DNA from: an uncultured Actinomycetes bacterium
Lineage (GTDB): Bacteria; Actinomycetota; Acidimicrobiia; Acidimicrobiales; RAAP-2
Length of the DNA: 64,000 nt
NCBI GenBank assembly: GCA_903871335.1
Contig: CAIQGE010000009.1
Span: 1-64,000 of the forward strand
Reading direction: 5' to 3'
In this document: positions 1-64,000 of the stretch, one piece after another
How the letters are laid out: each line of letters opens with the position of its first letter
Numbering within the stretch: position 1 is the stretch's first letter
Notes under the pieces: generated by a model
Databases searched by the model: none
What the model was told of the DNA's origin: nothing
The model's input: only the letters and a program-made list of their open reading frames with translations
Made by a program: the position numbers and the translations under genes

Positions 1-1
1 C

Positions 2-1117
2 GGTTGGGCACCTTTTGTCGCGGCGACGCCCGTGCGCCCGGTGTCGCCGCTCGGCACCAATGGTCTCTCCAACGGCATAGTGGACGTTGTCGTCAACACA
101 ATCAACGGCACATTCAGCGTTAATGGCATCGAGGGCTTCGGACTGCTTGTCGACGAAGGGGACCTCGGAGACTCGTATAACTATTCGCCACCAGCGCAGG
201 ATCGTCGCATCGATACTCCAACATCCGTCGAGGTACTCGTCGTCGAAAGTGGCCCCGTACGAGGTCAGATCGTGATTGCCTCCACGTACTCGTGGCCGAC
301 CCATATTGATGGTTTTACGCAACAACGAACGGGCGAGACGACGGTCGTCATCACGACCATCGTGGAAGTGCGCGCGGATGATGCCGCCGTGCGCGTCGAA
401 ACGAGTCTCACCAACCCCGCGCGCGATCATCGTCTTCGCGTCCATCTTCCTCTCCCGACGCCCGACACCACGTCATCGGCGGAGTGCGCATTCACGGTCG
501 TTGAGCGCGGTCTCACCGCTGAAGGCCGGGCTGAGGAGTTCGGACTTCCCACGTTCCCCTCACGTCGCTTTGTCCAAGCCGGTGGCCTCACGGTGGCCCA
601 TGAAGGCTTGCACGAGTTCGAGCTGATCGATATTGATGGCGACGGAGCACACGCGTTGGCACTCACGCTGTTGCGCTCGACCGGGATGCTGTCACGACTC
701 GGCATGGCGTATCGGCCACTGCCCGCCGGACCGCTGACCCCCGTGGAGGGTCTCCAGTTGGTGGGCAAGCCGCTAACGCTGCGATACGCCTTCACATTGG
801 CCGACAACGACGGGTACACCCTCGCCGATGACGTCCTTGTTCCTCTCGAAGCGATCGGGGCTCCTGGTGGCGGCACTCGTTCATCTACGGGATCGTCGCT
901 CGACATTCGAGGTGTGCAGGTGTCGTCGGTTCGTCGCGTCGAAGGAGTCCTCGAAGTGCGCGTGTACAACCCGACAAATAACGAGGCGCGAGTCGAGATT
1001 CCCGGTCGTCGTGGTTGGACGGTCGACCTACGCGGACGCGGGCTCGATTTCTTCGAAGGCGAATTCACGCTCCGCCCGCACGGCATCGCCACGTTCCGCC
1101 TCCACGACGAAGGATGA
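2..1117 (+). CDS. Alpha-mannosidase-like GH38 protein, C-terminal part
   Basis: The reading frame is open from the window edge, so the gene starts outside and its catalytic domain is missing. The visible 371 residues match the beta-rich C-terminal part of family 38 glycosidases (alpha-mannosidases and mannosylglycerate hydrolases): the stretch GLSNGIVDVVVN near the start and DEGDLGDSYNYSPP at about residues 50-63 are typical of this family. These enzymes remove alpha-mannosyl residues from glycans or from mannosylglycerate; the substrate cannot be told here. The stop codon overlaps the ATG of the next gene (ATGA), so the two are translationally coupled. Family call is fairly sure, specificity unknown. 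Confidence 0.75.
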   Translation, partial: GWAPFVAATPVRPVSPLGTNGLSNGIVDVVVNTINGTFSVNGIEGFGLLVDEGDLGDSYNYSPPAQDRRIDTPTSVEVLVVESGPVRGQIVIASTYSWPTHIDGFTQQRTGETTVVITTIVEVRADDAAVRVETSLTNPARDHRLRVHLPLPTPDTTSSAECAFTVVERGLTAEGRAEEFGLPTFPSRRFVQAGGLTVAHEGLHEFELIDIDGDGAHALALTLLRSTGMLSRLGMAYRPLPAGPLTPVEGLQLVGKPLTLRYAFTLADNDGYTLADDVLVPLEAIGAPGGGTRSSTGSSLDIRGVQVSSVRRVEGVLEVRVYNPTNNEARVEIPGRRGWTVDLRGRGLDFFEGEFTLRPHGIATFRLHDEG

Positions 1118-1668
1118 ACAATGGACGCCACGCCGTCCTGGTTCCGCTGAAGAGTTTTGGCGAAGCGAAGTCACGACTCCGTTCGTCTCCCACGGTCGCA
1201 TCGGTGGACGAACTTGTTCGCGAATTGGCCCGTGGTGTCATTGCGGCTTGCTCTCCGAGAAGAGTCATCGTCGTGAGCGACAATGCGGAAGTCGCCACGT
1301 TCGCGCTTGCCGAAGGGGCGGCATACTTCCACAGTCCACCAGGGCTCAATGCCGCTGTGCAAGCGGCCTACGACGACCTCACGGCTGACGTCGATGGCGT
1401 AATCGTGGTGCACGGTGATCTTTTACGTCCCCGTGGTTTAGGTACCAATGTCTTTCTGCCCGGTGTCACCGTGGTCACGGACCGACACGGCACGGGCACC
1501 AACGTTCTTGCCGTGCCGACCGGAGCTCGCTACCGATTTCAGTTCGGGGCGAATTCGGCACAGCTCCACGAGAACGAGGCTCATCGCCTCCGCCTGCCCG
1601 TCGTCGTGGAACGTCAGAGTCCCTGGGGATTTGACGTCGACGAACCCGGAGATCTCGTTGTCGATTAG
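1114..1668 (+). CDS. cofC: 2-phospho-L-lactate/phosphoenolpyruvate guanylyltransferase CofC/FbiD
   Basis: This 184-residue protein should transfer GMP from GTP to phospholactate or phosphoenolpyruvate, an early step of coenzyme F420 synthesis. The N-terminus [13 protein letters not shown] (residues 10-22) is the nucleotide-binding start of the family, and [12 protein letters not shown] (about 121-132) is its second signature. The frame can be extended upstream to 1015, but that part is Arg-rich out-of-frame sequence of the preceding gene; ATG 1114 begins with the family N-terminus and overlaps the upstream stop as ATGA. No other F420 genes are in the window. Its coupling to a glycosidase is unexplained. 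The gene ends just before a strong hairpin terminator. Confidence 0.9.
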
Positions 1669-1673
1669 ACAGC

Positions 1674-1703
1674 GAAGTGGGGGGCCTTACGGCCCCCCAC
1701 TTC
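1674..1703. terminator. Bidirectional hairpin terminator between convergent genes
   Basis: A perfect 13-bp inverted repeat (1674-1686 and 1691-1703, arm GAAGTGGGGGGCC) encloses the 4-nt loop TTAC. It lies between cofC on the plus strand and the lysine-rich gene on the minus strand and can serve both. There is no U-tract on either side, as is common in high-GC actinobacteria. Confidence 0.85.
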
Positions 1704-1729
1704 AACGTTCCCCGAAGGGACACGCCTGA

Positions 1730-2029
1730 CTACTTGCGCTTGGCCGGAGCCTTCTTCGCAACCTTCTTGGCGGCAGTCTTCTTGGCCGGGGCCTTCTTGG
1801 CCGGGGCCTTCTTGGCCGGAGCCTTCTTGACAGCCTTCTTCACCGTCTTCTTGGCGGTCTTCTTTGCCGGAGCCTTCTTGGCCGGGGCCTTCTTGACAGC
1901 CTTCTTGACAGCCTTCTTGGCGGTCTTCTTCGCCGGGGCCTTCTTGGCCGGGGCCTTCTTGACAGCCTTCTTTACAGCCTTCTTGGCCGGAGCCTTCTTG
2001 GCCGGGGCCTTCTTCGCGGCAGTAGCCAC
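1730..2029 (-). CDS. Histone H1-like Lys/Ala/Pro-rich DNA-binding protein
   Basis: The 99-residue product is almost entirely built from KKAPA and KKAVKKA units, ending in AKRK. Such tails occur in histone H1-like proteins, AlgP and the C-terminal tail of mycobacterial HupB, where they bind DNA nonspecifically and compact it. Here the tail stands alone with no HU fold. The start is GTG at 2029, preceded by an exceptionally good ribosome site, AAGGAGGGAAA. The coding DNA is a 15-bp-scale tandem repeat, so length may vary between strains. A role in nucleoid organisation is inference from composition. Confidence 0.8.
1746..2018 (-). repeat. Degenerate tandem repeat coding for KKAPA units
   Basis: On the plus strand the blocks GCCTTCTTGGCCGGG/A and GCCTTCTTGACA recur about sixteen times with few changes, all in the same frame. 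The near-identity at DNA level, including synonymous positions, suggests recent expansion by slippage or unequal recombination. Confidence 0.8.
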
Positions 2030-2325
2030 TTTCCCTCCTTGGGACTCAACGTTGAATCAATTCGGGACCTAGAAAACACCACCGTGATGTTTTCAGTACA
2101 GCGGTACCCATTGACGCATCATGAACTCGATCGTGAACGACCCAGCCACCCGGCTGTGTCACTTCCGAACGCAGTGCACGGCACGATCAAGTTTCGGCTT
2201 TCATCACATGACTCGCGAACGAAGACATCAATAAAAAGTGATCCGAACTTTCACGTACAACGAAAAGTTCACTCTCTTTTGGAACCAATGTCAAGCATTT
2301 CGATAAACGACGGTTGTGGCGAAGT
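2030..2325. other. AT-richer intergenic region with a dyad
   Basis: About 296 bases separate the divergent lysine-rich gene and the TraG-like gene. The region is visibly less GC-rich than its surroundings, mainly at 2160-2325. It holds a dyad with 7-bp arms, GAACTTT (2245-2251) and AAAGTTC (2264-2270), 12 nt apart, a possible operator. Short open frames here have no ribosome site and no family resemblance. I see no oriT-like nick site. Confidence 0.45.
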
Positions 2326-3636
2326 ATGAATGACGACGACATTTATCTCGGAGCAACTCGTCACGGGGTGGCGCGCGCATCATCGCAACGATCTGTTCTC
2401 GCGCTTGGACCGTCGCGTAGTGGCAAGACGTCGTCCCTCATCATCCCCAATCTCTTGACGACGTCTCGTTCGGTCATTGCAACGTCGACCAAGGACGATG
2501 TAGTTCGCGCCCTAGCGTCATCGCGCCGCGATTGTGCAACGTTGCTGTTTGACCCGAGCGGCGTTGTCGACACTCCTCCGGGCGTACGACGTGTTGGATA
2601 CTCCCCGATTGCGTCATCGCGCACGTGGGACGGAGCAGTTCTCTCCGCGCGCAGTTTGGTCTCCTCCACTCGACGCGTTCTCGACGAAAGGGGCGACGAC
2701 CATTGGACCGAACGAGCAAACGCACTGGTTGCTCCCCTCCTCCACGCCGCTGCGCTGGACGACCGATCAATTGGTGAAGTGGCTTCGGCGGTGGATCGTC
2801 GCGATGCCGCGCGGCCCCTCTCCCTCCTCAGCGAACGATACGGCGAGCATCATCCTGCGGTGTCGCTTCTCACGGGAATTCTCGCGACCGACGAGCGCGA
2901 GCGGTCGGGAATTTGGTCCACGGCGTCGGGCCTCTTCGCGGGCATGCGCACCGAAGGTGCGCGGCAGGCCAGTCGCGAAGCGCCACTCGACATTCCCGCG
3001 TTTCTCGCAGGCGGTCATCACTTACACATCGTCGCGCCCAGTCGACACCAAAACGTGACCACGCCCTTGGTCGTGGGTCTCATCGAAGAAATTGTGGAGA
3101 CGACGTACCAGCGTCACACGCGAGGGGCGCAGGTACTCCTCGCCCTTGATGAAGTGGCCAACGTGGCACCATTGCCGCGGCTGGCGAGCATCGTGTCGGA
3201 AGGTGGTGGCCAAGGTGTCGTGACGTTGGCGTGCTTGCAAGACCTCTCGCAGGCGCGCACGAGGTGGGGCGTGGCCGCCGACGGTTTTCTTTCCCTATTT
3301 CCCACCACTGTCGTGTTTCCCGGTATCGCCGACCGACGAACACTGGAATTGCTCGCCACCCTTGGCGGCGACGTCAACGTGCCGAGCATCACCGACCAGC
3401 GCGATGCTCGCGGTCGGCGTCAGGGGCTGTCATCCTCGTGGCGAGAACAACCGAGAGCGACCGCATCGGACATTGCCCGCGGCCGGCCGGGATTTGCCAT
3501 GGGTCTTGACGAACACAAATCGTTGCGGTGGATTGCTCTCACCCCCGCCCACACGGACCCTCGCTTTCGTACCTACCAAGAGCGTTCACGGACGGTGTCA
3601 TCGCGCGACCGCGCGAGTACCTCTCGTGAGCGCTGA
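2326..3636 (+). CDS. TraG/VirD4-like coupling ATPase lacking membrane segments
   Basis: The 436-residue protein resembles the ATPase domain of type IV coupling proteins, which pump relaxase-bound DNA into a secretion channel. Walker A is GPSRSGKTS with K34; Walker B is [11 protein letters not shown] with D275/E276, followed by the TraM-recognition block of TraG/TraD ([20 protein letters not shown] and a downstream [10 protein letters not shown]). Normal family members begin with two transmembrane helices; this one starts only 27 residues before Walker A and is predicted soluble. ATG 2326 is chosen over an upstream TTG. It overlaps the convergent relaxase gene by 64 bp. No type IV secretion genes are nearby, so function as a true coupling protein is uncertain. 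Confidence 0.85.
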
Positions 3637-4643
3637 AGATCGGGTCGCAGCGCGCGAGGTCCGGTGCGTTCCACGGCACGAATCGATCGAGCGCGCGCCA
3701 GTGAAATCCACTCGTGATCGCGTGGTCGACTCCCTCGGAGTTCTGGGTAGTGATGATCCAGCGACGCCTCGAGATCGGGCAACGTTGACCCGAACGTAGC
3801 GGCATCCATCCACGCACGAACCAGGTCGTGTCGATAGACACGGCCGTGACCGTCGAGAGCGGACCGAAACGCATGTTCGTGAAGGTGATCATCCGAACGA
3901 ACCGGCGGCAGCAACTGTGGCGCTTCCTCGTAGCGCTCGAGGTCACGCTGCCACTGGCCGTGGGCTTCTGCGCGGGTCCACATCTTCTTGGGGTCACGAT
4001 CGGCGTTGTGCCCGCTCCAGAGCGCGCGGAGTCCCTCGTCAACGCCTTCGACGTACTCGATGCCATTGAAGCTGCGCCACGATCGACGTCCCGTTTCCGT
4101 GCGGATACTCGCTCGCAGGACGCCGCGGTACACGGAATCTGCAGCGGCGACGTGGTCGTACAAGGTTCGCGCATCGAGCGACCGGTCGTAATCGCGAGCA
4201 CGCGCAGCAAGGAGAACGTGATCGTGGAGATGCGGGTCACCCAGACGATTGATGCCGTGCGTAAAGCCGGCGACGTCACCGACGGATGTTGGTAGCAACT
4301 CAGTGTCGCCGAGAATGGTTCGCCGAACCCGAGCCGCGTACGTATCGAGGTACGTCAGCGTCGCGTCAACCGCGAGACGATGCGCGCGAACGACACCCCG
4401 CTGCTCCTCCGGGGTTCCCACTGCCAGCAAGCACGACGCCGGTCGCGGGGCGGCGACAATGACGTCGTAGCCCAACAAGGTCCCGCGCGAGCTCCCACGG
4501 AGAATGTCGTCGGCCCGCCGTGCGTCGCCCTCGGCGCGCCACCACCACATCGCCTCGCCGTCTCGGACACCTTCGATTTCTCGCGCTGGATCGTCCGTGA
4601 GATACGAAACATCGTTGGAACGACGCGGCAGAATCCGAATCAT
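3573..4643 (-). CDS. Short MobF/TrwC-type relaxase domain protein
   Basis: The 356-residue protein matches the relaxase domain of MobF conjugation proteins, which nick and covalently hold single-stranded DNA. GYDVIVAAPRPAS (58-70) corresponds to the family block GYDLTFSAPKSVS. Three histidines H129, H140 and H142 (FTHGINRLGDPHLHDH) have the 11 and 2 residue spacing of the metal site of TrwC. Y14 in SYLTDD is a candidate catalytic tyrosine. The helicase half of TrwC/TraI is absent. The ATG at 4643 has GGAGGG upstream; a TTG at 4664 is the alternative. It lies 27 nt after the PafBC-like gene and is probably cotranscribed with it. Active or domesticated is open. Confidence 0.8.
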   Translation of the reverse strand: MIRILPRRSNDVSYLTDDPAREIEGVRDGEAMWWWRAEGDARRADDILRGSSRGTLLGYDVIVAAPRPASCLLAVGTPEEQRGVVRAHRLAVDATLTYLDTYAARVRRTILGDTELLPTSVGDVAGFTHGINRLGDPHLHDHVLLAARARDYDRSLDARTLYDHVAAADSVYRGVLRASIRTETGRRSWRSFNGIEYVEGVDEGLRALWSGHNADRDPKKMWTRAEAHGQWQRDLERYEEAPQLLPPVRSDDHLHEHAFRSALDGHGRVYRHDLVRAWMDAATFGSTLPDLEASLDHHYPELRGSRPRDHEWISLARARSIRAVERTGPRALRPDLQRSREVLARSRDDTVRERSW

Positions 4644-4670
4644 GCGCCCTCCATGAGGACGCAACGGTCG

Positions 4671-6611
4671 CTACAGGAGTTCGATCATTCTGCGAGCCAG
4701 GGATCGACCGGCCTTTTCGCGACCCGCGGACAAAACGGCCGCTGCGGGTCCAGCCTCGACCATGAGCTGCTCTAGGAATCTGTCGTCACGGACACGAAAA
4801 CGTACAACTTCGTCAGTGCCGGTAAACGGAGCCCATTGAGAAGTAGGCAGCGGCTCAAAGAGCCACCGAAGAGATGGGTCTAAAGAGACCGTCACGTCGT
4901 AACCCTCCTCCCCAGGCTGATCCGCCCAATCAATGACCGGATCGGCACTTCTTTCGTTGGTCACCGGCGACGCGGCGTGGATGACGACGATCCGGTCAAC
5001 CCGGAATGTCAGCCACTGCTCGCGTGTTGCGCACCACGCTCGGAAATACCACCGCCCATTTCGCGACGCCATCGCTCGAGGCTCAACCCAGCGCGTCGTG
5101 ACCTCGTCACGAGCGGCTGACCAATAGTCGATCTTCACTTGTTCGTGATGATCAATGGCGTCTCGAATTTTCGACAAGAAGGCTGGCTCGACGTCTGCCA
5201 CTCGCACATTGGCGTGAACGACATTCTCGATCTTGGCGACCAGTCCCTCGAGAACTCGACCGGGATATACCCGAGAGGCTTCCTTGAGCGCGACCAACAA
5301 TTCGAACGTGTCGCGCCAGGTCAGCGGCGACAATTGTTGACCGTCGTCGTAACTCGCCGATCGCACGTAGAGAGGATCGACCGGCTCGTCATCATCGAGA
5401 TCGTCACCGGGCTCGATGTGCACGAGGTAGTCGGTCGTGTCCCTCAGATACTGCAACGCCATCAACCGACTCATGATTGAACGAACAAGCGCGAGGTCAA
5501 GATCACACTTGGCGGCCAAGACGCTCGCCCGCACCGCCGTGGGTTCTTCGTACACGGCGGCAATGAGTTGGAGCGTTTGGGTCAAAATGTCCGCGCGCGC
5601 AGGAGCCAGTTCGGCAAAGTCACTCGACCCGTTCGGTGCCTTGCGCGTGCCGACACCTTTCAACCACGTGACGACGTCGTCGCGGAGAGATTTGGGTCGC
5701 AGCTCGCGTACATTCGGACCAAAGGACAACAGGGCCCGACGAGCAGCCGAAGAATCAACGAAGGAGATGCGCACTTCGACGGTCGTGTCGTCTCGAGGTG
5801 CGATCTCCGCGTCGAAGTCGGCCGACAGCACGGTGGCGAATTCACGACTCGTCAAGAATCGCGCTTCCACCCCATCACGCTCATGGACCGAGCGAGGTTC
5901 CCAGGTTCGTGCTTGTTCGCGTAAAGCATCGGTGACGTCGAAAACGTCACGAGTTACGACGGGTGTCGATTCGATTCGCGAAACTCGAAAACCCTTCATG
6001 GTTTCGGTCGCTAACTCGACTCCGACGACATACGGGGCTCCGCGCCACAGCGTGATGCCCAGGGCCGCGATCTCGCGGAGACGCACTTTGTCATTGTCCT
6101 TGCGATACTGAAAACGCACGACTCGTTGCGTGGCGATGGCGCGAGTCAAAGGTAGGAGGGTTGGCGAAAACACCACGCCCCCGGTCGCTGGTCCGTCCAC
6201 GAAAAGCCTCGCAACGCCTGACGTGCCGATGCCGAGCAACGAGACCGCCCACGAGACCAGCGCTCGTTCGTCGTCGGTGAGACCGAGGGGTGGGGCAAAC
6301 ACTGACGCGGGATCAATTTCGTACGCGTCCACGCCATCGAGTGTTTTCACTGTCGTGATGTCGAAGCCGAGATCGCGAATGGCCGCCTTGTCTCGTTCAA
6401 ACTTCTGGCGGGTGGCGTTGTCGTTGCCGTCGTACGCGCGCTTGCGTCGCGGGATTTTGCCCGTGGAACTGAGGTCGTCGATCATGAGCCGAGCCACGAT
6501 TTCGTCCTGCGTGATGGGCTGACCGGTCGTCTTCGCGTGCACCAGAGTCCAAAACAGCGCAATCTTTCGTTCGCGACTCTCCTCCGTTGCTGCCCTTAGG
6601 ACCTGCGCCAC
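4671..6611 (-). CDS. Fused PafB-PafC-like WYL-domain transcription regulator
   Basis: The 646-residue protein is two regulators in one chain: an N-terminal HTH with WYL domain (about 150-330, RVVRFQYRKDNDK) and a second HTH-like part with WYL domain (about 455-646, VKIDYWSAARDEVTTRWVEP). PafB and PafC are usually adjacent and sometimes fused in actinobacteria; the pair activates the LexA-independent DNA-damage response. The GTG start at 6611 has AAGGAG six bases upstream. The usual Pup-proteasome and tatA/tatC neighbours are not next to it; instead a relaxase gene follows at 27 nt. PafBC identity is likely but other double-WYL regulators exist. Confidence 0.8.
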   Translation of the reverse strand: MAQVLRAATEESRERKIALFWTLVHAKTTGQPITQDEIVARLMIDDLSSTGKIPRRKRAYDGNDNATRQKFERDKAAIRDLGFDITTVKTLDGVDAYEIDPASVFAPPLGLTDDERALVSWAVSLLGIGTSGVARLFVDGPATGGVVFSPTLLPLTRAIATQRVVRFQYRKDNDKVRLREIAALGITLWRGAPYVVGVELATETMKGFRVSRIESTPVVTRDVFDVTDALREQARTWEPRSVHERDGVEARFLTSREFATVLSADFDAEIAPRDDTTVEVRISFVDSSAARRALLSFGPNVRELRPKSLRDDVVTWLKGVGTRKAPNGSSDFAELAPARADILTQTLQLIAAVYEEPTAVRASVLAAKCDLDLALVRSIMSRLMALQYLRDTTDYLVHIEPGDDLDDDEPVDPLYVRSASYDDGQQLSPLTWRDTFELLVALKEASRVYPGRVLEGLVAKIENVVHANVRVADVEPAFLSKIRDAIDHHEQVKIDYWSAARDEVTTRWVEPRAMASRNGRWYFRAWCATREQWLTFRVDRIVVIHAASPVTNERSADPVIDWADQPGEEGYDVTVSLDPSLRWLFEPLPTSQWAPFTGTDEVVRFRVRDDRFLEQLMVEAGPAAAVLSAGREKAGRSLARRMIELL

Positions 6612-6705
6612 TCACGACTCCTTATTTCGTCTGACAGACCCCTGCAGACTACGCTGGCGACAGTTGAGCCGTCGGAGTACCAGCACCCCGAAGGGAACGC
6701 CCGTA

Positions 6706-7044
6706 ATGACCAATCGAATTCTCTATCAGGACCGCACCGCGGCGCTGATGGACGATGCTCTAGTCCTTCGTGGCTTCACGAAGATTCTGGGACGTCCGCG
6801 TCGCTTGGCCTTGTCACAAATCGTGGCGTTTCGTGTACGTGAGCGCAGCGACTTCCCGGATGAAGAGCTTCCGAGTTGGGGAAAAGACGACCGTGGCGTG
6901 TGGTACACGAGAGACCCGCGCCGATGGCGCCGCATGCAATCGATCGAGCTCATCTTGGATAACGGGGACCAGTTTGGTTTCTCACCCGCTCACCTGAATC
7001 GCTTTCGCGAATTGATGTCGCAGCTCAATATTCCGGAGCGCTGA
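6706..7044 (+). CDS. Small conserved-looking protein of unknown function
   Basis: The 112-residue product is not recognised with confidence. Alternating short hydrophobic and charged strands (ALMDDALVLRGFTKIL, ALSQIVAFRVRER, SIELILDNGDQFGF) and a final helix look like a small PH-like beta fold. ATG 6706 follows GAAGGGA at a 10-base distance; a TACGCT -10 box lies at 6650-6655. It has no signal peptide or membrane segment. It overlaps the convergent moaC by 20 bp. Function unknown. Confidence 0.7.
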   Translation: MTNRILYQDRTAALMDDALVLRGFTKILGRPRRLALSQIVAFRVRERSDFPDEELPSWGKDDRGVWYTRDPRRWRRMQSIELILDNGDQFGFSPAHLNRFRELMSQLNIPER

Positions 7045-7531
7045 GTTCCTCGCGTCGCCAGGTGCCCGAACGGCCACCGGACTTCTCCCACAGAGCGACG
7101 TTTTCAATGGTCATCGTCCGGTCGGACGACTTCACCATGTCGTAAATAGTCAGCGCCGCCACGGTCACGGCCGTGAGTGCTTCCATTTCGACTCCCGTTC
7201 GGTCCACGGTGTCCACGCTGGCTTCTACTTCAATGAACTCATCACCAATCGTGAAATTGATGTGCACGTTTCCCACCAGAACTTGGTGACTCATCGGGAG
7301 CAACAGCGCCGCGTTCTTTGCCGCCTGGATACCGGCCACGCGCGCGGTGGCGAGGACGTCTCCCTTATTAACGGTGTTCGCAGCCACCATGGCAGTCGTT
7401 TCTGGCTGCATATACACGCGTCCACGAGCGAGGGCGCGCCGGGGTCCGACTTCAGAGGCCCCGACGTCTCGAGGGAATGCACCCTCTCGCGGGGTCAGTC
7501 GCATTTGGTGGAAGTCGTCCACGAACCTCAT
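7025..7531 (-). CDS. moaC: Cyclic pyranopterin monophosphate synthase MoaC
   Basis: MoaC converts the MoaA product to cyclic pyranopterin monophosphate in molybdenum cofactor synthesis. The 168-residue length is typical. Signatures: KGDVLATARVAGIQAAK (56-72), LLPMSHQ with H82, the metal-site VEMEALTAV with E115/E117, and YDMVKS with D131 and K134, matching the catalytic Asp and Lys. Other moa genes are absent here; the MoeB-like protein at 31033-32199 is the only related gene in the window. Confidence 0.93.
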   Translation of the reverse strand: MRFVDDFHQMRLTPREGAFPRDVGASEVGPRRALARGRVYMQPETTAMVAANTVNKGDVLATARVAGIQAAKNAALLLPMSHQVLVGNVHINFTIGDEFIEVEASVDTVDRTGVEMEALTAVTVAALTIYDMVKSSDRTMTIENVALWEKSGGRSGTWRREELSAPEY

Positions 7532-7607
7532 GCTACTGAACGTGGTGCCCGAGGAGGCTACGAACGCCGGTACACTGCCACCCGTAGAACCAACGGGAGT
7601 TGTCTAG

Positions 7608-7910
7608 ATGCCGACCTACGAATACGAATGCACACAGTGTGCGCACCGCTTTGACGTTGTCCAAAAATTCACCGACGCCGCTTTGACCACCTGCGACGAC
7701 TGCGGCGGCGAATTGCGCAAGGTGTACTCGGCCGTGGGTGTCGTATTCAAAGGCAGCGGCTTCTATAAGACCGACTCGCGAGGGGCTTCTTCCGCCTCGA
7801 CGCCGTCGAGCACGAAGAACAGTGACAGCACGACGACATCGGATTCGTCGAGCTCAACTACTACTGCGGCACCCGCTGCCACGCCCGCGGCCGCAGCGAC
7901 GGATTCCTGA
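7608..7910 (+). CDS. FmdB-family zinc ribbon protein
   Basis: The first 45 residues are the FmdB regulatory-protein zinc ribbon: MPTYEYEC start with C8, C11, C29 and C32. The rest (about residues 60-100) is a low-complexity Ser/Thr/Ala tail. FmdB was named for a proposed role in formamidase regulation; the true role of this widespread family is not known. A ribosome site GGGAG lies eight bases before the ATG and a TACACT -10 at 7570-7575. Only one base separates its stop from that of tldE. Confidence 0.9.
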   Translation: MPTYEYECTQCAHRFDVVQKFTDAALTTCDDCGGELRKVYSAVGVVFKGSGFYKTDSRGASSASTPSSTKNSDSTTTSDSSSSTTTAAPAATPAAAATDS

Positions 7911-7911
7911 C

Positions 7912-9267
7912 CTACGATCCCGAAAGGGCGATGTCTCCCACGGCGAGGGTCTGTCCCGCGGCAACGCCCGGAAGCCACTCCACGTCATTTCCTACGTGCG
8001 TCACGTCCAGCAACATCCGTTGCAACGTGGACGCGACGGTCACTTCGCGAATGGGTTCCGCTAACTGACCGTCGCGGATCATGAGGCCCGTGATGCCGAC
8101 AGAAAAGTCACCGGAAATGGGATTCACGCCGGAGTGAACACCGGTCAGTGATTCCACGAACACGCCGTGTCCCACGTGGGCGAGGATGTCCGCCTGAGTG
8201 AACGCACCCGGCGCGAGTTGCAATGCCCGACAACTCGCCGACGGCGATCCCGCGATCCCGCCACGCGCGGCGCTGCCGGTGGACGATGTTCCAGCACGCC
8301 GGGCGGATTCGGTGTCATAAACGAATCCCTGAAGGCGTCCATGATCGATCAGTACGTTCCGACGACACGCCAAGCCTTCACCATCGAAGATCGACGCACC
8401 GAAGTGGCGAGGATCAGTGGGGTCATCGAGAAGAGAAAAGTCCTCGACCGCAACGTTTTCACCAATACGGTCGGCGAAAAATGACCGCCCTCGAACCACG
8501 GCGCTACCCGACAGAGCACCCCCGATGATCGCGAGCAGAGTCGCGGTGGTACGCGGGTCGAAGACCGCGACTCCCCGCATGGAGGCGGGCTTGATCGCGC
8601 CGAGCATGCGTGTCGCTCGGCGCACGGCGTCCGCCGCGGCCTTGTCGAGGTCGAGTTCGTGCGGCGCGCGACCGGCGGATAATCCCCATCCGGTCTGGTC
8701 ACCGGAACTGTCCGTCGCGATGGCCTCCACCGACACGTAGGCACCGGAGCGCTCATACGTGGCACGGATGCCCAAGGTCGAAGCGATGGCCGCTTGAGCC
8801 ACGTAGTCCGAATAGTTTGCCGAGTCGACCTGCCGAATTCGTGCGTCCGCCGTTCGAACCATTTTCTCCAGATCAATAGCGAGAGCAATCTTGTCGTCGA
8901 GCGATGTCGTGGTGACACCCTCGTCCACCAAGGTCAGTGAGGCCGCGGCGACACCATCGGGCGTCGCAAAGCCAATGAACTCGTCTTCGGTCGCGAAGGA
9001 CACGTTGTCGCGCGCCTCGCGAAGAGCTTCGTCAATCGCCTCGGCGTCGAGCGAGCCCGCCCACGCTGTTCCTACGCGTGCTCCCTGAGGGCTGTCCACC
9101 AGCACGCGAATACCGATTCCCGCGCTCGTCGCGGTGGTGAGTTTTTCCACCTCACCTTGGTACGCCTGAACTTCCGTGTCGATGCCACGGGAGACGTAGA
9201 CCTCAAGTTGTTCGTCGCCCACGGCCCGCTCGACCACGGATTCTGCGATCGTCAAAAGTTCGCTCAT
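7912..9267 (-). CDS. tldE: TldE/PmbA metalloprotease subunit
   Basis: The 451-residue protein is the partner of TldD in a heterodimeric protease that trims unfolded or modified peptides. The family features are the N-terminal VEVYVSRG-like strand (QLEVYVSRG), RGVAVFDPR in the middle and the C-terminal SGVNPISGDFSVGITG block. TldE itself lacks the HExxxH metal site, as expected. The frame is open further upstream to 9435, but that stretch is Arg-rich out-of-frame tldD sequence; ATG 9267 overlaps the tldD stop as ATGA, so the two are translationally coupled. Confidence 0.92.
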   Translation of the reverse strand: MSELLTIAESVVERAVGDEQLEVYVSRGIDTEVQAYQGEVEKLTTATSAGIGIRVLVDSPQGARVGTAWAGSLDAEAIDEALREARDNVSFATEDEFIGFATPDGVAAASLTLVDEGVTTTSLDDKIALAIDLEKMVRTADARIRQVDSANYSDYVAQAAIASTLGIRATYERSGAYVSVEAIATDSSGDQTGWGLSAGRAPHELDLDKAAADAVRRATRMLGAIKPASMRGVAVFDPRTTATLLAIIGGALSGSAVVRGRSFFADRIGENVAVEDFSLLDDPTDPRHFGASIFDGEGLACRRNVLIDHGRLQGFVYDTESARRAGTSSTGSAARGGIAGSPSASCRALQLAPGAFTQADILAHVGHGVFVESLTGVHSGVNPISGDFSVGITGLMIRDGQLAEPIREVTVASTLQRMLLDVTHVGNDVEWLPGVAAGQTLAVGDIALSGS

Positions 9268-10664
9268 GCTGCGGTTCCTCCGATGGTCACGCTGGACAGA
9301 CGCATGGTGGCTTGGCCGGTGCCGACGGGAACTTGCTGCCCGTCTTTGCCGCATGTCCCGGGCGTCATCGAAAAGTCCGACGCCACCGCGTCGACGCGTT
9401 GCAGAACCTCGGGGCCGTTCCCAATCAAATTGCATTCTCGCAGCGGAGTCGTTATGACTCCTCCTTCGATGAGGTATGCCTCCGTCATGCCGAAAACGAA
9501 GTCACCGGTGGCCGTATTGACTTGGCCGCCACCCAGTTGCGCGACGTAGACACCTCGCGGGGTTTGGGCGATGATGTCCTCCGGCGTGTCGGGACCTTCC
9601 AGCAGATAGGTGTTCGTCATGCGGACCATGGGTAGGTGCTGATAGCTCTGACGTCGCCCATTACCGGACGACGCACGCCCTTGCCGACGGGCGCTCAGGA
9701 AATCCCACATGTAGTCCGTGAGGACACCATTTTCAATCAACACGTTCCGACCCGCGGCGCGACCTTCGTCGTCCATGGCGAGATAGCCCCATTCGCCCTC
9801 CACCGTGCCGTCATCAACCAGCGTGACGAGGTCGCTCGCCACTTTTTGGCCCGCCTTGCCGGAGTAGACCGACGCTTCCTTCAAAATAGCGTCGGCCTCG
9901 AGACCGTGGCCGCAGGCCTCGTGGAAGAGGATCCCGCCTGATCCACCCGCCAGCACGACGGGAAGGTCGCCCGACGGAGCGGGCCGCGCGGCCAGTTTCG
10001 TGATTGCCTGTCGGGCCGCGCCCGTGGCTGCTTGCGCCACCGCGTCGTCCGTCAGGATCTCGAATCCGCGTGTCGCGGCCACGGGGCGGTACCCCGTCTG
10101 CATCCCGGTGTCACCCAGGGCGACACACTGGACATTGAAACGTGTGCGCACTTGGTGGTCAGATCGAAATACACCGTCGGAGTTCGCCACCAAAATACGT
10201 CGGGAGGATTCTCCGAGGCCGACCATGACCTGCGTGATCTCCCCACCCGTCGAGCGAGCGATGTCATCGGCGCGCAGCAGCACTTCAATTTTGCGGGCCT
10301 TGTCCACGGTGCCGAGGGGCTTCTCAGCCTTGTTGACGTAGCTCACGTGGTCACCTAGTGACACGGTGACAGTGCGACCTGATCCCGATCGCGCCACCGT
10401 GGCCGCGGCGTGCGCCGCGTCGATCAAACCCCGCTCTGACAAGTCCGCGGTATGCGCGAAGCCGGTTGTTTCGCCGACGACGACGCGGACTCCCGCTCCT
10501 CGGTCTCGGCCCGAGGACAATTCCTCAACGCGCCGCTGATCCAGAGACGCCGACGACGTCCGTCGGTCTTCGACGAAGACTTCTGCGAATTCACCACCAC
10601 GACGGAGAGCAGATGCGAGCACCCTCTCAATGACGTCGCGTTCCACCAGTTCCGAAGCGTTCAT
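9264..10664 (-). CDS. tldD: TldD zinc metalloprotease subunit
   Basis: The 466-residue protein carries the active site HEACGH (H248, E249, H253) followed by GLEAD, the mark of TldD. With TldE it forms a cytoplasmic protease. The start ATG 10664 sits six bases downstream of TACGCT (complement 10671-10676) with no ribosome site, so the mRNA is probably leaderless. The upstream open extension to 10811 overlaps the divergent MFS gene and is rejected. Confidence 0.95.
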   Translation of the reverse strand: MNASELVERDVIERVLASALRRGGEFAEVFVEDRRTSSASLDQRRVEELSSGRDRGAGVRVVVGETTGFAHTADLSERGLIDAAHAAATVARSGSGRTVTVSLGDHVSYVNKAEKPLGTVDKARKIEVLLRADDIARSTGGEITQVMVGLGESSRRILVANSDGVFRSDHQVRTRFNVQCVALGDTGMQTGYRPVAATRGFEILTDDAVAQAATGAARQAITKLAARPAPSGDLPVVLAGGSGGILFHEACGHGLEADAILKEASVYSGKAGQKVASDLVTLVDDGTVEGEWGYLAMDDEGRAAGRNVLIENGVLTDYMWDFLSARRQGRASSGNGRRQSYQHLPMVRMTNTYLLEGPDTPEDIIAQTPRGVYVAQLGGGQVNTATGDFVFGMTEAYLIEGGVITTPLRECNLIGNGPEVLQRVDAVASDFSMTPGTCGKDGQQVPVGTGQATMRLSSVTIGGTAA

Positions 10665-10670
10665 GGGCGT

Positions 10671-10680
10671 AGCGTACCGT
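10671..10680. promoter_or_regulatory. Overlapping divergent -10 boxes for tldD and the MFS gene
   Basis: The sequence AGCGTACCGT contains TACGCT on the minus strand (10671-10676, 6 nt from the tldD ATG) and TACCGT on the plus strand (10675-10680, 8 nt from the MFS ATG). Both start codons lie within 24 bases of each other, so the two promoters must share this site. Confidence 0.6.
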
Positions 10681-10688
10681 GGAGCACT

Positions 10689-11915
10689 ATGTCCGCTACG
10701 CGCCCATTGTCCATGCGGCCGGCCGCACTGGTCATTGCGGCCTTCTTGTTGCTCGGCGCGTTTTGGGGCTCCTGGAACATGTCGCTGCCCTCGATTCAGC
10801 ACTCGTTTCATCTGAGCGACACCGCGCTCGGCGTGCTTCTGGCACTAGCCGTGGGTACCGCGGGCTTCGCGGGTGCCATCGTGGGGCGTCTCGCTCGACG
10901 TTTTCGCTCCCTCTGGCTCCTGTCAGGAATTTTGGCCGTGTGGGGCATCCTCGCCGTCCCACCGGAGCTCACGCATTCCGCCGCCGTGTTTTCCGTCGCT
11001 TTCGCCGGCGCGCAGATTGCCGCCGGCTGCGTGGATGCGGCCATGAACGCTCCGGCCACCGTTGCCTATCGCGATGAGCCGAGCTCTCTCGTGCGCTTCC
11101 ACGCACTCTTCAACGTGGGCGCCATTGCCGGTGCGCTCTTTGCGACGTCCATGCTCGCGAGTGGGGTGTCGTGGCGATGGTTATGGCCGATCACCGGGGT
11201 CGTGATCATTCTCACGTCCGTCGTCGGATTTTTGGGCTCCCCCGGAGTTGCGCTCGACGCGGATGATCGCCCGCACTCTCCATCCCTATCCGCCGTGGGC
11301 GAAAGCGCACCCAGCGAGCCTCGTCTCGATCGATCTTTGCGAGACGATGGGCTCCTCGTCTTTCTCTTCGTCTTCGCTCTCGCCGAAATCACCGAAGGTG
11401 GTGCCTTTACGTGGGGCATTTTGTACCTCCGGCAGCATCTCAGCGCCGGCATTCTCGTCGGGACCGGCGCCTACGTCATCGGCCACGCGGTGGCCGCCCT
11501 CGCTCGCGGCTTTGGCGGACCACTGCTCAAAACTGTCCCCGTGACCCGTTCTTTCGCCGTCGGTGCGGTGTTATGCGCCGTCGGGTTGATCGTCGAGATT
11601 TCCGTATCGCAAGCCTGGGTCGCTGCGGCGGGACTCACGTTGGCGACGGCCGGCACCAGTTTCTTTTGGCCTCTCGTCATGTCAACAGTGGCGCGCATTT
11701 CGTCTTCTCCGGCGCGAGCGGTAGGAAACTTCACGGCGGCGGGCTACGCCGGTTGGGTGGCCGGAGCGCCCATTGTCGGGGCCATTTCTGACCACTGGGG
11801 CGCGAGCGCCGGATTGTTGTTCATGGCTCTCGTCTGCGTGGTGGTCGTGATCGCGGTCTTCGCGGGCACGGTGCCAGCCGACCCTGAAACAATCCCGAAT
11901 CGGCCGGTAGGCTGA
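10689..11915 (+). CDS. Major facilitator superfamily transporter
   Basis: The 408-residue protein has about twelve hydrophobic helices, with a first helix at about 10-30 (AALVIAAFLLLGAFWGSW) and an intracellular loop GAIVGRLARRFRSLW resembling the MFS motif after TM2. A central hydrophilic loop (about 190-220) separates the two halves. The substrate is unknown; the general layout resembles drug or metabolite exporters. ATG 10689 is chosen since upstream sequence is antisense to tldD; ATG 10713 is the alternative. Its stop contains the -10 box of dxs. Confidence 0.88.
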   Translation: MSATRPLSMRPAALVIAAFLLLGAFWGSWNMSLPSIQHSFHLSDTALGVLLALAVGTAGFAGAIVGRLARRFRSLWLLSGILAVWGILAVPPELTHSAAVFSVAFAGAQIAAGCVDAAMNAPATVAYRDEPSSLVRFHALFNVGAIAGALFATSMLASGVSWRWLWPITGVVIILTSVVGFLGSPGVALDADDRPHSPSLSAVGESAPSEPRLDRSLRDDGLLVFLFVFALAEITEGGAFTWGILYLRQHLSAGILVGTGAYVIGHAVAALARGFGGPLLKTVPVTRSFAVGAVLCAVGLIVEISVSQAWVAAAGLTLATAGTSFFWPLVMSTVARISSSPARAVGNFTAAGYAGWVAGAPIVGAISDHWGASAGLLFMALVCVVVVIAVFAGTVPADPETIPNRPVG

Positions 11916-11919
11916 GTCC

Positions 11920-13845
11920 GTGATTCTTCCGTCGATCGAAACTCCGGCCGACCTGCGACCACTTTCGTACGAGGAACTCGACGAACTAGCCGCCGAAATT
12001 CGAACATTCATCATTGAAGCGGTCAAGAAAACGGGTGGTCACCTAGGGAGCAATCTTGGGGCCGTCGAACTCACGTTGGCCATCCACCGTGTTTTCGAAT
12101 CTCCGAACGACATCGTTTTGTTCGACACCGGTCACCAGACGTACGTGCACAAGTTGCTGACGGGTCGACGCTACGGCTTTCGACAGCTGCGCCAACGAGG
12201 GGGCTTGTCGGGCTACCCCAGCCGGTCGGAGTCGGATCATGACTGGATCGAGTCCTCACACGCGTCAACGGCCCTGTCGTACGCGCACGGTCTATCCGTT
12301 GCCCTCCAGCACCGAAAGGAACTCGCCGGCTTCGGCGGTAATCGTCGCGTGATCGCCGTGGTCGGTGACGGATCTCTGACGGGTGGAATGGCCTACGAGG
12401 CACTGAACAATCTCGGCCACTCCGGTCAACGAGTGGTCATTGTGCTCAATGACAACGGTCGCAGTTACGCCCCAACGATTTCGAAGTTGTCCGAGTCCCT
12501 CACCTCGCTTCGACTCCACCCGACGTACGTGTCGACGCGACAACGCATGCGCGAAAGTCTCAGCAAAGTGCCAGGCATCGGACGTTTGGCGTACCTCGGC
12601 GTTCATGGAGTGACGTCCGTGGTGCGAGAAATGGTGACGCCGCACACGTTCTTCGAGAATCTCGGAGTCCGGTACGTCGGCCCCATTGACGGTCATAACA
12701 TCGCCGCCATCGAGTCGGCACTCCAGAACGCGGCCGACTGGCCGGGCCCCATTCTGGTTCACGCCCTCACAGAAAAGGGCCGCGGCTACTTGCCCGCCGA
12801 GAATGACACCCTCAAACTGCACGATTTCAAACTCCCCGCGCGCACGGACGATGACGAAGTCGCCCCCCTGAGCTTCACGGAGACCTTCTCTCGGTCGCTC
12901 ATTACTCTCGCGGAGTCGGACGATCGCATTGTCGCCTTGACCGCAGCGATGGCGGGACCGACAGGCCTACTCGGGTTCCAACAGAGATTCCCCGACCGAT
13001 TCTTCGACGTCGGCATCGCCGAGCAGCACGAGATGACGGCCGCCGCCGGTATGGCCATGGGAGGATTGAAGCCCGTCGTGTGCGTGTACTCGACGTTCTT
13101 CTCGCGCGCCTTCGACCAGGCCAATCTCGACGTCGGGCTGCTCAATTTGCCCGTGCTGATGGTCTTTGACCGAGCAGGCATTACGGGGGACGACGGACCG
13201 AGTCACCACGGGATCTTGGACATGGCCCTGTGCCTCGCCATTCCCAACGTGACCATCTTCGCCCCCTCCACGGCTGAAGAGATTCCGGGCATGATGAAGA
13301 CCGCGCTGTCGCTCACGTCACCGACGGCGCTGCGTTTTCCCAAGACCCTGCCACGTCCAATGGATGGTCTCGTGGGCGAAGGTCTGCACGCGCGACGCAT
13401 CACGACCGGCGACGGGTCGCTCTGTGTCTTGGCCGTCGGAAAAATGGCCGCCACGGCGTACCACGCGCTCCAACTGCTCGGTGAGGATGCCGCCAAAGTC
13501 ACCCTCTACGACGTTCGTGTGCTCCCGCCCGACCCGGCCATGATTGACCACGCCCTCGAACACGACCGAGTGATCACCGTCGAAGACGGCACGCGCCACG
13601 GTGGCGCGGGCGCCCTCATGGTCTCCGCCGTTCGCTCGCGAGCCCAGGAGTTGGCGCAACCCTTCCCCACCACGCGGATTCTCGGGGTGCCTCGGGCTTA
13701 CTTGCAACAGCACAAGCCTGACGCGCTGCTCGCCGAAATTGGACTTGACGACGAGGGCCTCGCGGCCGCCTTCACACGGGCCATGAAGGACGAACCCGAA
13801 TATCCTCGCGTACTTCCCGAGGCGCCGCGAGCGCACTACTACTGA
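11920..13845 (+). CDS. dxs: 1-deoxy-D-xylulose-5-phosphate synthase
   Basis: Dxs condenses pyruvate and glyceraldehyde 3-phosphate in the first step of the MEP isoprenoid pathway, with thiamine diphosphate. The 641-residue chain shows KKTGGHLGSNLG near the start, the ThDP site GDGSLTGG (about 148-155) with NDN (about 182-184), the catalytic DVGIAEQHEMTA block (about 362-373) and the C-terminal transketolase domain. The GTG start at 11920 has TAGGCT (11908-11913) six bases before it and no ribosome site, so it is probably leaderless. Confidence 0.97.
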   Translation: MILPSIETPADLRPLSYEELDELAAEIRTFIIEAVKKTGGHLGSNLGAVELTLAIHRVFESPNDIVLFDTGHQTYVHKLLTGRRYGFRQLRQRGGLSGYPSRSESDHDWIESSHASTALSYAHGLSVALQHRKELAGFGGNRRVIAVVGDGSLTGGMAYEALNNLGHSGQRVVIVLNDNGRSYAPTISKLSESLTSLRLHPTYVSTRQRMRESLSKVPGIGRLAYLGVHGVTSVVREMVTPHTFFENLGVRYVGPIDGHNIAAIESALQNAADWPGPILVHALTEKGRGYLPAENDTLKLHDFKLPARTDDDEVAPLSFTETFSRSLITLAESDDRIVALTAAMAGPTGLLGFQQRFPDRFFDVGIAEQHEMTAAAGMAMGGLKPVVCVYSTFFSRAFDQANLDVGLLNLPVLMVFDRAGITGDDGPSHHGILDMALCLAIPNVTIFAPSTAEEIPGMMKTALSLTSPTALRFPKTLPRPMDGLVGEGLHARRITTGDGSLCVLAVGKMAATAYHALQLLGEDAAKVTLYDVRVLPPDPAMIDHALEHDRVITVEDGTRHGGAGALMVSAVRSRAQELAQPFPTTRILGVPRAYLQQHKPDALLAEIGLDDEGLAAAFTRAMKDEPEYPRVLPEAPRAHYY

Positions 13846-13872
13846 TCCGCTTCGCGATCACACCGGTACTTT

Positions 13873-14277
13873 GTGTCCATGGGATTTGACGTGGACAAGA
13901 CCGACGACGAGTGGCGCAACGAGCTTTCGCCCGAGCGATACGCCATCTTGCGTGAGGCGGCGACCGAGGCCCCGTTCAGCGGCTCGCTCCTCAGCGTCGA
14001 TGGAGTGGGCACCTTTTCGTGTGGCGGGTGCGGACAAGTGCTCTTTCGGACCGAACAGAAATTTGAGTCACATTGTGGATGGCCGTCCTTTGACGCGTGC
14101 GAGCCGGGCACCATCGTTGAACGGGCCGACCACTCGCTCTCGCGCGAGCGCACCGAAATTCTCTGTTCGCGCTGTGGCGGTCACCTCGGTCACGTCTTTG
14201 CCGACGGGCCCACGGACACGGGGTTGCGTTACTGCGTGAATTCTCTCGCGATCGAGTACGACCGCGCCGACGGCTAG
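13873..14277 (+). CDS. msrB: Peptide methionine-(R)-sulfoxide reductase MsrB
   Basis: MsrB reduces methionine-R-sulfoxide in proteins. The 134-residue sequence has the structural zinc cysteines in CGGCG and CSRCGGHLGH, the substrate motif CGWPSF and the catalytic cysteine in RYCVNSLAIEY. The start may be GTG 13873 or ATG 13879. The TAG stop shares CTAG with the stop of ftsX on the other strand. Confidence 0.95.
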   Translation: MSMGFDVDKTDDEWRNELSPERYAILREAATEAPFSGSLLSVDGVGTFSCGGCGQVLFRTEQKFESHCGWPSFDACEPGTIVERADHSLSRERTEILCSRCGGHLGHVFADGPTDTGLRYCVNSLAIEYDRADG

Positions 14278-15134
14278 ACGTCGAGGAAGCGTCGGATCGC
14301 AAACGCCGACCCGATCGAGCCGATTAGAACGCCCACCGCGACCACCACGATGCTCGTGCCCACAACGTCTTGTGTGGACAGGTGGAATTCATTGCCCGAG
14401 AGCGGATACCAGGCGTGCAGCAGTACCAGGAGGGCGACGGCGACCAATGAGCCAAAGAGCCCCTGCATGAAACCTTCGGAAATAAACGGCATTCGAATGA
14501 ACCAGTTCGTAGCGCCCACGAGCTTCATCACCGACACCTCACGCCGTCGCGCGAAGATGGCCAATCGGATGGTGTTCAAGATGAGAACGATCGCCGACAC
14601 CAGCAGCGTCAGAGCGAGGGCGATGGCGACGTACTGCGCGACGCGAATCGCCTGCTGCATCTGGTGAATGGCCTTGGTGGGCGCCGTCACTCGATAAACG
14701 CCGGGCTGACCCGAGAACGTCGAAATCAAAATGGACGCGTCGGTCGGGACCACAGGTACACACAAGAACGCGCTTGGCATGTCCTGCACCCGCAGGACCG
14801 ACGACTCCGCTTCCGGCAGCAGAATCAAAGCCTGCTGGTACGACTGTTCTTGGGTCTGGAAGACGCACGTGCCGTGAATGTAGGGCGAGACCTTCAATTG
14901 CGATTCAATCGAACTCATTTCGGCGGGTTTCGCCGAGGCGCTCATCCACACGGTCACTTTGGTCTGCTGTTCCCAGACGACCGAGGCCTGTGACGCGCTC
15001 TGCTTGAACATCAGTGCGGCTCCCACGAGGGTCAACGACACGGCGACGGTCAAAACCGCGGCCAACGTCATGAGTCGATTTCGCCACAGATTGCTGAACG
15101 TCTCGCGAATGGCGTAACGAAGAAACACGCGCAT
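14274..15134 (-). CDS. ftsX: Cell division protein FtsX
   Basis: FtsX is the membrane part of FtsEX, which in actinobacteria activates peptidoglycan hydrolases (RipC-type) during division. The 286-residue protein has one N-terminal helix (about 22-43), a periplasmic domain (about 45-165) with paired cysteines CVFQTQ and AFLCVP, and three C-terminal helices (about 170-280). The juxtamembrane RREVSVMKLVGATNWFIR is the typical FtsX coupling segment. Its ATG overlaps the ftsE stop by one base (TGATG). Confidence 0.95.
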   Translation of the reverse strand: MRVFLRYAIRETFSNLWRNRLMTLAAVLTVAVSLTLVGAALMFKQSASQASVVWEQQTKVTVWMSASAKPAEMSSIESQLKVSPYIHGTCVFQTQEQSYQQALILLPEAESSVLRVQDMPSAFLCVPVVPTDASILISTFSGQPGVYRVTAPTKAIHQMQQAIRVAQYVAIALALTLLVSAIVLILNTIRLAIFARRREVSVMKLVGATNWFIRMPFISEGFMQGLFGSLVAVALLVLLHAWYPLSGNEFHLSTQDVVGTSIVVVAVGVLIGSIGSAFAIRRFLDV

Positions 15135-15835
15135 CAGAAACCTCCGGCCGGCTCATCAAGGCCGTACACGCCGCGCAATTGGTCGCGCACGAGTTCGCCG
15201 CCGTCCAACTCGATCACGCGGCGGCGCATCCGGTCGACGAGACCCTTGTCGTGCGTCGCCATCACGACGGTGGTCCCCGTCTTGTTGATGCGTTCCAGGA
15301 GGGTCATGATTTGCTCGGAGTTGGTGGGGTCGAGGTTTCCCGTCGGCTCGTCCGCTAGGAGCACCAGAGGTCGATTCACGAATGCTCGTGCCACCGCCAC
15401 ACGCTGCTGCTCACCACCGGACAGTTCGCTCGGGAGATTGTTGCGCTTGTCAGCCAGGCCCACCAACTCAAGGATCTGAGGCACCTGGGACTCCACCGTT
15501 GAGCGCGGTCGTCCAATCACTTCCTGTGCGAAAGCCACATTTTCGAAGACCGTCTTGGTCGGCAACAGGCGGAAGTCTTGAAAGACACACCCGATATTGC
15601 GACGAAGATACGGAACGCGCCATTTCGGCATGGTGCCGATGTCACGACCGAGTTCGAGGATGCGACCAGCGTCCGGACTTTCTTCGCGGAGCAGCAAGCG
15701 CAAGCAGGTCGTCTTGCCGGAGCCCGATGAACCGACCAAGAAGACGAATTCACCCTTTTCGATATTGAGTGAGACGTCGCGGAGCGCCACGGTGCCGTTC
15801 TTGTACGTCTTCGAAACGTTTTCGAAACGAATCAT
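15134..15835 (-). CDS. ftsE: Cell division ATP-binding protein FtsE
   Basis: The 233-residue ABC ATPase has Walker [10 protein letters not shown] with K41, the signature [14 protein letters not shown] and Walker [13 protein letters not shown]. It pairs with FtsX encoded immediately downstream. A good ribosome site (GAGGGGGTGAG) precedes ATG 15835, and a TACAAT -10 box lies about 65 bases upstream, giving a leader of about 59 nt. Confidence 0.97.
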
Positions 15836-15900
15836 GGCTCACCCCCTCGGGTCGGGTCCATCAGCCGAGCTCGAGTGGCCGGCGAATGATCAATTACATC

Positions 15901-15906
15901 ATTGTA
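15901..15906 (-). promoter_or_regulatory. Putative -10 box of the ftsEX operon
   Basis: The minus strand reads TACAAT here, the closest match to a consensus -10 in the 118-base gap between prfB and ftsE. It is followed by an imperfect dyad AATGAT/ATCATT (15887-15905) that could be an operator. No clear -35 is seen. Confidence 0.45.
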
Positions 15907-15953
15907 GTTGCGACCCTGCAGTGGTTCGTGCCACGAGGAAAGTCTTACATTTC

Positions 15954-17096
15954 TTACGAACGAGACCGCAGTCGGCGAAGTTCTGCTTCCATAAAACCGT
16001 CGAGGTCGCCGTCGAGTACGGCGTCCACATTTCCGGTCTCAAAGTCCGTGCGGTGATCTTTGACCAATTGATACGGAGCTTGGACGTAGCTGCGAATTTG
16101 GGATCCCCACGCATTGTCGCCACGATCACCACTGAGAGCGTCCAACTGCGCTTGACGTTCGAGACGCGCCCGATCGGCGAGCTTGGCCGCCAGAATTTGC
16201 ATCGCTCGTGCTCGATTTTGGTGCTGGCTTCGTTCGTTCTGACAACTCACGACAATTCCCGTGGGCAGGTGCGTCAATCGAATCGCGGAGTCGGTCTTGT
16301 TCACGTGTTGGCCTCCGGCCCCCGACGAGCGGTACGTGTCCACGCGAAGATCCTTTTCGTCAATCTCGATCGCTGTGTCGTCGACGAGGAGTGGGGTAAC
16401 TTCCAGGCTCGCGAAGCTCGTCTGTCGACGGGCTTGCGAATCAAATGGGCTGATCCGCACCAGTCGGTGCACGCCTCGTTCGGCGCTGAGCCACCCGAAG
16501 GCGAAGCGCCCCTTGACGATCACGGTTGCCGAAAGAATCCCCGCCTCTTGCCCCTCGGTAATTTCGTCAATCTCGACGCCGAAGCCACGACGCTCGGCCC
16601 ACCGCACGTACATGCGCAGCATCATCTCCGCCCAGTCCTGCGCATCCGTGCCGCCAGCGCCCGCGTGAATTTCCGCAATCGCGTCGAGTTCGTCATACTC
16701 ACCACTCAGCAAACTCTGCAGTTCGAGTGCTTCCAAGCTGCTGCCGAGTTCGCGCACGACCTCGGTAAGTTCTTCCAACAATCCCGCGTCCACGGTCCCC
16801 GAGGAGAGTGACTCGCGCACGAAATCAGCCAACACCTCACCGTCATCCAGCGAGGTCCGTAGCGCGTCGAACTCCTCGAGGTCATTGGTCAGCCGGCCCA
16901 ACTCTGTGGTGACCTCCCGGGCGTAGTCCTGGTTGTCCCACAAGTGGGGGTCTTCGGCGATGACGACTAGTTCCGCGTGACGAGCACGACGCGCATCGAT
17001 CGAGAGGTACTCGGCCGCGGCTCGCCACCGACCCTCAAGTTCTTCGAGCTGCGTCGCGGCCTCGCGAAGGGCGTTTTCCGCCTTAAGGTCGGCCAT
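15954..17096 (-). CDS. prfB: Peptide chain release factor 2
   Basis: RF2 ends translation at UGA and UAA. The 380-residue protein has the stop-recognition SPF tripeptide at 216-218 and the peptidyl-hydrolysis GGQ at 261-263. ATG 17096 is inside the last codons of secA (14-base overlap), so expression follows secA. The N-terminal region runs in one frame without an internal UGA, so the autoregulatory frameshift known in many bacteria is absent here. Confidence 0.96.
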   Translation of the reverse strand: MADLKAENALREAATQLEELEGRWRAAAEYLSIDARRARHAELVVIAEDPHLWDNQDYAREVTTELGRLTNDLEEFDALRTSLDDGEVLADFVRESLSSGTVDAGLLEELTEVVRELGSSLEALELQSLLSGEYDELDAIAEIHAGAGGTDAQDWAEMMLRMYVRWAERRGFGVEIDEITEGQEAGILSATVIVKGRFAFGWLSAERGVHRLVRISPFDSQARRQTSFASLEVTPLLVDDTAIEIDEKDLRVDTYRSSGAGGQHVNKTDSAIRLTHLPTGIVVSCQNERSQHQNRARAMQILAAKLADRARLERQAQLDALSGDRGDNAWGSQIRSYVQAPYQLVKDHRTDFETGNVDAVLDGDLDGFMEAELRRLRSRS

Positions 17097-19782
17097 GGCA
17101 CTGCTTGTACTTACGACCAGAACCGCAGTAGCAGGGGTCGTTACGACCAATTTTCTCACTGGGCGACTTGGTGATCGTGCGCGGATCGCTTTGACTCAAT
17201 GGAGTTGATTTCTTGGTCGTGGCACTGACGACGCCCTCGGCATTCTCGACGACCTGCTCGACGTTGGTTTCCGCCAGGCTCAAGTCCTGCTCGGGAATCT
17301 CCGCGGGCTGAAATTCCAACCGCACGTTCATGATGTGACGAACGTAGTACGCGTCGATGTTCTCGAGTAGTTGTTCAAACTTGGCAAAGCCGTCTCGTTG
17401 CCACGCCACCAGAGGATCTTGCTGCGCGTAGGAACGCAGGAAGATGCCGTCGTAGAGGTGGTCCATTTCGGACAAATGCTCCTGCCACAACTGGTCAATC
17501 AACTGGAGCATCACGTCGCGCTCAATGATGCGCGCTTGCTCGTCGCCACCGGGGTACGCGCCACACTTTTCGACGTACACGTCACGTGCGTTGTCTTGCA
17601 CCATGGCAACGAGGTCGTCACGCTCTTCGGCGCTCGCTAGTTCCTCTTCGGTAATCGTCAAGGGGAAACTCGTCGTTAACTCCAGGTGCAGCTTCTCCAG
17701 ATCCCACTCTTCAGAGAATTCACTCGGGCAGAAGTTCTCGACCACGGAGGCGAGAACTGACTCGATGAGCTCGAGGGTCGCTTCGTACAAGTCATCCCCA
17801 CGCAAAATATCCTGACGACGGGCGTAGATGACCTTGCGTTGTTCGTTGCGGACTTCGTCGTACTTCAAGACGTCTTTTCGAATCTCGGCGTTGCGCCCTT
17901 CGACGGTGGACTGAGCGCGCTCGATCGCCTTGCTCACCATCTTGGCCTCAATGGGCTCGCCTTCCGGCATCGCTCGATCCATCACCCAACTGACGGCGCC
18001 CGTCGCGAACAAACGCATCAGTTCGTCTTCGAGTGACAAGAAGAAGCGACTCTCACCGGGGTCGCCCTGTCGACCCGCTCGTCCGCGCAACTGGTTGTCG
18101 ATGCGACGGGAATCGTGACGCTCGGTTCCCAGGACGTACAAACCTCCGAGCGCACGAACTTCATCACCCTCGGCCTGGCAGATCGGCTCAAATCGGGCCA
18201 GTGCCGCGGCGTACGCCGCGGCGTACTCATCGCTGCCGACGGCAATTCCATTGGAGCGAACTTCACGTCCGGCCAATCCCTCAGGATTACCACCGAGAAT
18301 GATGTCAACGCCTCGACCAGCCATGTTCGTGGCCACGGTGATCGCCCCACGGCGACCAGCCTGGGTAACAATTTCGGCTTCTCGGAAGTGCTGCTTTGCG
18401 TTGAGGACTTCGTGCGGAAGGCCCGCCTTGGACAGAGCGCGCGATAACTGTTCAGATTTCTCCACCGACGCTGTACCAAGGAGCACCGGTTGGCCGCGAT
18501 CAAAGCGTTCCCTAACGTCTTCGATGATGGCGGAGAATTTTTCCTCTTCGGTCTTAAAGATGAGGTCCGCTTGGTCCAAACGTTGACTCGGGCGATTCGT
18601 GGGAATCGGCACGACGGAGAGCCCGTAGGTACTCGAGAATTCCGCGGCTTCCGTTTCGGCGGTACCGGTCATACCCGCCAACTTCTCGTACATACGGAAG
18701 TAGTTCTGCAACGTCACCGTCGCCCACGTGTGATTCTCGTCTTTGATCTTGACTCGTTCTTTCGCCTCCACCGCCTGATGGAGTCCGTCCGCCCACCGCC
18801 GCCCCGCGAGGGTGCGGCCGGTGAATTCGTCAATGATCTGCACTTCGCCGTCGGCCACGAGATACTGCTTGTCACGGTGGTAGAGCTCTTTGGCCTGGAG
18901 AGCCTGGTTCAGCTGTTGCACGTAGTTCGCCGCCACGAGGTCGTACAAGTTGACCACCCCGAGCGCACGCTCCACCTTGGCGATACCGGATTCGGTCGGA
19001 ACGATCGTGCGCTTTTCTTCATCTACTTCGTAGTCGGTGTCGCGCACGAGTGCCCGCGCGATTGACGCGAATTGGTAATACATCTGCGACGAATTGGCCG
19101 ACGGACCAGAGATGATGAGTGGCGTGCGAGCTTCGTCGATGAGGATGGAGTCGACTTCGTCGACAATCGCAAAGACGTGGCCCCGCTGAACGAGTCCCTC
19201 AACGGAACGAGCCATATTGTCGCGGAGGTAGTCGAAACCAAACTCATTGTTCGTTCCGTACGTGACGTCGCAGTTGTACGCTGCCTTTTTCAGTTCGGGA
19301 TCGTCAATGTCCGGTCCGACGCGGCCGACGGTGAGCCCGAGGAATGAGTGAAGTCGTCCCATCCATTCGGCGTCGCGAGTAGCTAGGTAGTCGTTCGCGG
19401 TGACCACGTGGACGCCGCGCCCCTCGAGTGCGTTCAAGTACACCGGAAGGGTCGACACGAGGGTCTTTCCCTCACCCGTCTTCATTTCGGCAATCCATCC
19501 GAAGTGCAGAGCCATGCCACCCATGATCTGCACGTCGTAGTGACGCTGACCGAGAACGCGGGTGGAAGCCTCACGCACCACCGCGAAGGCCTCGATCGCT
19601 AAGTCGTCGAGTTCTTCGCCGTCGGCCAAGCGGGCGCGGAACTCCGCCGTCTTGGCGCGCAACTGCTCGTCGGTCAAACGGGCCATCTCGTCGCCGAGAT
19701 CGTTGATGGGCTGGACGAGTTCTGCCAATTGACGAACTCGCTTGCCTTCACCCGTGCGAAGAATCTTTCCAAAAACGCTCAT
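17083..19782 (-). CDS. secA: Preprotein translocase ATPase SecA
   Basis: SecA drives export of unfolded proteins through SecYEG. The 899-residue chain has Walker A MKTGEGKT at 100-107, DEVDSILIDEARTPL, the second ATP-binding fold, and the C-terminal zinc motif NDPCYCGSGRKYKQCHG (CxC...CH) for lipid and SecB-type contacts. Only one secA is in the window. The start ATG 19782 is nine bases from a TAGGGT box. Confidence 0.98.
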   Translation of the reverse strand: MSVFGKILRTGEGKRVRQLAELVQPINDLGDEMARLTDEQLRAKTAEFRARLADGEELDDLAIEAFAVVREASTRVLGQRHYDVQIMGGMALHFGWIAEMKTGEGKTLVSTLPVYLNALEGRGVHVVTANDYLATRDAEWMGRLHSFLGLTVGRVGPDIDDPELKKAAYNCDVTYGTNNEFGFDYLRDNMARSVEGLVQRGHVFAIVDEVDSILIDEARTPLIISGPSANSSQMYYQFASIARALVRDTDYEVDEEKRTIVPTESGIAKVERALGVVNLYDLVAANYVQQLNQALQAKELYHRDKQYLVADGEVQIIDEFTGRTLAGRRWADGLHQAVEAKERVKIKDENHTWATVTLQNYFRMYEKLAGMTGTAETEAAEFSSTYGLSVVPIPTNRPSQRLDQADLIFKTEEEKFSAIIEDVRERFDRGQPVLLGTASVEKSEQLSRALSKAGLPHEVLNAKQHFREAEIVTQAGRRGAITVATNMAGRGVDIILGGNPEGLAGREVRSNGIAVGSDEYAAAYAAALARFEPICQAEGDEVRALGGLYVLGTERHDSRRIDNQLRGRAGRQGDPGESRFFLSLEDELMRLFATGAVSWVMDRAMPEGEPIEAKMVSKAIERAQSTVEGRNAEIRKDVLKYDEVRNEQRKVIYARRQDILRGDDLYEATLELIESVLASVVENFCPSEFSEEWDLEKLHLELTTSFPLTITEEELASAEERDDLVAMVQDNARDVYVEKCGAYPGGDEQARIIERDVMLQLIDQLWQEHLSEMDHLYDGIFLRSYAQQDPLVAWQRDGFAKFEQLLENIDAYYVRHIMNVRLEFQPAEIPEQDLSLAETNVEQVVENAEGVVSATTKKSTPLSQSDPRTITKSPSEKIGRNDPCYCGSGRKYKQCHGRP

Positions 19783-20110
19783 GAGACCTTTACCCTACCG
19801 GTCGTTGCGACCAATCTTCGGGGCGGCGGGCGGCTGACCTGGTCTTTGACCCCACACTTGCCTGCGGCGATGTCCGTGCGGATGGTGGGCAGCTCACGCT
19901 CTCCCACCATCGACTTCGCACACTTCACCGGCTCCACGTCCGGACACTTTGACCGGTCCTGGGCAGGACTTACTTCTAAACCGCGCCATGCTCAGCGTCC
20001 AAGAGACGCCTTACGTGGGTCGCTTCGCCCGCGGCTGGCATCGACTTGCAACCACAGACCCGCCCGCAGCCCCTCCGTATTCTACGGTTGCCGTCCAGTA
20101 CGCTCACGCC
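19783..20110. other. 328-base intergenic region with a perfect hairpin
   Basis: The stretch between divergent secA and the DoxX-like gene has no convincing reading frame. It contains a perfect 9-bp inverted repeat (19881-19889 GATGGTGGG and 19903-19911) with a 13-nt loop, a second small hairpin GTCCTGGGCAGGAC further right, and the palindrome GTCCGGAC. These could be operators or a small RNA; nothing known is recognised. Confidence 0.5.
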
Positions 20111-20467
20111 GTGCACCTCGCCGCCCAAATACTCAGTGTTTTCTTCATCGTTGTCTGCCTGTTGTCCGCGTTGACCGATTACCGCCATCACCCCGAGATT
20201 GTTGCCACCATGGACCGGTTCGGTCTTCCTTCGGGATTTGAGGTCATCGCGGGAGTCACGAAGAATCTCGCCGCGTTCGGTTTGATTCTCGGATTCGCGA
20301 CGGGCTCTGGTTTCGGGACCTTGACGGCCGTGACGGCGACGTGTTTGGCGGCGTATTTCTTCGTGGCGCTGATATTCCACGCGCGCGCCCACGACAGCGG
20401 ACCGCAGTTAGCGCCGGCGGCCGTGCTGTTTCTTTTGGCCACGCTCTTCGCTGTGGTCAGCTGGTAG
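20111..20467 (+). CDS. DoxX-like small membrane protein
   Basis: The 118-residue protein has four hydrophobic helices and the DoxX-family loop HHPEIVATMDRFGLPSGF after the first helix. Proteins of this group are membrane proteins of poorly known function, some linked to quinone redox chemistry. The frame is open much further upstream, but GTG 20111 sits six bases after TACGCT (20099-20104) and begins directly with the first helix as in other family members, so a leaderless start is chosen. Confidence 0.75.
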   Translation: MHLAAQILSVFFIVVCLLSALTDYRHHPEIVATMDRFGLPSGFEVIAGVTKNLAAFGLILGFATGSGFGTLTAVTATCLAAYFFVALIFHARAHDSGPQLAPAAVLFLLATLFAVVSW

Positions 20468-21299
20468 CGGACTGCGGTCGCAGGAGCACAATTCCGAGCC
20501 GCAGGGCCAAGAGTGAGATCGCGAGGGGAGCCAGCAGTCGACGCAGACCACGCGCCGTCTGCCACTCAAAGTGCATGGCGCTGCGGTGATGAGCAATGGT
20601 CATCGCTCGAGGCTCTCGTTGGCGAGAGAGTCCTTCCACGTGCGTCACCACGCTGCGGTCACACGCACCAATCTCCGCGCCGCTCGCCGTTACGCGCCAA
20701 CACAGATCCATGTCTTCGGCGAACATGAAGTAGCTCTCATCAAATCCGCCGACCGCTTCGAAGATCTCCCGCCGCACGAGGAAAAAGGCGCCCGAGACCC
20801 AGTCCACCCGACCATTGCGGGCCGGCGAACGATAGCGAGCCGACCACGGGTTCGACGGCCACCACGGAGCAGTGACGGCGTGCAAGGCGGCTAAAACGGG
20901 GTTCGGAAAAACGCGCACCGAGGGATAGATCTCGCCGGATGTCGTGAGGATTTGCGGACCGACGAGCCCCACCGCCGGGTGCTCGTCCAAGTACCGCACG
21001 AGGTGAGCCACCGCGTCGTCGTGGACCACCACGTCGGGATTCGACACCAGAAGAAGTTCGTGGTTGCGCAGAGCGGCCGCGCCTCGATTGACGCCTCGTC
21101 CGTAGCCAAGATTGACCCGCGGCTCGATGACGATGACACCGGGTTGATGATCGATCGCCGTCGATCCCGGCGTGCCGTTATTGACAACGGCCAGGGCTTC
21201 GACGCCATTTGATCGCAATGACTCCACACACGCGGTGAGAGTTTCACCCGAGTGAAAATCGACAATGACCGCGGCAACGCGTGTGGCGACATCACTCAT
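20457..21299 (-). CDS. Family 2 glycosyltransferase, WbbL-like rhamnosyltransferase
   Basis: The 280-residue protein starts with a GT2 fold (VAAVIVDFHSGETLTACVESL) and has SNPDVVVHDD for nucleotide-sugar and metal binding, then VSGAFFLVRREIFEAVGGFD and FAEDMDLCWRV, which are the hallmarks of WbbL-type rhamnosyltransferases. A dTDP-rhamnose gene (rfbD) lies two genes upstream in the same operon, in favour of dTDP-rhamnose as donor. A hydrophobic C-terminus (LLAPLAISLLALRLGIVLL) may attach it to the membrane. It overlaps the DoxX gene by 11 bases. Confidence 0.85.
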   Translation of the reverse strand: MSDVATRVAAVIVDFHSGETLTACVESLRSNGVEALAVVNNGTPGSTAIDHQPGVIVIEPRVNLGYGRGVNRGAAALRNHELLLVSNPDVVVHDDAVAHLVRYLDEHPAVGLVGPQILTTSGEIYPSVRVFPNPVLAALHAVTAPWWPSNPWSARYRSPARNGRVDWVSGAFFLVRREIFEAVGGFDESYFMFAEDMDLCWRVTASGAEIGACDRSVVTHVEGLSRQREPRAMTIAHHRSAMHFEWQTARGLRRLLAPLAISLLALRLGIVLLRPQSATS

Positions 21300-21333
21300 G
21301 AGGAAAAGTCTCTCACCTAGCGAGGCGGATCCG

Positions 21334-22659
21334 TTACGAACGACCAATACCCCACGCCACGAAGTCTGCGGACCTGGCGATATCGAGATCGAGGATGTTG
21401 CGTCCATCAAAGACTGTTCGTTGCTCCATGACACCACCGAGAACGTCAAAATCGAGTTCGCGGAATTCGTTCCACTCGGTCAAAATGAGCAGCACGCGAG
21501 CATCGCGAGCAGCATCCAACACCGAAGCGCACAGGTTCAAGCCCTGTACGTCGTCATCGGTGGCGTCGACCGGGACCGTCGGGTCATACGCGGCGATCTC
21601 CGCACCCGCCTCGCGCAGCAGCTTCGTAATCACGAGAGCGGGCGAGTCGCGACGGTCACCCGTATTGGCTTTGAAGGTCAGCCCCAGCACCGCAATGCGA
21701 GCTCCCTCCAGTGAACCACCAGCGAGTTCTCGCACGCGTTGGACGATGTGTCGCTGTTGGCGGTGGTTGGTTTCGATCGCCGCGCTGATGAGCGGTATTT
21801 GCTCGCCAACTGTTTCCGCGATGGCGACGAGCGCGTGGGAGTCCTTGGGCAAACAGGGCCCACCCCAGCCCGGCCCCGGGTTCAAGAAAGAAAAACCAAT
21901 ACGGGGATCGTGACCAATGCCTCGCACGAGATCAACGGCATTCGCCCCGAGCGCGTCACACAGCTGCGACATGGCATTGATGAACGACAACTTGGTCGTG
22001 AGAAACGTGTTCGCCGCGTACTTGATGAGCTCGGCGGTGGCTGCGTCGGTAACGACGAGCGGAGCACCGGTGAGCGCGAACAATCCTCCGACGGTGGCTG
22101 CGACTTCTTGGTCGTCACCTCCCACCACCGTGCGATCGGGACCGAACGAATCACGCACGGCGGTTCCTTCACGCAGGAATTCGGGATTGGATACGACGGC
22201 GACGTCGCTGCGCCCAATAGCCGCCGCGACACGGATCGTGGTGCCCACCGGAACCGTGGACTTATTGATCACGACAGCCCCGGGCATCAGGTGATCCTTG
22301 ATCTGCGCGCACGCCGCGTCAATGAAACTGAGATCAGCGTGGCCGTCGATTCCCATGGGTGTGTTGACGCACAAGAAGACAAACTCAGCGTTGACGACGG
22401 CTTCGGCCGCATCGCCAATGATGCGCAATCGTTGAGTCTCGAGAACGGATCGGAGGAGCTCCTCGAGGTCTTCTTCAATAATCGGCGAACGGCCGTCCTG
22501 CATCGTGGTGCGGCGATAGTCATCACGCTCGGCCAAGACGACCTGGTGTCCAAAGTGGGACAGCAACAAAGCAGTCGGGATTCCTACGTAACCTGCGCCA
22601 ATGACGGCGACACGCCGGGGATGCTCAACAGCGCCTTTGTGCTCACCGAGAATGGCCAT
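21334..22659 (-). CDS. ugd: UDP-glucose 6-dehydrogenase
   Basis: The enzyme oxidises UDP-glucose to UDP-glucuronate, a precursor of surface polysaccharides. The 441 residues show the NAD fold VAVIGAGYVGIPTA (17-30), CVNTPMG, K213/N217 in ELIKYAANTFL, and the catalytic cysteine C269 in GPGWGGPCLPKD. It stands 13 bases after rfbD and 34 before the glycosyltransferase, one operon. Confidence 0.95.
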   Translation of the reverse strand: MAILGEHKGAVEHPRRVAVIGAGYVGIPTALLLSHFGHQVVLAERDDYRRTTMQDGRSPIIEEDLEELLRSVLETQRLRIIGDAAEAVVNAEFVFLCVNTPMGIDGHADLSFIDAACAQIKDHLMPGAVVINKSTVPVGTTIRVAAAIGRSDVAVVSNPEFLREGTAVRDSFGPDRTVVGGDDQEVAATVGGLFALTGAPLVVTDAATAELIKYAANTFLTTKLSFINAMSQLCDALGANAVDLVRGIGHDPRIGFSFLNPGPGWGGPCLPKDSHALVAIAETVGEQIPLISAAIETNHRQQRHIVQRVRELAGGSLEGARIAVLGLTFKANTGDRRDSPALVITKLLREAGAEIAAYDPTVPVDATDDDVQGLNLCASVLDAARDARVLLILTEWNEFRELDFDVLGGVMEQRTVFDGRNILDLDIARSADFVAWGIGRS

Positions 22660-22672
22660 GATGTCTCTAAAA

Positions 22673-23575
22673 CTAGCGGGCCGTGAGCAATCGCTCTAAC
22701 GCTGCCCTCCACGGCGGCGTGGCAACGTACTGCGCGTTTTCCCATCGGCGTAGCGACAAGTCGCTGCGAGGCGGACGCTGGGCTGCGGGTGTCGGTGTTA
22801 ATTCGGCCGTCGTAATCGGCACGACCGCGTCCTCTCGACCGGAGGCGCATCGAGCCACGAAGTCCGCCACCTCGAACCACGTCGCGTCCTCGCGATTGGC
22901 CACGTGCCATATTCCACCCGGGCGATCGCGTACGAAGGTCACCAGCGCACGAGCGAGGTCCGCGGCCGCCGTCACGGTGCCACGCTGATCCGCGACAAAT
23001 CGAAGGGTTTCTCCCGACTGCGCCCGTGCGGCCACGACGTGGGCAATATTTTTTCCCCGCACGCCCATTACCCACGAAGTACGCACGATCGTGTCCTCCG
23101 CTCGACAACGGCGCTCGCCTGCCACTTTTGATGCCCCGTAGACACTTTGCGGATTGGTCGGGTCATCGACCTCGTACGCGGCGCCCTTCATTCCGTCAAA
23201 GACGTAATCGGTCGACACCGTGACGAAATGAGCCCCCACGTCCGACGCGGCCCTTGAGAGGGACGCCGTACCGGCGTCGTTGATAGCAAAGCACGCGTCG
23301 TGATCACTTTCGGCCCGATCGACCGCGGTATAGGCCGCCAAGTTCACGATGACGTCGGGTCGCGCCATGTGGACGGCGCGTTGCACGGCGGCATCATCTG
23401 CAATATCCAGGTCGTGATGCGTCACACCCACGACGTCGAACTCGTCCGCGGCTACCGCTCGGCCGTCGGGTTGCCACGTGGGGTCAGCCCCGGGCGGCAC
23501 GAGGCCGAGCAGGGTGTCCACGAAGTCGACACCGACCTGACCGCCCGCACCCGTCACCAAAACTCTCGTGGTCAT
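22673..23575 (-). CDS. rfbD: dTDP-4-dehydrorhamnose reductase
   Basis: This last enzyme of dTDP-L-rhamnose synthesis is a 300-residue short-chain reductase with GAGGQVG (9-15), STDYVFDG and the catalytic pair Y146/K150 in VYGASK. rfbA, rfbB and rfbC are not in the window. Its ATG overlaps the birA stop as ATGA. An insertion of about 20 residues (26-45) precedes the usual second strand. Confidence 0.93.
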   Translation of the reverse strand: MTTRVLVTGAGGQVGVDFVDTLLGLVPPGADPTWQPDGRAVAADEFDVVGVTHHDLDIADDAAVQRAVHMARPDVIVNLAAYTAVDRAESDHDACFAINDAGTASLSRAASDVGAHFVTVSTDYVFDGMKGAAYEVDDPTNPQSVYGASKVAGERRCRAEDTIVRTSWVMGVRGKNIAHVVAARAQSGETLRFVADQRGTVTAAADLARALVTFVRDRPGGIWHVANREDATWFEVADFVARCASGREDAVVPITTAELTPTPAAQRPPRSDLSLRRWENAQYVATPPWRAALERLLTAR

Positions 23576-24318
23576 TGCTCTTCCTCCAGTCGTAGGTGCA
23601 CGATGTCGCCGACGCTCACCGCCACGAGTCCCTCCGGTCCCTCCACCAGCAGTCGCCCATTGTCGTCAACGTCGGTGGCGAGACCGGTGATGGTGTCTCG
23701 CGGTCGTTCGACACGAACGATGCGCCCGAGCGTCGACATGGCATCACGAAGCTCTTCGCGCAAACGCGCTCGTCCTTCCTTGGTCTCGATCTCGCCACGG
23801 CGTCGCTCGACTTCTTCTAACAGCACGTCCAGCACTGACCGTGGGTCGAGCCCAACACCGGAGAGAGACAACACGTCAGTGGACGCCACGCCGTCGGGGT
23901 GAGCACTCAAATTGCACCCAAGTCCCACGATCACGGCACCGGGGCCGTTGGTCGACGGAACAAATTCCGAAAGGATGCCGGCGATCTTGAGGTCGTCGAC
24001 CACCAGATCATTGGGCCACTTGAGGTGGGGACGCACCCCCGAGAGACGTACGAGTGCGGCACGAGCACTGAGAGCCACTAGGGCGGTGGCCACATAGCGA
24101 TTCTCGTCCGTCAACGGTGGACGCAGGAGGATCGATACCAGGAGCGCCGATCGAACGGGAGCCTCCCACTTGCGATCCAGCCGGCCCCGGCCGGCGGTTT
24201 GAAAGTCGGCTCGCGCCACCCGTCCCTCGGGTGCCCCGTCCGCGGCGGCCGCCTTTAACCACGTGTTTGTTGAGTCAATGCTCTCGAATTCTTCGACCTG
24301 CCAGCGAATGGGTTCCAC
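23572..24318 (-). CDS. birA: Biotin-[acetyl-CoA-carboxylase] ligase
   Basis: BirA activates biotin with ATP and attaches it to carrier proteins. The 248-residue chain has GRGR (43-46), KWPNDL (100-105) and K111 in LKIAG, and the small C-terminal SH3-like domain. The DNA-binding HTH of E. coli BirA is missing, as in other monofunctional ligases. The likely substrate, a biotin carrier fused to biotin carboxylase, is encoded divergently next door. GTG 24318 is seven bases from TAAGGT and is probably leaderless. Confidence 0.94.
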   Translation of the reverse strand: MEPIRWQVEEFESIDSTNTWLKAAAADGAPEGRVARADFQTAGRGRLDRKWEAPVRSALLVSILLRPPLTDENRYVATALVALSARAALVRLSGVRPHLKWPNDLVVDDLKIAGILSEFVPSTNGPGAVIVGLGCNLSAHPDGVASTDVLSLSGVGLDPRSVLDVLLEEVERRRGEIETKEGRARLREELRDAMSTLGRIVRVERPRDTITGLATDVDDNGRLLVEGPEGLVAVSVGDIVHLRLEEEQ

Positions 24319-24325
24319 CCGGTAA

Positions 24326-24335
24326 ACCTTAGAGT
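24326..24335. promoter_or_regulatory. Overlapping divergent -10 boxes for birA and the carboxylase
   Basis: ACCTTAGAGT reads TAAGGT on the minus strand (24326-24331, seven bases from the birA GTG) and TAGAGT on the plus strand (24330-24335). The two boxes share TA. The plus-strand transcript would have a leader of about 40 bases with GGAGGA before the GTG of the carboxylase gene. Confidence 0.55.
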
Positions 24336-24381
24336 TCTAGGACCGGTGGTAGAAAAGAACGTCATAAAAGGCGGAGGAATC

Positions 24382-26130
24382 GTGCTGAAGAAAGTCCTGA
24401 TTGCGAACCGAGGCGAGATTGCGGTCCGCGTCATTCGAACGTGTCGAGAAATGGGTATCGCGACGGTTGCCGTGTACTCCGAACTCGACCGCGATGCTCT
24501 GCACGTTCGTCTCGCTGACGAGGCGTACGCACTTGGTGGTCAGTCGGCGGCGGAGAGCTACCTCAACACTGAGGCGATCTTGGACGTCATCGAACGCTCA
24601 GGTGCCGACGCCGTACACCCCGGATACGGCTTCTTTTCGGAGAACACTGACTTCGCCCGGGCCATCACCTCGCGTGGCGTCACCTTCATTGGGCCTCCGC
24701 CCGAAGCCATTGAAGTGATGGGTGACAAGATTTCCTCCCGCCTCGCGGCCGAAGCGGCGGGCGTCTCCGGTGTACCCGGGCGAAGTGAGACGCTGACGAG
24801 CCCCGACGAAATTGTGGCTTTCGGACAAGAGGTGGGTTGGCCCCTCGCGATCAAGGCGGCCTTCGGTGGCGGTGGTCGCGGCATGAAGGTCGTCCACGGC
24901 CCCGAAGAAGCGGCCGAGCTCCTCGAAAGTGCCCAACGTGAAGCACTGAGCTACTTCGGACGTTCCGAGTGCTACGTCGAGCGTTACCTCACGTGGCCGC
25001 GTCACATCGAAATGCAGGTCTTGGCGGACGCACACGGCAACACGCTCTGGCTGGGTGAGCGCGACTGCTCCGCACAGCGACGACACCAGAAATTGATTGA
25101 GGAATCCCCCGCCGCTAATTTTCCCGACGACGTGCGCCGCGCCATGGGTGAAGCGGCAGTCAAGGTCTCCAAGGCGTGCGGGTACGTCAACGCCGGAACC
25201 GTGGAGTTTCTGTTTCAAGACGGTGAGTTCTACTTCCTCGAAATGAATACTCGCCTTCAGGTGGAACACCCCGTCACTGAACTGGTGACGGGTTTGGACC
25301 TCGTGGAATGGCAGTTGCGCATCGCCGCGGGCGAGGAATTGACCCTGACGCAGGACTCGATTCAACGAAATGGTCACGCGATTGAGGTGCGTATCAACGC
25401 CGAAGATCCCTCGGGCGGACGATTTTCGCCCTCGCCGGGAACCATCACCCGCTTCGACCAGCCGTCGGGTCCTGGCGTTCGTTTGGACGCGGGCTACTAC
25501 GCGGGCGACACGGTCTCTCAGTACTACGACAACTTGATTGCCAAGCTCATCGTGTGGGCCGACACGCGAGAAAAGGCGCGCCGACGTATGTTGCGCGCGA
25601 TAGAAGAAACGACCATCGAAGGCGTCGCCACCACTCTGCCCGCCGACGTTCTCATCCTCGAGTCCGACGACTTCGTCGCCGGAACACACTCCACCAAATG
25701 GGTCGAAGAGCGTTTGGACCTGAGTTCCTTGCACGTGGACGTCGTCGGTGGTGAAGGTAGCGACGACGATCGCGTCCGACGGGACGTGACCGCAGAAGTG
25801 AACGGGCGACGCGTCAACGTGACGCTATTTCTCCCGGAGGGTGCCGCCGTCGCGAGTGCGACGCCCGCGAAGAAGGCCACGCGCCGAGGCGCTCATTCGG
25901 GAGCGTCCGGTGGCGGTTCCGGTGCAATTGCGGTACCGATGCAGGGAACGATCGTGAAAGTCATGGTGGCCGTGGGCGACGCCGTCGAAGAGGGCGCGCC
26001 CGTCGTTATTTTGGAAGCGATGAAGATGGAGAACTCGGTCAATGCCGACAAGTCCGGCACCGTCACCGAGGTAAAGGTCACCCCCGGTGATTCGGTGAGC
26101 GCAGGCGACATCGTCGTGGTGATCGAGTGA
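24382..26130 (+). CDS. Acetyl/propionyl-CoA carboxylase alpha chain (biotin carboxylase + BCCP)
   Basis: The 582-residue protein joins a biotin carboxylase (residues 1-450; ATP-grasp GGGGRGMKVV, catalytic EMNTRLQVEHPVTE) to a biotin carrier domain whose EAMKMEN lysine is K548, connected by an Ala/Gly/Ser linker. Such AccA3-type chains serve acetyl-, propionyl- or acyl-CoA carboxylases in actinobacteria; the beta chain is not in the window. GTG 24382 is chosen for its GGAGGA site and fit to the family start LKKVLIANRGEIA; GTG 24346 is less likely. Position opposite birA and near methylmalonyl-CoA mutase suggests propionyl-CoA use. Confidence 0.93.
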   Translation: MLKKVLIANRGEIAVRVIRTCREMGIATVAVYSELDRDALHVRLADEAYALGGQSAAESYLNTEAILDVIERSGADAVHPGYGFFSENTDFARAITSRGVTFIGPPPEAIEVMGDKISSRLAAEAAGVSGVPGRSETLTSPDEIVAFGQEVGWPLAIKAAFGGGGRGMKVVHGPEEAAELLESAQREALSYFGRSECYVERYLTWPRHIEMQVLADAHGNTLWLGERDCSAQRRHQKLIEESPAANFPDDVRRAMGEAAVKVSKACGYVNAGTVEFLFQDGEFYFLEMNTRLQVEHPVTELVTGLDLVEWQLRIAAGEELTLTQDSIQRNGHAIEVRINAEDPSGGRFSPSPGTITRFDQPSGPGVRLDAGYYAGDTVSQYYDNLIAKLIVWADTREKARRRMLRAIEETTIEGVATTLPADVLILESDDFVAGTHSTKWVEERLDLSSLHVDVVGGEGSDDDRVRRDVTAEVNGRRVNVTLFLPEGAAVASATPAKKATRRGAHSGASGGGSGAIAVPMQGTIVKVMVAVGDAVEEGAPVVILEAMKMENSVNADKSGTVTEVKVTPGDSVSAGDIVVVIE

Positions 26131-27290
26131 GCCTCCACGAGCGAGCGGACGCCGCCATAGAGGCCCGACGCCAGGACTTGGTGTCGCTCAGTCGCACCGT
26201 TCACGCGAATCCCGAAATGGGATACGAGGAGTTCATCTCCTCCGCCGCCACCTCAGCGGCAGCGGAAGCCGCCGGATTTACCGTGGAACGAGGAATCGCG
26301 AATCGCCCCACGGCATTTCGCGCCACCGCCGGATCGGGATCTCTCAGGATCGCCCTGTGTGCGGAATTCGACGCCTTGCCGGATGTTGGTCACGCGTGTG
26401 GCCACAACATCATCGCGGCCTCATCAGTGGGTGCCGCCATTGGTCTCGCCGCAGTCGCCGATGACCTCGACCTCGAAGTGATCCTCCTCGGCACACCATC
26501 CGAAGAAGGCGGCGGCGGCAAAATTGATCTGATCAACGCCGGCTATTTCGACGACGTCCACGCGGCGATGATGATTCACCCGTGGCCCACTGAGCGCCTG
26601 GAGGCGACCTGTCTTGCCGTGGACCACTTCGATGTCACCTATACCGGCAAGGATGCGCACGCGTCGGCCGCTCCGTGGGAAGGTCGCAACGCGCTGGACG
26701 CCGTGACCGTCGCGAACGTCGCCATCGCCCTGCTCCGCCAACAATTGCCTCCCGGCGATCAGATTCACGGGATTATCGCTGAAGGTGGCTCGGCCGCGAA
26801 CATAATTCCCGCTCGCACAGTGGCGCGATTTATGTGTCGTTCGGTAACGGCCGAGCGATTGGCGGCCCTGCGTACGAGAGTGAATGCCTGCTTTACCGCC
26901 GGCGCTCTCGCGACCGGGTGCGAGGTCACGATCGAGGATCTAGGCCATCAGTTCTCGCACATGGTGTCCGACCGTGATTTACTCGCCCACTACCGACGCG
27001 AAGCTGAATCATTGGGTCGTCGTTTCGATCTTGATGACGAGGGAGCACCACTCCCGACGATTTCGACCGACATGGCCAATGTCTCACTGGTCGTGCCGTC
27101 GATACATCCCCTTTTGCGTATCGAAACGCACGGTGCCGTCAATCATCAGCCGGAGTTCACCGCCGCGTGCATCACGCCGTCGGCGGACACGGCAATTGTT
27201 GACGGCGCGCGAGCGCTTGCGCGCACTGCGATTGATGCTGCGACGGACGAGCCACTGCGTGCACGCCTCCTCGCACGAGTGTCCTCATGA
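26127..27290 (+). CDS. M20-family amidohydrolase/aminoacylase
   Basis: The 387-residue protein resembles M20D amidohydrolases such as AbgB and the PM20D2 dipeptidases: HANPEMGYEE at 25-34, the metal motif DVGHACGHN, EEGGGGK and a dimerisation domain with HASAAPWEGRNALDA. It likely hydrolyses N-acyl amino acids or dipeptides in the cytoplasm. Its GTG overlaps the carboxylase stop (GTGA), so it is translated with it; the biochemical reason is unclear. Confidence 0.88.
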   Translation: MSLHERADAAIEARRQDLVSLSRTVHANPEMGYEEFISSAATSAAAEAAGFTVERGIANRPTAFRATAGSGSLRIALCAEFDALPDVGHACGHNIIAASSVGAAIGLAAVADDLDLEVILLGTPSEEGGGGKIDLINAGYFDDVHAAMMIHPWPTERLEATCLAVDHFDVTYTGKDAHASAAPWEGRNALDAVTVANVAIALLRQQLPPGDQIHGIIAEGGSAANIIPARTVARFMCRSVTAERLAALRTRVNACFTAGALATGCEVTIEDLGHQFSHMVSDRDLLAHYRREAESLGRRFDLDDEGAPLPTISTDMANVSLVVPSIHPLLRIETHGAVNHQPEFTAACITPSADTAIVDGARALARTAIDAATDEPLRARLLARVSS

Positions 27291-27583
27291 TCATCGAACA
27301 CGCCTGGCTACCGGTCACACCGGGACGGGAAGACGAGTTCGCGGCGGCGATGCGCGAGGCCCTTCCGATCATTGAGGCGGCCGACGGCTGTCACGGGGCT
27401 GAACTGCGCCAACAGGTCGAGGACCCCACTCGCTTCTTGCTCATCGTGCGTTGGGAGAGCGTGGAAGCTCACATGGAGGGCTTCCGCACATCGGAGTCAT
27501 TCGCCACGTGGCGAGCTTTGACCCACCCCTTCTACCGCGAGACGCCGAGCGTGACGCATTTCAGCGAGTCACTTCCCCGCTGA
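27287..27583 (+). CDS. ABM-domain protein (putative quinol monooxygenase)
   Basis: The 98-residue protein has the dimeric alpha-beta barrel of the antibiotic biosynthesis monooxygenase group: EHAWLPVTPGREDEF, ADGCHGAELRQQVEDP and LLIVRWESVEAHMEGFRTS. Members act as cofactor-free oxygenases or heme enzymes; the substrate cannot be deduced. It is coupled to the M20 gene by ATGA. Confidence 0.85.
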   Translation: MIIEHAWLPVTPGREDEFAAAMREALPIIEAADGCHGAELRQQVEDPTRFLLIVRWESVEAHMEGFRTSESFATWRALTHPFYRETPSVTHFSESLPR

Positions 27584-27586
27584 GGG

Positions 27587-29170
27587 TCAGTTCGGCTGGT
27601 ACACCCCAAATTCGGCTCGCAGAACATCGGCCACTTCACCGAGTGTTGCGAGATTCTTCAGCGCCGCCTTCATCGGGTACAGCACATTGGCTGTCCCACG
27701 CGCCGCCGTCGCGAGATCCTCCAACGATGCCGCTACCGCCGCGTTGTCGCGTCGGCCCTTCAGCTCACTAACACGCGCCACCTGGGCGCGCTGCTGCTCC
27801 ACGTCGACCGGGAACACGTCCGTCTTGGTGCCTTCGGTCTCGACGAACTTGTTGACGCCGACCACTACTTTCTCGCCACGGTCCACCGCGCGGGCGAAGT
27901 CATAGGCCGCCGACTCAATTTCGTCCTGCATGTAGCGCGCCTCAATCGCTGCGACCGCGCCGCCTTGAGCGTCGATGGCGGCGATGTACTCGCGAGCTCG
28001 CGCTTCGACTTCATCGGTCAATGACTCCACGAAGTACGAGCCCGCGAGCGGGTCCACGGTGTCGGCCACGCCGGACTCGTACCCCACAATTTGCTGTGTG
28101 CGTAGGGCGAGCTTGGCGGCCTGTTCTGTCGGCAGTCCCAACGCTTCATCAAATCCATTCGTGTGCAGTGACTGCGTGCCACCCAAGGCCGCCGCGAGTG
28201 CCTGCATGGACACGCGAACGACGTTGTTGATCGGCTGCTGAGCGGTGAGCGTGGATCCACCGGTTTGCGTGTGAAACCGGAGCATCATGGAACGCGGATC
28301 GGTCGCTCCGAAGCGTTCGCGCATGATGGACGCCCACAAGCGGCGCGCGGCGCGGAACTTGGCTACTTCCTCGAAGAGATTGTTGTGGGCGTTGAAAAAG
28401 AAACTCAGTCGTGGCGCGAACTCATCAAGCGAAAGACCTGCGGCCAACGCGGCCTCCACGTACGCGACGCCATTGGCGAGGGTGAAGGCGATCTCCTGCA
28501 CGGCGGTCGATCCCGCTTCACGGATGTGGTAGCCCGAGATGGAAATCGTGTTCCAGTTCGGCATCTCTTTCGCGCAGTACGAGAACGTGTCGACAATGAG
28601 ACGCATCGAAGGACGCGGTGGGTAGATGTACGTCCCGCGCGCCACGTATTCCTTCAAGATGTCGTTTTGAATCGTGCCGCGCAGTTGGTCGCCCCGCACG
28701 CCTTGCTCTTCACCCACCAACTGGTACAGAAGGAGAAGTGTCGAGGCCGTCGCGTTGATCGTCATCGAGGTGGTGACCGTATCGAGAGGGAGTTCGTTCA
28801 GAAGAAGGCGCATGTCCTCGAGTGAGGAAATGGCGACGCCCACTTTTCCCACTTCGCCCTCGGCGCGAGCGTGATCAGCGTCGTACCCCATTTGAGTAGG
28901 CAAGTCGAATGCGCAGCTCAGGCCGGTCTGACCGGCGTTGAGAAGAAACTTAAAACGCTCGTTCGTGGCCTCCGCCGTCCCGAATCCGGCGTACTGACGC
29001 ATCGTCCATAAGCGACCCCGGTACATCGTGGGGTGTACGCCACGCGTATACGGAAATTCCCCCGGTGCCCCGAGCGAGCGGACCGGATCGAAACCAGACA
29101 GGTCTTCGGAGTTGTACACCGGCTGGATGACAATGCCGGAGTCAGTGGTGCGTTCGTCGGAGTTACTCAC
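27587..29170 (-). CDS. Methylmalonyl-CoA mutase large subunit, without B12-binding domain
   Basis: The 527-residue protein is the TIM-barrel half of an adenosylcobalamin acyl-CoA mutase. The residues that mark methylmalonyl-CoA specificity are kept: Tyr60 in RQYAGF (the Tyr89 equivalent, Phe in isobutyryl-CoA mutase) and Arg178 in EYVARGT (the Arg207 equivalent). The cobalamin domain must be a separate small subunit, which is not in the window. GTG 29170 is eight bases after TATCCT (complement 29179-29184) and has no ribosome site. The carboxylase alpha chain and the cobalamin adenosyltransferase in this window fit a propionyl-CoA to succinyl-CoA route. Confidence 0.93.
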
Positions 29171-29229
29171 GCTTCGAAAGGATAGGCGTTCTGCCACCAC
29201 GAGCGATCCAAACGTGACACCATGGCACC

Positions 29230-30330
29230 ATGTCGCACCCGCACCGCCGACTTCTCATTGTGATAGCCAATGGCGGTCGCGGTGGCATGCAATCACAGGT
29301 GCGTCTGATCGCCGGAGAACTCGCGAGACGCGGACACGCGGTGACGTTGGCCGTCGGTCCGGGGGAATTTGCGCCCGTCGACGGCACCGTCCTGGTTCGT
29401 CTTCCCGCGCTGTCGTCGCGACACCCCCTTCGCTTTCGCCGAGCTCTGCGCCGCGTCGTTCGCGTGGTCCAACCAGACATCACCCATGGTCACGGACTTC
29501 GGCTCGCGCCGTTTTTTCGCTGGGCCCGCGTGCCCCGACCCGTCGTCACGTGTCACGGCATCGATCCGGAACGCGCGCGCCGCACGATCGATGCGGTGCG
29601 CTACAGCGCAGTGCCAGTCGTGGCCTGCGGCGAGGGACCGCGACTGCTGCTCGCCTCGCACGGCCTAACGAGTCGAGTCATCAACAATGCGCTCGGAGAA
29701 TCCCCGGAACCTCGTACACGCGACGAACTACTTAGAACCTTTGACCTGAGTGGCGCTCGACCCATCGTGGTCTTGCCCGCCCGCTACTCCGAACAGAAGA
29801 ACCACGTCCAACTCCTCTCAGCTCTTCGCGCCGTGCGCCTGACATTGGGTGACGATTCGCCGGACGTCGTATGCGTCGGCGATGGACCACTCTTCGCGGA
29901 GATTGCCGCCGACGCGCGGGTACCGGGCGAACGACCCCTCGTGGAATGTCGACCCTTTGCTCCGAACGCCGGCGCCTGGCTCGCGGCGAGCGATTTCTTC
30001 ATCTTGCCGTCCCGTTGGGAGGGCCAACCTCTCGTGGTCCTCGAAGCGCTCGCGGCTGGATTGAGCGTCGTGTCCTCGACACCCACGGGAGTAGAAGACC
30101 TCGTCATTGACGGTGTGAACGGCCGACGCGTCAGCGGGCCGGCGGGATTGGCGGACACGATCGTCGAGTGGTGTCGTGATCCGTCGTCGCGTCCTTTCGA
30201 CGACACATCGACCCGCGAACTGCTCGCACAGCACTCCCTCGGCGTCGTGGCGGATGCCCACGAGCAGTTGTACGCAGAACTCGTCGGCGGTGGGGATGAA
30301 CCCGCGTCGGCGGTGCGCGTGGCAGGCTAG
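29230..30330 (+). CDS. Family 4 glycosyltransferase
   Basis: The 366-residue protein has a GT-B fold. The donor-binding half contains [20 protein letters not shown] and the GT4 signature [21 protein letters not shown], with the EX7E acidic residues. The N-terminal [11 protein letters not shown] resembles the acceptor loop of retaining GT4 enzymes. Acceptor and sugar are unknown. It is divergent from the mutase gene and stands alone. Confidence 0.9.
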
Positions 30331-30370
30331 TCCCGACTACATGCACTACTAGTAAAGGGAGAGTCACCTG

Positions 30371-31036
30371 GTGTTTTGTTCTGGATGCGGGACCGAACTC
30401 GGCACCAACGTCTCGTGCTCCGAGTGTGGCCGACCAGCCCAGTACACGACTCTTGAGGGACGAGGCATCGATCCGGAGTTGCGCGTACCGCTATCTGGCT
30501 GGTGGCACCGGGTGGGCGCCACCATCATTGATGGACTGGTCCTCATTGTTCCCGCGCTCATTGTGGGTGCATTCATCTCGTCGTCCACGTCGAGTCTGCT
30601 CGCGGGCTCCCTCGTCAGCATGGGCTATCAGGTGTTTTTACTCTCTTCCCACCGCGGACAGACCGTGGGAAATATGGCGGTCAAGACCCGCGTCATCCGA
30701 GCGATCCGGTCGGACAGTCCCGTGGCCCTCGGGCTGGGTCAAAGTTTCCTTCGATGGGCCTACGCCGGAGTTCCCACGGTGATCGTCACTCTCCTCGTCG
30801 GAAGCAAATTCAATGACGCTCTGATCTATATCCAAAATCTCCAGCAGAGTGGCACGGTCGTCACGGTGAACGACCTACCTCAATGGGTGCGTACTGACCT
30901 CACCGACACCGTCTCGGCCTTCGGTCTTCCGCTCCTCTACTTGCTCGCTGATCAGCTCACGCCTCTATGGACCCGCCGACGCCAAACGCTGCACGACATG
31001 GTGGCGCGCACCATTGTGGTCCGAACGGATATTTAA
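30371..31036 (+). CDS. RDD-family membrane protein with zinc ribbon
   Basis: The 221-residue protein begins with a four-cysteine zinc ribbon (C3, C6, C16, C19) and continues with an RDD domain: GWWHRVGATIIDGLVL, about four helices, and RRQTLHDMVARTIVV at the end. RDD proteins are integral membrane proteins, some linked to Na+/H+ exchange, mostly unknown. GTG 30371 follows AAAGGGAG. The TAA stop shares TTAA with the stop of the convergent gene. Confidence 0.88.
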   Translation: MFCSGCGTELGTNVSCSECGRPAQYTTLEGRGIDPELRVPLSGWWHRVGATIIDGLVLIVPALIVGAFISSSTSSLLAGSLVSMGYQVFLLSSHRGQTVGNMAVKTRVIRAIRSDSPVALGLGQSFLRWAYAGVPTVIVTLLVGSKFNDALIYIQNLQQSGTVVTVNDLPQWVRTDLTDTVSAFGLPLLYLLADQLTPLWTRRRQTLHDMVARTIVVRTDI

Positions 31037-32199
31037 GCCTTCAGCACCGCGTGAGGCATGCAGAACTCGTCGTACTCGGCAATCACGATCTCGCCGGCGT
31101 TCTCGCCGCACGCCGGGCAGGCCGGGTCGCGGCGAACTTTGAACGTGCGGAAACTCTCGTCGAGGGCGTCAAAGCTCAGCAAGCGACCAACCAATGGGTC
31201 GCCCAGTTCGAGCAGCACCTTGATCGTTTCGAGAGCCTGAATCGAGCCAACGATGCCCGGCAGAACACCCAGCACGCCCGCCTCCGCACAACTCGGGGCG
31301 AGTTCGGCCGGCGGTGGCTCGGGGATCATGCAGCGATAGCAAGGACCGACGTAGGGGTGAAAGACGGTGACCTGGCCCTCAAAACGGAAGATCGAACCGT
31401 GGACCACGGGGATCTTCTTCAACAACGCCGCGTCGTTCACCAAGTAGCGAGTCGGGAAATTATCGGTGCCGTCGACGATGATGTCGTATCCGTCAATGAT
31501 CGATAACACGTTGTCGGCCCCGAGACGAGTGTCGTAGGTGACCACCTTCAGGTCAGGATTCATCGCCGTCAACGTCTTCTTCGCCGAATCCACTTTGCGC
31601 TCACCAATACGGTCCAAGTTGTGGAGAATCTGGCGTTGCAGATTCGACGCGTCGACAACGTCCATGTCGATGATGCCAATCGTGCCCACGCCGGCGGCGG
31701 CTAAGTAGAGGGCGGCGGGTGAGCCGAGTCCTCCGGCGCCGAGCATCAAAACCTTGGCGTCCAACAATTTCTGCTGTCCGGCTTCGCCTACTTCGGGCAA
31801 CAGGAGGTGCCGCTGATAACGGTTTCGTTGGTCGGCGGTCAGCGTGCGGGGCGTCGTCCAGGGAAGGCCATCGTCCTTCCACTTGTTAAAGCCACCGATC
31901 ACCGAAACGACGTCGGTGTATCCCAGTTCTTGGAGGGTGCGCGCAGCGAAAGCGGAACGAACACCACCGGCGCAATAGACCGCGATGGGGGCGTTCTTGT
32001 CCGTGAGGCGGCCCTCAATGGAGAATTCCAACTGTCCCCGAGGAACGTGGACGGCACCGGGGACGGCACCCTGCTCGTATTCGTCGGGTTCTCGCACGTC
32101 GAGTAATTGAAAGTGGTCGAGGCGCGACGCTACTTCGGCGGCGTCAATCTCTCGAATCTCGGCCTTCGCCGCATTGAGTAGTTCTCGCGGTGTTGCCAT
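31033..32199 (-). CDS. Rhodanese-MoeB/ThiF adenylyltransferase
   Basis: The 388-residue protein has an N-terminal rhodanese domain (about 15-110, persulfide Cys76 in YCAGGVRS) and then an E1-like adenylating domain with GAGGLGSPAALYLAAAGVG, NLQRQI and two zinc CxxC pairs (CYRC, CPAC). It should adenylate and thiocarboxylate the C-terminus of a sulfur carrier such as MoaD or ThiS. In the known MoeZ/MoeBR proteins the rhodanese is C-terminal; here the order is reversed. A clear AGGAGG site precedes the ATG. Both MoaC and ThiE in the window are possible pathway partners. Confidence 0.92.
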   Translation of the reverse strand: MATPRELLNAAKAEIREIDAAEVASRLDHFQLLDVREPDEYEQGAVPGAVHVPRGQLEFSIEGRLTDKNAPIAVYCAGGVRSAFAARTLQELGYTDVVSVIGGFNKWKDDGLPWTTPRTLTADQRNRYQRHLLLPEVGEAGQQKLLDAKVLMLGAGGLGSPAALYLAAAGVGTIGIIDMDVVDASNLQRQILHNLDRIGERKVDSAKKTLTAMNPDLKVVTYDTRLGADNVLSIIDGYDIIVDGTDNFPTRYLVNDAALLKKIPVVHGSIFRFEGQVTVFHPYVGPCYRCMIPEPPPAELAPSCAEAGVLGVLPGIVGSIQALETIKVLLELGDPLVGRLLSFDALDESFRTFKVRRDPACPACGENAGEIVIAEYDEFCMPHAVLKA

Positions 32200-32282
32200 G
32201 GTGGCCTCCTAGACGAACGGGAAGTAAAGATTACCATTTTGGTCGGGATTTGATTCACGGTGTCTTTGCTAGACCACGAGGC

Positions 32283-32879
32283 ATGGAACTACGCACGGCG
32301 CTCGAACAACGACGGATGATTCGTAGTTTTGACGGCACGCCCGTGGACGTCACCAACCTCGAAGAACTGTGCGCACAGGCCCTGCGAGCACCCAGCGCGG
32401 GCAATAGCGCGGGCGTGTACTTCATCGTTGGCGGCGTCGACCGTGTGCATGAGTACATCGAGGTCGCCACCGACCCCACCTGGCGAGAACGATCTCGTCG
32501 AATTGACGGGCTGGCTCGCGCCGGTGGTGTGGTTCTCGTCGCCAGTGATCCGGCAACATATCTCTCTCGCTACGCGGCCGCCGACAAAGTGTCGTCGGGA
32601 CTGAGTGATCGAGCGGCGTGGCAGGTTCCCTACTGGCACACGGACGCCGCCATGGCCACCATGGCCCTGCTGCTACTGCTGGAGGAGGAGGCGTTGCAAG
32701 CGACCCTGTGGGGCAACTTTCGCCACGATGAAGCCGTCAAGGAGTGGGCCGGAATACCGCCAACATGGGAGTTATTCGGAACTGTGTTACTCGGACGCGG
32801 TGACGGCGCTGATCACCGTTCCGCGTCTCTTGACCGCACGACGCCGACGCGCGCCCAGCGCGTCCTACGCGTTCGCTGA
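32283..32879 (+). CDS. Nitroreductase-family flavoprotein
   Basis: The 198-residue protein shows the nitroreductase FMN fold: RRMIRSFDGTPVD near the start, RAPSAGNSAGVYFIVG and the helical DAAMATMALLLLLEEEALQATLWGNF. Substrates of such enzymes range from nitroaromatics to quinones. ATG 32283 is preceded by GAGG. It overlaps pepA tail to tail by 15 bases. Confidence 0.85.
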   Translation: MELRTALEQRRMIRSFDGTPVDVTNLEELCAQALRAPSAGNSAGVYFIVGGVDRVHEYIEVATDPTWRERSRRIDGLARAGGVVLVASDPATYLSRYAAADKVSSGLSDRAAWQVPYWHTDAAMATMALLLLLEEEALQATLWGNFRHDEAVKEWAGIPPTWELFGTVLLGRGDGADHRSASLDRTTPTRAQRVLRVR

Positions 32880-34367
32880 GACGTTGCTCAAGTATTCGAG
32901 AATCGTCCGAGCGGTAAACGCCGTGGCTCCCTTGGTGTAATAGCCGCGAGCCGCATCGGATCGCCCCGGTCCCGCAATGTCAAAGTGCGCCCAGGGCAAT
33001 GAGTTGGTAAAACGACGCAGCAACAAAGCCGCAGAAATAGCGCCCGCCTTGCCCGGTTTGCCAATGTTCTTCATATCGGCGACATCGGATTCGATGTGTG
33101 ACTCGTAATTCTCAAAGAGCGGAAGTCGACACAGCGCCTCTCCGGAGGCGGCGCTCGCGAGGAGGAGCTGCTCGGCGAGCGCGTCATCGGACGCAAAGAG
33201 CCCTCCGATCTCATCTCCCAACGCGACGTTCTGCGCGCCGGTCAAAGTGGCGACATCGATAATGGCGTCCGGCTCCAATTCTGCGGCGAGGGACAAGCCA
33301 TCCGCCAAAATCAGACGACCCTCGGCGTCCGTATTGAGCACCTCGATGGTCATGCCGTTTCGAATCGTCAAGACGTCGCCGGGCTTGACCGCGCGGTGGC
33401 TCGGAAGGTTCTCGGTCATCGGCGCAATGGCGGTGACCTTGATGCTCAGGCCCAACTCCGCAGCGGCGCCTATGACGCTCAGCACGACGGCCGCACCCGT
33501 CATGTCCGTCTTCATCGTCATCATGCCCTCGCCGGACTTCAGCGACAAGCCTCCCGAGTCGAAGGTCACACCCTTGCCCACCAGAACCACGTGCGGGAGA
33601 TCCTCCTCAGGACGCGGGTCGTAGGTGGCGAGTACCAATCGAGGAGGCTGGGCCGAACCTTGACTCACGCCCAAGAGTCCGCCGAGGCGCTCGTCTTCGA
33701 TCTTGGATTCCGCCCACGATGACACGCTGACGTGCTCCAGGGCCTCCAAGCGCTGCACCGCTCGCTTGGCTAGCTCCTTCGGCGGCAAGTCGCCGGCGGG
33801 GGTGTCAATCAAACGCTTCGCCCAATTCACGGCATTGCCCACCGTCACGCCCGCGGCGACACCCGACGCCAGGGCGTCGTGGAACTCGACGGTCGGCAAC
33901 GGACCCACCGGAACGATCACCAATTCGGCCGCTTCTTCGTCGCCACCGCGGTAGCGGTACGACGACAAGAGAGCTCCCTCGACGATTGCTTGGGTGACGC
34001 GATGGGGTTCACTCACGTCCTCGAGGGCGAGCAACAAGGCGACGGAATTCCCACTCGCCGACTTCGACACGGCCGCGCCGATACGTCGCCACTCGTCGAG
34101 TTCGTTGAGCGATTCGCTGCCACCGGACACGAAGAGGAGGTCCGATCCGCCGACGGACCGCAGCGTCGTCGTCGACGCAACCGCCGATGACAGACCTTGC
34201 CGCTGCGCCCAAGCGGCGCTCACACTCTTGGGAATGTCAATGCCCGCAACGTGGGCCGGCACGGAGTGGGACACTCGGAACTCTTGGTCGTCGCCACGAG
34301 CCACAACGGCGATCACCGTGACATTGTCCGCGTCATTCGTTGTGCCCAGTCGTGCGGTTCGTTCCAT
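32865..34367 (-). CDS. pepA: Leucyl aminopeptidase (M17)
   Basis: The 500-residue enzyme removes N-terminal residues using two metal ions. The signature NTDAEGRLILADGL is complete, and the metal site GKGVTFDSGGLSLK is present. The start at 34367 is the second of two adjacent ATG codons and lies five bases after GGAGG, better than the first (two bases). The gene begins 14 bases after the stop of the adenosyltransferase, so the two are an operon. Confidence 0.95.
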   Translation of the reverse strand: MERTARLGTTNDADNVTVIAVVARGDDQEFRVSHSVPAHVAGIDIPKSVSAAWAQRQGLSSAVASTTTLRSVGGSDLLFVSGGSESLNELDEWRRIGAAVSKSASGNSVALLLALEDVSEPHRVTQAIVEGALLSSYRYRGGDEEAAELVIVPVGPLPTVEFHDALASGVAAGVTVGNAVNWAKRLIDTPAGDLPPKELAKRAVQRLEALEHVSVSSWAESKIEDERLGGLLGVSQGSAQPPRLVLATYDPRPEEDLPHVVLVGKGVTFDSGGLSLKSGEGMMTMKTDMTGAAVVLSVIGAAAELGLSIKVTAIAPMTENLPSHRAVKPGDVLTIRNGMTIEVLNTDAEGRLILADGLSLAAELEPDAIIDVATLTGAQNVALGDEIGGLFASDDALAEQLLLASAASGEALCRLPLFENYESHIESDVADMKNIGKPGKAGAISAALLLRRFTNSLPWAHFDIAGPGRSDAARGYYTKGATAFTARTILEYLSNVSANA

Positions 34368-34381
34368 CATGTCCTCCGGTT

Positions 34382-34933
34382 TCACAGGCTCCGCGCGCTT
34401 TGTCGCGCCGTACGGTGATGAGGCCCTTCGGCCCATCGCGCCATCGTCCACGCTAAATCACTCAGCCGATTCAGGTACGGAACAACGTATGAACCATCGA
34501 GCGGATAGGCCACGGCCACTCGTTCCGCGCGCCGAATGACAGTTCGCGCCACGTCGAGCGCCGCCGACGTTGAGTTCTCGCCGGGCACGACGAATTCCTT
34601 CGGCATCACGATCTCGGTGGAGAGGGCGTCAATCTCGGTTTCGAGGCGCGACACCATGGCGTCTGTGACTAGGGACGCCTCCGGCTTGAGTTTGTGGCGA
34701 TTTTCGGGCAACGTCGCGACTTCGGCCATGAGGACCCACAGGTCTCGCTCGAGGGAGATCAACAGAACGTTCAAATGGCTGTCGCTCTCGGTCAGGGACC
34801 TCGCCCAACCCAATGCCGCCTGGGCCTCATCAACGGCGCCATTCACCTCAATGGGTTCGGCGCTCTTCGGGACGCGACCGCCGAAGTACAAGCCCGTGGT
34901 TCCGTTGTCGCCATCTCGCGTATAGATCGTCAC
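34382..34933 (-). CDS. PduO-type cob(I)alamin adenosyltransferase
   Basis: The 183-residue enzyme makes adenosylcobalamin from cob(I)alamin and ATP. Family marks are YTRDGDNGTTGL (4-15) and RTVIRRAERVAV near residue 135. It can supply the cofactor for the methylmalonyl-CoA mutase in this window. GTG 34933 is exactly six bases after TACGCT (complement 34940-34945), so a leaderless mRNA is likely. No B12 riboswitch fits in the 86-base gap to metH. Confidence 0.93.
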   Translation of the reverse strand: MTIYTRDGDNGTTGLYFGGRVPKSAEPIEVNGAVDEAQAALGWARSLTESDSHLNVLLISLERDLWVLMAEVATLPENRHKLKPEASLVTDAMVSRLETEIDALSTEIVMPKEFVVPGENSTSAALDVARTVIRRAERVAVAYPLDGSYVVPYLNRLSDLAWTMARWAEGPHHRTARQSARSL

Positions 34934-35019
34934 GATGCGAGCGTACTGGTCGCGCGAAAGAAACTCCTCCCCTCGCGAACTTCAGCAACGCAAGAGCCAA
35001 CCACTAGCCTTGGCTACCC

Positions 35020-38000
35020 ATGGAGCACGTGCCCGACCTGCGACGCCATCGCCCGAGGGCCGACGATCCCTATCTCCTCGCTCTCGCTCGGGGCACGGTG
35101 GTGTTCGACGGCGCGACGGGAACGAACCTGCAGATGCGCAATCTGTTGGCCGACGACTTCGGGGGAGCGGCGCTCGAGGGGTGCAACGAAATCCTGACGG
35201 TGACCCGTCCGGACGTGATTCGCGATCTGCACCGGTCGTTTCTTGACGTGGGCGTCGACGCCATTGAGACTGACTCCTTCGGTTCGTTTTCCATTGTTCT
35301 CAACGAATACGGCATCGCGGACAGAGCATTTGAGCTTGCGCTCGCGTCCGCCCGTTTGGCGAGAGAGGTCGCCGACGAATACGCGAGTGCCACCGAACCC
35401 AAATTCGTCGCCGGATCTATAGGTCCGGGCACAAAATTTCCGTCGCTCGGCCAGATTCCCTACGACGAGTTGAGCGCTAGTTACGAAGAACTCGCATACG
35501 GACTACTCGAAGGTGGCGTCGACCTCCTGTTAGTCGAGACGGTCTACGACCTGTTGAGCGCGAAGGCCGCGATCAACGCCTGCCACCGGGCAATGACCCG
35601 CCACGGGCGCGTCGTACCCGTCCAAGCGCAGGTCACCATCGAACTCAATGGTCGCATGCTCCCGGGCACCGAAATTGGCGCCGCCATCACGACGCTGGCC
35701 ACCTTGGGGGTGGACGTGATGGGACTCAACTGCGCCACGGGGCCGGTCGAAATGTACGAACCTCTTCGCCAACTGTCCGACACCGCACCCATGATCCTCT
35801 CGTGTTTGCCAAACGCCGGACTGCCCAGCGTGGTGGACGGACAGATGCACTACGACCTGACGCCCGATCAGCTCGCGGAACATCTCGGTCGCTTCGTGTC
35901 CGAATACGGCGTGCGCGCCGTGGGCGGTTGCTGCGGCACGACTCCCGCCCACCTCGCGCGCGTGGTCGAGACCGTGGCGGCACTCACGCCCGCGGCCCGC
36001 GTACCCCAGAGTGATCCTTCCGCCGCGTCGCTCTACTCCGCCACGCCGTACCACCAGGACCGATCGGCGCTCTTGATCGGTGAGCGCACGAATGCCAACG
36101 GATCAAAGAAATTCCGCGAGGCCATGCTGAGTGGCGACTGGGACACCTGCGTCGCAATGGCGCGCGACCAGATCAAAGAAGGCGCCCACGTTCTTGACGT
36201 GTGCGTGGACTACACGGGTGCCGATGGCGTGAGCGACATGAATGAAGTCATGAGCCGCTTGGCGACCCAGTCGTCAGTGCCGATCATGGTCGACACGACG
36301 GAGACTGTGGTGGCGAGAGAGGCGCTCACGTGGATTGGCGGCAAGGCGATCTTGAATTCCGTCAACCTCGAGGAGGGTGACGGTCCGGGTACGCGTCTCG
36401 ACGGCTTCCTGTCCCTGGCCGCCGAATTCGGCGCCGCCGTCGTGGCCACGTGCATTGACGAAGAAGGTCAGGCGCGCACGGCCGAGTGGAAGGTGCGCGC
36501 CGCTCGAGCCATCACGACGTTGGCCGTCGAACGCTACGGACTCGACGCGACCGATATTTTCATCGACCCGCTCGCCCTGCCCTTGTCGACGGGTATGGCC
36601 GAATCTCGCCGTGACGGCATCGAAACCATCGAAGCGATTCGCCGCATCAAGGCCGAGCTGCCCGGTGTGCACACGATTCTCGGACTCTCGAACGTGTCCT
36701 TTGGTCTCAATCCGGCCGCCCGTCAAGCGCTCAACAGTATTTTCCTGCACGAGTGCGTCGAGGCCGGACTCGATGCGGCCATCGTGCACGCGTCCAAGAT
36801 CCTCCCGCTGGCGCGCATTGATGATGAGGTGCGAGAAGTCTGTCTCGACCTCATCTACGACCGGCGTCGCGACGACTACGACCCCCTCTCGGAATTGCTG
36901 CGCCTTTTTGAAGGTGTCTCGGCCACCTCGACGGCGGCGAGCGACCTCAGCGCGCTGCCACTACGCGACCGACTTCGCCGCCGCATCATTGACGGCGTGC
37001 GCGTCGGCCTCGAAGATGATCTCCGACTCGCGCTGGACGAGCCGATCACGCCGCTCGATATCGTGAACAACATCCTGCTCGACGGGATGCGCGAGGTGGG
37101 CGAACTCTTCGCCACCGGCGAGATGCAACTACCTTTCGTGCTCCAAAGTGCCGAAACGATGAAGTCCGCCGTGGCCTATCTCGAACCGTTCATGGAGAAG
37201 GTGGACCAGGGTGGGAGAGGCACGGTCGTGCTCGCCACCGTGAAGGGTGACGTGCACGATATTGGAAAGAACCTCGTCGACATCATCCTCACGAACAATG
37301 GATACGAAGTCGTCAACCTCGGCATCAAGATCGGTGTGAACGAGATGCTGGCCGCCGTCGACGAGCACCACGCGGATGCGCTCGGTATGAGTGGTCTGCT
37401 CGTGAAGTCGACACTCATCATGCGCGAGAACCTCGAGGTCATGAATGACCTTGGCTACAGCCACCTTCCGGTCCTGTTGGGTGGAGCCGCCCTGACGCGC
37501 ACGTACGTGGAGCGTGATCTCCGCGAGGTCTACAACGGACGCGTCTTCTACGGCAAGGACGCCTTTGAAGGTTTGCGCGTCTTGGACCGTCTCGGCGAGA
37601 TCAAAAAGAGCGGAGAGGACGACCCGCTCTTCGGTCGTGAGATTTCTGCGCGTAACGTGCACCGCCGTCTTCGCGACGGCTCAGGGCCCGTGCCCGACGG
37701 ATTGCCGGACCGCAGTCCCACCGTCGTGGACGACAATCCCTTGTTTGCCCCGCCCTTTCTCGGCAGCCGGGTCGCCAAGGGCATCGCGATCGACGACATC
37801 GCCGAGTACTTGAACCTCACCGCTCTGTTTCGCAACCAGTGGGGATACCGACCCAACGACGGCGAAGACGATCCGGCGTTCAAGGACCGTGTGCGGGCGA
37901 TTCTGCGCGAACAACTGGCTCTCGCCAAAGAAGAGAACCTGCTCACTCCCCAAGTGGTGTGGGGTCACTTCCCCGTCGCCAGTGACAATGGTGATCTGAT

Positions 38001-38526
38001 TGTGTACACCGACGATTCCCGGACCACCGAGCAGTGCCGATTCCATTTCCCTCGCCAACACCAAGATCCCTTCTTGTGCATCGCGGACTTCTTCCGCAGC
38101 GTCGACAGTGGCGAAAAGGACTACGCGAGCTTCATGCTCGTCACCATGGGGCACGCGGTGTCCGAAAAAGCTCAGAAGCTCTTCGCGGAGGATCGCTACA
38201 CCGACTACCTCCTGCTGCACGGCCTCGGCGTTGAGATGGCCGAAGCATTGGCCGAGTTGTGGCACCGCCGCATACGCGAGGAACTCGGGTATGCGGATGA
38301 AGACGGACCGAATTTGGCTGGTCTCTTTCGCCAGCAGTATCGCGGCGGTCGCTACTCATGGGGATATCCCGCCTGTCCGGACCTCACGGACAACGCGAAA
38401 GTGGCCACTCTGCTCGAAGCGGGTCGTATTGGGGTGGAAGTCTCCGAAGGATTCCAGCTCCACCCCGAACAGACGACGGATGCCATCATCTGTCATCACC
38501 CGCAAGCGAAGTACTTCGTCGCGTAG
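35020..38526 (+). CDS. metH: Cobalamin-dependent methionine synthase
   Basis: MetH moves a methyl group from methyltetrahydrofolate to homocysteine through cobalamin. All four modules are present in 1168 residues: homocysteine domain (about 20-330; zinc C238, C304, C305), pterin domain (about 345-610), B12 domain with DVHDIG and His746, and the SAM-binding activation domain (about 910-1168; RGGRYSWGYPACPDL). It is divergent from the adenosyltransferase. No clear ribosome site is seen; TAGCCT lies nine bases upstream. Confidence 0.97.
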   Translation: MEHVPDLRRHRPRADDPYLLALARGTVVFDGATGTNLQMRNLLADDFGGAALEGCNEILTVTRPDVIRDLHRSFLDVGVDAIETDSFGSFSIVLNEYGIADRAFELALASARLAREVADEYASATEPKFVAGSIGPGTKFPSLGQIPYDELSASYEELAYGLLEGGVDLLLVETVYDLLSAKAAINACHRAMTRHGRVVPVQAQVTIELNGRMLPGTEIGAAITTLATLGVDVMGLNCATGPVEMYEPLRQLSDTAPMILSCLPNAGLPSVVDGQMHYDLTPDQLAEHLGRFVSEYGVRAVGGCCGTTPAHLARVVETVAALTPAARVPQSDPSAASLYSATPYHQDRSALLIGERTNANGSKKFREAMLSGDWDTCVAMARDQIKEGAHVLDVCVDYTGADGVSDMNEVMSRLATQSSVPIMVDTTETVVAREALTWIGGKAILNSVNLEEGDGPGTRLDGFLSLAAEFGAAVVATCIDEEGQARTAEWKVRAARAITTLAVERYGLDATDIFIDPLALPLSTGMAESRRDGIETIEAIRRIKAELPGVHTILGLSNVSFGLNPAARQALNSIFLHECVEAGLDAAIVHASKILPLARIDDEVREVCLDLIYDRRRDDYDPLSELLRLFEGVSATSTAASDLSALPLRDRLRRRIIDGVRVGLEDDLRLALDEPITPLDIVNNILLDGMREVGELFATGEMQLPFVLQSAETMKSAVAYLEPFMEKVDQGGRGTVVLATVKGDVHDIGKNLVDIILTNNGYEVVNLGIKIGVNEMLAAVDEHHADALGMSGLLVKSTLIMRENLEVMNDLGYSHLPVLLGGAALTRTYVERDLREVYNGRVFYGKDAFEGLRVLDRLGEIKKSGEDDPLFGREISARNVHRRLRDGSGPVPDGLPDRSPTVVDDNPLFAPPFLGSRVAKGIAIDDIAEYLNLTALFRNQWGYRPNDGEDDPAFKDRVRAILREQLALAKEENLLTPQVVWGHFPVASDNGDLIVYTDDSRTTEQCRFHFPRQHQDPFLCIADFFRSVDSGEKDYASFMLVTMGHAVSEKAQKLFAEDRYTDYLLLHGLGVEMAEALAELWHRRIREELGYADEDGPNLAGLFRQQYRGGRYSWGYPACPDLTDNAKVATLLEAGRIGVEVSEGFQLHPEQTTDAIICHHPQAKYFVA

Positions 38527-38549
38527 CGACGCGCTCGTAGACTGGCGTT

Positions 38550-38972
38550 GTGCGAAACAAGATTCCTTTCGTCTTTTTGTTCATCCTGACCCTCGGAGCC
38601 GGGGGCATGGCCGCCGTCTCGATCACTCAGGCCCAGCCGGTCGCTCACGCGGTCGTTGTCGACTGCGGCACGCCCGGTGGCCCCGGCGTGAATTCGCCGA
38701 CGTCTCTGGTTCTCACCTGTGCCGACGCCGGCGTGACGCTGACACAACTCACCTGGAAGGGCTGGGGAATGCCCGTCGCGACGGGGCATGGCGACCTCAA
38801 CGTCAATAACTGTGTGCCCGATTGCGCCAGTTCGGTGACCACTACCTACCACGACGTCACGGTGGCCCTCGGCGACCTTCGCAACGGGCACTACTACACC
38901 AAGCTCACCGTTGACCACTCGATCAACGGATCCTCCGGCACGATCTACTACTTCTACCCCGCAATGAATTAG
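38550..38972 (+). CDS. Secreted protein of unknown function
   Basis: The 140-residue product has a signal peptide (FVFLFILTLGAGGMAAVSI, likely cut after ...VAHA at about residue 34). The mature part has four cysteines, LTWKGWGMPVATGHG, NNCVPDCASS and a repeated pattern of beta strands, resembling a family of small secreted actinobacterial proteins without known role. GTG 38550 is six bases after TAGACT (38538-38543). Its stop shares TTAG with lipBA. Confidence 0.75.
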   Translation: MRNKIPFVFLFILTLGAGGMAAVSITQAQPVAHAVVVDCGTPGGPGVNSPTSLVLTCADAGVTLTQLTWKGWGMPVATGHGDLNVNNCVPDCASSVTTTYHDVTVALGDLRNGHYYTKLTVDHSINGSSGTIYYFYPAMN

Positions 38973-40597
38973 CGGGAACGTGTCGAGAGCGACACGGGCG
39001 TCGCGGCCTCGAGGGCGTCGCGCGCGTGGTAGCTCGAACGCGTGAGGGGTGACGACTGGACGTGCGAGAGGCCGAGGGCTCGACCGGCGGCCGCGAGTTC
39101 GTCGAATTCTTCGGGCGTCCACCACCGGGCCACCGGAAGGTGACGAACGGTCGGGCGCAGATACTGCCCGATGGTCGCGATCGACACACCGACGGCCGCC
39201 AAATCGCGAAGAGTTTCGACGACTTCCTCGCGCTCCTCGCCGAGGCCCACCATCAGCCCCGACTTCACCGTCATGCCGGCGTCGACGGATCGGGCGAGGG
39301 TCACGAGTGATCGAGCGTAACTCGCACTCGGTCGCACGGCCCGCTGGAGACGGGCCACGGTTTCGATGTTGTGATTGAGAACGTCGGGACGAGCATCAAG
39401 GATGAGCTGCAACGACGACGCGTCGCCTCGCACATCTGAAATCAAGACCTCAATATCGGTCTCGGGACGTGCGTCACGAATAGCGCGGATGGTGTTCGCA
39501 ATGGCGCCGGCGCCGCCGTCGGCCAGATCGTCTCGAGCCACGCAGGTGATCACGGCGTGTTGCAGTCCAAGACGCACCACTGCCTCAGCCACTCGCGCGG
39601 GCTCCGTCGGATCGAGCGGCAGGGGCTTGCGGGTATCGACGAGACAGAATCCGCAGGCTCGCGTGCACCGCTCGCCATTCACCATGAATGTCGCGGTTCC
39701 GCTCTGCCAGCACTCGAAGATGTTGGGACAGCCGGCTTCTTCGCACACCGTCACCAGGCGAAGATCCTCCGTCAAGGTCCGCAGCGACTGGAACTCATTT
39801 CCCATGTGGGCCGGAATTCGGAGCCATTCGGGCTTTCGTTGCTGTAGGGGGACAGCGGAGTCAGGATTCACGCCCGCCCGTCGTAACCGACGAATGAGAG
39901 CTGGCTCGCTGCCCGACGTCGCCGCACCACGGTCCACGCGCGCCACGGTCTCTGAGGGACCCAGACGGGCCGCCAACTCTCGACCGAGCCGTTCTTCGAC
40001 GTCCTCGGTGGCGACGTCAAGTCCGAGACTTCGTAGTGAGGCCACCGGACGATCCGTAATGCCGCAGGGAACAATGACCTCGAAGGCCGAGAGGTCGACG
40101 TTGACATTGAGGGCGACCCCGTGCAAGGTGCGACGACGCCCTTGGTTGTCACGTTCGGTGCGCACACCGACGGCGGCAATCTTGTGTGGCACCGATTCGA
40201 GTTGGGCCCACACCCCGGGATAGCCCTCGAGACGACCCACCGTTCCGAGGAGTCCTTCGCTGTCCGCGTCACGCACCGTCGCGATCACCGCATCCTCGAG
40301 TAGGTGCACGTGCAGCCGGCCGGCGCTCGGATCGTCCGGCACGGTGACGATCGCCCAAGCGACGACCTGTCCGGGTCCGTGGTACGTCACGTCACCACCG
40401 CGATCGGCGTCCACGACGTCGGCCGCGAGCGTGGTCGTATCCACGAGGAAGTGGTTCTCCTGAGCCCTCACGCCACGGGTGTACGTCGCCGGGTGCTCCA
40501 ACAAGAGCAGGTAATCATCCGTCGCCGACAGGAGAGCGTGCTGTAGATCGTTGGCTTCGCTGAACGTCACGCGACCGAGATGGCGGCGACGCAGCAC
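38969..40597 (-). CDS. LipB-LipA fusion: octanoyltransferase and lipoyl synthase in one chain
   Basis: One uninterrupted 542-residue frame carries both lipoate enzymes. Residues 1-215 are LipB, with the catalytic pair K139 (PHKIAAVGV) and C178 (IVPCGITD). Residues about 240-542 are LipA, with auxiliary-cluster cysteines C285, C290 and C296 and the radical-SAM CTRACGFC (C311, C315, C318). LipB moves octanoate onto the E2 lipoyl lysine; LipA inserts two sulfurs. They are normally separate proteins. The GTG start directly follows the TAG of the E2 gene, so translation is coupled to its substrate. Confidence 0.92.
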   Translation of the reverse strand: MLRRRHLGRVTFSEANDLQHALLSATDDYLLLLEHPATYTRGVRAQENHFLVDTTTLAADVVDADRGGDVTYHGPGQVVAWAIVTVPDDPSAGRLHVHLLEDAVIATVRDADSEGLLGTVGRLEGYPGVWAQLESVPHKIAAVGVRTERDNQGRRRTLHGVALNVNVDLSAFEVIVPCGITDRPVASLRSLGLDVATEDVEERLGRELAARLGPSETVARVDRGAATSGSEPALIRRLRRAGVNPDSAVPLQQRKPEWLRIPAHMGNEFQSLRTLTEDLRLVTVCEEAGCPNIFECWQSGTATFMVNGERCTRACGFCLVDTRKPLPLDPTEPARVAEAVVRLGLQHAVITCVARDDLADGGAGAIANTIRAIRDARPETDIEVLISDVRGDASSLQLILDARPDVLNHNIETVARLQRAVRPSASYARSLVTLARSVDAGMTVKSGLMVGLGEEREEVVETLRDLAAVGVSIATIGQYLRPTVRHLPVARWWTPEEFDELAAAGRALGLSHVQSSPLTRSSYHARDALEAATPVSLSTRSR

Positions 40598-41782
40598 CTA
40601 GCGCTCCACCTCGACGTCGATGGACGCCAGGAGATCACCGACACGCTCGAGGTAGCGTCCGGCCGTGGCCGGATCGCAGACGCGATGGTCGAAGGAGAGT
40701 CCGAGAACGATCCGGCGACCCGGCTCGACGACCAGAGCTCCATCTCGCTCCACGACGACCGGCACGCGGCGGGGAGAACCCACCGACAACGCCGCAACTT
40801 CGGGCTGGATAATGATCGGCTGCACGAACAAGGTGTGCATGCTCGGTGCCGGAATGAGCGTGAAGGTTCCGCCGAGGAGATCGTCCGTCGTCAATTGACG
40901 TGTGTCCACGCGATCTTCGAGGTCCGCCAGTCGACGAGCCAGCGCGCGCAACGTCAATCCCGCCGCCGCGTGCACGACGGGCACCAACATGCCGTCCCGC
41001 TCCGCAGTGCGGGCGAAACCCAGATTGATCGCTCGATGCTCGACAATTTCGTCGCCGGCGAACGTGGCGTTGAGCGTCGGAAACTCACCCAGAGCGCGAA
41101 CGGCAGCCAGCGCCACGACGGCTTCATCCGAAATCGGAGACCCGTCAGAGCTCACCGAGCCCACGGCGTCAACTGCGTCGAAGATGCTGGCGTCCACTTC
41201 AATGGCCACGAAGCCGTGTGGCGTGGACTGGGCGGACAAGGACATGTGCGCCGCCATGCGACGCTGGCCGTTCGACAGTGACACCGCGACGTCATCGGTG
41301 GGGCCGTTGGCGACGGCGCGTTCAGCGTCGCGGCGAGTGATCGCCCCACCGGCGCCAGATCCACGCACCGTGCGCGGGTCGACATTGCCGTCGGCGAGGA
41401 TACGGCGCACGACCGGCGACGCGAGGACACCGGTAGCACCACTAGTCGCGGTCGTTGGCGGAGGTGTGGTGGTTGGGGCGGCCGCGGGCGTGGGTGCGGC
41501 TGGCGCGGGTACCGCGTCGCTCGAGGGTGCAGCGGACGTGGCTCCGTCGCCGTCTCCAATCACGGCGAGACGAGCTCCCACTTCCACCGTGTCACCCTCT
41601 TGCGCCACGATTTGGAGCAAGACGCCGGCGCTCGGCGAGGGCATTTCTGAATCGACTTTGTCGGTGGAGATTTCACAGATCGGTTCGTCGCGTTCGACGC
41701 GATCACCCACCTGCTTCATCCAGCGAATGACGATGCCTTCGGTGACTGATTCACCGAGAGAAGGGAGAAGAACGTCAACCAA
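40598..41782 (-). CDS. 2-oxoacid dehydrogenase E2 dihydrolipoamide acyltransferase
   Basis: The 394-residue protein has a lipoyl domain (1-80, lipoyl lysine K42 in STDKVDSE), an Ala/Pro/Thr linker, a peripheral subunit-binding domain (LASPVVRRILADGNVDPRTV) and the acyltransferase core ending in SFDHRVCDPATAG with the catalytic His. The usual DG after DHRxx is DP here. The TTG start at 41782 places the lysine at the canonical position 42; it lies inside the last codons of lpd. Whether it serves pyruvate, 2-oxoglutarate or branched-chain acids is undecided, since E1 is absent. Confidence 0.88.
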   Translation of the reverse strand: MVDVLLPSLGESVTEGIVIRWMKQVGDRVERDEPICEISTDKVDSEMPSPSAGVLLQIVAQEGDTVEVGARLAVIGDGDGATSAAPSSDAVPAPAAPTPAAAPTTTPPPTTATSGATGVLASPVVRRILADGNVDPRTVRGSGAGGAITRRDAERAVANGPTDDVAVSLSNGQRRMAAHMSLSAQSTPHGFVAIEVDASIFDAVDAVGSVSSDGSPISDEAVVALAAVRALGEFPTLNATFAGDEIVEHRAINLGFARTAERDGMLVPVVHAAAGLTLRALARRLADLEDRVDTRQLTTDDLLGGTFTLIPAPSMHTLFVQPIIIQPEVAALSVGSPRRVPVVVERDGALVVEPGRRIVLGLSFDHRVCDPATAGRYLERVGDLLASIDVEVER

Positions 41783-43196
41783 CGTGGAGCCCCCGACCGG
41801 CGAGGGCGAGCAAAGTTTCGCCAAAGGTCTCGGACAACGACGGGTGAGGCTGGATGAGTAGCGCCGCTTCCTCCGCCGTCGCCTCCCAATTAACGGCGAA
41901 GTACCCTGCGCCTAATTGTTCGGTGACCCACGGTCCCGCCATGTGGACGCCGAGGAGCTGGCCGGCAGTTCCGTCCGGACGCTTCTCCGCGATGATCTTG
42001 ACGACCCCATCGGTGTCACCAATGATGCGGGCTCGGGAGTTGCCTCCGAAAGGATCCTTCTTCACCACGACGTCGTAACCACGTTCCTTCGCGGCGGCTT
42101 CGGTGAGGCCACAGAACGCAACCTCGGGGTTGGAATAGATCGCCCACGGAACCCGGTCGTAATCGACGGGCAAGGGCGACTCGCCGAGGATTGACTTGAT
42201 CACGACAATGGCTTCGGCGAAGGCCACGTGGGCCAACTGCGGCGTGCCCGCCACAATGTCCCCGACCGCGAAGATCTTGGGATTGGCGGTGCGCATCAAC
42301 GAATCGGTCACGACAAAACCACGTTCATTGACCTCAACGCCCGTTCCTTCGGCGAGGAGGCCCTCCGTGCGAGGCGCTCGGCCGACGGACACAACGACCA
42401 TGTCCACCTCGACATCGTCGCCGCCGTCGACGTGCACCGCGGTTCGCGTGCCGGCCTCATTGGGAGTGTGACCGGTGACCTGGGCGGAAGTTCGAATCTC
42501 GATACCGCGCTTCTTAAAGGCGCGCTGCACGACACCGGCGACCTCGGTGTCACATCCCGTGAGAATCGACGGCAGACCCTCCAAAATGGTTACGTGCGAA
42601 CCCATGTCGGCGAGCATCGAGGCGAACTCACAACCAATCGCTCCCCCGCCAATCACCACCGCGGACGACGGCAACGTCGTGAGGTCGAGGAACTCGTCGG
42701 ACGTGACGATCAAGGAACCGGTGACGTCGAAACCGGGGATGGTGCGAGGGATTGAACCTGACGCGAGGACCACGTGGGCGCCCGCCAGCGTGACGCCGGC
42801 GTCCGCGCCATCGACGACGCTGACCGTGCCGTCGGCGAGCACGGTGGCGAGGCCGGAGAACACGGTGACCTTACGACCCTTGAGCAGGCCCGAGACGCCC
42901 TTGAACAGCACGTCGACGACCTCGTTCTTGCGACTCTGGCTGACCGAGAAGTCGACGGTGACGTCAGCGACGTTGACGCCAAAATCAGAGGAATGCGCAA
43001 TGGTCCGACGCACGTGCGCGGTCTCGAGAAACTCCTTGGCCGGCACGCAGCCACGGTGCAGGCACGTGCCACCGACCTTGTCTTTTTCGACCAGAGCAAT
43101 CGACAAGCCCGCGGACGCTCCGTACAGAGCGGTGGCGTAGCCGCCAGGACCTCCGCCAATGATGACAACATCGAACGATTGCACTTCGGAGGCCAC
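41775..43196 (-). CDS. lpdA: Dihydrolipoamide dehydrogenase (E3)
   Basis: The 473-residue flavoprotein reoxidises lipoamide. It shows FAD motif IIGGGPGGYATAL, the redox disulfide C45/C50 in GGTCLHRGC, NAD motif VIGGGAIGCEFA and the C-terminal HPSLSE base. GTG 43196 is chosen after AAAGGA, five codons downstream of the frame opening. It heads the lpd-E2-lipBA operon. Confidence 0.95.
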   Translation of the reverse strand: MASEVQSFDVVIIGGGPGGYATALYGASAGLSIALVEKDKVGGTCLHRGCVPAKEFLETAHVRRTIAHSSDFGVNVADVTVDFSVSQSRKNEVVDVLFKGVSGLLKGRKVTVFSGLATVLADGTVSVVDGADAGVTLAGAHVVLASGSIPRTIPGFDVTGSLIVTSDEFLDLTTLPSSAVVIGGGAIGCEFASMLADMGSHVTILEGLPSILTGCDTEVAGVVQRAFKKRGIEIRTSAQVTGHTPNEAGTRTAVHVDGGDDVEVDMVVVSVGRAPRTEGLLAEGTGVEVNERGFVVTDSLMRTANPKIFAVGDIVAGTPQLAHVAFAEAIVVIKSILGESPLPVDYDRVPWAIYSNPEVAFCGLTEAAAKERGYDVVVKKDPFGGNSRARIIGDTDGVVKIIAEKRPDGTAGQLLGVHMAGPWVTEQLGAGYFAVNWEATAEEAALLIQPHPSLSETFGETLLALAGRGLHVG

Positions 43197-43259
43197 GTTG
43201 CGTCCTTTCACGGGAGACTCAGAACGCCCTCAAGCCTACCGACTACGCACAACGCCTAT

Positions 43260-43709
43260 TCAGTTCGGTCGGACGGAGACCCCTCGCTGGGCGTCCGCCG
43301 CGGCCGTGGCGAGCACGTCCACGAAATCATTCATTCGGTCCCCCGAGTGACCCTTCACCCAGGTAAAGGTCACGGCGCGATCCGCGTGGATCGTGAGTGC
43401 GAACAGGTCCTCCCAGAGGTCTCGATTGGCGACGGGTTGACCCTGTGAGTTCTTCCAGCCGCGGCGCAACCAGCCTGTGTGCCAGCGGTCGTTGAAGCAC
43501 TTGACCACGTACGTCGAGTCGCTCACAATTTCGACGGGACCGTCGGGATAGGCCCGCAGAGCCTCAATGACGGCCCGAACCTCCATCCGTTGATTCGTCG
43601 TCGGATTGTCCGCCCCGCTGGCGTAGTGGGTCTCGTCCAAGGCCCACGCCCAGCCCCCCGGACCCGGATTACCGCGGCACGACCCGTCAGTGTGGATGCG
43701 CACGCTCAC
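43260..43709 (-). CDS. rnhA: Ribonuclease HI
   Basis: RNase HI cuts RNA in RNA-DNA hybrids. The 149-residue enzyme keeps the active residues D8 (HTDGSCRGNPGPGGW), E43 (NQRMEVRA), D64 (IVSDSTYV), H121 (WVKGHSG) and D131. The GTG 43709 overlaps the stop of the Rrf2 gene as GTGA. An open extension to 43838 is Arg-rich antisense-like sequence and is not used. Confidence 0.93.
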   Translation of the reverse strand: MSVRIHTDGSCRGNPGPGGWAWALDETHYASGADNPTTNQRMEVRAVIEALRAYPDGPVEIVSDSTYVVKCFNDRWHTGWLRRGWKNSQGQPVANRDLWEDLFALTIHADRAVTFTWVKGHSGDRMNDFVDVLATAAADAQRGVSVRPN

Positions 43710-44161
43710 GTGCGCGAGTGCCAGGCGTCCGGATCGCCAGTGAATTTGGTCACGCCGTCGGGAAGATTCCCCGACACGATGTCTTCCAAACTCACGTGCT
43801 CGAGAACGACGCGCAGGCTCGCCCGCACCGCCACCCACACGTCGCGTAGATGCGTCGCGGCACCCGCGTATTCCAGCGTTTCGGGCCGCATCCCACGGAC
43901 GCCGGCCATCGGCCCGCCCAGGACGCGCAGGACATCAGCAATGGAGATCTCGCTCGGTGCCTTCGCGAGACGAAACCCACCCTCCGCGCCTCGCTGAGAG
44001 GTCACGATGCCGCCACGACGCAAGTCCGAAAGAATCGCGCCGAGGAACTTCGGGGGCAGACCTTGTTCGTGCGCCAAGTTTTCGGCGCTCACCGACTCCG
44101 TCGTGCTCGCGAGCGTCAGCAGTGCACGAATGGCGTAATCGGCTTTGGCGGGAATCTGCAC
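43706..44161 (-). CDS. Rrf2-family transcription regulator without cysteines
   Basis: The 151-residue protein begins MQIPAKADYAIRALLTLA and has the winged helix with QGLPPKFLGAILSDLRRGGIV and QRGAEGGFRLAK, standard for Rrf2. Iron-sulfur Rrf2 proteins (IscR, NsrR, RsrR) use three cysteines; this one has none, so it should sense something else. The GTG lies six bases after CAGAAT. The divergent thiE promoter with dyads at 44205-44237 is the likely target. Confidence 0.9.
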   Translation of the reverse strand: MQIPAKADYAIRALLTLASTTESVSAENLAHEQGLPPKFLGAILSDLRRGGIVTSQRGAEGGFRLAKAPSEISIADVLRVLGGPMAGVRGMRPETLEYAGAATHLRDVWVAVRASLRVVLEHVSLEDIVSGNLPDGVTKFTGDPDAWHSRT

Positions 44162-44204
44162 TGTGCCATTCTGCCCGACTTCTTCCCGCTAGGTGATGAT
44201 GACC

Positions 44205-44237
44205 ACGTACGTATCCATCGTCCCTATCTCGTAGGGT
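44205..44237 (+). promoter_or_regulatory. thiE promoter with two dyads, candidate Rrf2 operator
   Basis: ACGTACGT (44205-44212) is a perfect palindrome, and CCCTA-5-TAGGG (44222-44236) is a second dyad that covers the TAGGGT -10 box (44232-44237), seven bases before the thiE GTG. A repressor bound here would block thiE. Linking it to the Rrf2 protein is inference from position. Confidence 0.5.
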
Positions 44238-44244
44238 GACCACC

Positions 44245-44868
44245 GTGTTCGACATCTCAGAACGTTCGCTCTACCTGTGCACGCCATTGCGAGACGATCT
44301 GTTGAGTTTCGTGTTCGACGTCGTCACCAGTGGTGTCGATATCGTGCAGCTGCGAGAAAAAGATGCCGACGCGCGAGTGCTTCTCGCAGCGGCTCGGGAA
44401 CTCGCGACATTGTGCGCCGACCTCGGTGTGCCCTTCATCCTCAATGACCGTCCCGACCTCGCGCTCGAATGCGGGGCCGACGGCGTACACGTCGGGCAAG
44501 ACGATGCCCCCGTCTCGCTGTGTCGGCGCCTCTTGGGACCTGAGGCCATCATTGGTCTCTCGACGCACGCGGACGAGGAATTCGATCGCGCGCTCGGCGA
44601 CGACGTGACCTACCTGAGCGCCGGACCCGTGGAAGCAACGCCGACCAAACCGGGGCGACCCGGTACCGGCGTGAGTTACGTGGCGAGCGCGGCCGCACGA
44701 AGTCGAGTTCCCGTCTTCGTCACCGGGGGCGTCACGCCCGAGAGCATTCCGGTACTCGCCGCACGGGGCGTGCGCCACTTCGTAGTGGTTCGCTACCTGA
44801 CACAGGCGTCACGGCCATCCGAGGCTGCTCGCGCACTGCGGCACGCGATTGACGAGGCTCGTTCCTAG
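44245..44868 (+). CDS. thiE: Thiamine-phosphate synthase
   Basis: ThiE joins the pyrimidine and thiazole parts of thiamine. The 207-residue barrel has VQLREKD, FILNDR, GVHVGQDD, GLSTH, AGPVEATPTKPG and FVTGGVTPE. The start GTG 44245 is used because it lies seven bases after TAGGGT; the earlier in-frame GTG at 44236 overlaps the box itself. Thiamine diphosphate is the cofactor of dxs in this window. Its stop shares CTAG with the convergent hydrolase gene. Confidence 0.92.
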   Translation: MFDISERSLYLCTPLRDDLLSFVFDVVTSGVDIVQLREKDADARVLLAAARELATLCADLGVPFILNDRPDLALECGADGVHVGQDDAPVSLCRRLLGPEAIIGLSTHADEEFDRALGDDVTYLSAGPVEATPTKPGRPGTGVSYVASAAARSRVPVFVTGGVTPESIPVLAARGVRHFVVVRYLTQASRPSEAARALRHAIDEARS

Positions 44869-45611
44869 CGGTGGCGATCCAGCCACCCGAGAAGGGTGGC
44901 GACCATACGCGGGTCCGCTCGTAACCAGTGTCCCGCGCCTTGAATCACTCGGAGTTCGGCGCGACCTTCGGCGGCCGACAACAGCGCACGCGCCTCACTA
45001 ATGGGAACTTCCAGGTCATCGGAACCGTGCCCGATGAGGAAACGTCGAGGTGGCAAGAGTTTGGCGCTGGCCAACGGGTCAATGGACGTGACGTCGTCGA
45101 AAAGTTCCGCTGGACCAAGAAGGGGCACGTCGGGATCGACCACACCCGCGGCCGTGACGACGTCGTGCAGCACCTGCGGTTCGCCACTCCAACGAACGAG
45201 GTCCGCCGGCGCGGCGAAGGTGGCGACACCGCGGACTCGCTCGTCAGCCACTGCGGTGGTGAGCGCTAACGAGCCCCCGAGACCGAAGCCGGCGAGTGAG
45301 ATGCGACGAGTACCGTCGTCTAGACGATCCAACATGCACGCCAGATCCGCGCTCCATTGACTGATCGAAAACGTGCCGGTGCTGTTACCCACGCCGGAGA
45401 ACGTTCCGGTGGCGACCAGCCACCCCGATTCGTTCGCCAAGTGTTCCGCCAACTCCGGTAATTGGCCGGCGGCTCGTCGACCCATGCCGTACGCGCGTGG
45501 GAGACCGTGCACGAGAACCAGAACGTGGTCCGTGACGGGTCTCGTCGCGGTCGTCGCGATACGAAGGTCTAAACGGGAAGGCCCGCTCGTCAATTGCTCG
45601 TGAACGAGCAC
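44865..45611 (-). CDS. Alpha/beta hydrolase-fold protein with nucleophile Ser replaced by Gly
   Basis: The 248-residue protein has the hydrolase fold: VLVLVHGLPRAYG, FSGVGNSTGTF, the nucleophile elbow, HGSDDLEVP with the acid and GAGHWLR with the His. At the elbow the sequence is LAGFGLGGSLAL, where GxSxG would be expected; the codon at the serine position is GGT. It follows the acyl-CoA dehydrogenase by six bases. It may be inactive, use another residue, or act as a binding protein. Confidence 0.85.
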   Translation of the reverse strand: MLVHEQLTSGPSRLDLRIATTATRPVTDHVLVLVHGLPRAYGMGRRAAGQLPELAEHLANESGWLVATGTFSGVGNSTGTFSISQWSADLACMLDRLDDGTRRISLAGFGLGGSLALTTAVADERVRGVATFAAPADLVRWSGEPQVLHDVVTAAGVVDPDVPLLGPAELFDDVTSIDPLASAKLLPPRRFLIGHGSDDLEVPISEARALLSAAEGRAELRVIQGAGHWLRADPRMVATLLGWLDRHR

Positions 45612-45617
45612 GACGGA

Positions 45618-46733
45618 CTAGATGCCCAGACGCTGCGCCAGCAGTTCGCGGTGGTAGGCCGGGTCGCCCAGCAGCAGCTCGGAACTCTTCGCACGCTTGA
45701 AGTACAGGTGCGCGTGGTGTTCCCAGGTGAAGCCGATGCCACCGTGAATCTGGATGTTCTCCGCGGCACAGTGGAAGTAGGCCTCCGAGCAGAAGGACTT
45801 CGCGAGACTCGCCGCGATCGGCAACTCTTCGTTGTCTTCCTGCGCGGCCCACGCGGCGTAGTACGCGGCCGACTTCGCGGACTCGACGTCGAGCAGCATG
45901 TCCGCGCACTTGTGCTTGATCGCCTGGAACGAACCAATGGGTCGACCGAACTGTACGCGGTTCTTCGCGTAGTCAACAGCGTTGTTCAGCACGCGCTGAG
46001 CGCCACCGACCTGCTCGGCCGCCAGAGCTGCCGCGGCCATTTGCAACGTGCGCTCGAGGCCGGCGCTCGCGCCACCGTCGGTGCCGACCAGCGTCGCGGG
46101 TGTAGTAGCAAACTCGAGGCGGCTCTGCTTACGCGTCTGATCCATTGTCGGAAGGGCGGTGCGCGTCAGACCCGAGGCCGCAGCGTCGACGGCGAACAAG
46201 GACAGTCCCTTGTCGGTGGTAGCCGTGACCAGAATGAGGGAAGCGGTGTTCCCGTCGAGCACGTAGTTCTTCACGCCGCTCAGCGTGTAGGTGCCACCCG
46301 CGTTCGTGGCGTTGACACCCGTCGTCTCGAGGTCCCACGAGCCGGCGTCATCGTTCAACGCGAGCGTGGCGATGGTCTCGCCGGACGCGATACCGGGAAG
46401 GTACGCCGACTTGGCAGCGTCATCGCCACTGTTCAACAATGCGTTCGCCGCGAGGGCGACCGTTGAGAAGTAAGGGGCGCACAGCAGAGCGGCTCCCATT
46501 TCTTCGAACACCACGTACAGCTCGACCGGTCCGAAACCCTGGCCACCGAATTCTTCGGGGATACCGAGACCCTGCAGACCGAGTTCTTCGGCCATTTGGC
46601 TCCACACGGCGGTGTCGTAGCCTTCCGGCGTCGCCATCAAGCGACGCACTTCGGTCTCCGGCGACTTGTCCTCCAAGAAGCGCTTGACCATCTTGCGGAG
46701 CTCTTCTTGCTCTTCGCTGAAACCAAAGTTCAT
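45618..46733 (-). CDS. Acyl-CoA dehydrogenase
   Basis: The 371-residue flavoenzyme has the ACAD layout: N-terminal helices (MNFGFSEEQEELRKMV), EELGLQGLGIPEEFGGQGFGP, the beta domain, and the C-terminal RVQFGRPIGSFQAIKHKCADML with IHGGIGFTWEHHAHLYFKRA. This tail is common in actinobacterial FadE proteins for branched or sterol-derived acyl-CoAs. ATG 46733 has GGGGAGAGG upstream. Many such enzymes work as hetero-oligomers; the second gene starts at 63602. Confidence 0.92.
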   Translation of the reverse strand: MNFGFSEEQEELRKMVKRFLEDKSPETEVRRLMATPEGYDTAVWSQMAEELGLQGLGIPEEFGGQGFGPVELYVVFEEMGAALLCAPYFSTVALAANALLNSGDDAAKSAYLPGIASGETIATLALNDDAGSWDLETTGVNATNAGGTYTLSGVKNYVLDGNTASLILVTATTDKGLSLFAVDAAASGLTRTALPTMDQTRKQSRLEFATTPATLVGTDGGASAGLERTLQMAAAALAAEQVGGAQRVLNNAVDYAKNRVQFGRPIGSFQAIKHKCADMLLDVESAKSAAYYAAWAAQEDNEELPIAASLAKSFCSEAYFHCAAENIQIHGGIGFTWEHHAHLYFKRAKSSELLLGDPAYHRELLAQRLGI

Positions 46734-46836
46734 CTCAGTACCTCTCCCCAGTTCTCCGTGTCCCTCGCGGGCACGGAAGTCCGTACGTGAGAATAGCCAA
46801 TTCCGCCACCTCACCCCTTCGTGGCAGGCTGGACGG

Positions 46837-47463
46837 GTGAATGAGAGCGACAACGTCGAGTTGATTTGGTCGAACGCCGCCTGCGACGTCAATCGATTTG
46901 TGGTGGGCCCGGTCGAGAACAACGTGTACGTCGTGCGCTGTCGTACAACGGGCGAGGCGGTGCTCATTGACGCCGCCAACGAGCACGACCGACTCCTGCG
47001 CGTGGCCCGCCACCTCGGGGTGACCACCGTGGTGGAGACCCATGGCCACTGGGACCACATTCAGGCCGTCGAACAGGTGCGAGAAGCCGGCATCGACGTC
47101 TGGGTTCGCCAGGAAGACAGCGGGCTCCTGCCCAGTTACGACCACTTGCTCGATGACGATGACCTACTACCCATCGGATCCCTTCGCCTTCGCACGGTCC
47201 ATACGCCCGGACACACCCCCGGATCAGTCTGTTTCGAGCTCTTGGATACGCCCCTGCTGTTCACGGGGGACACTCTTTTCCCGGGGGGTCCGGGGAACGC
47301 CACATTCGAAGGTGGCGACTTTCCGACGATCATTCGCTCGATCGAAGAACGACTTTTCCGCCCGTACGGCGCGGAGACATTGATCTGGCCGGGCCACGGT
47401 GCCCCGTCAACGATTGGCACGGAAGCGCCACATCTCGACGAATGGGTCGAGCGCGGCTGGTAG
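46837..47463 (+). CDS. MBL-fold metallohydrolase, glyoxalase II-like
   Basis: The 208-residue protein has the metallo-beta-lactamase motif THGHWDHI, then HTPGHTPGSVCFEL, FTGDTLFPGG and a last metal ligand in IWPGHG. Similar proteins hydrolyse thioesters or persulfides. GTG 46837 lies six bases after CAGGCT, a near match to the leaderless promoter pattern; the open frame before it is antisense to the dehydrogenase. Confidence 0.88.
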   Translation: MNESDNVELIWSNAACDVNRFVVGPVENNVYVVRCRTTGEAVLIDAANEHDRLLRVARHLGVTTVVETHGHWDHIQAVEQVREAGIDVWVRQEDSGLLPSYDHLLDDDDLLPIGSLRLRTVHTPGHTPGSVCFELLDTPLLFTGDTLFPGGPGNATFEGGDFPTIIRSIEERLFRPYGAETLIWPGHGAPSTIGTEAPHLDEWVERGW

Positions 47464-47501
47464 CCGAGAGCGTTTTACCTAGGCACCGGTAGGCTCGCGG
47501 C

Positions 47502-48260
47502 GTGACTACGCCCCTGCTCGAACTTCGCGACGTCCACGTGAGCGCCGATGATCAACCCATTTTGAAGGGTGTCGATCTCGTCGTGCGAGAGGGAGAAATC
47601 CACGCTCTTATGGGACCGAATGGCGCCGGTAAGTCCACTCTGGCCAGTGTGGTGATGGGCCACCCCGGCTACGAAGTCACCTCCGGACAGATACTTTTGA
47701 ACGGGGAAGATCTGGCGACGTGGAGTGCTGACGAACGAGCACGAGCGGGCATTTTCTTGGCGTTCCAATATCCCGAGTCCATCAGCGGCGTCTCTGTCAT
47801 CCAGTTCCTTCGTCAGGCCATCGCGGCCCGCAAGAATTTGAGCGAACTCAGCGTGCTCGAAGTTCGCCTCGATCTCGGTGAGTGGATGGACCGCCTGGGA
47901 ATGGATCCCGCCTTCGCCGAACGGCACCTCAACGAAGGATTTTCGGGAGGCGAACGCAAACGGAACGAGGTGCTGCAAATGGCACTGCTCGATCCGGTCG
48001 TGGCTCTGCTCGACGAGACAGATTCGGGGCTCGACATTGACGCCCTCCGTGTCGTGGCTCGAGGAGTGCGCACGGTGCGCGAGGCTCGACCGCAGATGGG
48101 CGTCGTCATCGTGACCCACTACGTGAAGTTGCTGGAGGAACTGGCACCTGATCACGTCCACGTTCTGATCGACGGACGCATTGTTCATTCCGGTGGCGCC
48201 GAGGTTGCCGACGACATTGAGCGCAATGGCTACGAACACTGGCGAATTGGCGTCGCGTGA
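47502..48260 (+). CDS. sufC: Fe-S assembly ATPase SufC, copy 1
   Basis: The 252-residue ABC ATPase energises the SufBCD scaffold. It has Walker A MGPNGAGKST, the Suf-type Q-loop region FLAFQYPESISGVSV, signature FSGGERKRNEVLQ and Walker B VALLDETDSGLDID. GTG 47502 is six bases after TAGGCT (47490-47495), probably leaderless. It heads the sufC-sufS-sufU operon. A second, clearly different SufC is encoded at 51390-52112. Confidence 0.95.
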   Translation: MTTPLLELRDVHVSADDQPILKGVDLVVREGEIHALMGPNGAGKSTLASVVMGHPGYEVTSGQILLNGEDLATWSADERARAGIFLAFQYPESISGVSVIQFLRQAIAARKNLSELSVLEVRLDLGEWMDRLGMDPAFAERHLNEGFSGGERKRNEVLQMALLDPVVALLDETDSGLDIDALRVVARGVRTVREARPQMGVVIVTHYVKLLEELAPDHVHVLIDGRIVHSGGAEVADDIERNGYEHWRIGVA

Positions 48261-49492
48261 GTAGTTACGACGCCCAGCGCGTCCGCGCCGACGTCCCCCT
48301 CCTCAGGCGAGTCATCGACGGCCACCCGATTACCTATCTCGATTCAGCCTCCACCGCGCTCACCCCTCGCCCGGTGATCGAGGCCATGAGTCGTTACTAC
48401 GAGACGCGCCACGCCAATGTGCACCGCGGGGTCTACACGACCGCCGAGGAAGCCACCGCGTCCTACGAGGGTGCCCGTGTTGCCGCGGGTGTGTTCATCA
48501 ATGCTCGTCACCCGGCCCAAGAAATCGTCTTCACCAAGAACACGACCGAGAGCTTCAACCTGCTCGCGAAGTCGTGGGGTCGAGCAAACCTGACGAGCAG
48601 CGACGCCATCGTGCTGAGCGAGATGGAGCATCACGCCAACTTGATCCCGTGGTTCCAACTTCGAGACGAAATCGGCTTTTCTATTCGTTTCTTGCCCGTC
48701 GGTGAGGATTTCCGCCTGGACCTCGGTCCGTTGGACCAACTCCTCGCCGGCGCCAAGTTGCTCTCGGTGTCGGCCATGTCGAACGTGTTGGGGACCATTA
48801 ACCCGGTTGCCACACTGTCCGCGGCGGCACACGCCGCGGGGGCATTGATCGCGGTCGACGCCGCCCAGAGCGTGGCGCACGGCGTGACCGACGTCCAAGA
48901 GACCGACGTGGACTTTCTCTGTTTCTCCGCGCACAAGATGATGGGCCCGACCGGCATCGGCGTCTTCTACGCGAAGCGAGACATCATTGCCAATATGCCC
49001 CCGTTTCTCGGCGGCGGAGGAATGATTGCCGACGTCCGTTTGGACGGATATACGCCGGCCACTGGCGTGGAGCGCTTTGAAGCGGGCACGCCCATGATCG
49101 CTGAAGCGGTCGGCCTCCACGCCGCACTGCGCTATCTCGACAATCTCGGCATGTCCGCCATCGCCGAACACGAACGGGCGCTGACCGCCGACGCCCTCGG
49201 GCGCTTGCGCGAGCGTTTTGACGGTCGGGTGCGCGTGATCGGCCCCGCCGATGTTCATCTTCGGGGAGGCGTGTTGTCCCTCGATGTCGCGGGCGTCCAC
49301 CCGCACGACGTCGCACAAGTTCTTGACCAGCACGGCGTATGCGTGCGGCCGGGGCACCACTGCGCCAAACCTTTGATGCGACGATTTGATTTGCCAGCGA
49401 CGGCCCGGGCGTCATTTGGCGCCTACTCGCTCACGACCGATACGGACGTCCTTCTTGACGGTCTCGACCACGTCCTAGAGTTGTTCGGGTAA
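48257..49492 (+). CDS. sufS: Cysteine desulfurase SufS
   Basis: SufS takes sulfur from cysteine for cluster assembly. The 411-residue PLP enzyme has ANVHRGVYTTAEEAT, the PLP lysine K227 in FSAHKMMGP and the persulfide cysteine C369 in RPGHHCAKPLM. It is coupled to sufC by GTGA and followed two bases later by sufU. Confidence 0.96.
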   Translation: MSSYDAQRVRADVPLLRRVIDGHPITYLDSASTALTPRPVIEAMSRYYETRHANVHRGVYTTAEEATASYEGARVAAGVFINARHPAQEIVFTKNTTESFNLLAKSWGRANLTSSDAIVLSEMEHHANLIPWFQLRDEIGFSIRFLPVGEDFRLDLGPLDQLLAGAKLLSVSAMSNVLGTINPVATLSAAAHAAGALIAVDAAQSVAHGVTDVQETDVDFLCFSAHKMMGPTGIGVFYAKRDIIANMPPFLGGGGMIADVRLDGYTPATGVERFEAGTPMIAEAVGLHAALRYLDNLGMSAIAEHERALTADALGRLRERFDGRVRVIGPADVHLRGGVLSLDVAGVHPHDVAQVLDQHGVCVRPGHHCAKPLMRRFDLPATARASFGAYSLTTDTDVLLDGLDHVLELFG

Positions 49493-49494
49493 TC

Positions 49495-49959
49495 ATGTCG
49501 AACCTCGAAGACCTCTATCGCGAGATCATTCTCGACCACTACCGCTCCCCTCGGAACCGTGGGGAGTTGCCCACACCCCCAGCGCACCAAGTTGAGGGTT
49601 TCAATCCGCTCTGTGGTGACGAGATCACGGTGTACATCGACGTGAGCGACGGTGTGCTCCAGGACATCAAGATCGCCGGTCACGGATGCTCGATCTCACA
49701 GTCGTCAGCGTCGCTGATGTCGGCTGCGGTCAAGGGCAAGCCCGTGAGCGACGTGCACGCCACCATTGATTCCTTCAAGCGCCTGATGACCGTCCACGAG
49801 TCGCAGTTGGATGATCAGGTCGAGCCGGAACCGGTCGATCTCCGGAAACTCGGTGAGTTGGCCGCCCTGCAGGGCGTGGTGAAATTCCCGGTGCGTATCA
49901 AATGCGCCACCTTGGCGTGGAACACGCTCACGCAGGGACTCAGCGAACTAAACGCGTAA
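49495..49959 (+). CDS. sufU: Sulfur-transfer protein SufU
   Basis: The 154-residue zinc protein accepts sulfur from SufS. Zinc ligands and sulfur site are kept: C40 and D42 in NPLCGDE, C65 in GHGCSISQSSASLM, C137 in RIKCATLAW. The insert between the second and third ligands distinguishes SufU from IscU. Confidence 0.95.
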   Translation: MSNLEDLYREIILDHYRSPRNRGELPTPPAHQVEGFNPLCGDEITVYIDVSDGVLQDIKIAGHGCSISQSSASLMSAAVKGKPVSDVHATIDSFKRLMTVHESQLDDQVEPEPVDLRKLGELAALQGVVKFPVRIKCATLAWNTLTQGLSELNA

Positions 49960-49980
49960 CGCGCTGCGCGTGGCGGCCGA

Positions 49981-51342
49981 TTACTTCGGCAGACACGGCG
50001 AGGGGTTGAAATTCTCCTGATAGACCTGCGTCTCCAACGGAATTGTCGTTTTGGTGCTACTCGGCGTGGTGGTACTGGGCACCGTGGAGCCCGTGTGCTT
50101 CACCGTTGTGGTCGTCGTATTACCGGCTGGAGCGACCGAGTTGATCGGTACGTACGGCGGCGGGTTCGGCTGCAGTGTGGTCCCCGGAGGTGCGTCCGCA
50201 GCGCTCACCGCGCTGAGACCCTTGCCGAAGATTGACACGAGCATCTGCTGCGAGGCGGGCTGCTCGGGGATCAGAACATCACCGAGGGAACCGAGTTGCA
50301 CCGGGTAGTCCGGCAAGGTGTAGGCCTTAAGTTGCGAGGAATTGAAGTGGCGGTAGTGCCACGCGAGACCGGCGAGGACTCCCTGTGAGAGTCGCGTGTC
50401 CAAAACAATGCCCGCCGGAACTGCCGACAGAGTCGAGAGAATGTCAATCGGGTTGTACGCCCGTTCGCCGGCCTGCATCAGTCCCTTCACGAAAACGTCC
50501 TGTCGCTGAATACGACTCCAGTCGCTCAGTCCGTCGTAGTGCCACACACCATTTATCCGGTACTGGTAGTGCCGACTGCGGACAAAAGCCAACGCCTGGA
50601 AACCCGAGACCACGGTGCATCCGGGGTGCAACACACGAAGTCCCGACATCTGGTCGCGCGTTTGATACGGGAAATTGAGGTAGACGCCACCGAGGGCGTT
50701 CGCAACGCCAATCAGTCCACCGAAGCTGACCTGAATCGTGTAATTAATCGGAATACCAAAGTTGGTTTCGATCGTCTTGATCAGTTCATTGACGCCACCG
50801 CCGTAGACAGAATTGATGCGGTTGTAGGTCCCCACTCCCAAACGGGCGTCCGGCACGTGAATCATCGTGTCGCGAGGAATGGACAGGGTCTCCACGGAGT
50901 CGGTGCTCGGATCAATGTGGATGATCTTGAGCGAGTCGCTTCGCGCGCCCGACACCGATCCGGCACCGACTTCTTTGCCGATCGCGGCGCTCAAACCCGC
51001 ACGGGAGTCTGACCCAATCTCGAGAATATTGATGGCGCCGCTGGGCGGGATGCCCTTTTCGTACTTGTAGGTCTGCTTCGGAATTGCGTTCCACTTGGAC
51101 TCGAAATAGAAGTAGAAACCGCCCACCGTTCCCGCCAAGAGCAGCGCCAACACCAGGGCAATCGTCCCGACGGTGCGACGTCGACGCCTCTTGTTCTTCT
51201 TCGGCTTGCGAGCGACGCCCGACTTTTCGTCGACCGCCGATCCCAAAGCGAGAAGTCGCTGTTCATTGGCAAGGGAGCGACTCGACGAACTTGATGTCCG
51301 GGGTGTGTGACCCTTCGGGGCGCTATGACGTCCTTCCGGCAT
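49981..51342 (-). CDS. LytR-CpsA-Psr family cell wall ligase
   Basis: LCP enzymes attach glycopolymers to peptidoglycan. The 453-residue protein has a basic cytoplasmic N-terminus, one transmembrane helix (about 57-80) and the LCP domain with INILEIGSDSR, ARSDSLKIIHIDP, VETLSIPRDTMIHVP and GLSDWSRIQRQ. A Thr/Pro-rich C-terminal tail follows. ATG 51342 is seven bases after TAGGCT. The rhamnose and glucuronate genes at 20457-23575 may make polymers of the kind it transfers, though they are not linked. Confidence 0.93.
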   Translation of the reverse strand: MPEGRHSAPKGHTPRTSSSSSRSLANEQRLLALGSAVDEKSGVARKPKKNKRRRRRTVGTIALVLALLLAGTVGGFYFYFESKWNAIPKQTYKYEKGIPPSGAINILEIGSDSRAGLSAAIGKEVGAGSVSGARSDSLKIIHIDPSTDSVETLSIPRDTMIHVPDARLGVGTYNRINSVYGGGVNELIKTIETNFGIPINYTIQVSFGGLIGVANALGGVYLNFPYQTRDQMSGLRVLHPGCTVVSGFQALAFVRSRHYQYRINGVWHYDGLSDWSRIQRQDVFVKGLMQAGERAYNPIDILSTLSAVPAGIVLDTRLSQGVLAGLAWHYRHFNSSQLKAYTLPDYPVQLGSLGDVLIPEQPASQQMLVSIFGKGLSAVSAADAPPGTTLQPNPPPYVPINSVAPAGNTTTTTVKHTGSTVPSTTTPSSTKTTIPLETQVYQENFNPSPCLPK

Positions 51343-51389
51343 GGAGTCCAGCCTACCAATCCCGCCGATAATTTCTTGGTCAGGAATCT

Positions 51390-52112
51390 TTACGTCGTCT
51401 GACGAAAGGGCTCGTACCCGTGTTCTTCGAGCGTTTCAGCCAACTCGGGACCACCGCTCGCGACCACGCGGCCGGCACTCACGACGTGAATTGCGGTGGG
51501 TACAAGTTCGTGCAGGAGTCGACGGAAGTGCGTAATGGCAAGTACGCCGCAGCCCCATTCATGAGTTGCTTCCTGAAGCCGTCGGGCCACCGAACCCAGC
51601 GCGTCAACGTCGAGGCCGGAGTCAATTTCGTCGAGCACCACGAAACGCGGGCGCAGAACACCCATCTGCACGATTTCTGCTCGTTTGCGTTCCCCTCCCG
51701 AGAGGTCGACGTTCAAGAAGCGGTGAAGAAGTTCAGGGCGAAGACCAACGCGACGCGCCTCTTCGTCAATGCGTGCCTCCACGGTCGCCGGGTCGGCTCC
51801 CGCGGCGACGAGCATTGTCGCCGGCCGAACGCCGGGCACCTCGAGCGGCTGTTGCAGCGCCAAGAGCAGTCCGTGACGAGCCCGCTCCGCGGGTGCTAAC
51901 TCCAGCAGCTCCACGCCATCGAGCGTGACGGATCCATCAATGACGTCGTATCCCGGTCGCCCGGTGAGAGCGTGGGCCAAGGTGGACTTTCCCGAGCCAT
52001 TCGGACCCATGATGACGTGGACTTCTCCGGCGGGGACGGTGAGATCGATACCTCGAAGAATCTCTTTCTCGCCGACGCGCACGCGCAGTCCCGAAATGAC
52101 CAGTTCACTCAC
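51390..52112 (-). CDS. sufC: Fe-S assembly ATPase SufC, copy 2
   Basis: The 240-residue protein has Walker A MGPNGSGKST, the Q-loop LLLALQQPLEVPGVRP, signature LSGGERKRAEIVQMG and Walker B FVVLDEIDSGLDVDAL. The position after sufD and the Rieske gene is where SufC normally stands in actinobacterial suf operons, so this may be the main copy. The GTG overlaps the Rieske stop (GTGA). Compared with copy 1 it is shorter between the Q-loop and the signature. Confidence 0.94.
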   Translation of the reverse strand: MSELVISGLRVRVGEKEILRGIDLTVPAGEVHVIMGPNGSGKSTLAHALTGRPGYDVIDGSVTLDGVELLELAPAERARHGLLLALQQPLEVPGVRPATMLVAAGADPATVEARIDEEARRVGLRPELLHRFLNVDLSGGERKRAEIVQMGVLRPRFVVLDEIDSGLDVDALGSVARRLQEATHEWGCGVLAITHFRRLLHELVPTAIHVVSAGRVVASGGPELAETLEEHGYEPFRQTT

Positions 52113-52423
52113 GGCAACTCCACCCACACGCGACCATCTCGAATCTCCACGTCGTACGTCGCTACCGGTCGCGTGGCGGGAAGCGACGTTGGAGCACCGT
52201 CTTTGAGCGAAAACATCGCACCGTGGCGCTCGCACTCGATTTCACACGTACTGGCATCAACTTCGCCCAGCGACAGCGGGAAATCCTCGTGCGAGCAACG
52301 ATCGTCGAGAACGTAGACGTCATCGCCCAGCTTCACGAGAACAAGCTTGCGGCCCTCGAACTTCAGTTCAACGGCAGTCGCCTCCGCAAAGTCGCTGATC
52401 GCACCGGCGTCAATCCGACTCAT
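52109..52423 (-). CDS. Rieske-type ferredoxin of the suf operon
   Basis: The 104-residue protein binds a 2Fe-2S cluster through C43, H45, C64 and H67 (RCSHEDFPL and CERHGAMF). Similar ferredoxins sit between sufD and sufC in other actinobacteria and may deliver electrons for assembly. ATGA overlap with sufD and GTGA with sufC2 make a tightly coupled unit. Confidence 0.93.
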   Translation of the reverse strand: MSRIDAGAISDFAEATAVELKFEGRKLVLVKLGDDVYVLDDRCSHEDFPLSLGEVDASTCEIECERHGAMFSLKDGAPTSLPATRPVATYDVEIRDGRVWVELP

Positions 52424-53649
52424 GCGGACTCCCCGGTCGCGCGAGCGAGCACCGTGGCGACGTCGCGATCAACGAGCCGCGCGACGCTGTCGGGCATGAC
52501 GTCCGTCATCTCGTTGAAGAAGCCTTGAACCATGAGACGTTCGGCGTTTTCACGGTCGACTCCTCGAGATTCGAGATACCACCGCTGCATCTCGTCGAGC
52601 GGTCCGACACTGGACGCGTGCGCGCACACCACGTCGTTCTCACGAATATCGAGGTTCGGAACGCTGTCAGCGTGAGCGTGGGGGGACAGTAGGAGGTTGT
52701 GGTTCGTTTGGCGCGCGTCTGTCCGGCGGGCTCCGTTTTCAATTTCGATAAGCCCCGTGTAAACCGAACGCGACTCGTCCGCTACCGCGCCCTTACTGAG
52801 GAGTGATGACGTCGTTCGACCCACGCGATGGAATTGGTGCGTGCGCAAGTCGTGTACTTGTTGGCCGGAACCCAAGAATGTGGTGTGCAGTTCATTAGAC
52901 GCACCCGTGCCAACTAATTCTGCGTCGTTACGAGCTCGGTCGTACTGAGCTCCGAGTCCGATCACGCTTTGCTGCATTCGTGCGTCGCGTTCCAGGAGAG
53001 TGGTGGTGCGAGCGACGTGCCACGACGTGGCGGCGAGTCGTTGATACGAAGACAGTTGCAGCGAGCCATTGGCGGCGACGTGGTACTCACTCACCGGAAC
53101 AACCAACGCGTCGCTACCCCCGAACCAACATTCCACGATCGTGGCCGAGGCACTGGTACCGACATCGACGCGAACGTTCGCGAACGCCAAGGAAGTTTCG
53201 GCCCGCTGAACAATCACGATAGGCATCGCCACGTGAACGGAAGCCTCAATGGAAATGTGGACGGTGGCGGGAGAGAGCGCGGCGTTCAGGAGCGCGAAGG
53301 CGTCGGCGCGGTACCGCTCGATGTAGGAGCGGTCACCCAAGTCGTGTCCGGCGAGTCGCGTCGACACGCGAACACCCTCACACTGTCCACTCACCTCGCG
53401 AAGTTCACCGTCAACCATCGTGACGACGATGGACGCGCCTTCGCGGATCGATCGTTCATCGGCGTCATCGTCGATTGCGACATTGGTCGCCGAGATAAAG
53501 CGATCGAGCGAGAAATCGTGCAGCGGGGCATACCGCCACACTTCATCGGAGGTGGTGGGCAGACCCGCGGCCACAAACGCATCAAAAAATGAGCGGCGGG
53601 CGGCGTCGGAGCCAATGCGTTCGGACGCTGCGTCGAGGAATGTGGTCAT
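52420..53649 (-). CDS. sufD: Fe-S assembly scaffold protein SufD
   Basis: The 409-residue beta-helix protein is the SufB partner. The C-terminal block ADSVPNLDIRENDVVCAHASSVGPLD holds the conserved Cys and His near the SufB-SufD interface. ATG 53649 is chosen for its match to family length; GTG and ATG codons up to 53730 are possible. Unusually, sufB is not next to it but 2.2 kb away at 55811-57211. Confidence 0.92.
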   Translation of the reverse strand: MTTFLDAASERIGSDAARRSFFDAFVAAGLPTTSDEVWRYAPLHDFSLDRFISATNVAIDDDADERSIREGASIVVTMVDGELREVSGQCEGVRVSTRLAGHDLGDRSYIERYRADAFALLNAALSPATVHISIEASVHVAMPIVIVQRAETSLAFANVRVDVGTSASATIVECWFGGSDALVVPVSEYHVAANGSLQLSSYQRLAATSWHVARTTTLLERDARMQQSVIGLGAQYDRARNDAELVGTGASNELHTTFLGSGQQVHDLRTHQFHRVGRTTSSLLSKGAVADESRSVYTGLIEIENGARRTDARQTNHNLLLSPHAHADSVPNLDIRENDVVCAHASSVGPLDEMQRWYLESRGVDRENAERLMVQGFFNEMTDVMPDSVARLVDRDVATVLARATGESA

Positions 53650-53740
53650 AGAAGGGGCGTCAGCCACAGCGAGTGTACCGGTGATGTCCTTGCGACCAAC
53701 CGCCTCTCCCGTAGGCTCACTGTCGATCAAAGGAGGGGCG

Positions 53741-54577
53741 ATGCCTTATTCGTCCGAGGTTCTCGAAATTGAAGTTGATGGTCACGTCGCCACGTTGTGG
53801 CTGAATCGACCCGACGCACGTAACGCACTCGGACGCGCCCTCTGGGAAGACCTCCCGCGCGCCGCGGCCGCTATTGACGAGATGCCGGACGTTCGCGTCG
53901 TCGTGCTCGCCGCGCGCGGCAAGCATTTCACCGTCGGCTTGGATCTTAAGGAAATGGGAGCGTCTCTGACCGGCGCTGATGGCGCGGGCACAAAGAGGTC
54001 GCCCGCGACGACGAATGCCCATACGTACAAGATGATCCGTCGCATGCAAGATTCCGTGACGTCGCTCAGCGACCTGCGGGTTCCGGTGATCGCGGCGGTG
54101 CACGGGTACTGCATTGGCGGCGGCGTCGACCTCATTTGTGCCGCCGATATTCGACTCGCCGCGAGCGACGCGATCTTCTCCGTCCGCGAAGCCAAGGTCG
54201 CCATCGTCGCCGACCTCGGCACCTTGCAGCGCATTCCGAAAATCGTGTCGGAAGGTCACGTCGCCGAGTTGGCGTTCACTGGAAAAGACATCACGGCCCA
54301 ACGTGCCGCGCAGATCAATTTGGTGAACGACGTGGTGGAGGGCTCGCTCGACGATGTCGTCGCCGCCGCTCACGCTCTGGCCCGCGAGATCGCCGCTAAT
54401 TCACCTCTCGCGGTGCAGGGAACCAAAGCGGTACTGCGCGCTAATGATGGTGCGACCGTTCACGAAGGTCTCGAATTCGTCGCGCGGTGGAACACGGCCT
54501 ACCTGCAGAGCAATGACCTCACGGAAGCGATGATGGCCTTTTTGGAACGGCGCGAGCCCGAGTTCAGCGGCGACTAA
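53741..54577 (+). CDS. Delta(3,5)-delta(2,4)-dienoyl-CoA isomerase-like crotonase
   Basis: The 278-residue protein is in the crotonase family. GKHFTVGLDLKEM, CIGGGVDLICAADIR and especially SVREAKVAIVADLGTLQRIPK match dienoyl-CoA isomerases (ECH1 type), where the acidic residues of the last block are catalytic, more than plain enoyl-CoA hydratases. It would help degrade unsaturated fatty acids. The ATG has AAAGGAGGGG upstream and TAGGCT at 53712-53717. It interrupts the suf region on the opposite strand. Confidence 0.88.
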   Translation: MPYSSEVLEIEVDGHVATLWLNRPDARNALGRALWEDLPRAAAAIDEMPDVRVVVLAARGKHFTVGLDLKEMGASLTGADGAGTKRSPATTNAHTYKMIRRMQDSVTSLSDLRVPVIAAVHGYCIGGGVDLICAADIRLAASDAIFSVREAKVAIVADLGTLQRIPKIVSEGHVAELAFTGKDITAQRAAQINLVNDVVEGSLDDVVAAAHALAREIAANSPLAVQGTKAVLRANDGATVHEGLEFVARWNTAYLQSNDLTEAMMAFLERREPEFSGD

Positions 54578-54918
54578 CGCCGCCAGAATTTCCAGCCCTT
54601 GCGGCCCTCTCGTCGCTGCATCTCTTCAAGTTCGGCTCGGCGTTCCGCGAATAAATCAGGTGCGACGGCATTCACGATCTCCTCGGCCGAATTCAGTACT
54701 TCCCGTCGCAGCTCGACGGGACTGTCCGGCGCCGGTTCTACGGGCTTCTCCACGAGTGTGCCGTGAGACCACCCCACGTCCGCCAATCGAGGCTCGTAGG
54801 TGAGACAGTTGTCGGGACAGGACCACGGCTGATCGGGTGCGTTGCCCAGGACGCAGAATCGCGCCACTTCGCCCGACTTGTAGGTGCGACTTTGAAAGTG
54901 TTTGCATTCTTCCCGCAT
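54574..54918 (-). CDS. Small four-cysteine protein of unknown function
   Basis: The 114-residue protein has cysteines C5, C22, C34 and C38 in its first 40 residues (MREECKHF, RFCVLG, PWSCPDNC), likely a zinc or Fe-S site, then a charged helix and a basic, Trp-containing end RKGWKFWRR. I recognise no characterised family. The start is ATG 54918 with GAGGGG; a GTG two codons earlier is possible. It lies between sufD and sufB. Its stop shares CTAA with the crotonase stop. Confidence 0.75.
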   Translation of the reverse strand: MREECKHFQSRTYKSGEVARFCVLGNAPDQPWSCPDNCLTYEPRLADVGWSHGTLVEKPVEPAPDSPVELRREVLNSAEEIVNAVAPDLFAERRAELEEMQRREGRKGWKFWRR

Positions 54919-54967
54919 TGCCACCCCTCTATCGTGCCACGCCGAAGGTGAGGGGTACGCTCATCGC

Positions 54968-55597
54968 ATGAGTGAATCGCCGTACCGAATCGACCGGCGC
55001 ACGCTGTCGCGCCGTGAATTGGACGAGGCCGCAGTGGTCGCCGCGCGGGGCTTCTACACCGATCCGTTCTTCGTCTTCCTCTCCCCCAAGCCACGCCAAC
55101 GCAATACGGCTCTCGCGCTGTTCTTCCGAAATGCGCTCGTGCACCTGGGCCCCGAGGGACACATCCTCACAGTGCGCGACGATGCGGATCACATCGTGGG
55201 TGTCTCCGCCTGGCTACCCCCGGGTGGCTATCCACAACCCGTAGCGACCCAGTTGGCCCAGATTCCAGGCTCTTTTCGCACCCTCGCACGCCGACCACGG
55301 GCCATGATCGACGGGAACACGTACCTCACCGCCATTGCGAAAGCGCACCCGAAAGAAGCACACTGGTATCTCTACTTACTCGTCGCCGACCCGGAAGCTC
55401 AGCGACGGGGCGTCGGGGCCCTTCTTCTGGGAGACGTGTTGCCAACGGTGGACGAACAGGGCGTGGGTAGCTATCTGGAGACCCAGAAACTGGACAATCT
55501 CGCGTACTACCGGCGCTTTGGCTACGAACACCGCGACACGCTGACACCCGTCACCAACGGACCACCTCTCTACACCATGTGGCGACCCGCCAAGTAA
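54968..55597 (+). CDS. GNAT-family N-acetyltransferase
   Basis: The 209-residue protein has the acetyl-CoA loop VADPEAQRRGVGALLL and the family end YLETQKLDNLAYYRRFGYEH. The N-terminal half (GFYTDPFFVFLSPKP) resembles GNAT proteins of fungal-toxin and puromycin acetylase type; the substrate is unknown. ATG 54968 lies six bases after TACGCT (54956-54961), so it is probably leaderless. Confidence 0.88.
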   Translation: MSESPYRIDRRTLSRRELDEAAVVAARGFYTDPFFVFLSPKPRQRNTALALFFRNALVHLGPEGHILTVRDDADHIVGVSAWLPPGGYPQPVATQLAQIPGSFRTLARRPRAMIDGNTYLTAIAKAHPKEAHWYLYLLVADPEAQRRGVGALLLGDVLPTVDEQGVGSYLETQKLDNLAYYRRFGYEHRDTLTPVTNGPPLYTMWRPAK

Positions 55598-55810
55598 TAC
55601 CGTTCGACCCTCGAGGTACGCGATGCTCTCTCGACATCAGTCGCAACGATGGTTGACGCAGGCGACGCGCGGCGACGCGTGAACGAGCATGGTGTAAAGA
55701 TCGCGACGTTACACACGGGCACGTCTGGCCCGCACGACCCTCGGGATCCCCTGAGCGACCACCGGGAGTTGCTGAGACGGGGATCTCGCGACCACTCCCT
55801 CAACTGAGGT
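55598..55810. other. Gap between convergent genes with an imperfect inverted repeat
   Basis: These 213 bases separate the acetyltransferase and sufB. No gene is supported. GATCCCC (55745-55751) and GGGGATC (55779-55785) form 7-bp arms around 27 bases, a possible weak terminator. Confidence 0.35.
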
Positions 55811-57211
55811 CTAGCCGATCGAACCTTCCATCTGGAGTTCGATCAGTCGACTCCACTCGACGGCGTACTCCATCGGAAGCGTTCGAGTGACGGGCTCGAT
55901 GAAACCGTTGACGATCATTCCCATGGCCTGCGACTCGGTCAGTCCGCGACTCATGAGATAGAAGAGCTGGTCGTCACCAATCTTGGAGACCGTGGCCTCG
56001 TGACCAATGGAGGCGTCCTGTTCGCCCACTTCCATGTAGGGCTTGGTTTCCGAGATGGACATCTCGTCGAGGAGAAGTGCGTCGCAGCGGACGAACGACT
56101 TGGAGCCACGTGCTCCTTCTTCGACTTTGACGAGACCGCGATACGTGGTCTGACCACCATCCTTGGAAATCGACTTCGACACAATCGTCGACGTGGTCTC
56201 GGGCGCGCAGTGGACCATCTTGGCGCCCGCGTCTTGAATCTGACCCGGTCCGGCGTAGGCCACCGACAGCACCTCGCCCGAGGCCTTGGGACCCATGAGG
56301 TACACGGAGGGGTACTTCATCGTGAGGCGCGAGCCGATGTTGCCGTCGATCCATTCGACGCGAGCTTCGGCCTCAGCGCGAGCCCGCTTGGTGACGAGGT
56401 TGTACACGTTGTTCGACCAGTTCTGAATGGTCGTGTACGTAATGCGCGAACCGGGCAGTGCCACTAATTCCACGACCGCCGAGTGCAGGGAGTCCGTCGA
56501 GTAGACGGGCGCCGAGCAGCCTTCGACGTAGTGCACCTGGGAGCCCTCGTCCGCAATGATCAGTGTCCGTTCGAACTGACCCATGTTCTCAGTGTTGATG
56601 CGGAAGTAGGCCTGCAGAGGCTGATCCACGACAACGCCCGGCGGAACGTAGATGAACGAACCACCTGACCACACGGCAGAATTCAGTGCGGCGAACTTGT
56701 TGTCGTTGGGCGGAATGACCGAACCGAAATACTTCTGGACGATGTGGGGGTACTCGCGCACCGCGGTGTCCATGTCGCAAAACAGAACACCCAGACTTTC
56801 GAGGTCTTCGCGATTGCGATGGAAGACCACTTCGGATTCGTACTGCGCGGTCACACCGGCCAAATACTTGCGCTCGGCTTCGGGAATACCAAGTCGCTCG
56901 TAGGTGTTCTTGATGGCGTCGGGCAGGTCCTCCCAACGCTCCACTTGATTCTCGGTGGGCTTGATGTAGTAATAGATGTCGTTGAAGTCAAGATCCGGCA
57001 TGCGATCGGCGAACCACGGGAGCATGGGCTTTTTTTCGAAGCGCTTGAGAGCGTTCAGGCGGAAGTCCAGCATCCACTGCGGCTCGCTCTTGATGTCGCT
57101 CATCTCTCGAACGATCGCTTCGTTGATGCCCTTTTTGGGCTTGAACACCGGCTTCAACTCGTCACTCCAACCGAGCTGGTAACGGCTGAAATCCAAGTTG
57201 TCGATGGTCAT
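55811..57211 (-). CDS. sufB: Fe-S assembly scaffold protein SufB
   Basis: The 466-residue protein is the main SUF scaffold. RGLVKVEEGARGSKSFVRCDALLLD and the conserved NDNKFAALNSAVWSGGSFIYVPPGV are present. It has no intein, unlike mycobacterial SufB. ATG 57211 has GGGAG upstream, and a TACTAT -10 box lies on the minus strand at 57243-57248. It is transcribed alone toward the rest of the minus-strand suf genes but separated by three unrelated genes, two of them on the plus strand. Confidence 0.96.
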   Translation of the reverse strand: MTIDNLDFSRYQLGWSDELKPVFKPKKGINEAIVREMSDIKSEPQWMLDFRLNALKRFEKKPMLPWFADRMPDLDFNDIYYYIKPTENQVERWEDLPDAIKNTYERLGIPEAERKYLAGVTAQYESEVVFHRNREDLESLGVLFCDMDTAVREYPHIVQKYFGSVIPPNDNKFAALNSAVWSGGSFIYVPPGVVVDQPLQAYFRINTENMGQFERTLIIADEGSQVHYVEGCSAPVYSTDSLHSAVVELVALPGSRITYTTIQNWSNNVYNLVTKRARAEAEARVEWIDGNIGSRLTMKYPSVYLMGPKASGEVLSVAYAGPGQIQDAGAKMVHCAPETTSTIVSKSISKDGGQTTYRGLVKVEEGARGSKSFVRCDALLLDEMSISETKPYMEVGEQDASIGHEATVSKIGDDQLFYLMSRGLTESQAMGMIVNGFIEPVTRTLPMEYAVEWSRLIELQMEGSIG

Positions 57212-57296
57212 GTCGGCTCCCGAGCGAATTAGTCCTATGCAGATAGTAACAAGGCCGGCGACAGACGTGACCCTTCGATACTGGCAAAGTAGCAAG

Positions 57297-59468
57297 GTGA
57301 CTGAACGACCTCGCGCCGAACAACGACCTTATTCGATTACACGCCACGGCGACACGCGCGTGGACCCGTACTACTGGCTCATGGACCGTGACAACCCCGA
57401 GGTGCTCGCGCACTTGCGTGCCGAGAATGATTATCTCGCCGCATCTCTGGCACCACTACGCGCGCTCGAAGACACCATTTTTCAAGAGATCAAAGGCCGC
57501 ATCGTCGAGACCGACACGTCGGTTCCCGTCAAGTCCAACGGGTGGTGGTATTTCGAACGTACGCGCGAGGGTCTCAACTACCCGATCAGTGCGCGAGCAC
57601 CGTTGACCGGCGACGGCACGACGCCGCCCGTCATTGATCCGGACCACACACTCGAGGGCGAGCAAGTCGTACTTGACGAGAACGTCGAAGCGGGCGACAG
57701 CGACTTCTTGTCCGTCGGCATCCTGTCGGTGAGTCCTGATGACCGTTGGGTGGCGGTAGGAACCGATTTCGAGGGCGCCGAACGACACACATTGACCATT
57801 CGACCTCTCGACGGCCAGGATCCCGTGAGCGAAGAGATCACCGACGTGTACTACGGCTTCGCGTGGGCCGCTGACTCGCGACACTTCTTCTACACGCGTG
57901 TCGACGACGCCATGCGACCGTGGCAAGTCTGGCGTCACGAGCTCGGGACTCCCGCCGACGCGGACGTTCTGATCTTCCAAGAGGACGACGCCCAATACAA
58001 CGTGGGCGTCGGACGCAGTCGTAATGACGCCGTTGTGTTGATCTTCGCCGAATCGTCGATGACCAATGAAGTCCACGTCATCGACGCCCACCACCCCACC
58101 GAGGAGCCGCGTGTGCTCGACCCGCGCCGCCACGGTGTCGAGTACACCGTCGAGCACTACACCAATGCTGATGGCGAGGCGTGGTGGCTCAAGATCACCA
58201 ATGAGGGCGCCACCGATTTCAAGCTGCAGGTCCGGCGGGTGGATGAGACCGAATGGAGAGATCTCGTCGGAGAGCGACCGGGCAATCGACTGGACGGGGT
58301 CGACGCATTCTCGAATTTTCTCGTCTTCGCCGAGCGCCTCGAGGGAGCAGCCGCCGTACGACTCGTACCCCTCCTCGAGAGTGGCGATCCTTTCGCGGGC
58401 GATCTCCTCGACCGGTCCCGCATCGTCGCCGGTCCGGAAGCGCCCGCCACGATTGCGCTCGGACCCAATCTCGATTACGTGACCTCCCAGGTGCGCGTCA
58501 TCATGACGTCGATGGTCACCCCCACGCTCGTGGCGGACATCGTCGTCGCCACGGGTGAGCGCATCGTGCGCAAACAGCAGGTCGTCCTCGGTGGCTACGA
58601 CCCCGACCAGTACGTCACGTGGCGCGAGTGGGTGAGCGCCAGTGACGGTGCTCGCATTCCGGTCTCATTGGTCGCCCGACGTGACGTGGTGACATCAGAC
58701 GCCACCGGTGCGGTCGCTCCACTGGGACCACGTCCCTGCCTGCTCTACGGCTACGGAAGTTACGAGCACTCCGTCGACCCGACCTTCTCGGCCATTCGGC
58801 TCTCGTTGCTGGATCGCGGCATCATCTTCGCCATCGCGCACGTCCGGGGCGGCGGAGAGATGGGACGGTCGTGGTACGAAAGCGGCAAGTTGGCCCAAAA
58901 GCCCACCACGTTCAGTGACTTTGTTCGCGTCGGCCGGGCTCTCGTTCACGCCGGTTGGACGGACCCGGATCATTTCGCCGCCCGCGGCGGATCAGCCGGC
59001 GGTCTCCTGATGGGTGCGGTCATGAATTTGGACCCCACTCTCTTTCACACCGTGATCGCCGAAGTGCCCTTCGTCGACGCCCTCACCACGATGCTGGACG
59101 CGTCGCTCCCCTTGACCATCGGCGAATGGGAGGAATGGGGCAACCCCGACGCGAGTGCGACGGCGTACCGGACGATGAAGTCGTATTCGCCCTACGACAA
59201 CGTGCGCGGTACCAATGACGACGGCAGCCCGCGGGTGTACCCCCACGTCTACGCGAACGGTGGACTCAACGATTCACGAGTGGGATTTTGGGAACCGGCC
59301 AAGTGGGTTCTACGCCTGCGCGACGCCAACCCTGAGAACGTCGCCTACCTGAAGACCGAGATGGGCGCCGGGCACGCTGGACCCTCCGGGCGTTATGACA
59401 CCTGGCGCGACCAGGCTCAAATACTGGCGTTTGTGGTCAGTGAGATCAGTGGGTCGCCGGAGGCGTAA
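57297..59468 (+). CDS. ptrB: Oligopeptidase B (S9A prolyl oligopeptidase family)
   Basis: The 723-residue peptidase cuts short peptides after basic residues. An N-terminal beta-propeller (about 70-400) is followed by the hydrolase domain with Ser566 (GGSAGG), Asp659 (NDSRVGFWEPAKW) and His693 (GAGHAGPSGR). VRGGGEMGRSWYESGK is typical of oligopeptidase B. GTG 57297 fits the family start; upstream frame overlaps sufB. It overlaps the next gene tail to tail by 23 bases. Confidence 0.94.
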   Translation: MTERPRAEQRPYSITRHGDTRVDPYYWLMDRDNPEVLAHLRAENDYLAASLAPLRALEDTIFQEIKGRIVETDTSVPVKSNGWWYFERTREGLNYPISARAPLTGDGTTPPVIDPDHTLEGEQVVLDENVEAGDSDFLSVGILSVSPDDRWVAVGTDFEGAERHTLTIRPLDGQDPVSEEITDVYYGFAWAADSRHFFYTRVDDAMRPWQVWRHELGTPADADVLIFQEDDAQYNVGVGRSRNDAVVLIFAESSMTNEVHVIDAHHPTEEPRVLDPRRHGVEYTVEHYTNADGEAWWLKITNEGATDFKLQVRRVDETEWRDLVGERPGNRLDGVDAFSNFLVFAERLEGAAAVRLVPLLESGDPFAGDLLDRSRIVAGPEAPATIALGPNLDYVTSQVRVIMTSMVTPTLVADIVVATGERIVRKQQVVLGGYDPDQYVTWREWVSASDGARIPVSLVARRDVVTSDATGAVAPLGPRPCLLYGYGSYEHSVDPTFSAIRLSLLDRGIIFAIAHVRGGGEMGRSWYESGKLAQKPTTFSDFVRVGRALVHAGWTDPDHFAARGGSAGGLLMGAVMNLDPTLFHTVIAEVPFVDALTTMLDASLPLTIGEWEEWGNPDASATAYRTMKSYSPYDNVRGTNDDGSPRVYPHVYANGGLNDSRVGFWEPAKWVLRLRDANPENVAYLKTEMGAGHAGPSGRYDTWRDQAQILAFVVSEISGSPEA

Positions 59469-60279
59469 AGGACAGAACCAACGGGGCCGTCGGGGCCGTT
59501 GGGAAGATCACCGCGTGACCCTCAACGCTCACTGACGCGTTCTTCGGCGAACCCAGCGACACCGTGCTCGGTCCGGTCAAGGTCAGCGCGTACGACGCTC
59601 CCTGCGCCACGCGGCCCTGATACTCGAGCGTGCTCGCCGCGCCCATCTTCATCACGACCCATACCGGTCCCGACGTACCCGTGACACTGACCGAATAGCT
59701 GGACACCGGAACGCTGTAGTTCGCGACACCTCCCGCGTAGGACTCTGAGCGCAATGTTGCTGGCCAACTGGTTGTCGCCACGGTCGTCGATGTGGAGGTG
59801 GTCGTCGACGTGCTCGAAGAATGATGAGTTCCGCCACCACGGTGAATGAGCGCGCCCGCGATGATCAAGACCGCGAGCACGGCCACGACAATGAGCAAGA
59901 TGCGTCCTGAACCAGGTGTGAGTCGGTTGCCGTGCGACGATCGTTCGAGAGCCCACCGCGCGTCGTGGCGAGAACGCGGCGTCAGAAGAGCGTCTCTTTC
60001 TCCCGGCGACAAATCAGAGAAGACGTAGGGGCGATCGGGATCGAGACGCGGTCGCTCCGGTGCACCACGCGGAATCGGCGTCGCGTCGCCATCGATGAGT
60101 CGCACCGCTCGCGATGGTGCGTAGGGCGATGGTGGTGGTGAGATCGTGGATTGCCCACGGCGATCCAGAGATCTGAGCTCGTCGCGACGAATCTTGCGGT
60201 AGCGAAGAGCCGCGACCGCACCGCCCAACACGACAATGAGGACGAGTACGACCAGCGCGATGACGCGGATTACGGACAC
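59446..60279 (-). CDS. Membrane protein with RodZ-like C-terminal domain
   Basis: The 277-residue protein has an N-terminal helix (about 4-24), a charged Pro-rich middle, a second helix (about 127-146), a Ser/Thr linker, then a beta domain (about 165-270) with VSVTGTSGPVWVVMKMG and AQGASYALTLTGPSTVSLGSP, resembling the DUF4115 domain of RodZ. The RodZ HTH is not present. A role near the cell wall is a guess. Its end overlaps ptrB. Confidence 0.7.
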   Translation of the reverse strand: MSVIRVIALVVLVLIVVLGGAVAALRYRKIRRDELRSLDRRGQSTISPPPSPYAPSRAVRLIDGDATPIPRGAPERPRLDPDRPYVFSDLSPGERDALLTPRSRHDARWALERSSHGNRLTPGSGRILLIVVAVLAVLIIAGALIHRGGGTHHSSSTSTTTSTSTTVATTSWPATLRSESYAGGVANYSVPVSSYSVSVTGTSGPVWVVMKMGAASTLEYQGRVAQGASYALTLTGPSTVSLGSPKNASVSVEGHAVIFPTAPTAPLVLSFTPPATH

Positions 60280-60348
60280 GGTCGTCCCGTACCTTGTCGA
60301 TACACCTTGCGCGCTCTCACCGTCGTGAGCGTACCGAACGGCACCACG

Positions 60349-60825
60349 TCACGAGGAGAACGTACCGAATCCCCCCCGGTAATACAGGAGCGGGTGCCCT
60401 TCACGAGAGGTCACGTGCGATACCGCGACGACCACGATGTCGTGATCGCCGTGGGTCACGACATCGACGACGTTCCCTTCGAGAGTGGCCAGGGCGTCGC
60501 CGAGGAGCGGGGCGCCGCTCGTCCCAGGTGACCACGAGAAGCCGTCAAACTTGTCGTCCGCGGAGGTGGCGAACACGCGTGCGAGTGCCTCCTGGTGGGA
60601 GGCCAGAATGTTCACCGCGAGCGTTCCCGTCGGTCGCATGCGAGGCCACGACGTCGACGCCGTGCGCGCCGCGAACGAAATCAGAATCGGATTAATAGAG
60701 AGCGAACCGAAGGTCTGACACGTAAAACCAACGGGCCCTTCCGGCGTTGAGGCCGTGATGACGACGACGCCGGTCGCGAAGTGTCCCACGACTTCTCGAA
60801 ATCGGGCCACGTCGAGCGAATGCAT
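60349..60825 (-). CDS. Flavin reductase-like FMN-binding protein
   Basis: The 158-residue protein has the split-barrel fold of HpaC-type reductases: FREVVGHFATGVVVITA, GFTCQTFGSLSINPILISF and the C-terminal HPLLYYRGGFGTF. These supply reduced flavin to oxygenases. ATG 60825 is seven bases after TAGTGT (complement 60833-60838), probably leaderless. It is divergent from the epoxide hydrolase across 40 bases. Confidence 0.9.
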   Translation of the reverse strand: MHSLDVARFREVVGHFATGVVVITASTPEGPVGFTCQTFGSLSINPILISFAARTASTSWPRMRPTGTLAVNILASHQEALARVFATSADDKFDGFSWSPGTSGAPLLGDALATLEGNVVDVVTHGDHDIVVVAVSHVTSREGHPLLYYRGGFGTFSS

Positions 60826-60865
60826 CAGGGCGACACTACTGGTCACACTTGAGTACCGTCGTGCC

Positions 60866-61735
60866 ATGAGCTCTCGCGATTTTGACTTTGACGATGTGAC
60901 CTTGCACGTGGAGTTGGCCGGACCGAGTGACGGTCCCCTGGCCATTCTCGTCCACGGATTTCCCGACACCACGGCCACCTACCGTCATCTCGCACCCCTG
61001 CTCGTTGCCGAGGGCTACCGCGTGGCCGTTCCCGCTCTGCGTGGTTATGCACCATCGTCGTTGGCTCGTGACGGGAATTATCAGATCGTCGCCACCACCC
61101 ACGACATCATTCGGTTGCACGACGCGCTCGAGGGCGACAGCAATGCGGTGATCGTCGGACACGACTGGGGGGCGGCTGCGACCTACAGCGCCATCGGCGC
61201 CGCGCCCGAGAAATGGCGAAAGGCTGTCACGATGGCGGTGCCACCGCTACTGCTCATGATGCAGGGCTTTACGACCTTCGATCAGCTCCAGGCGAGTTGG
61301 TACATGTACTTCTTTCGCAACGCTCTCAGTGAGTTCGTCGTGCCACTGAATGACTACGACTTCATCACTCGCCTCTGGTCGGACTGGTCCCCGGGATACG
61401 ACTGCGCCGACGACGTCGCCCGCGTGCGTGACGCGATTGGCACCCCGGAAAGATTGCTCGCGTCACTCTCGTACTACCGCGCCATTGACGACCCCGACGT
61501 CAAGAATCCCGCTCACGCTCCCCTGCGCGACGCCGCCACCGCGATGGGCAGCGTTCCGTGTCTCTACGTACACGGAAACAATGACGGCTGCATCTTGCCG
61601 TCGACGGCTCGAGGCGCGGTCGAACTCTTGGCCCCCGGCTCACGCGAGGAAATCATCGAGAATGCCGGACACTTCGCGCACCTCGAACGACCCGACGCGG
61701 TCAACGAACTGATTATCGGTTGGTTGCGGGACTAA
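60866..61735 (+). CDS. Epoxide hydrolase-like alpha/beta hydrolase
   Basis: The 289-residue protein has HGFPDTTATYR (oxyanion loop), the nucleophile Asp100 in GHDWGA rather than serine, and GHFAHLERPD with the His. An aspartate nucleophile marks epoxide hydrolases or haloalkane dehalogenases; HGFPD favours the former. ATG 60866 is six bases after TACCGT (60854-60859). Its TAA overlaps the mutY stop. Confidence 0.88.
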   Translation: MSSRDFDFDDVTLHVELAGPSDGPLAILVHGFPDTTATYRHLAPLLVAEGYRVAVPALRGYAPSSLARDGNYQIVATTHDIIRLHDALEGDSNAVIVGHDWGAAATYSAIGAAPEKWRKAVTMAVPPLLLMMQGFTTFDQLQASWYMYFFRNALSEFVVPLNDYDFITRLWSDWSPGYDCADDVARVRDAIGTPERLLASLSYYRAIDDPDVKNPAHAPLRDAATAMGSVPCLYVHGNNDGCILPSTARGAVELLAPGSREEIIENAGHFAHLERPDAVNELIIGWLRD

Positions 61736-62643
61736 CTACCGAGTCGCACGCGACCCCGCTCGACGCTCACGAGTCCCTCGTTCTCGAGGTCCGCAAGTAG
61801 CGCACTGGCTCTTTCGAGATCGTCGGGAGCCAGGATGTTCAAGGCAACCGCCTTCCGACAGGTTCCGAGTTGCAACTGGGCGAGAAGTCGCCCCCGGGCT
61901 TGGCGATTTGATCCCTCAAATCGAGCCTGCGGCCGCGAGACACCCGCACTTTCCATAGCGGGATCTGGTCCCCCCTCGCGACGCCACCGACATTCACTCC
62001 GTAAGGGGCACGAGTCACAGCGAGGCGTCGCTCGACAAAATTGGGCGCCCAGGTCGAGTAGTGCCTGATTCATACGCGCGGGATCCGCGCGCCCGACCAA
62101 TTGGGTCGACAGCTCTTGGGCACGAGGAGCCGAGAGGCGACTATTCGTGACGCAGCGGGCGAGGATGCGACCCACGTTGGTGTCGACGACGCCGACTCGC
62201 CGCCCGAACGCGAAGGCGGCGACCGCGTGAGCGGTGTAGGGACCAACACCCGGTAGGGAGCGCAGTTGCTCCACGTCGCTCGGCACCTGGCCGTCGAAGT
62301 CGCTCACCATTCGTTGCGCGGCCCGCTGCAGATTCCGCGCGCGACGCGGATACCCGAGACCCGCCCACGCTCGCAGGACGTCACCCAACGGTGCCTCCGC
62401 GCACGCGGCGGGAGTCGGAAACAAATCGCAAAAGCGTCGCCACGGTTCCAGCACTCGAGCCACGGAGGTCTGCTGCAGCATGACCTCGCTGACGTAGATC
62501 GCCCACGGATCGCGCGTGAGACTCCACGGCAGATCCCGGTCCACGCGAGAAGCGACGGCCCGGATCCGACGCCGCAGCGGCGTCAGCTCATCATTCCCAG
62601 ACGTTGTCAGCGTACGGTCGACGTCGTTGCGGCGCGAACTCAC
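61732..62643 (-). CDS. mutY: Adenine DNA glycosylase MutY
   Basis: MutY removes adenine opposite 8-oxoguanine. The 303-residue protein has the catalytic Glu53 (SEVMLQQT), HhH LPGVGPYTAHAV (130-141), Asp154 (VVDTNVGRIL) and 4Fe-4S cysteines C203, C209, C212 and C218. The first spacing is five residues where six is usual. No C-terminal NUDIX-like domain is evident. GTG 62643 lies 53 bases inside the maoC-like gene; a start a little further downstream is possible. Confidence 0.9.
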   Translation of the reverse strand: MSSRRNDVDRTLTTSGNDELTPLRRRIRAVASRVDRDLPWSLTRDPWAIYVSEVMLQQTSVARVLEPWRRFCDLFPTPAACAEAPLGDVLRAWAGLGYPRRARNLQRAAQRMVSDFDGQVPSDVEQLRSLPGVGPYTAHAVAAFAFGRRVGVVDTNVGRILARCVTNSRLSAPRAQELSTQLVGRADPARMNQALLDLGAQFCRATPRCDSCPLRSECRWRREGGPDPAMESAGVSRPQARFEGSNRQARGRLLAQLQLGTCRKAVALNILAPDDLERASALLADLENEGLVSVERGRVRLGS

Positions 62644-63103
62644 GCTTCCACACCATCACCTTGCGACGGAAATAACACACTTCGAGGCCGTCTTGATTGA
62701 ATCCCTTGGTCTCGACCTTCACGATGCCGCGATCATTTCGCGAACTCGATTCGGTTCGCTCCAGCACGTGCGTTTCGGCATAGATGGTGTCACCGTGAAA
62801 CGTAGGGTTCTTGTGCAAGAGCGACTCGATTTCGAGGTTGGCGATGGCCGCACCGGATACGTCGGGCACGCTCATCCCGAGGATGAGGGAGTACACCAAG
62901 TTGCCCACCACCACGTTTCGCTTCTGGACGCTCTCGTTCTCGGCGAACCACGCGTTGGTGTGCAGCGGGTGATGGTTCATCGTGATCATGCAGAACAAGT
63001 GGTCGTCGGCCTCGGTAATGGTCTTGCCGGGCCAGTGCTTAAAGACGTCGCCGGGCTCAAAGTCCTCGAAATAACGGCCAAAGGGTCGGTCGAAGGTGGT
63101 CAC
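62591..63103 (-). CDS. MaoC-family acyl-CoA hydratase
   Basis: The 170-residue hot-dog protein has YFEDFEPGDVFKHWPGKTITEADDHLFCMITMNHHPLHTN-type features: the catalytic Asp/His pair in DDHLF...MNHHPLH. The nearest known functions are mesaconyl-CoA or (R)-enoyl-CoA hydratase. GTG 63103 has AAGAAAGGAA upstream. It is cotranscribed with the gene before it and mutY. Confidence 0.88.
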   Translation of the reverse strand: MTTFDRPFGRYFEDFEPGDVFKHWPGKTITEADDHLFCMITMNHHPLHTNAWFAENESVQKRNVVVGNLVYSLILGMSVPDVSGAAIANLEIESLLHKNPTFHGDTIYAETHVLERTESSSRNDRGIVKVETKGFNQDGLEVCYFRRKVMVWKREFAPQRRRPYADNVWE

Positions 63104-63123
63104 GGGATTCCTTTCTTAGGTGA

Positions 63124-63546
63124 TTACGCGGTCAAGGACGGACGGGTGCTGAAGGCGACATTGGCGCCGGGCAGAGTGTCGCCATTGATAATGAGTCGCC
63201 ACTGGTATCGAGCTCCCGCCGGGATCGGCAGAGGCGGAAAATTGATGGCCATCGGAAAATCCACGGGAACGCCCTCGGGGACACCTTCGGGTTGGCCAAT
63301 GTGGAATTCACCGTGAACTTCAATCGCTTGCAACGTGTCGGTCACGTAGACCGGCTGTCCGTCGGCGTCTTCGAGGACGAGGTGCCAGTGATGAGTCCGA
63401 TCGAGCTCGTGACGGTCGACGGTCAATTTGACGGCGACCGCGGTCGGCATCGGATCTGGACCAATGAGCGACCAGCCTCCCCCCAAAATGAATAGTTTTC
63501 CGTCCGCGACCTGCGCGGCGTCAGCGAGGAGCATTTGTACTTGCAC
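63124..63546 (-). CDS. Conserved-looking protein of unknown function
   Basis: The 140-residue product is probably a beta-sandwich: MQVQMLLADAAQVADGKLFILGGGW at the start, then alternating strands and Pro-rich turns. No membrane segment or catalytic motif is visible. I do not recognise a named family. GTG 63546 is six bases after TAGTCT (complement 63553-63558). It starts the operon with the MaoC protein and mutY. Confidence 0.7.
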   Translation of the reverse strand: MQVQMLLADAAQVADGKLFILGGGWSLIGPDPMPTAVAVKLTVDRHELDRTHHWHLVLEDADGQPVYVTDTLQAIEVHGEFHIGQPEGVPEGVPVDFPMAINFPPLPIPAGARYQWRLIINGDTLPGANVAFSTRPSLTA

Positions 63547-63601
63547 GGCACCAGACTAGGAGCCGCAAGAACCTTGACGAATTCCTATTAGTTTTGGGCC
63601 T

Positions 63602-64000
63602 ATGCCGACGACTACCCCGGACCTCACTCACGCTGCATCTTTGATCACCAAGGCGCAGAGCATCATCGACGCAGCCGTTGACTCTCTCGCGGCTCTCGGT
63701 GGAGCGGATCAAAATCAGAGTTTCGCCTACGACCTCGCCCACGCCGCCAGCGCCGTTGCCACTGCGCGTGCCACGATCGACTACGGCGCCAAGGGCGACG
63801 TCGAAGCGAACCTCGCCGCCGCGTTCCTGGCCCAGGCCTTCGCCGACCTCAACGCCCGCGTGACCGGACGTGAGACCACGTGGAACGTCGAAGCTCAATG
63901 GTTCGCGCCCTTCGCGGAGTTCGTGGCGACCTATCGCGATCCGTCGTTCTTGGCGTCGCTCGCGGAGACCCCGGGATCGCGCCACCTCGACGAAGAATTC
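63602..64000 (+). CDS. Acyl-CoA dehydrogenase, N-terminal part
   Basis: The frame is open to the window end (133 codons). LAHAASAVATARATIDYGAKG, FLAQAFADLNARVTG and FVATYRDPSFLASLAETPGSRHLDEEF match the helical N-terminal extension that precedes the dehydrogenase domain in long (about 550-residue) actinobacterial acyl-CoA dehydrogenases. The FAD domain would lie beyond the edge. ATG 63602 is seven bases after TAGTTT (63589-63594). Confidence 0.7.
   Translation, partial: MPTTTPDLTHAASLITKAQSIIDAAVDSLAALGGADQNQSFAYDLAHAASAVATARATIDYGAKGDVEANLAAAFLAQAFADLNARVTGRETTWNVEAQWFAPFAEFVATYRDPSFLASLAETPGSRHLDEEF

Follow-up and report, generated by a model that had tools for sequence, protein, structure and literature searches.

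The window (the whole 64,000-nt stretch that was analysed, from a 2.2-Mb acidimicrobial genome) opens at the first base of its contig, leaving the left side of the locus out of view. It carries genes for a Lys-rich H1-like protein, a soluble TraG/VirD4-type coupling ATPase (traG), a MobF relaxase that lacks a helicase domain, and a PafBC regulator with its two halves fused (Table 1). All four genes named in the initial annotation are real: three were recovered in profile searches (TrwC, TraG-D_C and WYL), and the H1-like gene, which does lie divergent to the ATPase gene as described, is named by composition. The relaxase ATG does follow the pafBC stop by 27 nt, as reported. The ATPase and relaxase genes adjoin, but their placement side by side needed correction in one respect: they are convergent, and their 3′ ends overlap, which restricts possible cotranscription to PafBC and the relaxase. 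Across 37/37 genomes this overlap recurs, measuring 37–67 bp in most relatives and nearly always 1 mod 3. A single read-through pafBC–relaxase frame (a 1012-aa open frame) was rejected because a TAG separates the two genes.

Table 1. Features of the locus, in window coordinates.
Feature	Position	Strand	Remarks
Lys/Ala/Pro-rich H1-like DNA-binding protein, 99 aa	1730..2029	-	PAKKA repeats; divergent to traG
Putative structured RNA element, H1-like gene leader, 23-pair hairpin	2108..2184	-	covariation
Promoter-like pair for H1-like leader	2266..2294	-	TTGACA (2294-2289), 17-nt spacer, TGAACT (2271-2266)
traG copy of shared motif, variant CGACGGTTG	2308..2316	+	shortly before ATG 2326
TraG/VirD4-type coupling ATPase, 436-440 aa	2314/2326-3636 (ATG 2326)	+	T4SS-DNA_transf 62 bits, TraG-D_C 60.5 bits (Pfam)
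Convergent 3′-end overlap, traG/relaxase	3573..3636	.	64 bp
MobF/TrwC-type relaxase, 356 aa	3573-4643	-	Pfam TrwC relaxase PF08751, 92.7 bits (cut-off 25)
Relaxase copy of shared motif CGACCGTTG	4662..4670	-	directly past pafBC stop codon
Fused PafB-PafC WYL regulator, 646 aa	4671-6611	-	two WYL domains, one WCX above cut-off

The relaxase frame has an in-frame TTG at 4664 upstream of its ATG start, and its product scores 81.7 bits against the NCBIfam MobF profile, under that profile's cut-off of 100. Both a three-histidine metal site and an N-terminal catalytic tyrosine are present: Y14, H129, H138, H140 and H142 are invariant in the genus alignment (Y14, H129, H140 and H142 counted in 31 sequences). 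Whereas TrwC has tyrosine pairs, this relaxase has a single tyrosine. Its AlphaFold model (pLDDT 89.6) has the MobF relaxase fold, with the best 27 PDB matches all TrwC/TraI MobF proteins (E values down to 7.8e-11). The profile search found no helicase domain in its 356 residues, and neither an oriT nor a nic site was identified.

The traG product matches TrwB/Cag-beta coupling proteins in its AlphaFold model, with a TrwB-like fold that includes an all-alpha insertion, plus the TraG-D C-terminal region, and its Walker A (GPSRSGKT) and Walker B (LLALDE) motifs are invariant. The frame lacks an N-terminal membrane domain: the conserved start lies ~28 residues before Walker A, and the Pfam profile is matched only from its position 37 onward. 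The regulator matches the solved PafBC 6sj9 (E 1.9e-15), PDB PafBC matches cover both halves, and no other WCX protein was found in the genome. Inspection against PMC11804915 places FRxxRI arginines in both halves (FRVSRI and FRVDRI); WYL arginines of this type are ssDNA-sensing (PMC11804915), and mycobacterial PafBC relatives are switched on by ssDNA. The RecA-NDp-type PafBC motif, a mycobacterial pattern, is no more frequent than chance would give, both in the window and at the T4SS locus described below. The literature yielded nothing linking PafBC with a relaxase.

The H1-like protein owes its name to composition, the HC2 profile matching only at E 0.01. Its gene holds the same position in 19–20 of 20 extended genus loci and its adjacency to traG is kept in several families; it adjoins traG in loci L100, L240 and L241, and in L231 the corresponding sequence is the tail of an HU-like protein. 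That adjacency is what ties it to the DNA-processing module, in which it may take part. Its leader contains a conserved hairpin in which 96.6% of alignment cells are paired and 11 pairs have changed on both sides, a signal that 0 of 500 shuffles equalled. The hairpin model scores 76.1 bits, Rfam gave no match to the element, and the window copy alone is of modest stability (z -1.5). Upstream, promoter-like boxes are conserved by inspection of the genus alignment. An alternative reading of this conserved intergenic region as an oriT is disfavoured by the asymmetry between G-U and A-C cells (55 vs 4), which favours the H1-sense strand, and by a downstream ribosome-binding site. We therefore favour a putative RNA leader of the H1-like gene; an oriT may lie elsewhere in the H1–traG region.

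The initial annotation had described the module as lacking a secretion apparatus, which holds for the neighbourhood but not for the genome. A second conserved locus, on contig C30, is a minimal T4SS-like five-gene operon that opens with a VirB2/TrbC-like pilin gene and also encodes VirB6-like, SCO6880-like and VirB4 proteins and a second coupling ATPase (the VirB6-like label reflects position and hydrophobicity only). A VirB4 orthologue is found in 33/37 genus genomes, this one included. Across the order, VirB4 is present in 72/73 genomes that have traG vs 26/175 of those that do not, and, by family, in 19/19 vs 16/42 (p 2e-6); its presence in some families without traG indicates that the two loci are separable. 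At about 400 aa the VirB4 is short, and neither coupling ATPase of the genus has a membrane domain; the channel may thus depart from the canonical form.

A 9-bp motif, CGACCGWTG, lies at fixed distances ahead of the relaxase, traG, the T4SS operon and recA. Within the genus it precedes 33/36 relaxase, 14/17 recA, 8/13 T4SS pilin and 12/34 traG genes, the last rising to 30/34 with a relaxed form; it precedes pafBC in 0/32 cases, the background is 18/647, and elsewhere it is near chance. What these upstream regions have in common is the 9-bp core, with no shared flanks, and a 15-bp weight matrix derived from recA gave traG only a middling rank and did not pick out pafBC. No copy was seen ahead of the relaxase or traG in other families, the motif being seen in this genus only. 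The copy between pafBC and the relaxase may place the relaxase under separate control, and the shared motif suggests co-regulation of both loci with recA and, by extension, possible induction by damage.

The pafBC–relaxase–traG arrangement is single-copy in 37/37 same-genus genomes sampled, in one housekeeping neighbourhood, a recurrence far beyond chance; in 20 extended loci the core gene order is cofC–H1–traG–relaxase–pafBC–moaC–fmdB–tldD–dxs. Although mean identity is about 53% for the relaxase and 68% for traG, the catalytic Tyr/His and Walker motifs are invariant. Values of dN/dS (0.07–0.30 for the relaxase, 0.04–0.19 for traG) indicate purifying selection, and distances track those of dxs (rank correlations of 0.76, 0.89 and 0.88 for relaxase, traG and pafBC). 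Beyond the genus, the proposed PafBC–relaxase linkage is borne out by its recurrence, as PafB–PafC–relaxase, in about ten families of the order, with convergent traG in families f1, f21, f31, f47 and f48. The single core neighbourhood, invariant active sites, purifying selection and core-tracking distances together mark a resident module, as the initial annotation had supposed, and not a recent transfer or a decayed element. We also asked whether relatives hold the pair only inside integrative elements: they hold it in the core neighbourhood, and the hallmarks of such elements (variable, mobile, element genes alongside) are missing from the 20 extended loci. There are no integrase, partition or replication genes in the flanking conserved loci, and no close relatives of the module in plasmids (<60% identity) or IMG/VR contigs.

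These data weigh on two alternatives. A fixed, non-working remnant of an integrated conjugative element might explain the reduced T4SS, the early end of the relaxase frame in one genome (G110), and the loss of the helicase from the genus relaxase when relatives in family f28 retain an AAA_30 helicase. It is at odds, however, with purifying selection on invariant active sites, with an order kept throughout the genus and across families, and with the conserved 3′ overlap and motif spacing; on conservation, selection and synteny we reject decay, which is strongly disfavoured and, in our judgement, extremely improbable. The loci could instead act as a helper of, or defence against, mobile elements, for example by nicking or trapping plasmids on entry or by mobilising small resident ones. 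Small actinobacterial plasmids do carry related coupling proteins with no annotated T4SS, and PADLOC mad8 matches the VirB4 at 70 bits, but PADLOC matches neither the relaxase nor traG and sees in PafBC only a generic WYL protein, and strict core synteny with vertical inheritance is unlike defence islands. We consider such a role improbable.

ComEC is absent from 25/25 genus genomes and from the traG-containing families f9 and f16, and is present in all 14 sampled families without traG. This distribution suggests a role in exchange, may reflect few evolutionary events, and comes with a RecA tree that left unsettled whether the traG-containing families group as one clade. Our preferred reading, to which we give about an even chance, is a domesticated, vertically inherited chromosomal DNA-transfer system of conjugation type, distributed over two loci and moving chromosomal ssDNA between kin mainly on damage. 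The relaxase of the first locus would nick chromosomal DNA and remain attached to the 5′ end, the soluble coupling ATPase would take up the relaxase–ssDNA complex, and the second locus would supply a minimal secretion channel, joining both loci in one machine. With the relaxase lying behind PafBC and both loci tied to recA by the shared motif, the system may be damage-inducible, and the passage of chromosomal ssDNA between kin cells would stand in for transformation.

MobF relaxases are established initiators of transfer, and this, the pilin gene that opens the T4SS operon and the loss of ComEC in sampled traG-containing families all argue against a purely intracellular function, in which the domesticated relaxase would nick or resolve damaged, stalled or entangled chromosomes while the ATPases and a VirB4-type complex drive DNA through the septum of dividing cells, as has been proposed for Streptomyces cmd, with no DNA passing to other cells. 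The core location, the motif shared with recA and the PafBC linkage would nonetheless suit repair, and soluble coupling proteins with a reduced T4SS would suit an internal motor. There is also a precedent in this Streptomyces cluster, whose components resemble VirB4, SCO6880 and VirB6 and which acts on sporulation and chromosome segregation while leaving plasmid transfer unaffected (PMC2782261). We regard the intracellular function as unlikely, though worth keeping in view.

Relaxases and coupling proteins are usually taken to signal mobile elements; in some soil and freshwater actinobacteria, as found here, they belong to the core genes of the lineage and are tied to a damage regulator, recA and a small T4SS, and mobility-gene surveys will score loci of this kind as conjugative elements. 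Should the system move chromosomal DNA, bacteria would offer an example of domesticated conjugation, and uncultured lineages without ComEC would have a candidate means of exchanging genes. The linkage of ssDNA sensing (PafBC) with ssDNA production (relaxase) is testable.

Each part of the system has known counterparts. In fold, histidine motif, tyrosine position and Walker motifs, the proteins resemble plasmid MobF relaxases (TrwC, F TraI) and TrwB/VirD4, but they have no helicase and no membrane domain, and their genes are convergent, at a core locus, with no element genes alongside. Mycobacterial PafBC (PMC6789036, PMC11804915) is likewise a fused or paired WYL–WCX protein with ssDNA-binding arginines, but its gene sits with pafA, whereas here it sits ahead of a relaxase. 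Streptomyces cmdABCDEF/SCO6871-6884 (PMC2782261) is a comparable chromosomal cluster, likened through SCO6880-family similarity, and no relaxase or PafBC link is reported for it. The Patescibacterial T4SS (PMC12102498) is also chromosomal, phylum-wide and of a VirB2/VirB4/VirB6-type monoderm form, but mostly lacks a relaxase, which is conserved in the acidimicrobial set. The Gonococcal Genetic Island T4SS (PMC4207684) is chromosomal, with relaxase-type DNA processing, and releases ssDNA, but the island is strain-variable and ours is a genus-wide core trait. Closest in outline is crenarchaeal Ced (PMC9905601), also a domesticated chromosomal conjugation machinery with VirB2-, VirB6- and VirB4-like proteins, the core chromosomal set that we find here; it is reported to be induced by DNA damage (PMC11868833). 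Ced is archaeal and imports DNA, whereas the acidimicrobial set, known from sequence, adds a MobF relaxase, two VirD4-type ATPases and PafBC. It is a tentative suggestion, held with less confidence than transfer itself, that this set is a bacterial Ced counterpart co-regulated with recA, equipped with a relaxase of its own and a neighbouring ssDNA-sensing regulator, and that across much of the Acidimicrobiales it replaced ComEC-based natural transformation.

The relaxase and ATPase identities that the initial annotation drew from motifs are borne out by profile matches and by structure prediction: the relaxase model (pLDDT 89.6) has good PDB matches only to TrwC/TraI relaxases, and for the ATPase model the matches are Cag-beta and TrwB. 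No helicase domain is present in the window relaxase. The ATPase, which begins ~28 residues ahead of its Walker A motif, therefore lacks the usual membrane anchor. The two genes are convergent with a 64-nt overlap, and the relaxase ATG (4643) does follow the pafBC stop by 27 nt, as first noted. The table below lists positions, including those of a perfect GGGGGGCCTTACGGCCCCCC hairpin that is probably a bidirectional terminator and of a gene for a 126-aa protein with no Pfam or NCBIfam match and with relatives only in two loci (L041 and L042). The genome, 2.23 Mb in 39 contigs (C9 contributing its first 64 kb as the window), is incomplete.

Positions of the features discussed (negative values are upstream positions)
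Feature	Position	Strand	Content or frequency
Four-gene segment	window 1730-6611		H1-like Lys-rich (-), TraG/VirD4-type ATPase (+), MobF/TrwC relaxase (-), fused PafBC (-)
GGGGGGCCTTACGGCCCCCC hairpin	window 1679-1698		between convergent cofC and H1-like gene
H1-traG intergenic region	window 2030-2325		296 nt
Covarying hairpin	window 2108-2184	-	23 pairs
126-aa protein gene	window 6664-7044	+	between pafBC and moaC
Second locus	between histidine kinase gene and serS		DUF6112/TrbC-VirB2-like pilin, VirB6-like, SCO6880-family, VirB4-type ATPase, second coupling ATPase
Own-genome VirB4	C30:160495-161652		
VirB4 matching mad8	L295:10490-11701 (G000, contig C30)		PADLOC model, 70 bits
H1-like protein, family f45	L231:7352-7891		beside traG
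CGACCG[AT]TG, recA	near -50		14/17
CGACCG[AT]TG, relaxase	-20 to -32		33/36
CGACCG[AT]TG, T4SS pilin	-34 to -38		8/13
CGACCG[AT]TG, traG	-14 to -16		12/34 (30/34 with relaxed pattern)

In our genus sample (36 relatives, 36/36 positive, plus our own genome; mostly MAGs), each genome carries one orthologous relaxase, 36-53% identical to ours, flanked by pafBC on one side and convergent traG on the other. Where the start can be placed, 22-34 nt separate pafBC from the relaxase. The 3′ ends of traG and the relaxase gene overlap by 37-67 nt with few exceptions, and the overlap length is 1 mod 3 in every genome except one. The gene order sought in relatives holds for these three genes throughout the sample, with the H1-like gene found among the neighbors (cofC, moaC, fmdB, two tldD-like genes and dxs) in 20 extended loci. 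Across 31 relaxases, Tyr14 and the His motif do not vary, nor do the Walker motifs across 28 ATPases. Protein distances follow those of dxs (relaxase 0.76, traG 0.89, pafBC 0.88) and one another (0.84-0.89), and dN/dS is similar to or below that of neighboring cofC (relaxase 0.07-0.30, traG 0.04-0.19, pafBC 0.05-0.16). Given this common order, the agreement with dxs and the low dN/dS, pafBC-relaxase-traG is a resident module and not a recent transfer, as initially proposed, and is under selection; MAG contamination could touch single genomes, not the genus-wide pattern. The public records that carry a name for this genus are MAGs, labeled Acidimicrobiaceae/Acidimicrobiales or actinobacterial, that come from bog, palsa, lakes and comparable sites. 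Five genomes (G008, G012, G015, G028 and G034) carry an additional, ordinary long MobF relaxase elsewhere, presumably in true mobile elements.

The H1-traG intergenic region is also conserved across the genus. Within it, a covarying hairpin, preceded by a promoter-like TTGACA-17-TGAACT, shows a G-U bias that points to the H1-sense strand; it has no Rfam match and was detected in this genus only. The structured leader is a candidate new cis-regulatory RNA. In family f45, the H1-like protein takes the form of a Lys-rich tail on an HU-like protein, which suggests that the naked gene of our genus arose by loss of the HU domain.

The same module occurs in two other genera of the family (L098-L100). 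In other families of the order (f21, f28, f31, f33, f39, f43, f45, f47 and f48), a MobF relaxase of 390-1042 aa follows pafB-pafC or a fused pafBC immediately or almost so, with convergent traG behind the relaxase again in f21, f31, f47 and f48; because these loci were chosen from the best relaxase and traG matches, the frequencies are not unbiased. The f39 operon (prs, rplY (L25), pth, pafB, pafC, relaxase) is a housekeeping setting. Relaxases cluster by family, and since those of f28 retain the helicase domain, its absence from our own family (f1) looks like loss. Nineteen families of the order have an orthologous traG (above ~230 bits); none reached that level elsewhere in the class or phylum samples. 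One single-contig genome (G068, L228; 2,158,157 bp) is in a traG-only state: it retains traG (278 bits) and VirB4, and the search threshold returned no relaxase of the module's type. Two small plasmids, from Rhodococcus (L338, 13.8 kb) and Mycobacterium kansasii (L337, 18.4 kb), encode a coupling protein ~33% identical to traG and have no annotated T4SS; they could be exploiting a machine of the host, or be related to the ancestor of the module.

The initial annotation's statement that there is no secretion apparatus holds for the module's neighborhood but not for the genome: VirB4 profile searches led to a conserved five-gene T4SS-like locus, all of it present on contig C30, in which the VirB6-like assignment is based on position and hydrophobic sequence. 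VirB4 orthologues occur in 33 of 37 genus genomes (ours included; most are incomplete MAGs) and, among 248 genomes of the order, in 72/73 with traG versus 26/175 without. Genomes not being independent, the family count is fairer: 19/19 versus 16/42 (p 2e-6). With the cut-off for the traG set at E 1e-40, one member or more (G280) is included through the second coupling-ATPase family only. Our VirB4 also matches the PADLOC model mad8, and the two families may be confusable in defence annotation.

ComEC was found in 0/25 genus genomes and in neither of the other traG-carrying families sampled (f9, f16), with searches positive in 10/14 control genomes, whereas all 14 families without traG had it (absence 3/3 versus 0/14); few independent events may lie behind this pattern. 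Five of the traG-less genomes in this sample carry VirB4.

A perfect LexA-type SOS box (GAACN4GTTC, GAACACTTGTTC type) is present in 17/17 genus recA promoters read (L308-L334), and downstream of it lies CGACCG[AT]TG, which recurs ahead of the relaxase, traG and T4SS pilin genes at a spacing fixed for each and different among them. The motif was spotted in recA and traG before testing, so the relaxase and pilin genes are the cleaner confirmations. It is absent upstream of pafBC (0/32) and from the H1 leader (0/31) in the genus, occurs in 18/647 background regions (target genes still included) and is near chance outside the four genes (~28 of 96 matches in 1.8 Mb of genus sequence). Its copies share no flanks, and it was not seen in the other families examined. 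PafBC is a candidate binder, since no other WCX protein was found in the genome and its relatives sense ssDNA (PMC11804915), but the mycobacterial PafBC motif was not found. The recA promoters also contain a second element, CGACCGATGTSACA-N8/9-TANNNT, which together with the SOS box is reminiscent of the mycobacterial two-promoter arrangement.

The genes, motifs, co-occurrence and selection are observed; a mechanism joining them would run as follows. The relaxase would nick chromosomal DNA, and the soluble window ATPase and/or the second coupling ATPase would pass the relaxase with its bound ssDNA on to a complex of VirB4, VirB6 and pilin. PafBC would be activated by ssDNA from damage or nicking, and under damage expression would rise together with recA. 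The ComEC pattern and the presence of a pilin gene fit transfer to kin cells; the main rival is a role inside the cell, like that of the Streptomyces cmd cluster (PMC2782261).

In the literature searched, PafBC and a relaxase are nowhere mentioned together, and the consulted portions of PMC9905601, PMC12102498 and PMC4207684 report no genus-wide core MobF relaxase adjoining PafBC. The nearest known kind in function is the crenarchaeal Ced system (PMC9905601), which is domesticated, chromosomal and damage-induced; the nearest in distribution is the T4SS of Patescibacteria (PMC12102498), mostly without a relaxase; and the gonococcal island (PMC4207684) is nearest in that its chromosomal T4SS goes together with release of ssDNA.

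Follow-up and report, generated by a model that had tools for sequence, protein, structure and literature searches.

Fusion of octanoyltransferase LipB and lipoyl synthase LipA as a trait of the bacterial class Acidimicrobiia

The fused gene and its neighbourhood

The window, the whole stretch of 64,000 nucleotides analysed here (from contig CAIQGE010000009.1 of an uncultured Actinomycetes bacterium), carries on its minus strand a gene, lipBA, in which an octanoyltransferase (LipB) and a lipoyl synthase (LipA) share one reading frame (Table 1). The plus-strand translation of the same interval is interrupted by many stops. A sequence-only reading had proposed that the two enzymes lie in a single continuous frame of 542 residues, that both sets of catalytic residues are intact and that the gene abuts that for E2 with zero intergenic bases. 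All of this is borne out: the frame by the open reading frame list and the sequence, and by the same architecture at 157 related loci; the residues by their invariance in 21 aligned fused proteins and their alignment to the M. tuberculosis structures 1w66 and 5exi; and the junction with E2 by the GTG start codon, which comes right after the TAG of E2 and in the same frame.

Table 1. Features of the lipBA locus, in positions of the window
Feature	Position	Strand	Basis
lipBA fusion gene	38969..40597	minus	Open reading frame list and sequence; GTG start, 542 aa, TAA stop
LipB octanoyltransferase domain, residues 1-213	39959..40597	minus	Pfam LplA-B_cat, TIGR00214, 1w66
LipB catalytic lysine K139	40181..40183	minus	Invariant in 21 aligned fused proteins; aligns with M. 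tuberculosis LipB lysine
LipB catalytic cysteine C178, PCGI motif	40064..40066	minus	Invariant in 21 aligned fused proteins; aligns with M. tuberculosis PCGI cysteine
Interdomain linker, residues 214-232, variable	39902..39958	minus	21-protein alignment; LipA homology to 5exi from 233
LipA lipoyl synthase domain, residues 233-542	38972..39901	minus	TIGR00510, Radical_SAM, 5exi
LipA auxiliary-cluster motif C285-X4-C290-X5-C296	39710..39745	minus	Invariant columns (21 fused proteins)
LipA radical-SAM cluster motif C311-X3-C315-X2-C318	39644..39667	minus	Invariant columns (21 fused proteins)
LipA C-terminal RSSY motif, residues 520-523	39029..39040	minus	Invariant columns (21 fused proteins)
E2, dihydrolipoyllysine acyltransferase, sucB-like	40598..41824	minus	Biotin_lipoyl, E3_binding, 2-oxoacid_dh (Pfam)
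Dihydrolipoyl dehydrogenase (E3), upstream of E2	41775..43211	minus	TIGR01350, 466 bits (cut-off 409)

The first domain is matched by Pfam LplA-B_cat at residues 18-208 (88.9 bits, cut-off 27) and by the NCBIfam lipB equivalog model TIGR00214 at 123.5 bits, above its cut-off of 83.55. M. tuberculosis LipB (PDB 1w66) matches it with an E value of 3e-31, and the predicted model matches the same structure by fold. That enzyme works by a Cys/Lys dyad, the finding given in the title of Ma et al. 2006, and K139 and C178 provide the dyad in the fusion. Though the catalytic-domain superfamily is common to the LipM/LipL/LplA family, TIGR00214 identifies the domain as LipB and LplA structures are far weaker matches than 1w66.

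For the second domain, Pfam Radical_SAM matches residues 309-466 (63.8 bits, cut-off 29.5) and the lipA equivalog model TIGR00510 gives 336.9 bits against a cut-off of 310.25. The score of Pfam LIAS_N is close to its cut-off because just the second half of that model matches. The alignment with M. tuberculosis LipA (PDB 5exi; E 9e-87) runs over the LipA length, and the features expected of LipA, the CX4CX5C and CX3CX2C cluster motifs and the C-terminal RSSY, are all present. The relatives in the alignment used for catalytic residues are 55-76% identical to the window protein. In the AlphaFold model of the two-domain protein (pLDDT 87.5, pTM 0.90) both domains are confident, and the fold comparison gave separate matches to crystal structures of LipA and of LipB.

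Since homology to 5exi starts only at residue 233, there are about 19 residues of extra interdomain sequence. The gap between the LipB and LipA BLAST matches ranges from 21 to 123 aa (median 56; 157 loci). With both its sequence and its length variable, the linker looks like a tether and not a specific docking element, and, unconserved as it is, it gives no support for a specific channel.

A same-strand E2 gene is upstream of the fused gene at 104 of the 116 loci with sufficient upstream DNA, and at fused loci a median of 8 bases separates the E2 stop from the first LipB codon in the match. The E2 directly upstream of lipBA is likely a lipoyl acceptor. On the plus strand, convergent with lipBA and overlapping its end by 4 bases with its own 3′ end, is a gene for a small secreted-looking protein with no Pfam match (38550-38972). 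A gene for an Rrf2-family regulator is near the E3-E2-lipBA cluster (43706-44161, minus strand); regulators of this family are often iron-sulfur sensors. Elsewhere in the window a rhodanese-like domain is followed, as judged by eye, by a ThiF/MoeB-like adenylyltransferase (31033-32199, minus strand), the reverse of the domain order in actinobacterial MoeZ.

Distribution within and outside the Acidimicrobiia

Of the genomes searched, 298 from the order and 296 from the class, nearly all gave matches. Both domains are in one frame at 159 of 162 in-class loci (156 distinct sequences), at full length in 157. These 157 comprise 94 loci from whole genomes, which represent 42 families and 76 genera, and 63 from named or MAG records, whose titles are mostly Acidimicrobiia or unclassified Actinomycetota and which include Acidimicrobium, Ferrithrix, Microthrix, Ilumatobacteraceae and an Acidiferrimicrobium isolate. 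The LipB-LipA fusion is an old trait of essentially the whole class Acidimicrobiia, not a quirk of one genome.

Some in-class genomes have two matches, and these were considered as potential split genes; when 30 loci of this kind, or weaker in some other way, were read, the two domains proved to share a frame. Similarly, in-frame stops were listed within four long matches (L018, L056, L062, L063), at each of which one uninterrupted frame still spans both domains. The three in-class loci that lack a single-frame fusion are L080, L128 and L143, the last of which starts at a contig end. At L080 and L128, both MAG loci with LipA intact, the LipA-bearing frame is 439-464 aa, which exceeds LipA alone, and so the break is inside LipB and not at the junction; it may reflect sequencing error or loss of LipB. 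Three MAG records (L116, L120, L123) are titled Bifidobacterium breve and yet have a fusion of the Acidimicrobiia type; the label is probably wrong.

The fusion is absent from all 53 loci sampled in other classes of the Actinomycetota. For 40 of them that were fetched, suspiciously long LipA frames were deliberately picked first; none is fused, and 26 of the 40 have a separate lipB nearby on the same strand. The other 13, from named or MAG Actinomycetes (Dietzia, Nocardia, Rhodococcus, Arthrobacter, Kocuria and others), have the genes split but adjacent. Among the matches listed for 397 genomes drawn from the phylum, none outside the class spans both domains free of stops. Separate lipB and lipA adjoin in most of the 53 outside-class loci, often behind E2, and a same-strand E2 is also present at many split loci. 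Plasmid records gave 210 with a match, 8 of them covering most of the query, and those 8 match in two pieces; in the two listed ones that are annotated, lipA and lipB are two genes. The survey sample being Actinomycetota and plasmid records, a second LipB-LipA fusion may exist in phyla beyond it.

Origin of the fusion

The two domains were placed in separate trees. The LipA tree, with 53 split sequences and 40 diverse fused ones, has a single branch that sets the fused sequences apart from the rest; its SH-aLRT is 82 in the quick tree and 69/44 in the careful tree, and 72% of bootstrap trees recover it. The LipB tree was made from 40 fused and 37 split sequences, with one very long-branch sequence (L208) left out, and there the fused set is on one branch with 99% SH-aLRT; when L208 is kept, two changes are needed. 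The two trees thus agree with a single origin, the support for monophyly being weak for LipA.

The fusion most likely arose from a lipB-lipA pair that was already adjacent, which makes the joining a small step. The simplest history starts from an ancestral cluster of E2, lipB and lipA, where the stop codon of lipB would have been lost once, near the base of the Acidimicrobiia, with the fusion kept since. As far as the sequences and trees indicate, there was probably one fusion of neighbouring genes, which became fixed near the base of the Acidimicrobiia.

Function of the single chain and its relation to known systems

The separate LipB and LipA of other Actinomycetota, exemplified by the M. 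tuberculosis structures 1w66 and 5exi/5exj/5exk, have like domains, folds and catalytic residues, and their genes have the same lipB-lipA order, often behind E2, as in the fusion. The difference is that they are two polypeptides, whereas in Acidimicrobiia one chain is encoded. The nearest catalogued fusion found, the NCBIfam family NF053790 (LplA_LipA_fuse, bifunctional lipoate–protein ligase/lipoyl synthase), likewise has an acyl-attaching domain ahead of LipA, though there an LplA ligase makes up the N-terminal part and the first domain of the fusion is LipB. The window protein does not belong to this family: it scores 347.4 bits against a cut-off of 800, with just profile positions 330-605, the LipA part, matched.

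LipB, via an acyl-enzyme, transfers octanoate from ACP to a lysine in the lipoyl domain and LipA adds two sulfurs, as described in PMC12246082. Ordinary LipB and then LipA chemistry on E2 and GcvH is most likely for the fusion also. The LipB domain would take octanoyl from octanoyl-ACP onto C178 and pass it to the lipoyl-domain lysine of E2 or GcvH, and the LipA domain would then insert two sulfurs into the octanoylated lipoyl domain by radical-SAM chemistry. Both domains are presumably active, with the product staying one polypeptide. Overall, lipBA very probably encodes a bifunctional lipoate-assembly enzyme of single origin, formed when the stop separating adjacent lipB and lipA was lost, and retained ever since.

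Whether the domains cooperate is a separate matter. The tether could raise the local concentration of LipA for the octanoylated domain, and channelling of octanoyl-E2 by the fusion is plausible. E. coli LipA and LipB reportedly copurify with 2-oxoacid dehydrogenase complexes; if so, a benefit in local concentration would be plausible. A more elaborate scheme, in which a chain docked on the E2 complex of the same operon octanoylates and then sulfurates the lipoyl domain without release to the cytosol, is a speculative and rather unlikely one. A competitor to a hand-off, and one that leaves bifunctionality untouched, is that the fusion is functionally neutral: the two enzymes would work independently although they share a chain, and the joined form would persist only because regaining a stop and a new start is rare. 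The variability of the linker favours this, as does the arrangement in other classes, where adjacency of the separate genes, often behind E2, would make joining cheap; on the other hand, in a plain count over the 162 in-class loci no clean fission at the junction is present. The chances of the neutral reading come close to even.

It is improbable that lipBA yields free LipA in addition to the full-length protein, by internal initiation or proteolysis. Each of the 157 genes has at least one start codon in the linker region, an ATG in 131 of them, and in 71 of the 157 some such start has a 4-base Shine-Dalgarno-like match, but ATG and a match come together in just 21. A conserved internal start for free LipA was looked for in these 157 fused genes and not found; start position is unconserved, the near-invariant AGV valine being GTG in 29 of the 111 genes in which the motif was found. 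As for two genes joined by a sequencing or assembly error, which the sequence-only reading had named beforehand as what would refute it and whose sole attraction is how rare the architecture is among well-studied bacteria, the 157 single-frame relatives, from isolate as well as MAG assemblies, rule this out and leave it a negligible probability.

The enzymes and the pathway are known and the chemistry is unsurprising; it is the class-wide fusion for which no description was found. Literature searches, with thin coverage of subscription literature, retrieved no paper naming a LipB–LipA fusion, though the architecture may have automatic entries in domain databases. A GTDB-wide survey of lipoate assembly treats LplA/LplB fusions (PMC10332631), and the passages found of it do not include a LipB–LipA fusion.

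The fusion provides the de novo lipoate pathway in a natural single-chain form; it serves as a rare-event marker for an entire bacterial class and, as a fused gene, lends 'Rosetta-stone' support to joint action of LipB and LipA. It is also a ready construct for asking whether octanoyl-E2 passes between the two. If automatic annotation gave it one name, lipoyl synthase or LipB alone, metabolic reconstructions of Acidimicrobiia would miss the other activity.

The source genome has one LipA and one recognisable LipB, with E2 and GcvH present as acceptors, which probably makes the fusion its sole de novo route to lipoate. A stand-alone protein of 245 aa of the LplA/LipB/LipM superfamily, above the cut-off of no NCBIfam equivalog, is encoded on contig 25 (138740-139201, plus strand; L034:1381-2115), and is possibly a salvage ligase or an octanoyl- or amido-transferase.
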